27,663 nt of DNA from a virus, in IMG/VR virus record IMGVR_UViG_3300021960_000395, positions 1 to 27,663 of that record. One strand, written 5' to 3'. The notes under the pieces were generated by a model. It had not been told where the DNA came from. It did not search any database and saw only the letters and a list, made by a program, of their open reading frames with translations. Below are positions 1 through 27,663 of this stretch, piece after piece (the first letter of the stretch is position 1; every line of letters starts with the position of its first letter). The position numbers and the translations under genes were made by a program.

Positions 1-236
1 GTATTTGGTTCGCTGCCCTTGGTGTTAGCACGATGGCTTTTAATCTTAACGGCTTTAATTTTAACCAGTCCCTTCTTGATAGTCAGGGACGTGTTGTTCG
101 TACTTGGGCAGACATTCTTAACCAAGCCAACCTTGGATTCGAAGTCATGCACGAACGAAATGCACACAACTTCCCTCTGGACCTTGCTTCTGTTGAGGCA
201 ACTCCGGTGGCTCTATCCGCCCCTGCCGTAGGCTAA
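1..236 (+). CDS. psbA: Photosystem II D1 protein, C-terminal part (5' end outside window)
   Basis: This is the tail end of D1, the reaction-centre subunit that binds the primary electron acceptors and the Mn4CaO5 water-splitting cluster in the thylakoid membrane. The frame is open from base 3 and reads [19 protein letters not shown], then the invariant [13 protein letters not shown] segment. By family numbering this segment supplies His332, Glu333, His337, Asp342 and Ala344 as cluster ligands. A 15-residue extension ([15 protein letters not shown]) follows Ala344, so the CtpA processing site is kept and the protein looks functional. Viral psbA is well known in cyanophages, where it replaces turned-over host D1 during infection. 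Here it lies just upstream of the capsid gene. Only the last ~78 codons are visible. The stop codon overlaps a possible regulatory helix (see the riboswitch entry). Confidence 0.97.
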
Positions 237-313
237 TCTCCCGTCCGTTCATCCCTTCACAAAGGGACGCATGAAGTTTGATCATGGAACGGGGGTCAAA
301 CACTTGGAGATTA
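234..313 (+). promoter_or_regulatory. Predicted glutamine-II / Downstream-peptide type riboswitch
   Basis: The segment folds by eye as this RNA class. P1 is CCGTTC (245-250) with GAACGG (287-292). P2 is TCCCTT (252-257) with AAGGGA (262-267) around a CACA loop. A pseudoknot pairs TTTGATC (277-283) with GGTCAAA (294-300), with one U-G pair. The conserved-looking GGGACG and GAAGT stretches lie between. Glutamine-II RNAs are known from Synechococcus, Prochlorococcus and their phages upstream of very short peptide genes, as here. In addition, TAATCTCC (234-241, containing the psbA stop codon) is perfectly complementary over 8 bases to GGAGATTA (306-313), which contains the Shine-Dalgarno sequence of the next ORF. 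That could hide the ribosome-binding site. The class assignment rests on remembered consensus, not on a covariance-model search. Confidence 0.75.
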
Positions 314-315
314 TC

Positions 316-378
316 ATGGCTGTTCAAGTCACTTACAAGTATCGCGGCGTTTCTTACACTAAAACGGTAGTCCGTTAA
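316..378 (+). CDS. 20-residue peptide downstream of riboswitch (DUF4278-like start)
   Basis: A tiny ORF encoding MAVQVTYKYRGVSYTKTVVR. Its ATG follows GGAG (306-309) with a 6-base gap, the best ribosome-binding site nearby. An in-frame ATG at 271 would add 15 residues, but it lies inside the riboswitch fold and has only a poorly spaced purine run, so I prefer 316. The YRGVSY core resembles the start of DUF4278 proteins, small cyanobacterial proteins of unknown function. The peptide is basic and rich in beta-branched residues. Peptides after Downstream-peptide RNAs are typically 17-100 codons, so this fits. By analogy with glutamine-controlled small inhibitors in cyanobacteria it may act on host nitrogen metabolism; that is only inference. 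Confidence 0.6.
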   Translation: MAVQVTYKYRGVSYTKTVVR

Positions 379-539
379 AGCGGCATTGGGAGGTGCAAAC
401 CCTCCCTTACCTATTGGCATTGGCCTCTACGGAGATACCCTTTGCCGTCTAGACGGTGGGATAGACCACAACATATCGCTACAAAAAATTTTTCCAAACG
501 TTTGGGAGCAAGTACTTTAACTTTTCTCCTTTTTTAACA
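379..539 (+). other. Palindrome-rich spacer ahead of capsid gene
   Basis: No gene is visible. It holds a hairpin GGGAGG (388-393) / CCTCCC (401-406), and two perfect 12-base palindromes: CCGTCTAGACGG (445-456) and CCAAACGTTTGG (494-505). The second lies 35 bases before the capsid start. The bases just before the capsid ATG are T-rich (two T runs around a CTCC) and hold no Shine-Dalgarno sequence. The hairpin lacks a long T run, so termination there would be weak. The second palindrome could be a protein-binding site or an RNA-processing/stability hairpin controlling capsid expression. Confidence 0.5.
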
Positions 540-1703
540 ATGGCTTATCCTGGATCATTTCAATCCACTGATGCCCCTGCAAATCTTACTGAGCTGGGTG
601 CATCTAATTTTGGTGCAGACCAACGCGCCCTTTATCTCAAGCTTTTCAGCGGTGAGATGTTCAAGGGTTTCCAACAACAGACTATCGCTCGTGACCTTGT
701 GATGAAGCGGACTCTCCGTAACGGAAAGTCGATGCAGTTCATCTATACCGGTCGCACTGGTGCTGAGTACCACACTCCTGGTAACAGCATCCTGGGCAAC
801 TCCAACCAGGCACCTCCGGTGGCTGAAAAGACCATTACCGTTGACGACCTGCTGATCAGCTCGGCATTCGTCTACGAGCTGGATGAGGTCCTTGCCCATT
901 ATGACCTGCGTTCTGAGATCTCCCGTAAGATCGGCTATGCTCTCGCTGAGAAGTATGACCGCCTGATCTTCCGTTCGATCACCAACGGTGCTCGTAATGC
1001 ATCGCCTGTGTCTGCCACTGACTACAAAGAGCCTGGTGGTACTCAGGTCCGTGTTGGCACCACTGCTAACTTCTCGGATGCTTATGACGCCGATGCTCTG
1101 GTTAACGCCTTCTTCGATGCAGCCGCTGCGCTGGATGAGAAGGGTGTGTCCCAAGATGGTCGTGTTGCTGTCCTGACTCCTCGTCAGTACTACGCTCTGA
1201 TTCAGAACGTGACTGGCAACAGCCTGATCAACCGTGATGTCACTGGTACTGCTCTGCAGTCCGGTAAGGGCATCATGAGCATTGCTGGTATCGACATCTA
1301 CAAGTCTACCAACATTCCTTTCTTCAGCAACTACGGTACCAAGTTCGGCACGACCGGCGGTACCACCGACACTGGTGTTGCGGCTCCTGGTAACCTGGGT
1401 GACTTCATCGACAACGCTATGGAAGATGCTGATAAGGTTGCTTCTGGCTCCTACGGTGAGCAGAACGAGTATGGTCTTGGTTCTGAGTTCAGCAAGTCCT
1501 GCGGTCTGATCTTCCAGCGCGAAGCTGCTGGTTGTGTTGAGGCTATCGGTCCTCAAGTCCAAGTTACCTCCGGTGACACCTCTATCCTGTATCAGGGTGA
1601 TGTGATCGTTGGTCGCCTGGCTATGGGTGCTGACTACCTGAACCCCGCTGCTTGTGTGGAACTGTTTGCTGGCGCTGCCTCTGGCGACGCTGCTTTTGCC
1701 TGA
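540..1703 (+). CDS. Major capsid protein (T7 gp10-like)
   Basis: A 387-residue protein of the T7-like major capsid family (T7 gp10A is 345 residues). It forms the icosahedral shell in the HK97-type fold. Family features visible include an early segment with GEMFKGFQQQTI and TLRNGKSMQFIYTGRTGAEYHTPG, then EKTITVDDLLISSAFVYELDE, and a long central alpha-helical part with Ala-rich helices around FFDAAAALDEKGVSQDGRVAVLTPRQYYALI. It is followed directly by a strong terminator, as T7 gene 10 is by Tphi, which suggests the same high, separately capped expression. There is no upstream Shine-Dalgarno sequence. Codon choice is cleaner and more G+C-rich at third positions than in the neighbouring tail genes, consistent with very high expression. 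No scaffold gene is in the window; it is presumably upstream. Confidence 0.95.
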   Translation: MAYPGSFQSTDAPANLTELGASNFGADQRALYLKLFSGEMFKGFQQQTIARDLVMKRTLRNGKSMQFIYTGRTGAEYHTPGNSILGNSNQAPPVAEKTITVDDLLISSAFVYELDEVLAHYDLRSEISRKIGYALAEKYDRLIFRSITNGARNASPVSATDYKEPGGTQVRVGTTANFSDAYDADALVNAFFDAAAALDEKGVSQDGRVAVLTPRQYYALIQNVTGNSLINRDVTGTALQSGKGIMSIAGIDIYKSTNIPFFSNYGTKFGTTGGTTDTGVAAPGNLGDFIDNAMEDADKVASGSYGEQNEYGLGSEFSKSCGLIFQREAAGCVEAIGPQVQVTSGDTSILYQGDVIVGRLAMGADYLNPAACVELFAGAASGDAAFA

Positions 1704-1722
1704 TTATTTCTGGTTATTACTG

Positions 1723-1748
1723 GGGGAGCTTCGGCTCCCCTTTTTTTT
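1723..1748 (+). terminator. Intrinsic terminator after capsid gene
   Basis: A perfect 7-bp stem, GGGGAGC (1723-1729) / GCTCCCC (1734-1740), is capped by the stable TTCG tetraloop and followed by eight T residues. It starts 19 bases after the capsid stop. This is a textbook rho-independent terminator, in the same place as the T7 late terminator after gene 10. Read-through would supply the downstream tail operon. Confidence 0.95.
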
Positions 1749-1766
1749 ACTTTGTGATAGGTAACT

Positions 1767-2384
1767 ATGCCCTTTCCTACTTATGCTGTGTCCACCGAAC
1801 TGGATGCTGTAAATCAAATACTTAGCTCAGTGGGACAGGCACCTGTCACCACACTAGATCTCCAGAACCCTGAAGTATCTATTGTACTCAACACCCTCCG
1901 GGAAACAAATCGTCAAGTTCAAGCTGAAGGTTGGACCTTCAATACTGAACGTCAGTACGAACTATCTCCTGACACTGAAACTAATTTTATTCTTTATCCA
2001 AGTAATATGCTTCAAATTGATACAAATGTACCGTATCACAAAGAAGCGTATGATGTGGTGAAACGTGGTAATAAATTGTATGATCGCCTAAATCATACCT
2101 ATGAATTTACTGGTAACATCCGTGCTGATGTAGTTTGGTATTTTAATTTTACCGACGTTCCACCTGCTATTCAAGCTTATATTACTGCCCGAGCTGCTCG
2201 CATGTGTTCTACCAAAATGGTAGGTGACCGTGAGCTTAATGCTCTGCTCCAAGAACAAGAACTCCAAACCCGAGCTGCTGCTATTGAATACGATTGTAAT
2301 CAAGGCGACTACTCTATGTTTGGATTTAGTGATGGTGCAAATTATTACAACAGCTACCAACCTTTCCAAGCATTGATGCGATGA
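1767..2384 (+). CDS. Tail tubular protein A (T7 gp11-like, adaptor)
   Basis: A 205-residue protein matching the T7 gp11 family in size (gp11 is 196 residues) and position. This family forms the dodecameric adaptor ring joining portal and tail nozzle. Typical family content is the start 'STELDAVNQILSSVGQAP', the 'NPEVSIVLNTLRETNRQVQAEGW' helix and the 'TERQYELSPD' strand, with an aromatic, Gly-poor middle and a C-terminal helix rich in Gln and Glu. The start is preceded by a GATAGGTAAC segment that can act as a weak ribosome-binding site. It is the first gene after the capsid terminator and overlaps the next gene by ATGA, so translation of the two is probably coupled. Confidence 0.93.
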   Translation: MPFPTYAVSTELDAVNQILSSVGQAPVTTLDLQNPEVSIVLNTLRETNRQVQAEGWTFNTERQYELSPDTETNFILYPSNMLQIDTNVPYHKEAYDVVKRGNKLYDRLNHTYEFTGNIRADVVWYFNFTDVPPAIQAYITARAARMCSTKMVGDRELNALLQEQELQTRAAAIEYDCNQGDYSMFGFSDGANYYNSYQPFQALMR

Positions 2385-5314
2385 GTACTGTAACCCAAAG
2401 GATACCCAACTTTCTACTTGGCATTTCACAACAACCAGATAACCGTAAGTTTCCTGGACAACTTAAGGATTGTGTGAATGCATTCCCAGACTATGCTCTT
2501 GGTCTTCTTAAGCGCCCAGGCGGACAATTTCAAGCTGATCTTCAAGGCGCTACTCCTGATGGTAAGTGGTTTTCAATCCTGAGGGATCCACAGGAAAAGT
2601 ATGTTGCTCAATATGATGATAACCAGTTCCGTGTTTGGAACCTGTTAGACGGCTCACCACGAGCTGTTGATATGGGTTCTGATGTTGTCCATGCCGGAGC
2701 TTGTAATCTCACTAATCTCAAGGCTGATCTAGCTACCTACAATACTGCTGTTGAGACTACAGCAACAGAACTTGCTGATCTTCATGCTGCTCAAGCTAAC
2801 TATGCTGAGGTTCTAGCTGGTAGATCAGAGACTCAAACATCTTTGTTTGAAGTTAAATACTACTATCAACCTCCTAATGAGCAGCATGTAATTGATCAAT
2901 ACTTGTATTCAGGTATCTTAAGGAATGCTGAAGGCAGGTATCTTGTTAGAAATGCTGGTACCATTATTGATAACAGCACAACACTTCCAGCTAACTATGC
3001 TGTTGGTACGGAGTATACCGATGAGTATCCTGTCTTGGCTGCTCAAGGTTATCGTGTTTATGAAGCTATTCTGACTGTTGCAGCTACTAGTTCTGAGTCT
3101 GATTTAACAGATGCTGAGACCGCAATGAACACGGCTCAGACGAACTATGATAACGCTGTAACTGCAGAAGCTACTGCTCTTTCTGATTACCAAGATGAGT
3201 TAGATCTTTGTGTTGTTAGTTCGATTCCTAGCGATGGTTATCTCAATGGTGCTACTGCTGCTGACATTGAAGTTCTCACCCTGAATGACTACACCTTTGT
3301 TCTTAACAAGGCAAAGGCTGTAGCAATGGAAACGATCACAACCACTGCACGTCCTAACGAAGCTTTCTTTGTTACTAAAGTTATTGGTCAAGGTCATTAT
3401 AAAATCTTCCTTGATGGGACTGAGCGAGCTAATGTTAACGGACCTAGTGATGCTGGCGCACTAGTTGCTAATTTTGTGACTGCTATCGACGGTCAAACAT
3501 TCGGTACTACTACCTTTGCTGCTGAAGCGATTGGTCCTGGTATGTACATCAGTGCTAACGCTGCTTTCACCATTACTGCTGTTGGCGGTCCTGGTGAAGA
3601 CTCTGTGTTTACCTTCACTGAGTCGGTCTCTAATGTTGCTGACCTTCCTTTGCAATGTAAAGATGGTTATAAAGTAAAGGTTGTCAACAGTGTTGATATT
3701 GACGCTGATGACATGTATGTTGAGTTTATTGCTGATGACGGTGCTAATTCTGGTCCTGGCATTTGGGAAGAATCTACTGCATGGGGTATTACCTATCGTC
3801 TTGACGCTCAAACATTACCTCATCAATTTGTTCGTAATGCTGATGGTTCCTTTACCTTTGGACCTATTTCTTGGGAAGATCGGAACATCGGTGATCTGAC
3901 AACTAACCCTGATCCAAGTTTTGTTGGCACTACAATTAACAACGTTTTCTTTTATAGAAACCGTCTAGGCTTCTTGGCTAATGAAACAGTGATCCTCAGT
4001 AAAGCAGGTGATTATTTCAACTTCTTTGCTACGACTGCTTTGACCGTTAGTGATGATGATCCGATTGATGTCAGTGCGTCTTCGGTTAAACCGGTTAATC
4101 TACGGTACGTGAGACCTACCAGTGCTGGTCTTGTGTTGTTTAGTGATACTGAACAGTTCTTGATTGCTGGTAATGATGACATCCTCAGTCCTAAAACTGT
4201 TAAGATTACTGAGTTGTCAAGTTATGAGTGTGATCCAAATGTAGAGGCAGTTACCCTTGGTACTAGTCTTGCGTTCCTTTCTAAGACCTCATTGTATAGC
4301 AGGTTGTATGAGATTGGTAACATTAGTATCAATAACCCACCTGCAATGGTAGAGCAGACTCAGTATGTACCTGAGCTAATGCCTGCTACTGTTGATAACA
4401 TGATTGCATCACCTGCCTTGTCCCTTATTTCAATGGGAACAACTGACAGTAGTACTGTTTATCAGTACCGGTTTGTGCAGCAAGGAGAGCAGCGTGGTGC
4501 TAATACGTGGTACAAGTGGAATTTGACTGGTACGTTGTTGGATCAATTCTTTGACATTAGTACCTACTACGCTGTTGTTGCCAATGGTAGCAATGTGTAT
4601 GTTCAATCTTATGATTTGACACAGGCTAGTGAAGAAGGTTATCTGACCCTACCTACTGGAGAAAAGACTGATGTCTGCCTTGACCTTTGGAATATCAACC
4701 CTTATCGAGTGTACGATCCAGATTCTGACGGTACAGACGTTACTCGAATCCGGTTACCGTACAGTAACGTCACTGGTAAAACCCTCTCTGTAGTGCTCCT
4801 AGGACGCTACATAGGCGCTTCTGATGCTCTTACTAGTGCATCGGTAGGCGCAGTACTTTACCCCACCGTAGAGAGCGATGCAGACGGGTATTACGCGGAC
4901 ATTACTGGCGATTACCGTGGACGTGATCTGATCATTGGGTACATTTATAACATGGAAGTTGATCTTCCTAAGTTCTTTGTTACCCAGGTAGAAGGTCAAG
5001 CTGCTATTTCTGACTTTACCTCTGATCTTATTATTCACCGTATCAAAGTGTCTACCGGTCTTAGCGGTCCTGTTAAGTATCAAATCAACATTACTGGTCG
5101 TCCTGAATGGGATCAAACCATTGAAGCTGTCCAGCCTAATGTGTATGATCTGAACAACGTTAATTTGTCTGCTGATGCGGTTCACACGGTACCAATTTAT
5201 CAACGTAACGACAACCTTTCTCTTAGCATTATCGGGGACTCACCTTTGCCGGTGACTCTTCTTAGTCTGAATTGGGAAGGACGGTACAACACAGGTTTCT
5301 ATAGACGAGCTTAA
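2381..5314 (+). CDS. Tail tubular protein B (T7 gp12-like, nozzle)
   Basis: A 977-residue nozzle protein of the T7 gp12 family (T7: 794 residues). It forms the hexameric tail nozzle that docks the fibres and acts as DNA gate. The N-terminus 'QRIPNFLLGISQQPDNRKFPGQLKDC' and 'NAFPDYALGLLKRPGG' are hallmark family sequence, as is 'FYRNRLGFLANETVILSKAGDYFNFF' near the middle. The protein is about 180 residues longer than in T7. Much of the excess may lie in residues ~108-285, where two Ala/Thr/Asp-rich heptad-like helical stretches flank a Tyr-rich part; this looks like an inserted domain. It starts on the ATGA overlap with the adaptor gene and ends on a TAATG overlap with the next gene. Confidence 0.93.
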   Translation: MSTVTQRIPNFLLGISQQPDNRKFPGQLKDCVNAFPDYALGLLKRPGGQFQADLQGATPDGKWFSILRDPQEKYVAQYDDNQFRVWNLLDGSPRAVDMGSDVVHAGACNLTNLKADLATYNTAVETTATELADLHAAQANYAEVLAGRSETQTSLFEVKYYYQPPNEQHVIDQYLYSGILRNAEGRYLVRNAGTIIDNSTTLPANYAVGTEYTDEYPVLAAQGYRVYEAILTVAATSSESDLTDAETAMNTAQTNYDNAVTAEATALSDYQDELDLCVVSSIPSDGYLNGATAADIEVLTLNDYTFVLNKAKAVAMETITTTARPNEAFFVTKVIGQGHYKIFLDGTERANVNGPSDAGALVANFVTAIDGQTFGTTTFAAEAIGPGMYISANAAFTITAVGGPGEDSVFTFTESVSNVADLPLQCKDGYKVKVVNSVDIDADDMYVEFIADDGANSGPGIWEESTAWGITYRLDAQTLPHQFVRNADGSFTFGPISWEDRNIGDLTTNPDPSFVGTTINNVFFYRNRLGFLANETVILSKAGDYFNFFATTALTVSDDDPIDVSASSVKPVNLRYVRPTSAGLVLFSDTEQFLIAGNDDILSPKTVKITELSSYECDPNVEAVTLGTSLAFLSKTSLYSRLYEIGNISINNPPAMVEQTQYVPELMPATVDNMIASPALSLISMGTTDSSTVYQYRFVQQGEQRGANTWYKWNLTGTLLDQFFDISTYYAVVANGSNVYVQSYDLTQASEEGYLTLPTGEKTDVCLDLWNINPYRVYDPDSDGTDVTRIRLPYSNVTGKTLSVVLLGRYIGASDALTSASVGAVLYPTVESDADGYYADITGDYRGRDLIIGYIYNMEVDLPKFFVTQVEGQAAISDFTSDLIIHRIKVSTGLSGPVKYQINITGRPEWDQTIEAVQPNVYDLNNVNLSADAVHTVPIYQRNDNLSLSIIGDSPLPVTLLSLNWEGRYNTGFYRRA

Positions 5315-5766
5315 TGACTACATCCACCCGTGGTTTTACCTTTAAACCAGCTAACATTAACGACGTACTAGAGCTTACCAGTCAAATGCTGGGTAGGGGA
5401 CTACTTGACTTTGAACGAGTTGGGCAGCACCCTATCTTGCATTTAGCGTTGTACATCCATGAAGATGACTCCTATCTTATCTATGGACCAGATGGGAGTC
5501 TATATGGAGCTTATGGTGTGTCGGACGACAACGCCGTTTGGATACAAATGACAAATAAAGTCAAAGAGAATCCAAGAACAACAGTAAGATTCGGTAAAGC
5601 GTTAATGGAACACATTAACCGTCCTTATCTTTGGACTACTATTGATATTAAAAATACTGATCTAATTAACTTAGCTAGGTATTTAGGTTTTAAGGTACTA
5701 CGGGTTTTCCCGGATGGACCTGACAATGTTTACTCTATAGAGATTGTACGATTATGGGATCAGTAA
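5314..5766 (+). CDS. gp13-like protein with acetyltransferase-like fold
   Basis: A 150-residue protein sitting where T7 has gene 13 (138 residues). The T7 gp13 family (DUF2833) is related to GNAT acetyltransferases and is needed for particle maturation. The alternation of strands and helices here (early 'FKPANINDVLELTSQM' strand-helix, central 'DGSLYGAYGVSD', 'LINLARYLGFKVLRVFP' near the end) agrees with a GNAT-type fold. I do not see a clear Q/RxxGxG/A acetyl-CoA loop, so catalysis is doubtful. It shares a TAATG junction with the nozzle gene and overlaps the next gene by 13 bases, which suggests fixed-ratio co-translation. Confidence 0.75.
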   Translation: MTTSTRGFTFKPANINDVLELTSQMLGRGLLDFERVGQHPILHLALYIHEDDSYLIYGPDGSLYGAYGVSDDNAVWIQMTNKVKENPRTTVRFGKALMEHINRPYLWTTIDIKNTDLINLARYLGFKVLRVFPDGPDNVYSIEIVRLWDQ

Positions 5767-6545
5767 ACCCGACAAGCGCAGCAGATTATCTTCAACCAAA
5801 ACCTCCTGGTGGTGATCTTGGTGGTGGTCTATTCGCTAACCCTGTAGGTCTAGCTCTTGCTGGCGGTCAGCTTGCCTTTGGCATTGCTAACATGATCCAA
5901 CAGGACAAAGTAGCAACCCAACAAGCTTACAACCAAGCTTACAACACTACTTACAATAACATTATCAACCAGTTTAGGGTTGATCAGCAAAACAAACAAA
6001 TCCTAGCACAGTTCAATGCTAAGCTAGACTACACAAAGCAACAGATTGAAAATAACTATTTAGCAGCTCAGGCGTCTTGGACTTCTGAACAAATGCGGCT
6101 AAATGACATCTATGATCGTGCTGCTTATAAAAGTCAGGCGATGCAGAAGATGTTAGTTGAGGCTATGGGTACAGCAGCTGCTCGGGAAGTGTACGGTAAA
6201 AGTGCTAAACGTGGTGCTGCTGTTGCTACTCTTGGTGCTTACGGACGTAGCCGTGCTCAACTTGTTGATCAATTGATGAGTGAAAACGTTGCATCTACTT
6301 TCCGTAGACAACGTGTAGAGCAGCAATTTAAAGCTCAGAATAAACTGGCTATTGCTCAAACTTCTGTGCTTCCTACGGCAGCTACATTTACTCCTACTCC
6401 CATGTCAGCTCCTGTTGGTGCTAGTGGGTTCCAAACTGCATCTAATGTACTTGGGATTGGTATGCAAGCATTCCAAACTGGTCTTAGTGTAACTCCTAAA
6501 GGAATGAACTTCCTTGGTGTTCCAGGTCAAGCTAATTACGGTTAA
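5754..6545 (+). CDS. Internal virion protein (T7 gp14-like)
   Basis: A 263-residue protein (T7 gp14 is 196). In T7, gp14 is ejected first and forms the outer-membrane part of the channel through which DNA enters. The N-terminal third has a hydrophobic Gly/Ala/Leu-rich stretch ('LFANPVGLALAGGQLAFGIANMI', residues ~26-48, interrupted here to stay brief: LFANPVGLAL + AGGQLAFGIA + NMI), then long Gln/Asn-rich helices with heptad character and few prolines. A Gly/Thr/Pro-rich tail follows. Sequence similarity to T7 is low in this family; the call rests on order, size and helix pattern. It overlaps the upstream gene by 13 bases and is separated from the next by 7. Confidence 0.8.
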   Translation: MGSVNPTSAADYLQPKPPGGDLGGGLFANPVGLALAGGQLAFGIANMIQQDKVATQQAYNQAYNTTYNNIINQFRVDQQNKQILAQFNAKLDYTKQQIENNYLAAQASWTSEQMRLNDIYDRAAYKSQAMQKMLVEAMGTAAAREVYGKSAKRGAAVATLGAYGRSRAQLVDQLMSENVASTFRRQRVEQQFKAQNKLAIAQTSVLPTAATFTPTPMSAPVGASGFQTASNVLGIGMQAFQTGLSVTPKGMNFLGVPGQANYG

Positions 6546-6552
6546 CTAAACT

Positions 6553-9090
6553 ATGGCTGAATTTCAAGAGGAGAGTTTGTTTACAGGTGCCGCGCAAAGC
6601 CAAGGTTTTTCGCCAAGTCAAGCACCTGACATTTCTCCGTTCCTACGGGAAAACATGGAGCAAGTTGATCGCAACTTTGCTAATCTTAAATCACAACAAC
6701 AGGCTCAAAACGAAGCTAATCTAAAAAGAAAGATTCAAACCTATGAGGGTTTAGCTGCTTTTTCTCCTAAGTTTATGGAGCTGGCTAAGAACCTTGGTGA
6801 GGCTTACATTACCAACCAAATGGTTGAAGGTAATGCTAAGACTAGAAGCCTTGGTTTAGCTGGTGTTGATCCAGTAAAACAAGCTAATTTTAATACTGGT
6901 ATCAATACTTTAAAACAGGAAAGTGCTGAAGCTACTGATGTGGCTTTGGATATGCACAAAAACGGTGCACCTCCTGAAGCACTTGAGTATATTAAGAGCC
7001 TGCCTGCTTACCAACGTGTAGCAGGTATGCGTAATTACCTTGCTAATCGTAAGAAAAGCTATCAAAAATATCTGACTGAATTTCTTACCAGTAAAACAAT
7101 TCAACTTCCTCGTCCTGGTGGTGGTTCATTTACCCCCGACGAAATTGATGATGATGAAGTTTTAACAGGTATTGCACTCGATGCTGCTGCACGAATGTAT
7201 GACCTTGAAACTGGTGTTGATCAGTTTAGTAAAGAGGCTTTAAGCGACTACAATAATGGTATTACCGACGTTAATCAAGCCTTTAGTGCTAAAGTACAAG
7301 AACGTGGTCTTGTTAGGAAATCAGATTTACGTGTTAATACTGCCATTGAAAGCTTTAAGAATGATTTAGACATCAACGCTCTTGTCAGTGAGATTGCCGG
7401 TACTCTTGGTCCTAAAGGTATCCGCAGTTATGGGGATGCGTTGGATATGGTTTACCAGGAGATCCTTCCGTCACTACGGAAATCTAAGGAAATAAACACC
7501 CAGCAATTCCGTTCGGCTATTGAACAGTCTGCAGCTAATGATCCCAAAGGTTCATCTCATTCTAAATTTTATCGTAACCGTATCTTTGGTAAAAATGGTA
7601 CGTGGGATAAAATCAATGATGCTGATAACGCTGAATATGTCGAAAAACAGAATGAACGAAAACGGATCATTGAAGCTGACAAAGAAGATTTCTGGAATCA
7701 AGTTGCTGAACTAGAAGCTCAAGGTATTGTTCTTACTCAAGATCAACTTGATGCACGGCGTAAACAAGTCATGCAGTCAACGGGTATTAACGACCCATCT
7801 GCTTTCAGTTTCTATGACGACTATAAAACTCGTGAAGAAATTGACGTTGATGAAGCTAAAAAGAAACTTGATTATCTGCGTTCTGTAAATGGTCGTGGTT
7901 ATCTTGTTGCAGAAGACCTTGAGGGTATGCCACAAAGTGTGGTGACTGCTTATGGTCAAGCGGTTCGTGATGATGCAGAGTACGCCAAGTTTGCTGGTGA
8001 TTACGCTGTACGTGGTAAGGCTCGTGTTACGTCTTTGACTAACGATTTCTACAACAATCAAAGTGGACGTGACGAAAAGACTACGGATTGGAACAAACGT
8101 TATGACCGTGCCTACGCTGACTATCTTGTTGAGCGTCAACGTCTGCTAAGGACTCTTGGTGTTGAAAACCATGCTGATGCCCATGAAGGTGCTTTGGCTA
8201 AGGTTGAGAAGAACTACAAAGACGGTGTTTACAAGACACTACCCGCTGCCCCTGATCACAGTGCTCGTGTTGAGCTAACTAACGGTTACATCAACCGACT
8301 TAAAAAAGGTGAAAAGATCTTCCAGCAACCTGATTTATGGTCGGATGCTATTAAGAAAAACTTAGAAGATTTTAACGCTGGTAGGGCACAAAGCTATGAT
8401 CCAATTTTTGATACCCTTGCTCTTAGTACCACAAACAAAACCGGTTGGGATTTTGCAAATGAACTCCACCGATCTATCTATGGAACAGATCTCAAAAAAA
8501 CTGTAAAGCAGGAAGCTATCGAAGCTCAAGGTCCAGCGGTTCAACGATTCATCCGTGGCTCTGGTGCTACGCCTAATCGCATCCGTAGGGGACAGATTAT
8601 GGATGACCCTCAAGGTAGTTTTAATCCACGCCCTGCTAAACCGATTGCAGAGTATGCTCCTCAAGTAAGCTCTATTGTTATGGAGAGTGCTGGTGGACAG
8701 CCTGGTATGGATGTTTATTTTGAAGACAAGCAATTCCCAGCAGTTCTTGGCGGTGTTGTAAAAGATGTCCGTTATCAAGTTAATCCTGATGGATCTGGGT
8801 ATGGTCATTTTGTTGTGGTTGAATCTAAAGACCCACAAACAGGTGAGACTGTAGACGTTCTTTATGCCCATTTTGACTCTAAACCTAACTTTAAAGTTGG
8901 TCAACGTGTAGCCGCTGGTCAAGTTCTTGGTAAGCAAGGTGGCAGCGGCAGTGTTCGTTCTGTAGATGGAACCATCGCTAGTATTGATTTCTTAGCACCT
9001 GCTCCTCGTGGTAGCAACAGTATGACCCCTTACCGTGGATTCAAAAATCTCCGTATGTACATTCAAAATCAACTTAAGGGAGGTAAATAA
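6553..9090 (+). CDS. Internal virion protein (gp15-like) with degenerate C-terminal M23 domain
   Basis: An 845-residue protein (T7 gp15 is 747) of the inner core that becomes the periplasmic DNA-translocation tube after ejection. Residues 1-690 are mostly long charged helices, as in gp15. Residues ~700-830 look like an LytM/M23 peptidase: PGMDVYFED, GGVVKDV, GYGHFVVVES, LYAHFD, KVGQRVAAGQVLGKQG. The metal-binding H-x-G-x-D motif has become Q-P-G-M-D (~715-719), and the final H-L-H-F motif appears as I-A-S-I-D-F (~806). Two of the three zinc ligands therefore seem lost, while the YxH histidine remains. It may bind rather than cut peptidoglycan. It ends on a TAATG overlap; the GGGAGG just before is the best ribosome-binding site in the operon. 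Confidence 0.85.
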   Translation: MAEFQEESLFTGAAQSQGFSPSQAPDISPFLRENMEQVDRNFANLKSQQQAQNEANLKRKIQTYEGLAAFSPKFMELAKNLGEAYITNQMVEGNAKTRSLGLAGVDPVKQANFNTGINTLKQESAEATDVALDMHKNGAPPEALEYIKSLPAYQRVAGMRNYLANRKKSYQKYLTEFLTSKTIQLPRPGGGSFTPDEIDDDEVLTGIALDAAARMYDLETGVDQFSKEALSDYNNGITDVNQAFSAKVQERGLVRKSDLRVNTAIESFKNDLDINALVSEIAGTLGPKGIRSYGDALDMVYQEILPSLRKSKEINTQQFRSAIEQSAANDPKGSSHSKFYRNRIFGKNGTWDKINDADNAEYVEKQNERKRIIEADKEDFWNQVAELEAQGIVLTQDQLDARRKQVMQSTGINDPSAFSFYDDYKTREEIDVDEAKKKLDYLRSVNGRGYLVAEDLEGMPQSVVTAYGQAVRDDAEYAKFAGDYAVRGKARVTSLTNDFYNNQSGRDEKTTDWNKRYDRAYADYLVERQRLLRTLGVENHADAHEGALAKVEKNYKDGVYKTLPAAPDHSARVELTNGYINRLKKGEKIFQQPDLWSDAIKKNLEDFNAGRAQSYDPIFDTLALSTTNKTGWDFANELHRSIYGTDLKKTVKQEAIEAQGPAVQRFIRGSGATPNRIRRGQIMDDPQGSFNPRPAKPIAEYAPQVSSIVMESAGGQPGMDVYFEDKQFPAVLGGVVKDVRYQVNPDGSGYGHFVVVESKDPQTGETVDVLYAHFDSKPNFKVGQRVAAGQVLGKQGGSGSVRSVDGTIASIDFLAPAPRGSNSMTPYRGFKNLRMYIQNQLKGGK

Positions 9091-12000
9091 TGGATCCCAT
9101 TCTTGATAACATTGATGATACTCTTCAAGCTGGTCTTGAGTATCTAGAAGAACAAAAGAAACTCAAGGAACAAGAACGGACTGTTGATCCTGAAGCACCT
9201 CAACCTGAGAAACCTGAACCTCAAAAGAAAGTTCCTTACAAACAATCTCAAGGTTACCTGAACGCACTCAACGGTATTGAGCCGACTGAAGCTGATCTTG
9301 CACCGTATGCCATGATGGAACGGGCAGACATCAACAGCACTTGGATGAAAAACGCCCGTAAGGCGAAAGATCCTAGTCAGTATGATCTGACTGATAACAC
9401 CTATGAGATGTTTGATGCGATCAAAGGTGGTACCGCTAAAACTTGGTCTTCTGTTCTTACTTTCCCAGAACGTGTCGTTGACATGGCTTCTGGTGCCTAT
9501 GAACGTGAAGTAAAAGAAAAAGGTAAGTATACCCCTGACTTTGATCCCCTCAGTTTGTCTGAGTATGATCCCAAGCTAAGGACTTGGTGGGGTAAACTGA
9601 TGCAAACCGGTGTCCATTTCTATGGCATGGGTAGAGCTATTTCTCGTTCTCCCGCTGGTAAACTGCTCCCATCTCCTACTACTGTTAGAGGGGACGTTGC
9701 TATCGGTGCTGTTGGTAGTGTCATTTCGTCCACTTCTCAAGAGGGTAACCTATCCCAAGAGTTGTACGAAAAAGAACTTATTAAGAAAGTACCCTGGGTA
9801 GGTGAAGCACTAAGTCCGGTTGTTCAGCCGGTGTTAGGCGTCCTTGCGACTAAAGAAACCGACCACCCTTTGATGAAGACGTTTAAAAACGTACTTGAAG
9901 GTATGGGTGCTGATGCCATTATTGGTCGTACTTTAAAGCGGTTTGACACTGCTTTAGAGAACCGTGGTACTCGGTTAGACGAGATGCGTCGTGCTAACAT
10001 TGAGAACCAGAAGTTTGAAGCAGCTAAAGCAGAAAACGATGCAATTGAAGCTAATCTGCCTCAGCAAACTGCTGATCTGCAGCAAGCTACCGAAGCATTG
10101 AATGGTCTTGAGGCTCAAGCAAAGGGTATGCCTGATGGTCCACAAAAGGATCAAGCATTGGCTGAGATCGAATCTCTTAAAGCTGATCTTCAAACCGAAG
10201 CTGAGATGCTTCAAACTGGTAAGTTTAGTGCTTACTCTAACCCTGACATGGCTGATCCGTGGCAAGGTGCTCCTAACTCTATGGCTGATTCCGTTGTGGA
10301 TCAGGCTGCTCAAACCAAACGTCTTCATGAATCCTATCCTATTGATGGTGCAGGTTCTACCGACTCTATGTTTACGCCGGTTCAAGCCAGTCGAATGGCG
10401 ACTGAATCCGGTATGCTAGAGAGTGAGATTAAGACTCTTGCTAAGCGGTTGATGAAAGAAAGTGAGTTTGAGTTTGCTGTTGAGGAAGCACGTAAACTGG
10501 GTAAGAGCTTTAAAGAAGCTTACGGTTATTCGTTTGAACGTATTCAAGAGGTTCTTGGTCGGGATAAAACTGCTGTTGATGCAGAAGACTTCTGGAAACC
10601 ATTCTTTGATGAAGCAGTTCAATACCCTAATGGTGCTACAGCTTGGCTGACTGAAAACGTTGTCATGGCTGACATGGTTAACGCTTCACTGTTTAGTCAA
10701 CTGCGTGACCTTGGACTTGCTAGTAAAGAGCTTGCTGAGATTGCTGATCTCCGGGATATTGATGGTCCGTTTAAAACTATTGCTGATCGACTTATTGTTG
10801 GTCTAACTAACGTTAAACGTTCACGATACATCTGGGGTAGTGGTGGTCAAAGCCTACGTGGTAAGCTGCTTGCCAACAAACCTGAAGGTAAAGCAGAACT
10901 TGCAGAAGTCACCGAGGCTTACCGTGCTGAATCTGAAGCTGTTGTCAACATGATGATGAAGCTGGCAGAGAATGCTAAGGATAACGATACTATTCTTGCT
11001 TTGGCTGATGTCTTCGCTAAGGCTGATAAACCTCAAAACTGGATGGACCTTGACGCATTTATGCGTAACCGTCTGACCAGTGGTGGTCTTACTCAAGAGC
11101 CTGGTTATCTTGTTAGAGAACTTGCTTCGATGCAAGTCAACAGTATGCTGAGTAGTGTTAAAACTCCTCAACGTGCTATCATCGGTACCTTTAGCTCTGG
11201 GTTCTTCCGTAACGTTGCTCACACTATTGGTGGTTTTGCACGGCTTGACACCGACACTGCTCGGGCAAATGCTGCTGCACTAAACGCTTATTTCCAAGCT
11301 GTACCTGAAGCTTGGGCAGTGTTTAAGAATAACCTTGGTAGTTACTGGGCAGGTGACGTTAAGACGATTCAAAACCGTTTCCAACAATCTCGCCGTGTTG
11401 CTGATGATGACTGGGAAGCTCAACGAGCTTGGACCATGACTCGTGGTAACATGGGTGATCAGATTGCATTTGGTATTGCTGATTGGACTCGTACTCTTAA
11501 TGATCCCCGTAATCTTTTAGGTCGCATTGCTACTGCATCTTCGTCTTCGTTGAGTGCTGGTGACGACGCCTTTAGGGTTATCATGGGACGTGCTCGTGCT
11601 CGTGAACGCGCTATGCGTCAAGCACTGGACGACACTAAAGTGGGTAAGACTACTGAAGTTAATGAGAACCTACTTCGTCAGTATGAGGATAACTTCTATA
11701 AGGAGTACCTTGATGACAACGGTAACCTGAACTTTGAAAGTGATGCTTATCTGCAAGCTAGTTTTGAAGAAGCAACTCTTACCAAAGACCTGAGTGGTTT
11801 TGGTGCAGCTATTCAAAACATGATGGAGTCCACTCCTTACACTGCTCCGTTCTTTAGGTTTGCCCGTACCGGTATCAACGGTTTGATGGTTAGTTACAAG
11901 AACACCCCGCTGTTAGGTTTGGTTCATAAGGAGTCTATTGACATCCTCCGTGCTAACGCCGATAACCTTGATGGTGTCCGTAAATACGGAATCAACACTG

Positions 12001-13094
12001 TTGAAGATTTAGAGAACGCTAAAGCTCTTATTGCTGGACGCCAAGCTGTTGGCGGTACCTTGACTACGATGGCTAGTTTGCATTACCTTAACGGTGGTTT
12101 GACTGGTGATGGTCCGTTGGATCCTCAACAACGTAAGATCTGGGAATCGACTGGCTGGCAACCCCGTAGCATTAAGATTGGCAATGTTTGGGTCAGCTAT
12201 GAGCTGTTTGAACCATTTAACAACATCCTTGCTTCTATTGCAAACACTGGTGATTCTATCCGTTTGATGGGACCAGAGTGGGGTGCTAAGAGCATGGGTG
12301 AGATTGCCTTGGCTGTTGGTCAAGGTGCTATGAGTAAGTCTTACCTGCAAGGTCTTGGTCAGTTTGCTGACCTGTTTACGACTGACTTTAGCCGTCAACA
12401 AAAGGTTCTTGCAAGTCTTGCTAACAACACTATTCCGTTGGCTGGTCTGCGTGGTGACCTGGGTAAACTTATCAACCCTTACATGCGTGAGATCAATAAC
12501 AGCTGGTGGGAGACTCTTCGTAACCGTAACCTGAGCAGTGAGCTGCTGTCTGGTGAACCGCTGCCTATGAAGTTTGATGTGCTGAACGGTCAACCTGTTC
12601 GTGACTGGAACTTTATGGAGCGTATGTGGAACGCTACCAGTGCCTTTAATGTTAGGTTTGAACAAAGTCCTGGGCGTACCTTGCTGCACAACAGTAACTA
12701 TGATATGCCCCTTGCTATTACCCGGTCGTTTGATGGTCTAGACTTGTCTGACTATCCTCAATTCCGTTCTTGGTTTCAAGAGGAGATGGGTAAGCACCGT
12801 GTTAATGGTAAGAGCCTTGAAGACGAGCTGAATGGTCTTGCTGAACGTCCAGAAGTGAAAGAATCCGTTCGTATTATGTACGACGATATTCGCCGTGGTG
12901 ATCGTTCTAAAGATCCTATGCAAGCTTACATGCACAACACTTTAATTAACGACCGTGCTGAAAGGTGGCGTGACGCTGCTTGGGCAGCTGTACGCCGTAA
13001 GCATCCTGAAGTCGAAGTACTGTATCAAACTCGGGAAGAACGTGAGCGTAATACTTACCAAACTTTCCAAAAGACTACACAATTTCTTCGTTAA
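9090..13094 (+). CDS. Internal virion protein (T7 gp16-like, DNA ejection)
   Basis: A 1334-residue protein, close to T7 gp16 (1318 residues), the largest inner-core protein. It spans the inner membrane during infection and helps pull DNA into the cell. The N-terminus is Glu/Lys/Gln/Pro-rich and I find no lytic transglycosylase motif there, unlike T7 gp16. Residues ~305-380 are a strong heptad-like helix (LQQATEALNGLEAQAKG, then AEIESLKADLQTEAEMLQ). The C-terminal half has helical stretches with membrane-friendly faces and 'YTAPFFRFARTGINGLM' and 'YLNGGLTGDGPLDPQQRK' segments of the kind seen in podovirus ejection proteins. A GGGAGG ribosome-binding site precedes the start. It is followed by a 30-base gap before the fibre gene. 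Confidence 0.88.
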   Translation: MDPILDNIDDTLQAGLEYLEEQKKLKEQERTVDPEAPQPEKPEPQKKVPYKQSQGYLNALNGIEPTEADLAPYAMMERADINSTWMKNARKAKDPSQYDLTDNTYEMFDAIKGGTAKTWSSVLTFPERVVDMASGAYEREVKEKGKYTPDFDPLSLSEYDPKLRTWWGKLMQTGVHFYGMGRAISRSPAGKLLPSPTTVRGDVAIGAVGSVISSTSQEGNLSQELYEKELIKKVPWVGEALSPVVQPVLGVLATKETDHPLMKTFKNVLEGMGADAIIGRTLKRFDTALENRGTRLDEMRRANIENQKFEAAKAENDAIEANLPQQTADLQQATEALNGLEAQAKGMPDGPQKDQALAEIESLKADLQTEAEMLQTGKFSAYSNPDMADPWQGAPNSMADSVVDQAAQTKRLHESYPIDGAGSTDSMFTPVQASRMATESGMLESEIKTLAKRLMKESEFEFAVEEARKLGKSFKEAYGYSFERIQEVLGRDKTAVDAEDFWKPFFDEAVQYPNGATAWLTENVVMADMVNASLFSQLRDLGLASKELAEIADLRDIDGPFKTIADRLIVGLTNVKRSRYIWGSGGQSLRGKLLANKPEGKAELAEVTEAYRAESEAVVNMMMKLAENAKDNDTILALADVFAKADKPQNWMDLDAFMRNRLTSGGLTQEPGYLVRELASMQVNSMLSSVKTPQRAIIGTFSSGFFRNVAHTIGGFARLDTDTARANAAALNAYFQAVPEAWAVFKNNLGSYWAGDVKTIQNRFQQSRRVADDDWEAQRAWTMTRGNMGDQIAFGIADWTRTLNDPRNLLGRIATASSSSLSAGDDAFRVIMGRARARERAMRQALDDTKVGKTTEVNENLLRQYEDNFYKEYLDDNGNLNFESDAYLQASFEEATLTKDLSGFGAAIQNMMESTPYTAPFFRFARTGINGLMVSYKNTPLLGLVHKESIDILRANADNLDGVRKYGINTVEDLENAKALIAGRQAVGGTLTTMASLHYLNGGLTGDGPLDPQQRKIWESTGWQPRSIKIGNVWVSYELFEPFNNILASIANTGDSIRLMGPEWGAKSMGEIALAVGQGAMSKSYLQGLGQFADLFTTDFSRQQKVLASLANNTIPLAGLRGDLGKLINPYMREINNSWWETLRNRNLSSELLSGEPLPMKFDVLNGQPVRDWNFMERMWNATSAFNVRFEQSPGRTLLHNSNYDMPLAITRSFDGLDLSDYPQFRSWFQEEMGKHRVNGKSLEDELNGLAERPEVKESVRIMYDDIRRGDRSKDPMQAYMHNTLINDRAERWRDAAWAAVRRKHPEVEVLYQTREERERNTYQTFQKTTQFLR

Positions 13095-13124
13095 TCCACC
13101 CATTCCCAATTACTGATTAGCGTA

Positions 13125-16100
13125 ATGGCTGTAAATCCTGAAATTTATCCGGCGTGGAGAAGTGACAATCTCTACAACATTACATTTGAATACCTTGACG
13201 AAACCGACATTAAGGTGACGGTGGATGGGACCCTGTATTATGATGCTAATGATCCTGATACAAATCCCGCAGAAACTAATCTCTATACTTTTGCCAACGC
13301 TACTACGATTACTTTTGACTCTGGTTCCACTCCAACCAGTAGTCAAGAGATTCGTATTTATCGGGACACAAACGTAGATGCACTGAAGAGTACGTTCTTT
13401 GCTGGCTCTTCTATTCGTGCTCAAGATCTTAATAAAAACTTTGAACAGAACAACTTTGCTGTTCAGGAAATCAAAGCTTATACTTGGGACAACGAAACTG
13501 CTACGATCCATAGTGACGAAACGTGGGTTAGTTCTGATACCCAGATTGCTACCACCAAAGCTATGGATCAGCGGTTTCTTGATGAAGCCGATGAAATCAT
13601 TAAAAGCACAGACACCTGGGTAAGCGATGATGATCGTGTAGCCAGCACTGCTGCTATCGACGCCCGTTTCCAAGATGAGCTAAGTGAAACTATCACATCT
13701 TCGGAGACTTGGCCGAACAATGACGATACTATTGCCACGACTGCTGCGATTGATGACCGCATTGACCTTGCTATTACTAATGATATTGGTACCGATGGTA
13801 CTGGTATCACCATAACCGATGATGGCGACGGCACTATTACTCTTGGTCTTGGGTCTGGTTCTATTGATCTCGATAGAATAAAGGCTGCTGACATTGACAT
13901 CTCTAGCGATACGTGGTCTAACAACGACACCACGATTGCTACCACGGCTAAGATCGACGACATGATCGACGATGCCATTACTGGTGACATCCTTGTTGAT
14001 AGCACTGGTTTGAGCAAAACTACCCTTGGTGGTCAAACTACCTTGGGTATTGCTGCTGGCTCTGTTGATCTTGACCGCATTAAAGCTGGTGACATCATCA
14101 ACCTTGCTGAGCAAAACGCAGGTTCTCCTAGTCCTGCTGACACCAGTATCTTCACCTCTAGTGCTGCTGCTAAGCGGTTTGACACCCTTGTTCAGCTGAC
14201 CACACCATCTGGTAGCGATTACCAAGTAGGTAAGACCTGGCTCCAGAATGATGACGACCTTACGGTGTCCATCTGGAATGGTACAGGTTGGACTGCTGTT
14301 AGCTCTGGTGGTGCATTCCGTGAACAAACTAATGTTGTTTACGTTGATCCTACTGGTGATGACGCTAGTACTGGTCACCGTATCAGTGCACCAAAGCAAA
14401 CTATTAAAGCTGCTATTAACCAGATCAACGAAGAAATTGATGTTGAACTGACTAACGGTGGTTCTGGCTACGTTGAGGGTTCTTACTCTTCCGTTGCTTT
14501 GACTGGCGGTACTGGCACTGGCTTGACTGCTAACATCACTGTCAACGCTTCTGGTGTTGTGTCTGCCGTTACATTGACTAGCCGTACTCCCCTTGTCAAC
14601 ACTTATTACATTGGTGACGTTTTGTCTGCCAGTAATGCGTCTCTTGGCGGTTCTGGTTCTGGTCTTCAGATCACTGTAACTGGTGATGGTGATGGACAGA
14701 TTGTGGTAGTTGCTCCTGGTGTCTACCAAGAGCTTGCACCTATTCAGATTAAACGTCGTAACGTTTCTATCATCGGTCAAGCACTGCGTAGCTGCATTGT
14801 ACACCCAGATCCTAGTACTGAAACCAATAACCTGTTTGAGCTGAATAGCGGTAGTTACCTTTCTAGTATGACCTTTACTGGCATTAAAGCTGGTTCTGGT
14901 ACTGGTAACACTCTTGACGCTACCCTGCCTACGACTCAAGGTTGGAACGCTGCATTCTATAATGATGCATTTGTTACTAAATCTCCGTACATCCAGAATT
15001 GTACTAACTTCTCGGATAGTGAGATTAACAACAATGCATTGAGTGCACATAACCCTGCTGGTGGTGCTGCTGGTGATACTGACTCTGCTCCTACTGGTGG
15101 TGGTCTGCTGATTAACGGTGCTACTCCTCACGACGATAGTCCCCTGCGGTCTATGGTCTGCGATAGCTACACCCACGTTGCACTGAATGGTCCTGGTATC
15201 CTTGTTACTAACAACGGTTACTGCCAAGCTACCTCTAGCTATGCATTCTTTAACCGTTATCACATCAAGTGTCTGAATGGTGGTCAGGCTAACCTGGCTG
15301 CTTCTACCACTGACTTTGGTGATGAAGCACTTGTTGCTGATGGTCGTTCTACCACTGCTATCTTTACGTCTAACGTAGATGGTGCAGTTACTCGTAACGT
15401 AGATAACGATCCTCCTATTGTTTCTTTTAACATCAATGAACCTACTGCTGATGCTAGCTGGTTTGGTTCTGCTACCCGTCCGCAAGGTAACATGCTTGTT
15501 GACGTTACACACCCGACTGCGGGTACTGTAACTTATCCTGTGTTGTCTGCTACGGCTAACACTGATAGCGAAGGTGGTAATGGTTGGACTGTTACTATTA
15601 GCCGTCCTAACACTAACAACCGAAGCATCAACGATGGTCTTACAGATGACCTAGATGATGACGCTGCTGTTTCGTTCTATCTCCGTTCCCAGATCGCTTC
15701 TAGTGGTCATACGATGGAGTACGTTGGTTCTGGTACTAACTACAACGCATTGCCTGAGAACGGTGGTGTGCCTGTTGATGCTAACCAAATTGTTGAGTCA
15801 AATGGTGGTAAGGTTTGGACTGCTATCACTGACCACAACGGTAAGTTTAGTGTTGGTGATTTCTTCACTGCTGATCAACGTACTGGTTTTGTGTCGTTTA
15901 GTGCAGGTTCCGTTGCGTTTGACGTTGTAACTGATCCTACTCCTCAGCTGGGTGGTGACCTTGACGTTAACGGTAGTGACATCACTGGTACAGGTAACAT
16001 AAACATTACTGGAAACATCACTCTTTCTGGGACTGTTGATGGTCGTGATGTAGCTACTGACGGTACCAAACTTGACGGTATTGAATCAAATGCTACCGCT

Positions 16101-16715
16101 GATCAAACTGCTTCGGAAATTAAAACTGCATATGAGAGTAATGCAGATACTAATGCATTCACCAATGCTTGGCAAAACAAACTTAATGGTATTGAAGTAG
16201 GTGCTACTGCCGATCAAACTGCTGCTGAGATTCGTACCCTTGTAGACTCTGCAACTGATTCCAACGTCTTTACGGACGCTGATCACACCAAGCTTGACGG
16301 TATTGAAACTGGTGCTACCGCTGACCAAACTAAAGCAGATATTGATGCACTAAACATCAATGCTGATCAGGTTGATGGTCTTGAAGCATCACAGTTTATC
16401 CGTGCTGATGCAAGCGACAGCTACACTGGTGGCTTGTTTAACGGTGAAGAAACAATTACCGCAGGTGTCGGTAACTTCAACCTAGAAAACGGTCACTTCT
16501 GGACGTGTGGTGCTATCACTATCCCACTTCCTACTAACGGTGCTGCTGGTTTCTCCGGTCTTATTCGTGTTACTGCTGCTCCAACGTTTGCAACTGGTTG
16601 GGACTTCCCAGGTGGTGCTTATACTGCTCCAACTACGTTCCCCGCTGTTGCACCGTTCTACATTGTAGATTCTTCTACGTTCCTGCTTGGTAACTGGACG
16701 GAGGGTATTGCTTAA
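13125..16715 (+). CDS. Tail fibre protein with T7 gp17-type anchor and beta-helix-like domain
   Basis: A 1196-residue fibre. Residues ~1-115 match the T7 gp17 N-terminal anchor that docks on the nozzle (ITFEYLDETDIKVTVDG, EIRIYRDTN, FFAGSSIRAQDLNKNFEQ). Then come four copies of a TW-x5-DxxIATT-x-AIDxR motif (~130-282). Residues ~400-750 look like a right-handed beta-helix: YVDPTGDDASTGHRISAPKQ, VVVAPGVYQE, KRRNVSIIGQALRSCIVHP. A Gly/Thr-rich beta insert (~441-518, GGTGTGLTANITV and LGGSGSGLQITV) lies inside it. Near the end are three 37-residue tandem repeats (KLDGIExGATADQT). T7 fibres trimerise and bind the host surface; the beta-helix and tip here would define host range. The stop overlaps the next gene by TAATG. 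Confidence 0.9.
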   Translation: MAVNPEIYPAWRSDNLYNITFEYLDETDIKVTVDGTLYYDANDPDTNPAETNLYTFANATTITFDSGSTPTSSQEIRIYRDTNVDALKSTFFAGSSIRAQDLNKNFEQNNFAVQEIKAYTWDNETATIHSDETWVSSDTQIATTKAMDQRFLDEADEIIKSTDTWVSDDDRVASTAAIDARFQDELSETITSSETWPNNDDTIATTAAIDDRIDLAITNDIGTDGTGITITDDGDGTITLGLGSGSIDLDRIKAADIDISSDTWSNNDTTIATTAKIDDMIDDAITGDILVDSTGLSKTTLGGQTTLGIAAGSVDLDRIKAGDIINLAEQNAGSPSPADTSIFTSSAAAKRFDTLVQLTTPSGSDYQVGKTWLQNDDDLTVSIWNGTGWTAVSSGGAFREQTNVVYVDPTGDDASTGHRISAPKQTIKAAINQINEEIDVELTNGGSGYVEGSYSSVALTGGTGTGLTANITVNASGVVSAVTLTSRTPLVNTYYIGDVLSASNASLGGSGSGLQITVTGDGDGQIVVVAPGVYQELAPIQIKRRNVSIIGQALRSCIVHPDPSTETNNLFELNSGSYLSSMTFTGIKAGSGTGNTLDATLPTTQGWNAAFYNDAFVTKSPYIQNCTNFSDSEINNNALSAHNPAGGAAGDTDSAPTGGGLLINGATPHDDSPLRSMVCDSYTHVALNGPGILVTNNGYCQATSSYAFFNRYHIKCLNGGQANLAASTTDFGDEALVADGRSTTAIFTSNVDGAVTRNVDNDPPIVSFNINEPTADASWFGSATRPQGNMLVDVTHPTAGTVTYPVLSATANTDSEGGNGWTVTISRPNTNNRSINDGLTDDLDDDAAVSFYLRSQIASSGHTMEYVGSGTNYNALPENGGVPVDANQIVESNGGKVWTAITDHNGKFSVGDFFTADQRTGFVSFSAGSVAFDVVTDPTPQLGGDLDVNGSDITGTGNINITGNITLSGTVDGRDVATDGTKLDGIESNATADQTASEIKTAYESNADTNAFTNAWQNKLNGIEVGATADQTAAEIRTLVDSATDSNVFTDADHTKLDGIETGATADQTKADIDALNINADQVDGLEASQFIRADASDSYTGGLFNGEETITAGVGNFNLENGHFWTCGAITIPLPTNGAAGFSGLIRVTAAPTFATGWDFPGGAYTAPTTFPAVAPFYIVDSSTFLLGNWTEGIA
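13515..13971 (+). repeat. Four diverged repeats in fibre stalk
   Basis: Four in-frame copies encode E/DTWxxxDxxIATTxAIDxR and begin near 13515, 13608, 13704 and 13908. The first three are spaced ~93-96 bases, while the fourth follows a ~70-residue Gly/Asp-rich insert. They probably form a repeating stalk. Spacing is approximate. Confidence 0.7.
16068..16400 (+). repeat. Three tandem 111-base repeats in fibre C-terminal region
   Basis: In-frame copies start at 16068, 16179 and 16290, exactly 111 bases (37 codons) apart. Each opens with KLxGIExxATADQTxxxI. The third copy diverges after about 20 residues. The same motif is common in phage fibre and tail-tip proteins and is likely a flexible or trimerising stalk unit. 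Exact spacing shows recent or constrained tandem duplication. Confidence 0.9.
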
Positions 16716-18937
16716 TGAATCATGCACAATTTTGGGGTGGCGGAGGTGCTGCCCCTTATGAGATCGAGCAGAGCTTGCGGTTTAACTCGGCGGATTCGGC
16801 GTACCTGAGCAGGACTCCAGCTAGTGCGGGGAATCGCAAGACGTGGACGTGGAGCGGGTGGGTTAAATACACTGTCAAAAATAATACAAGCACATTCAAC
16901 CAGCCATTGTTTTGGGCAAATAATTCTGCATCATCTGGAATTTCGTTTTCGCAAGATCCCGATACAGCGCATCGCATCTTTGTCTATAATGCTGGCTTCA
17001 ATATTCAAACAACTCAATTTTTCCGTGACCCATCCTCTTGGTATCACATTGTTGCGGTTATAGACACAACTCAGGCAACTGCGTCTAACAGGACAAAACT
17101 GTACATAAATGGCGTACAAGTAACTGATCTTGCGACGGCATCATATCCCACACAAAACACAGACACAGATATTAACAACACAGTCGAACACAACATTGGC
17201 AAACAAATTGGACAGTCTCGCTATCTCGACGCTTACCTATCCGAGGTCAACTTCATCGACGGCTCTGCCCTTGATCCTGATCAATTTGCCGAACTAGACG
17301 ACAACGGTGTCTGGCGTCCTATCAAGTACGCAGGCAGCTACACCGGTAATTCGTTCTATCTGAAGTTTGCCAGCGGCGATGGCACTGATAGCAGCGGCTT
17401 GAGCAACACTTGGACCGCCAATAACTTCACCACCTCCGGCACTGGTACGGACGTGATGAGCGACACGCCGACGAAGAACTGGTGTACGTTGAATCCACTT
17501 ATTGTCAACAACTCTACCTATCTTGATCCTGCTGTATTGAGTGACGGTAACTTAGTTGCTAGTCAAACAAGCGTTCCTAACAACACTTTTTGCGCTGGCA
17601 CATTTAAGCTGCCATCTTCAGGTAAGTGGTACTGGGAAGTAAAACAAGACGCATTACAAACAGATGTAACCATGGGCATTGGCCGAGTTCCATGGGATCC
17701 AACAAGCGACACTTCTGCGCGCGACGCGATGTATGGCTACAAGGCTAATGGGGATAAATTCAAGCTTGGAACTGCCTCTAGCTATGGATCAAGCTGGGCA
17801 AATGGCGACATTGTAGGTGTTGCTGTTGACATGGATAACACTACTATTTCTTTCTACAAAAACGGCACAAGTCAAGGCAACGCTTTTACTGACATTGATA
17901 CTGCCTATGACTATGTTCCAATGACTTGGGCAAACGATCCTAATAGAAATGTTTGGGTTTACAACTTTGGACAACGCGCCTTTGCCTACACCCCACCGAC
18001 CGGCTACAAAGCACTAAACACCAGTAATTTAAGTTCGCCGGACATTGCGGATGGGTCGGAGTATTCCGATACGGTTTTGGACACTGGAGCAAACATCCTT
18101 TCCTCCGCTCAGTCAACCTTTAGCAACGGTCTGTGGTGGGTCAAGGACCGCGCCAACAGCAACCAGCACCAGTTGGTTGACTCGGTGCGGGGTGGAAACC
18201 TTAGACTTACAACGCCTTCGGAGACGACTGAAGCAGCTTATTCAGCACCCTCTGGGAACTCTGTTGCTTGGTGTTGGAATCTTGCAGCTGACCGAAGCAA
18301 CGGTTTTGACATTGTTACCTATTCGGGAAACTCTGGTGTTCAGAACGTTTCGCACAATCTGAGCGAAGCGCCCGAGTTTATGATTGTGTGCAACCGCAAT
18401 AGAGGCTCAGCAGCACACCGCGTCTATCACGCCGATCAGGGGCCAACGAAGGTGGGCGAACTGAACACCTCCTCAGGATTTTACGCAGACACAACCTGGA
18501 ACAACACAGCTCCTACAAATTCTGTGTTCACGCTGGGCAATACGTCCATGAACCAGGCTTACAACTATGTGGCTTACTTATGGCACTCAGTCCCTGGGTA
18601 TTCGTCCTTCGGCAGCTACACCGGCAACGGTAACGCTGATGGTCCGTTTGTGTACTGCGGGTTTAGACCACGGTGGATTATGTTCAAGGCCACTGGAGCA
18701 GGCTATTGGGGTATTTATGACGCAGCTAGAAATACTTACAACGCTGCCACATTAGCCTTGTATCCCAATGATTCACTTGCTGAATCAACTGATCAGCCGT
18801 TTGACTTTCTTTCAAATGGATTCAAGATCAGAGGCGCAACATCTTTTGTTAATACTAACGGTGGCACTTATATCTTCGCCGCCTTCGCTGAACATCCAAC
18901 AGGCGGCTCCGGTGTTTCGCCCGCTACCGCACGATAA
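16715..18937 (+). CDS. LamG + SPRY domain receptor-binding-type tail protein
   Basis: A 740-residue protein directly after the fibre gene (TAATG overlap, GGAGGG upstream). Residues ~20-190 form a concanavalin A/LamG-like beta sandwich: RFNSADSAYLSRTP, TWTWSGWVKY, SSWYHIVAVIDTTQ, KLYINGVQV. After a linker (~230-265, DVMSDTPTKNW) residues ~300-425 are a SPRY-like sandwich: GKWYWEVK, GDIVGVAVDMDNTTISFYKNG. The C-terminal third (~525-740) contains the GFDIVTYSGN, YLWHSVPGYSSFGSYTGNG and RPRWIMFKAT blocks found in many cyanophage and pelagiphage tail proteins. It probably binds host surface sugars. The first ~150 bases are G+C-rich and use cgg/gcg/acg codons unlike the fibre gene, then turn A+T-rich, so the gene looks mosaic. 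Confidence 0.85.
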   Translation: MNHAQFWGGGGAAPYEIEQSLRFNSADSAYLSRTPASAGNRKTWTWSGWVKYTVKNNTSTFNQPLFWANNSASSGISFSQDPDTAHRIFVYNAGFNIQTTQFFRDPSSWYHIVAVIDTTQATASNRTKLYINGVQVTDLATASYPTQNTDTDINNTVEHNIGKQIGQSRYLDAYLSEVNFIDGSALDPDQFAELDDNGVWRPIKYAGSYTGNSFYLKFASGDGTDSSGLSNTWTANNFTTSGTGTDVMSDTPTKNWCTLNPLIVNNSTYLDPAVLSDGNLVASQTSVPNNTFCAGTFKLPSSGKWYWEVKQDALQTDVTMGIGRVPWDPTSDTSARDAMYGYKANGDKFKLGTASSYGSSWANGDIVGVAVDMDNTTISFYKNGTSQGNAFTDIDTAYDYVPMTWANDPNRNVWVYNFGQRAFAYTPPTGYKALNTSNLSSPDIADGSEYSDTVLDTGANILSSAQSTFSNGLWWVKDRANSNQHQLVDSVRGGNLRLTTPSETTEAAYSAPSGNSVAWCWNLAADRSNGFDIVTYSGNSGVQNVSHNLSEAPEFMIVCNRNRGSAAHRVYHADQGPTKVGELNTSSGFYADTTWNNTAPTNSVFTLGNTSMNQAYNYVAYLWHSVPGYSSFGSYTGNGNADGPFVYCGFRPRWIMFKATGAGYWGIYDAARNTYNAATLALYPNDSLAESTDQPFDFLSNGFKIRGATSFVNTNGGTYIFAAFAEHPTGGSGVSPATAR

Positions 18938-18952
18938 CAACAACGAACAATT

Positions 18953-19525
18953 ATGTCATTTCAACTTAATGGTCAGGTACTCAGACCTGGCAAGTCGTTC
19001 GTTGCGGACGGCGTGATTTACCCTACTAATTGGACCCGTGTTCTTACTCAAGAACAAAAGGATGCTATTGGCATTACTTGGGTTCCTGATCCTCCGCCGG
19101 TAGACACTCGTTTCTACTGGGACCACGATCTTCCGAAACGTCTTGAGGATGAACCCGCTGTTGATGAAAATGGTGACCCTGTTCTTAATAAGGATGGGGT
19201 TCAAATAATTAACACTGGACTCAAGACTCAATGGATCCGTCAACAAAAGGAGATTGCAGCAAGCCTGTTTGCTCCTACTGACTGGTTCATTATCCGTAAG
19301 GCTGATACTGGTATTGACGTTCCTGCTGACGTTAAACAGTACCGCGATATGGTACGCATTACTAGCGGTCTTCGGGAAGATCAAATCAAACAAACCTCTA
19401 CGTTTGAAGAGTTTGTTGCTCTTGTCACTAATTCTGCTGAGGTTTATGACGAGGTTAGTCAAACGTCTAAACCAAACCCTGAGCCTCATCTAACTCCTTG
19501 GCCTACTAATCCACTTACCCCCTAA
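18953..19525 (+). CDS. Tail fibre assembly / tail chaperone-like protein
   Basis: A 190-residue protein after the two fibre-type genes. Residues ~105-140 (KEIAASLFAPTDWFIIRKAD, then VPADVKQYRDMVR) resemble the conserved region of phage tail assembly chaperones and fibre-assembly proteins, with the 'LLxxTDW..xR..VP..v..YR..vR' pattern. The N-terminus carries a short beta-rich domain and an aromatic, Asp/Pro-rich linker; the C-terminus is Pro/Thr-rich. Its place next to the fibre genes suits a chaperone or a structural tail component. No Shine-Dalgarno sequence precedes it (CAACGAACAATT). I am moderately sure of the family and less sure of the role. Confidence 0.6.
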   Translation: MSFQLNGQVLRPGKSFVADGVIYPTNWTRVLTQEQKDAIGITWVPDPPPVDTRFYWDHDLPKRLEDEPAVDENGDPVLNKDGVQIINTGLKTQWIRQQKEIAASLFAPTDWFIIRKADTGIDVPADVKQYRDMVRITSGLREDQIKQTSTFEEFVALVTNSAEVYDEVSQTSKPNPEPHLTPWPTNPLTP

Positions 19526-19530
19526 GAACA

Positions 19531-19689
19531 ATGATTGCACTTATTCGTCCCGTTCTTATGTCGTTCCTTAATAGCGACAAAGTAAAGCGCCTTATCGTCG
19601 ATATGCTCCGTAAACTTGCTGAGCAATCTGATAACACTGTTGATGACCAAGCCGTTGATTTCATCGAGCGTGGTCTCTTTGGCGGCTGA
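19531..19689 (+). CDS. 52-residue conserved-type cyanophage protein, function unknown
   Basis: A short ORF beginning MIALIRPVLMSFLNSDKVKR, five bases after the preceding stop. It has an N-terminal hydrophobic helix (residues ~2-12), a basic amphipathic helix (KVKRLIVDMLRKLAEQ) and an acidic C-terminus with DDQAVDFIERGLF. Its stop overlaps the next start as TGATG, so it is clearly part of the translated string. I believe similar small proteins occur at this place in other cyanopodoviruses, but I cannot name a function. The amphipathic pattern would allow membrane association. Confidence 0.75.
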   Translation: MIALIRPVLMSFLNSDKVKRLIVDMLRKLAEQSDNTVDDQAVDFIERGLFGG

Positions 19690-20150
19690 TGGACTTGGGA
19701 GCACCGCCGGTACTGCCGGTTCTAAGGCTCCCTGAGCCGCCTTTACTACCCCGTCCGGTACTGGAGGTACCACGAGCTACTTTACCCACCTACAAACCGC
19801 TTGTAGTGCCTCCTAACGACCTTCGTCCACCGCCAGGTGTACGCGGTATTAACAGTGACGAGGAAAAACAAACGGAGGAGAAACCTAAACCACCCACTCC
19901 TCCTGTTCCTAAACCACCCCCAGTCCCGTCACAGGTCCGTTACGTCGATATTCCTGGTACAGATCTTACTGTACCGTTACCGAGTAACGAGATCTTGGCT
20001 ACGGCTACAACGACAGCTACTGTCTCCGTTGCAGCCACCCTTACAGCTACTGCAGTATTTAAACGGACAGTGAGCGTCTTGAAACCTCTTATCAAGAAAC
20101 TACTCACCCGTAAACAGAAACATGCAGACAACGAAGAACTTCATTCATGA
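19689..20150 (+). CDS. Proline-rich single-pass membrane protein, function unknown
   Basis: A 153-residue protein. Residues 1-85 are extremely Pro-rich (PPLLPRP, LRPPPGVRG, KPPTPPVPKPPPVPS), residues ~100-123 are an Ala/Thr/Val stretch that could cross a membrane (ATATTTATVSVAATLTATAV), and the tail is very basic (KRTVSVLKPLIKKLLTRKQK). It starts on a TGATG overlap and shares its last 29 bases with the next gene. A Pro-rich extended arm plus membrane anchor next to a holin-like gene recalls spanin-type or envelope proteins, but there is no lipobox and the topology does not match a known spanin. It could instead be a virion protein. Confidence 0.75.
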   Translation: MDLGAPPVLPVLRLPEPPLLPRPVLEVPRATLPTYKPLVVPPNDLRPPPGVRGINSDEEKQTEEKPKPPTPPVPKPPPVPSQVRYVDIPGTDLTVPLPSNEILATATTTATVSVAATLTATAVFKRTVSVLKPLIKKLLTRKQKHADNEELHS

Positions 20151-20331
20151 TTTCTTCAGTGAAATTGTAAAAGCTCTTGTGCTTGTATGGAGCGCAGGAG
20201 TATTGACTGCATCATACATGGGAATGCTACAGAAGATGGATCCCACGTTTGTAGCGTCACTTCTATCTGGTACTTTAGCTTCCTACGGTATCAGTCGTCC
20301 TAAAGAACAAAAGGATAAGAACCAACTATGA
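20122..20331 (+). CDS. Small two-helix membrane protein, holin candidate
   Basis: A 69-residue protein with a strong membrane helix at ~14-35 (IVKALVLVWSAGVLTASYMG) and a weaker hydrophobic segment at ~42-58, ending in a charged tail (RPKEQKDKNQ). Size, two hydrophobic segments and a basic C-terminus fit a class II holin, the protein that permeabilises the inner membrane at lysis. T7 places its holin (17.5) at the same point, between fibre and small terminase. It overlaps the upstream gene by 29 bases and the downstream gene by 4 (ATGA). No endolysin is seen in this window. Confidence 0.6.
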   Translation: MQTTKNFIHDFFSEIVKALVLVWSAGVLTASYMGMLQKMDPTFVASLLSGTLASYGISRPKEQKDKNQL

Positions 20332-20678
20332 AATTCCTAATCTTACTGCTTTTGTTTCCACTGGGGGCAGCGGCTCAAACCGTAACTCCTCAGTTTACCC
20401 AAGGTAGTATGCAGTCTACCACCACAACTACCCAAACCATCACCGAAACTATCGCTACTGAAGTGTACGGTGGTGCATACTCATCATGGTCTGGAACAAA
20501 CGTAACCCCAAGTGGGGATATAACCGATTCTTCGACTACTTGGTCCGTCACAACTGCTGGCGAACAGTTTCAACTGGAGACTGTGACACGGGCAGCCGGA
20601 GTGATCGAAACAATCGACATCACCCGAGACATAGACACTACCTCTACTACTACCTCTCTTTCTGTATTCTCTCAGTAG
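20328..20678 (+). CDS. Secreted Thr/Ser-rich protein with signal peptide
   Basis: A 116-residue protein with a clear signal peptide, MKFLILLLLFPLGAAA, and a likely signal-peptidase I site at AAA|QT (residues 16/17). The mature part has no cysteine and is dominated by Thr, Ser, Val and Gly in a strand-forming pattern (QSTTTTTQTITETIATEVYG, SSTTWSVTTAG), ending SLSVFSQ. Export to the periplasm is expected. It starts on the ATGA overlap with the holin-like gene. Its 3' end lies inside the signal-peptide coding region of the next protein, in another frame. I do not recognise a function; a role in lysis or envelope modification is possible from the context. Confidence 0.7.
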   Translation: MKFLILLLLFPLGAAAQTVTPQFTQGSMQSTTTTTQTITETIATEVYGGAYSSWSGTNVTPSGDITDSSTTWSVTTAGEQFQLETVTRAAGVIETIDITRDIDTTSTTTSLSVFSQ

Positions 20679-21136
20679 GACCAGCGTTAGCTGAGACTCC
20701 TACCGTTAGCAACAGTGCTAATCCTATTGCTGCTGCTACAGGTAACGTAACTAACCAAGCAGTTCAGTTCCAAAACAACGGTGCACCCAGTAGACAGCAG
20801 TTTACCGGGGGCAATTCTTGTAACGGGACAACACTGACATTCTCCCCATTTTACATGGGTAATGACACGTTGCCAACTGGCTACACTCGTAATAATAACT
20901 ATGGCGCACAGCTTAACTTCTCCGTTCCTTTGGATGGTGGGATGATTGAGCAGTGTAAAGCTATTGCTAAACGTCACGAAGAAAAGCTACGGCTTGATTA
21001 TGAGCTTGTAAGAGCTTTAAAATGTACCGAGATCATGAAGGCTGGATTTACTTTCCGTCCTGGGTCTCGTGTAGAGGTACTGTGTCACGACATCGTACCA
21101 ATTGTGTCTTTGACAAATGAAGAAAAAAGCAACTGA
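20486..21136 (+). CDS. Second secreted protein with four cysteines; true start unresolved
   Basis: The frame is open from ATG 20486, but the first ~60 residues are shadowed by the preceding gene and look unnatural. From about 20630 it reads as a signal peptide: basic RHRH, hydrophobic YLYYYLSFCILSVG, and cleavage PALA|ETP at 20692/20693. The mature part (~148 residues) carries four cysteines (NSCNG, EQCKA, LKCTE, VLCHD), enough for two disulphides, and the central FSPFYMGNDTLP. There is no ATG, GTG or TTG close to the signal peptide; TTG 20540 and ATG 20486 are the nearest. Either a rare start or -1 slippage from the upstream gene is needed. The gene overlaps the small terminase gene by 20 bases. 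Confidence 0.6.
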   Translation: MVWNKRNPKWGYNRFFDYLVRHNCWRTVSTGDCDTGSRSDRNNRHHPRHRHYLYYYLSFCILSVGPALAETPTVSNSANPIAAATGNVTNQAVQFQNNGAPSRQQFTGGNSCNGTTLTFSPFYMGNDTLPTGYTRNNNYGAQLNFSVPLDGGMIEQCKAIAKRHEEKLRLDYELVRALKCTEIMKAGFTFRPGSRVEVLCHDIVPIVSLTNEEKSN

Positions 21137-21365
21137 GGATCAGTTTAACGAGCTTCACAACCTCGTCACATCTGAATTCCTCGCACGTATTAAATCTGGT
21201 GAAGCCACGACACAAGATCTCAAAGCAGCTTGTGACTGGCTAGCCAAGAATGACATCAGCGGTGTTGCATATGAGGGCAACCCGCTAGATAAACTGGCGA
21301 CAGTTATGCCCAAGATTGACCCTGAAATGGTACAGCGGAGATTGTATGGCTCAAAGCACGTCTGA
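21117..21365 (+). CDS. Terminase small subunit (T7 gp18-like)
   Basis: An 82-residue protein matching the T7 gp18 family in size (89 residues) and place. It recognises the concatemer and helps load the large terminase on DNA. The conserved pattern is visible: a first helix (EDQFNELHNLVTSEFLARI), 'KSGEATTQDLKAACDWLAKN' as the helix-turn-helix-like centre, then 'DISGVAYEGNPLDKLATVMP' ending in a short C-terminal tail. The start lies within the previous gene and no strong ribosome-binding site is seen, so translation is probably coupled. In T7 gene 18 sits close to gene 19; here three extra ORFs are inserted between them. Confidence 0.88.
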   Translation: MKKKATEDQFNELHNLVTSEFLARIKSGEATTQDLKAACDWLAKNDISGVAYEGNPLDKLATVMPKIDPEMVQRRLYGSKHV

Positions 21366-21600
21366 TTACTACAAATCTAACCCAGAAGCTGCGGCTAAAC
21401 GCCGGAAACAGCAACGTGCGTACAACAAAACTAATAAAGGTCTGAAGATCCGGACTGCTGCTAACAAACTTAACCATAAACTTGGTACTTATGGCAATGG
21501 TGATGGTAAAGATGCTTCTCACACCGGTAAAAACACTGGTAAACTGGAAACACCTTCGTCTAACCGCCGTAGACCCAGAACTGGTAAGAAGTACGCATGA
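21346..21600 (+). CDS. Small highly basic protein, probable nucleic-acid binder
   Basis: An 84-residue protein with many Lys/Arg/Asn residues (AAAKRRKQQRAYNKTNKG, NRRRPRTGKKYA). I chose ATG 21346 because GGAG (21337-21340) lies five bases before it; an upstream ATG at 21316 has no such site. The GNGDGKDASH block resembles the 'GDGKDVxHxxG' part of small HNH-like phage proteins, but the second histidine and Asn-rich metal site are missing. It is sandwiched between small terminase and an HNH gene, overlapping both (20 bases and ATGA). It may be a degenerate HNH or a packaging-linked DNA-binding protein. Confidence 0.75.
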   Translation: MAQSTSDYYKSNPEAAAKRRKQQRAYNKTNKGLKIRTAANKLNHKLGTYGNGDGKDASHTGKNTGKLETPSSNRRRPRTGKKYA

Positions 21601-21926
21601 CCCCGCTGTTGCCTACCCCTGATCACTACATTTACAACCTCATAACCATGACGAGTCCTGAAGCCAAACGGATGTGGCGTAGAGCCATTAAGGAACACTT
21701 CAACTGTCAATGCGTTTATTGTGGAGAACATTATGAATTACATGAACTTACTTTGGATCACGTTGTGCCTCGCTTTGTTGGGGGACAAACGATTACAAGA
21801 AACTTGGTTCCATCCTGCCGGAAATGTAATCAAGAAAAGGGGACAAGCAACTGGTTATCCTGGATGCGAGCTACGTTTGGCTGCAATCCGGGTAGAGAAC
21901 AAATGATTTTATCGCACATTAAATAA
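21597..21926 (+). CDS. HNH endonuclease, zinc-ribbon type
   Basis: A 109-residue HNH nuclease. C39/C42 (CVYC) and C74/C77 (CRKC) form the structural zinc site. The catalytic core is LTLDHVVPRFVGG (Asp54-His55) followed by ITRNLVPSCRKCN (Asn69, Asn78). HNH enzymes nick or cut DNA with one metal ion. The start overlaps the previous stop as ATGA; an internal ATG at 21648 is possible and would trim 17 weakly structured residues. HNH proteins beside terminases are known to stimulate packaging in several cos-type phages; alternatively it is a free-standing homing nuclease. Confidence 0.9.
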   Translation: MTPLLPTPDHYIYNLITMTSPEAKRMWRRAIKEHFNCQCVYCGEHYELHELTLDHVVPRFVGGQTITRNLVPSCRKCNQEKGTSNWLSWMRATFGCNPGREQMILSHIK

Positions 21927-22561
21927 TGCCAAAAGAATATATGCATCTGGGAGAAGTTCCAGATTCTGTTTTTCAACAACAACTGTTTGATTATTTACAA
22001 CGGAAAGAGGATAACCCAGATGCTAAACGGGTTTCTGCCCAGTTTGAATATAATGGTACAAAATATACCTTTCAACGAGCCCGTAGTTCTTCTGGTTTTC
22101 AAATTAAACGTTCTAGTGAACGTGTTCAAAAAGAAGCTAAACGTCGTGTAGCAGAAAACAAACAAACTGTTAAACTGTCGTCTGCTGAACAGATGATGGT
22201 TGACAATATTTATGATGAAGCTTCAAAACGGAATTTAGACGTTGATCACGTTTATCCCGTTTCCAAAGGCGGACCTACTAATGCTCCGTGGAATTTAAAA
22301 CTGATGCAATCTGACTTAAACAGTGCTAAAGGCGCTCAAGTTGGTGGCAATTGGCAGTATGAGCCTTTGATGCAAGCTGTAGATCAGGTTCGTCAGTTAG
22401 TAAATAAATTAAATAAACCTACAGCACGGTTTAGAGCCGGTTCACCAATGGGTATTGATCTTATTGGTGGTCCAATGACAGATATTATGCCACCCTCACA
22501 AGAGGGTTACGGTCCTGGCGGTATTATCCGCACTATTCCTACTGCACACGAACGACTTTAA
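21926..22561 (+). CDS. Second HNH endonuclease, cysteine-free type
   Basis: A 211-residue protein with an HNH core near residues 104-135: DVDHVYPVSKGGPTNAPWNL (Asp107-His108, Asn119, Asn123) and DLNSAKG (Asn132). It has no zinc cysteines, so it is a different HNH lineage from its neighbour. The N-terminal half (residues ~30-85) carries a small beta-rich segment with 'FEYNGTKYTFQRARSSSGF' that resembles an AP2-like or DNA-binding add-on, then a basic helix. The C-terminus (~165-211) is Gly/Pro-rich. It starts on a TAATG overlap and stops six bases before the large terminase. It may be a packaging cofactor or a homing nuclease. Confidence 0.85.
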   Translation: MPKEYMHLGEVPDSVFQQQLFDYLQRKEDNPDAKRVSAQFEYNGTKYTFQRARSSSGFQIKRSSERVQKEAKRRVAENKQTVKLSSAEQMMVDNIYDEASKRNLDVDHVYPVSKGGPTNAPWNLKLMQSDLNSAKGAQVGGNWQYEPLMQAVDQVRQLVNKLNKPTARFRAGSPMGIDLIGGPMTDIMPPSQEGYGPGGIIRTIPTAHERL

Positions 22562-22567
22562 CACCCT

Positions 22568-24298
22568 ATGTCCGAAGTTTTAGCTGCCCTACAGGGCGAT
22601 TTTAAAGTATTTTTACAAGCACTGTGGGCGCAGCTAGACCTGCCTGAACCTACCAGAGCACAATATGCCATTGCCGACTATCTGCAACACGGACCCAAGC
22701 GACTACAGATCCAGGCGTTTCGTGGTGTCGGTAAAAGTTGGATTACTGGCGCTTTTGTGCTCTGGACTTTATTCAATAACCCCGAAAAGAAGATCATGAT
22801 TATCTCCGCTTCTAAGGAGCGGGCAGATAACATGAGTATCTTCCTTCAAAAACTTATCATTGAGACACCTTGGCTTAAACACCTGCAGCCTAAGTCGGAT
22901 GACGCCCGTTGGAGCCGGATTAGCTTCGATGTTAACTGCTCACCGTCACAGGCTCCGTCCGTCAAAAGTGTCGGCATTACGGGTCAGCTGACTGGTAGCC
23001 GTGCCGACCTGATGATCCTTGATGACGTGGAGGTGCCTGGCAACTCTATGACGGAGATGATGCGTGAGAAATTGCTTCAACTCTGTACGGAGGCTGAGTC
23101 AATTCTCACACCAAAGGAGGACTCCAGGATCATGTACCTGGGTACCCCTCAGACCACTTTTACCATCTATCGTAAACTTGCAGAACGTAATTACCGCCCC
23201 TTTGTTTGGCCAGCTCGTGTTCCTCGTAAGTTTGCTAACTACGAAGGACTGATCGCTCCACAGCTCCAGGAAGACGTAGATATGGGTGCTAAACCCTGGA
23301 GTGTAACTGACCCTGACCGTTTTAGCCATGAAGATCTTCTCGAACGTGAAGCAGCAATGGGACGCAGCAACTTTATGCTGCAGTTCATGCTTGACACAAG
23401 CCTCAGCGATGCTGAGAAATTCCCACTCAAGATGGCTGATCTTATCGTCACCAGTGTTAATCCTAAGTCCGCTCCTGATGATATCATCTGGTGCAGCGAC
23501 CCTAGAAACGTCATCAAAGAACTTCCGACTGTTGGGTTACCTGGAGACTATTTCTATGGTCCAATGCAGATCCAAGGGGAGTGGGGAGCATATCAAGAAA
23601 CAATTTGCTCAGTTGACCCGTCGGGTCGAGGAACTGATGAGACAGCAGCAGCTTATATCTCCCAGCGAAACGGTTACTTGTACCTGCATGAGGTGCGAGC
23701 TTACCGAGACGGTTACTCAGACAACACGCTCCTGGACATTCTAAAAGGATGTAAAAAGTTTAACGTTACCAAGCTTGTCGTTGAGACTAACTTTGGTGAC
23801 GGTCTTGTGGCTGAGCTATTCAAGAAACACCTACAACAGACAAACCAAGGTATTGACGTAGAAGAGGTACGAGCTAATGTCCGTAAAGAAGAGCGTATTA
23901 TTGATGCCCTTGAGCCTATCCTTAATCAACACCGCCTTGTTGTTGATCGTAATGTCATCGACTGGGACTACAACTCAAATAAAGACGACGCTCCAGAAAA
24001 ACGTCTCCTCTATATGCTCTTCTATCAGATGAGTAGAATGTGTCGGGAGAAAGGTGCGGTTAGACACGATGACCGGCTTGACGCACTTGCACAAGGCGTT
24101 AAATACTTTACCGACGCCATGTCTATCTCGGCACAAGAGGTAATAAAACAGCGTAAACGTGACGACTGGAACGACCTACTAGAAGCCTTTATAGAAGACC
24201 CACAACAAGCAACAGATCACCTTGTTTTAGGGTTTACATTAGACCAAAGAAGACAAGCAAGGGGTAATTCTAAAAGCCAGTCACCGACTTGGATTTAA
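22568..24298 (+). CDS. Terminase large subunit (T7 gp19-like)
   Basis: A 576-residue packaging motor (T7 gp19 is 586). It hydrolyses ATP to push DNA into the prohead and cuts concatemers. The ATPase has Walker A RGVGKS (~52-57) and Walker B LMILDDVE (~147-154). The RNase H-like nuclease carries acidic residues at CSVDPSGRGTDE (~347), VETNFGDG (~404) and RHDDRLDALAQG (~499). The motif order and length are normal for the family and the gene looks intact. No Shine-Dalgarno sequence is seen (CTTTAACACCCT). It is followed by two strong hairpins that may end the late transcript. Confidence 0.96.
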   Translation: MSEVLAALQGDFKVFLQALWAQLDLPEPTRAQYAIADYLQHGPKRLQIQAFRGVGKSWITGAFVLWTLFNNPEKKIMIISASKERADNMSIFLQKLIIETPWLKHLQPKSDDARWSRISFDVNCSPSQAPSVKSVGITGQLTGSRADLMILDDVEVPGNSMTEMMREKLLQLCTEAESILTPKEDSRIMYLGTPQTTFTIYRKLAERNYRPFVWPARVPRKFANYEGLIAPQLQEDVDMGAKPWSVTDPDRFSHEDLLEREAAMGRSNFMLQFMLDTSLSDAEKFPLKMADLIVTSVNPKSAPDDIIWCSDPRNVIKELPTVGLPGDYFYGPMQIQGEWGAYQETICSVDPSGRGTDETAAAYISQRNGYLYLHEVRAYRDGYSDNTLLDILKGCKKFNVTKLVVETNFGDGLVAELFKKHLQQTNQGIDVEEVRANVRKEERIIDALEPILNQHRLVVDRNVIDWDYNSNKDDAPEKRLLYMLFYQMSRMCREKGAVRHDDRLDALAQGVKYFTDAMSISAQEVIKQRKRDDWNDLLEAFIEDPQQATDHLVLGFTLDQRRQARGNSKSQSPTWI

Positions 24299-24313
24299 GA
24301 GGTCCCTGACTTA

Positions 24314-24368
24314 TACAGGAAGAAGGGTGGACTTCCTGTAGTGGGGAGACGTAAAACTCTCCCCCTTT
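24314..24368 (+). terminator. Double hairpin after large terminase, candidate terminator
   Basis: Stem 1 is TACAGGAAG (24314-24322) / CTTCCTGTA (24332-24340), 9 perfect bp with a 9-base loop. Stem 2 is GGGGAGA (24343-24349) / TCTCCCC (24358-24364), 7 perfect bp with an 8-base loop, followed only by C-TTT. The short T run makes intrinsic termination likely but leaky, or the pair may be an RNA-processing or 3'-end stabilising site. The rest of the 24299-24450 gap shows no gene. Confidence 0.6.
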
Positions 24369-24450
24369 ACTACAGAAACAAGACGACCAATTCTACTGAC
24401 TCTTCTTACTGTTAATCCACCGACTGAATCAAAGACGCTTTTACTACTGT

Positions 24451-25092
24451 ATGTCCACCTCCCACCACACCGTACAGCTAGTCCATCACACCAACAAAGG
24501 TGATGAACTTGTAGCCTATATGGCACGGGTATCTAACCCAGCTAATCAGAACAACACTAAGACAAGTGCTCGTCTTATTAGCTATTTGATTGAACATAAA
24601 CACTGGTCACCGTTTGAGATGGTGAACATGTGTGTAGAAATCGAGACTACTCGGTCAGTAGCAGCACAAATACTCCGTCACAGATCCTTCTCCTTTCAAG
24701 AGTTTAGCCAGCGTTATGCCGACGCATCATTGCTTGGTACCGGCGTTGTACCGGAACTACGTCTGCAAGACCCGGTTAACCGCCAGAACAGCATTGAGGT
24801 AGAAGAAGAAGACCTCTTTTTAAAACAAGAAATAAAGCAGCTTTACAAGCATTCGGAACAGATCTACCGTAAGCTGTTGGAAGCAGGAGTAGCAAAGGAG
24901 TGTGCAAGAGATGTTCTACCCCTCAGCACCCCTACTCGAATGTACATGAACGGTACCTTGCGGTCTTGGATCCATTATTGTGACCTAAGATGCGCCAATG
25001 GAACGCAAAAGGAGCACAAACTCATTGCAGATCAAGCTAAACAGCTCATTGCAATGTGTTTTCCTGCTTGTTATGCAGCGGTCTGGGCATGA
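24451..25092 (+). CDS. thyX: FAD-dependent thymidylate synthase ThyX
   Basis: A 213-residue ThyX. It makes dTMP from dUMP using FAD/NADPH and methylene-tetrahydrofolate. The signature RHRxxSxQxxSxR is present as RHRSFSFQEFSQR at residues ~76-88. MARVSNP (~24-30) and the C-terminal LPLSTPTRMYMNGTLRSWIHY segment with RCANGTQKE are also typical, so all main binding elements appear intact. Length is normal. ThyX is a frequent cyanophage auxiliary gene that supports DNA synthesis. It stands alone after the late module, preceded by the double hairpin and lacking a clear Shine-Dalgarno sequence, and it overlaps a small membrane peptide by ATGA. Confidence 0.96.
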   Translation: MSTSHHTVQLVHHTNKGDELVAYMARVSNPANQNNTKTSARLISYLIEHKHWSPFEMVNMCVEIETTRSVAAQILRHRSFSFQEFSQRYADASLLGTGVVPELRLQDPVNRQNSIEVEEEDLFLKQEIKQLYKHSEQIYRKLLEAGVAKECARDVLPLSTPTRMYMNGTLRSWIHYCDLRCANGTQKEHKLIADQAKQLIAMCFPACYAAVWA

Positions 25093-25202
25093 TACGGGTC
25101 TTTTTACTGGTGTTAGCGGTGTTCGTCGGTATTGAACTGGCTCATACTGGCTATCACTGGGATAACTGTCCTAAACCTAGAATTTTTGACAGAAATTTGT
25201 AA
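25089..25202 (+). CDS. 37-residue membrane peptide
   Basis: A short ORF starting on the ATGA overlap with thyX: MIRVFLLVLAVFVGIELAH, then a hydrophilic tail with WDNCPKPRIFDRNL. The N-terminus is one hydrophobic helix (residues ~2-18) with an Arg at position 3, consistent with a small inner-membrane peptide or an uncleaved signal anchor. The coupled start argues that it is translated. Its last codons overlap a promoter-like sequence. No function can be assigned. Confidence 0.6.
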   Translation: MIRVFLLVLAVFVGIELAHTGYHWDNCPKPRIFDRNL

Positions 25203-25212
25203 ACCCATATAC
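25186..25212 (+). promoter_or_regulatory. Sigma70-like promoter, candidate early promoter
   Basis: A perfect -35 TTGACA (25186-25191) and a near-perfect -10 TATACT (25207-25212) are separated by 15 bases, shorter than the 17-base optimum. Using TTTGAC from 25185 makes it 16. Transcription would start near 25219, at the foot of a hairpin. It lies downstream of all late genes and before the early-type genes, where T7-like phages keep host-RNA-polymerase promoters. Confidence 0.65.
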
Positions 25213-25219
25213 TACGTGG

Positions 25220-25254
25220 TGGCACGGACGCTTCCCCCATAGGGGTACCCGTGT
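25220..25254 (+). other. Hairpin at predicted 5' end of early transcript
   Basis: GGCACGG (25220-25226) pairs with CCGTGTC (25248-25254) with one G-U pair, and inside it CCCC (25234-25237) pairs with GGGG (25241-25244) around a 3-base loop. It begins about eight bases after the promoter -10 box, so it could form as soon as transcription begins, protecting the 5' end or causing pausing. Confidence 0.55.
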
Positions 25255-25269
25255 CACGCGCAGGGATGC

Positions 25270-25391
25270 ACCGGTCCCCGCCAGTGCTCGCCCGTTGTAA
25301 CCCGTGCATAGCTGCGCGTAACCGGCGCTCAGCCGCGTCCTACCGGCTCCAAACCGGCTCAACACCGTGCCAAACCGGCTGCGGCAGCTGC
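25270..25391 (+). repeat. Degenerate ACCGGC motifs phased at ~10.5 bases
   Basis: ACCGGC occurs at 25321, 25342, 25353 and 25374, with ACCGGT at 25270 and weaker versions at 25290 (GCCCGT), 25300 (ACCCGT), 25331 (AGCCGC) and 25364 (ACCGTG). Successive spacings are 10-11 or about 21 bases, i.e. one or two DNA turns, so the motifs face the same side of the helix. This suggests a bending signal or cooperative protein-binding array. The weaker copies may be over-read. Confidence 0.55.
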
Positions 25392-25559
25392 ATTTCTGCC
25401 TATCTGTCGGCGTTCGATCAGTGTAATTTATGTCAACGATAAGCAACGGTTATAAGCCAGTCATACCAACGGATCTGACCCAGCCAATCACAGTGATAAG
25501 CAGATCTTATGGGGATTGCTGCCCCAAACCGCCTCGTGACGGTCTATCATGACTGAGAT

Positions 25560-25631
25560 GACTGATTGAAGGTCTTGATCTCGACTCTCCCTGTTAAGGG
25601 GGAGGAGAGTCTCGATCTTCAACCATCAGTC
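25560..25631 (+). other. Long interrupted hairpin in non-coding region
   Basis: GACTGAT (25560-25566) pairs with ATCAGTC (25625-25631). The core GATC-TC-GACTCTCC (25577-25590) pairs with GGAGAGTC-TC-GATC (25604-25617) with a 2x2 mismatch, around a 13-base loop that contains CTGTTAAGG. Between them TTGAAG and CTTCAA also match. Total span is 72 bases. It is much longer than an intrinsic terminator and has no T run; an RNase III site, packaging signal or structured RNA are options. Confidence 0.6.
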
Positions 25632-25915
25632 ACTCCCACCGAACCTTGACAACTGCATAAGCACACCGCTTCCAGAGCAACTGGTAGACAGCGACGACCG
25701 GCATGGGTTCTTGACCGGGAGGTGTGGTAGACACAGACAGCGGAGCCACACGCTTTGTTTGCTCATGGCACAGCGCAGCGCCTCCTGCGCCTTACAAGTA
25801 TGCTCAAGGCACACCACCTGCACCCTGCACCGACAGGCTGCCCGTTTGAGTCGGGCTGTACGGTCTTGCTGCTCCATCAAGGACGCAGCTCACTGTTCAC
25901 TTTACTTTGCTTCAC

Positions 25916-26146
25916 ATGTTCTTCAACATCCAACCTCGTACCTCTGACGCTGTTGCTTGCCTTCAGGTCTCGCCTGTCCTCGGCGTTGTCCTCGTTGAGT
26001 TTGCCAACGGTTACAGCTACGAATACACTGGCGTTAGCCGTCGTGCTATCGCTAACCTGATGCTCAACCCTAACATGAGCCTTGGGTTCTGGGTTAACCA
26101 GAACTGCATCCGCCCTGAGCGGACTGCCTGCCTGACCCTCGTCTGA
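25916..26146 (+). CDS. KTSC-domain-like small protein, first early gene
   Basis: A 76-residue protein beginning MFFNIQPRTSDAV. The core VVLVEFANGYSYEYTGVSRRAIANLMLNPNMSLGFWVN (given in part: VEFANGYSYEYTGV, residues ~27-40) follows the KTSC pattern: an isolated strand ending 'F.nG..Y.Y.gV', a helix with 'lm..p..S.G', then a final strand. KTSC domains occur in small phage and bacterial proteins, often with unknown role and sometimes linked to RNA/lysyl-tRNA synthetase-like contexts. A TTG at 25907 would add three residues; I prefer the ATG. GTTCACTT (25895-25902) precedes it by 13 bases and no Shine-Dalgarno sequence is present. Confidence 0.75.
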   Translation: MFFNIQPRTSDAVACLQVSPVLGVVLVEFANGYSYEYTGVSRRAIANLMLNPNMSLGFWVNQNCIRPERTACLTLV

Positions 26147-26173
26147 GTGTCTCGTTACACTCGACTGATGTAG

Positions 26174-26230
26174 GTTACACTGAGGGCATCCGTGCCCTCT
26201 CTGTAGCTGACATGCTACACATGTTCACTT
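26174..26230 (+). repeat. Early intergenic two-hairpin element, copy 1
   Basis: The layout is GTTACACT (26174-26181); hairpin 1 GAGGGCA/TGCCCTC (26182-26188/26193-26199, TCCG loop); hairpin 2 TGTAGC/GCTACA (26202-26207/26214-26219); GTTCACTT (26223-26230); and a start codon 14 bases later. A further GTTACACT lies 20 bases upstream (26154-26161). Copy 2 is at 26658-26719. Hairpin 1 differs in sequence but keeps its pairing between copies, which points to a functional RNA structure. Confidence 0.75.
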
Positions 26231-26244
26231 GCTTACATACACAC

Positions 26245-26655
26245 ATGACTGCAACTGTCTCCGCATCTGCCCAAGCTCGCTACGAGCTGTGGTACGACAG
26301 CAAGGACGCAGACACACAGGCTCTCATCGACGAGATCCACGAGTCCACCTCGTACATCATTGACGAGGATGAGTATGATGCATTCATCTCCATGCTTGAC
26401 GCTGACCTGAACATCACCACTGCTGAGCAGTTCTGTGAAGCATTCTCAGGTGAGTGGATGGGTGTCGGTGATAGCGTCACCAGTGAGTTCACCGAAGAAC
26501 TCATTGATGATTGCTACTCTCACGAGATTGCATCAATGCCTAGCTTCCTGCAGAATGCTATTGATTACCAACTCGTTTGGTATCAGTCAATGCGTTATGA
26601 CTACTACGATCTGGAGTTCAAAGGTAACACTTACTTCTTCAATCGTAACGTCTGA
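26245..26655 (+). CDS. ArdA-like antirestriction protein
   Basis: A 136-residue, strongly acidic protein, rich in Asp/Glu with few Lys. ArdA proteins mimic B-DNA and block type I restriction-modification enzymes. The C-terminal two-thirds fit the family: AEQFCEAFSGEWMGVGDSV, then 'TEELIDDCYSH', 'MPSFLQNAIDYQLVWYQSM' and a last strand 'LEFKGNTYFFNRN'. It is shorter than plasmid ArdA (~165), lacking much of the first domain. Start ATG 26245 was chosen because it follows the intergenic element; an ATG 33 bases upstream lies in its hairpin. Being an early gene it matches the role of T7 gene 0.3 (Ocr), also a DNA mimic. Strong, but by pattern only. Confidence 0.75.
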   Translation: MTATVSASAQARYELWYDSKDADTQALIDEIHESTSYIIDEDEYDAFISMLDADLNITTAEQFCEAFSGEWMGVGDSVTSEFTEELIDDCYSHEIASMPSFLQNAIDYQLVWYQSMRYDYYDLEFKGNTYFFNRNV

Positions 26656-26657
26656 TA

Positions 26658-26719
26658 GTTACACTTAGGCATCGCATCTTGCGTTGCTTTTCTGTAGCTC
26701 TCATGCTACGTGTTCACTT
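26658..26719 (+). repeat. Early intergenic two-hairpin element, copy 2
   Basis: The layout is GTTACACT (26658-26665); hairpin 1 GCATCGCA/TGCGTTGC (26669-26676/26680-26687, one mismatch, then TTTT); hairpin 2 TGTAGC/GCTACG (26693-26698/26705-26710); GTTCACTT (26712-26719); start codon 9 bases on. The TTTT after hairpin 1 could allow partial termination. Confidence 0.75.
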
Positions 26720-26728
26720 AAAACTAAC

Positions 26729-26896
26729 ATGGAGTATCAAATCAACTACACCAATGGGCGTGACATATGCGCCACTGAGTACATCACTGCACGTTCACAC
26801 ATGGAGGCATGGTCGAAGGGATCTGCCCAAGCACAAGGACGTGAGCGTGTACATAGTGTGTACCCAATGACTAACATTTTTAAGGAGTTTAACTAA
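26729..26896 (+). CDS. 55-residue hypothetical early protein
   Basis: A small ORF, MEYQINYTNGRDICATEYIT..., with no recognisable domain. I chose ATG 26729 because it follows copy 2 of the intergenic element by 9 bases; earlier in-frame starts lie within that element. The sequence is mixed charge and soluble, ending TNIFKEFN. Its stop overlaps the next start as TAATG. Small unique early proteins in T7-like phages often bind and redirect host enzymes; I can assign no function here. Confidence 0.65.
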   Translation: MEYQINYTNGRDICATEYITARSHMEAWSKGSAQAQGRERVHSVYPMTNIFKEFN

Positions 26897-27090
26897 TGAC
26901 ACAAACACAGATCAACAACGGCATTGCTTACGCATTCATGTGGCTTGCTGAACTAAATCCTGATTTGTATGATTATTGGGTTAACACTCTTTACACTGTA
27001 GAGGGTGACTTTGTAGAGAGTATGTGGAGTTTAGCCACCCTTAATAAAATGGGTGACGATGTGATGTTTAACTGGAAAATTACTAACTGA
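26896..27090 (+). CDS. 64-residue hypothetical early protein
   Basis: A small acidic ORF, MTQTQINNGIAYAFMWLAEL..., with aromatic-rich helices (DLYDYWVNTLYTVEGDFVES). It has a good ribosome-binding site, AAGGAG (26880-26886 area), about nine bases before its start, and it overlaps the previous stop as TAATG. No domain recognised. Confidence 0.7.
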   Translation: MTQTQINNGIAYAFMWLAELNPDLYDYWVNTLYTVEGDFVESMWSLATLNKMGDDVMFNWKITN

Positions 27091-27094
27091 ACTA

Positions 27095-27250
27095 ATGCCT
27101 GAAACTAACATCATCCTCGCAGTTATCGGCTGCGTTGGTCTACTCTCTACCCTTGCTGTTTACTCCCGAGCTAACAATGCTAACGCCCGCTTTGAACGCC
27201 GACTCATGCGACAGCGACACGTTGTCGATGTGGCACATGGGGATGAGTGA
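27095..27250 (+). CDS. 51-residue single-pass membrane protein
   Basis: A small ORF encoding MPETNIILAVIGCVGLLSTL and then a basic cytoplasmic-type tail (ARFERRLMRQRHVV). Residues ~6-25 form one membrane helix. It starts four bases after the previous stop and overlaps the next start by eight bases. Possible small membrane effector; function unknown. Confidence 0.6.
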   Translation: MPETNIILAVIGCVGLLSTLAVYSRANNANARFERRLMRQRHVVDVAHGDE

Positions 27251-27362
27251 TGCCATGCATATGCTTGACCTACCCTGGCAAGCTACCATTAACAAGACGC
27301 ACCAAGGACATGATACTTGGGTGCGTTACTTTCTCGATTACGTTGAGGTATTGAATGACTAG
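27243..27362 (+). CDS. 39-residue hypothetical early protein
   Basis: A short ORF, MSDAMHMLDLPWQATINKTH... ending DYVEVLND, soluble and rich in His/Trp. ATG 27243 overlaps the upstream stop by eight bases and its own stop overlaps the next start by eight. Internal ATGs at 27255 and 27261 are alternatives. No domain recognised; the call rests mainly on the overlap pattern of the gene string. Confidence 0.5.
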   Translation: MSDAMHMLDLPWQATINKTHQGHDTWVRYFLDYVEVLND

Positions 27363-27576
27363 ATCTCGTGAATGGCTGCTACTTAACGCAGTCGAATGCT
27401 GGCTACATTACTATAGCTCACCCAACACACCTACGGTTGAGCAGTATAAACAACTGCAAGCAGAGTTCCATGATGCATACATGGCTACTCTGAACAAGGA
27501 CGCAGACACACCTGAACCTAAACCCTCTCGCAAACGTACAAAGAATGATTCACAATCATCCGCCGAAACTGTATGA
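27355..27576 (+). CDS. 73-residue hypothetical early protein with charged tail
   Basis: A protein with two helices (REWLLLNAVECWLHYY and VEQYKQLQAEFHDAYMATL) and a disordered, basic, Ser/Lys-rich tail (KPSRKRTKNDSQSSAETV). GAGG lies about six bases before the ATG. It overlaps the previous stop by eight bases and the next gene by 32. No family recognised; a nucleic-acid or host-protein binder would fit the basic tail. Confidence 0.65.
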   Translation: MTRSREWLLLNAVECWLHYYSSPNTPTVEQYKQLQAEFHDAYMATLNKDADTPEPKPSRKRTKNDSQSSAETV

Positions 27577-27663
27577 AGTAACGCTAAGTTCAGGCACTAT
27601 GCATCTATTAGCGCCCGATTCTGAGTCAGCCGCATGGATGGCTCTAGAATTGTCCCATGAACG
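27545..27663 (+). CDS. Start of a small phage protein, cut by window end
   Basis: ATG 27545 opens a frame that runs off the window: MIHNHPPKLYEVTLSSGTMH, then LLAPDSESAAWMALELSHE. The 'YEVTLxxG...APDxESAAWxALELS' pattern occurs in small phage proteins of unknown function. A later ATG (27599) would lose the conserved YEVTL strand, so I prefer 27545 despite its 32-base overlap with the preceding gene. The 3' end is outside the window. Confidence 0.6.
   Translation, partial: MIHNHPPKLYEVTLSSGTMHLLAPDSESAAWMALELSHE

Follow-up and report, generated by a model that had tools for sequence, protein, structure and literature searches.

What kind of RNA structure stands before the early genes of this virus, and what could it do for the early message? 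The window, that is the whole stretch of 27,663 nucleotides which we analysed, is part of a T7-like cyanophage. It carries structural genes, a terminase (22568) and ThyX (24451), followed by a long non-coding stretch (about 25200-25900) and then by the first early genes. These are, all on the plus strand, early gene 1 (25916-26146, 76 amino acids, weakly KTSC-like, below the Pfam cut-off), early gene 2 (26245-26655, 136 amino acids, without Pfam match) and early gene 3 (26729-26896, 55 amino acids). The nearest annotated relatives are S-RIP2/KBS-P-1A, S-CBP3, S-CBP4, S-TIP37, S-SBP1 and one uncultured phage. A preliminary description had proposed a repeated two-hairpin RNA element before two of the early genes, serving either translation control or RNA processing. 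The blocks on which this proposal was built are in place: GTTACACT at 26174-26181 and 26658-26665, CTGTAGCT-N2-CATGCTAC at 26201-26218 and 26692-26709, and GTTCACTT at 26223-26230, 26712-26719 and 25895-25902, thus 14, 9 and 13 bases before the ATGs at 26245, 26729 and 25916. Hairpin 1 indeed has different bases in the two copies and pairs in both, and hairpin 2 differs by the U-A to U-G change as described.

Both copies lie on the plus strand. Copy 1 is found between early genes 1 and 2 (26169-26219; 66.6 bits with the covariance model, folding energy -26.3 kcal/mol with the leader). Its strand 1 (GGUUACA, 26173-26179) pairs with 26202-26208 in the minimum-energy fold through covarying pairs, and the outer stem continues with UGU at 26169-26171. 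Then follow hairpin 1 (GAGGGCA-UCCG-UGCCCUC, 26182-26199), a stem of 7 bp whose sequence is fully variable among homologues while the pairing is kept, strand 2 (UGUAGCU, 26202-26208), which is common to both alternative folds, and strand 3 (GCUACA, 26214-26219). Strands 2 and 3 together make up hairpin 2, which is predicted to fold at the 5′ end of the downstream piece. The leader of early gene 2 (26220-26244) is poor in G and contains GTTCACTT. Copy 2 is located between early genes 2 and 3 (26653-26710; 45.6 bits with model R1 and 58.0 bits with model R2), and its first three bases are the TGA stop codon of gene 2. It consists of strand 1 (AGUUACA, 26657-26663), hairpin 1 (AGGCA.CGCA-UCU-UGCG.UGCUU, 26667-26689), strand 2 (UGUAGCU, 26693-26699) and strand 3 (GCUACG, 26705-26710). 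The element region had originally been drawn from 26154. The additional GTTACACT found there belongs to a different small hairpin (UGAGUGU-CUCGUU-ACACUCG; GAGTGTCTCGTTACACTC, 26144-26163) which is inserted upstream of copy 1. A similar hairpin is found downstream of hairpin 2 in the loci L010, L048 and L111, and the GAGTGTCTCGTTACACTC hairpin thus appears to be a movable add-on module.

We searched IMG/VR with the exact pattern GTTACACT-N(14-40)-CTGTAGC-N(4-12)-GCTAC and retrieved 114 stretches. About a dozen of the matches are chance occurrences in coding sequence, and such false positives (e.g. L016, L029, L040, L043, L070) were taken out by hand. Among the exact-pattern matches are about 129 clear copies of the element with 67 different hairpin 1 sequences, all but one of which fold well. 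The occurrence of the element is far beyond chance. The covariance model R1, built from 25 copies, scored about 180 strong matches when run on the fetched loci, among them diverged copies which the exact pattern had missed. In 20 records the model matches are grouped, one to three copies together, in about 1.2 kb of the early region; the remaining matches in these records stay in the noise, except for weak shadows on the reverse strand of the same places. In the window only the two copies described here rise above noise. In total the family comprises more than 100 viral contigs and several cultured cyanopodoviruses (S-RIP2/KBS-P-1A, S-CBP3, S-CBP4 and S-RIP1), with one to three copies per genome which are always situated between early genes, on the coding strand. 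KBS-P-1A has two copies, S-CBP4 three and S-CBP3 at least two when relatives are fetched by BLAST only and not by motif. The model search found no copy in P-SSP7, P-SSP2, P-GSP1, NATL1A-7, S-CBP1, S-CBP2 and S-CBP42, nor in P60, Syn5, S-B28, S-SBP1, S-TIP37, S-SRP01, T7 and others.

A stricter pattern matched only once in 84,980 bacterial and archaeal genomes, namely in Bradyrhizobium. We read this match, which scores 19 bits with R2, as chance and reject a host origin; thus, the element is a phage element. None of the 4227 families of Rfam 15 gave a credible covariance match, the fetched records of relatives carry no RNA feature at its place, and we found no description of it in published work on cyanophage RNase III, stem-loops and early genes. 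From its sequence the element therefore appears to be a small, previously undescribed RNA structure between the early genes of cyanobacterial viruses of marine and brackish hosts. Further copies and conservation of structure, looked for with the covariance model and in related phages, were both found, and the earlier proposal of an undescribed early-operon element which keeps its structure while its sequence changes is strongly supported.

The fold has to be revised, however. The main predicted fold is a single long interrupted hairpin whose strand 1 (GUUACA) and strand 2 (UGUAGC) pair with each other and enclose the variable hairpin 1. A small, pyrimidine-rich CU/UC internal loop joins the outer stem of about 10 bp to hairpin 1, and the resulting rod, an irregular hairpin, has on average 20.0 levels and 16.3 bp, or about two helical turns. 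In 86 of 89 distinct copies the long hairpin has the lower folding energy (mean -22.3 vs -18.0 kcal/mol for the two-hairpin fold), and it also wins in both window copies; in the uncut RNA its mean predicted probability is 0.86 as compared to 0.13. In an alignment of 118 distinct copies, which was fitted to the structure so that its counts lean towards that structure, 94.4% of the pairing cells hold a standard pair as against 75.6% after shuffling and 37.9-44.4% with the partner slid, and compensatory changes occur in 14 of the 17 pairs. Among these are pairs which only the long hairpin contains, such as columns 5-70 (GC 49, AU 37, UA 11, GU 9) and columns 3-72 (AU 84, UA 25). The same is seen when 25 copies are aligned with MAFFT (97.2% pairing vs 81.4%). 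The tandem two-hairpin arrangement is thus rejected as the main fold, being less stable in nearly all copies and missing the covarying outer stem. The long hairpin excludes hairpin 2, which survives as a conserved alternative.

This alternative arises since strand 3 (GCUAC) is complementary to strand 2. We distinguish seven classes of strand 2 (GUAGC, GUAGU, AUAGU, GUAGA, GCAGU, GUAGG and GAGGG), to which strands 1 and 3 are normally both matched. GCAGU is found in S-CBP3, GUAGG in S-RIP1, and GAGGG in the third copy of S-CBP3 as well as in L095, L255, L256 and L261; a few strand 3 partners match strand 2 through G-U wobble. The exact complement of its own strand 2 is present within 17 nucleotides in 102 of 112 distinct copies, compared to 72 on average and at most 80 in 2000 permutations, a test which was made on related copies and gives no clean probability. 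A search of IMG/VR for the three strands together recovered eight real elements of the GAUUACA class and six of the GAUUAUA class, all matched and none mismatched; the 29 mismatched stretches of the latter class are all non-elements without hairpin 1. Together, the three-way matching of the strands and the database search for triples argue for selection on the three-strand alternative fold. One position of strand 1 forms a U-G wobble in nearly all copies (112 of 118), while strand 3 usually offers a G-C pair there, as if strand 3 was meant to win once strand 1 is gone. For the isolated downstream piece of window copy 2, folding predicts a competing fold in place of hairpin 2, and a general detector for three-strand arrangements found no convincing analogue in T7 or in cyanopodoviruses without the element; both results speak against the processing role suggested below.

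Two variants may be mentioned here. In S-CBP3 (L002:3248-4023) the three copies belong to three different strand 2 classes (GCAGU, GUAGC and GAGGG), each matched to its own partners, which perhaps avoids cross-pairing between copies. In one copy, in L092 (3981-4045), the loop which separates strands 2 and 3 holds an additional hairpin, GACGGCGACTAGTCGTC, and strand 3 is kept after the insert.

We suggest that the element serves the early transcripts of cyanopodoviruses as an intercistronic mRNA-processing signal with the shape of the early RNase III sites of T7, a reading to which we assign a probability of about one half. In the uncut message strand 1 would pair with strand 2, and the outer stem would stack on hairpin 1 to give the rod of about 20 levels. 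An endonuclease of the host, with RNase III as the likeliest candidate, would then cut the internal loop on its 3′ side, directly behind hairpin 1, as in T7 R1.1. After the cut, hairpin 1 would cap the 3′ end of the upstream message, and the downstream message would begin 1-2 nucleotides before strand 2. Strand 2, freed of strand 1, could now pair with strand 3 to form a 5′-terminal stem-loop, followed by the G-poor leader and the start codon. In this way both new ends might be shielded from exonucleases and from 5′-end-dependent nucleases. The family, its location, the long and the alternative hairpin and the three-way matching of the strands follow from the sequences themselves; the cutting, the enzyme, the exact site and the protection by the caps are what we infer. 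For a piece starting at (C)UGUAGC, a 5′-end hairpin including strand 2 is predicted in 137 of 155 copies. Such a mechanism would explain the two partners of strand 2, the selection on an alternative hairpin which is a minority form before cutting, and the fact that hairpin 1 needs only pairing. We further propose, somewhat tentatively and just short of even odds, that this is a device which cuts and caps at once: one cleavage frees a strand to refold with a third one and places a stem-loop on both new mRNA ends, all in a compact module which is carried along with exchangeable early-gene cassettes.

The likeness to T7 is one of position and shape. The T7 (Autographiviridae) early sites R0.3, R0.5, R1, R1.1 and R1.3 share with the element the slot between early genes and the strand, and both are hairpins of about 20 levels in which a small internal loop separates the upper from the lower stem (PMC6121014). 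In our folding, R0.3 to R1.3 adopt structures similar to the rod of the element. The coordinates used for the five T7 sites all fall on the 3′ side of an upper stem, and the one for R1.1 agrees with the published single-cut hairpin of the early region. This hairpin, intergenic and 60 nt long, has a 4/5 internal loop and is cut once into pieces of 47 and 13 nt (PMC6121014, PMC4858673). In contrast to the T7 sites, the internal loop of the element is smaller and mostly symmetric, its third strand can replace strand 1 whereas none was detected in the T7 sites, and its cleavage is a proposal whereas the T7 sites are cleaved. Neither covariance model (R1 or R2) matches T7, but sequence similarity is not strictly required for RNase III sites. 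Cyanobacteria have RNase III enzymes, and two of these from PCC 7002 cleave many E. coli RNase III substrates (PMC10989914). The sequence core of the element is, however, far more conserved than RNase III requires, which counts against this enzyme; the core may be specifically recognized by another protein.

With three-strand attenuators and the expression platforms of riboswitches, the element has in common that one strand has two exclusive partners and that covariation maintains both pairings. Unlike these, it has no U-tract terminator, and neither sequestration of a start site nor a ligand-binding core was seen. Stem-loops at the 5′ end, of the ompA type, stabilize bacterial mRNAs. They share with the element a 5′-terminal hairpin, predicted here at 1-2 nucleotides from the proposed end, and the unstructured leader behind it. 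The 5′ hairpin of the element differs in that it would form only once the competing strand is removed, and its stabilizing effect is putative. Intercistronic processing hairpins are of a known kind; within our sources, neither this family nor its three-strand design had been described before.

A switch which works without cutting appears unlikely. Here the ribosome finishing the upstream gene would cover strand 1, strands 2 and 3 would pair, and the stability or translation of the next gene would change. The ability of strand 2 to pair with either partner suits this idea, as does the upstream stop codon. In 72 of 157 copies this codon coincides exactly with columns 1-3, the base of the rod, so that a terminating ribosome would cover strand 1, and in about two thirds it lies within a few bases of there. 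In about one third of the copies, including window copy 1, the stop is too far upstream for this, and an obligatory version of the switch is weakened. In addition, the start region is equally open in both folds (mean accessibility 0.65 vs 0.63 in 100 copies), and no terminator follows the element; a search for intrinsic terminators or attenuators (GC-rich stem and U-run) gave no terminator-like site on the plus strand, and in many copies hairpin 1 is followed by CUCU. The equal accessibility also rejects a translational switch that hides the start codon. The next ATG usually comes 18-28 nucleotides after strand 3, and the leader in between is merely poor in G (10.7% vs 21.7% upstream). GTTCACTT, which had been counted as part of the element, occurs in only 28 of 153 leaders and is not a conserved signal; it does precede early gene 1, where there is no element. 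The lack of a Shine-Dalgarno sequence before the three early genes is not special either, as only 5 of 19 other window genes have a similar 4-mer. On both counts, the equal openness of the start region and the lack of conservation of GTTCACTT, translation control is unlikely. Of the two roles originally considered, RNA processing seems to be the better one.

Processing could also be brought about by a single-strand nuclease, RNase E or J, which cuts the short linker between hairpins 1 and 2 in the two-hairpin fold. This linker is rich in U and C, and host RNase E rises during infection of Prochlorococcus by P-SSP7 (PMC9692554). The fold in question is, however, the predicted minority form (mean 0.13 vs 0.86), and the covariation of the outer stem would be left unexplained. 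We regard such a site as rather improbable.

Still less probable is that the element is a passive cap or a recombination joint, with repeats that mark the boundaries of exchanged early-gene cassettes and a structure that stabilizes RNA ends made elsewhere. Where two copies are similar upstream (at least 75%), their downstream sequences are unrelated in 96 pairs and similar in 81; where they are similar downstream, their upstream sequences are unrelated in 161 pairs and similar in 81. These pair counts, which cover junctions with the element, suggest that neighbouring early genes are exchanged across the element. But exchange alone leaves the three-strand covariation and the orientation unexplained, and hairpin 1 differs between copies, which lowers the homology.

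A DNA element, be it a protein site, a promoter or a terminator, could account for short invariant blocks such as GTTACACT but is highly improbable, as there is no promoter or terminator consensus at the element, hairpin 1 keeps pairing and not sequence, and G-U pairs are used throughout.

Further structures are found near the early genes. In sister phages without the element, a second, unrelated RNA family occupies the same early intergenic slots (L005:926-977, L005:1320-1370, L004:984-1035, L004:1437-1488, L003:3602-3653 and L003:3996-4046; further IMG/VR loci are e.g. L158, L161, L183 and L210). It is a compact three-way junction of an outer stem, a small hairpin and a hairpin resembling a tRNA T-arm with the loop UGCRANN. 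Compensatory changes occur in 10 of 13 predicted pairs (23 sequences), there is no Rfam match, and the family is also present in contigs of at least 60 kb. It may be a tRNA-mimic processing signal. In the window, a T-arm-like hairpin, GCCCGTTTGAGTCGGGC, lies upstream of early gene 1 (25840-25856). It is present in S-TIP37, and KBS-P-1A and S-SBP1 have other T-arm-like hairpins at the matching slot; ARAGORN detected no tRNA. At the start of the non-coding stretch lies TTGACA-N16-TATACT (25186-25213), which has 11 of 12 matches to the sigma-70 promoter and is a candidate for a host-type early promoter. A long near-perfect hairpin within this stretch (25559-25632) is highly similar in S-SBP1 and may be part of a terminal repeat or of concatemer processing.

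The processing and protection of early messages are hardly known in T7-like cyanophages, and the literature centres on host RNase E and antisense RNA. The element offers a defined RNA family with strong covariation and a predicted cut site and refolding, and it is present in cultured phages whose hosts are available. It also provides a marker by which the exchangeable early-gene cassettes can be recognized in these viruses. If the proposed mechanism is right, one cleavage can make two protected mRNA ends, and this would be a compact design for the engineering of cyanobacterial operons.
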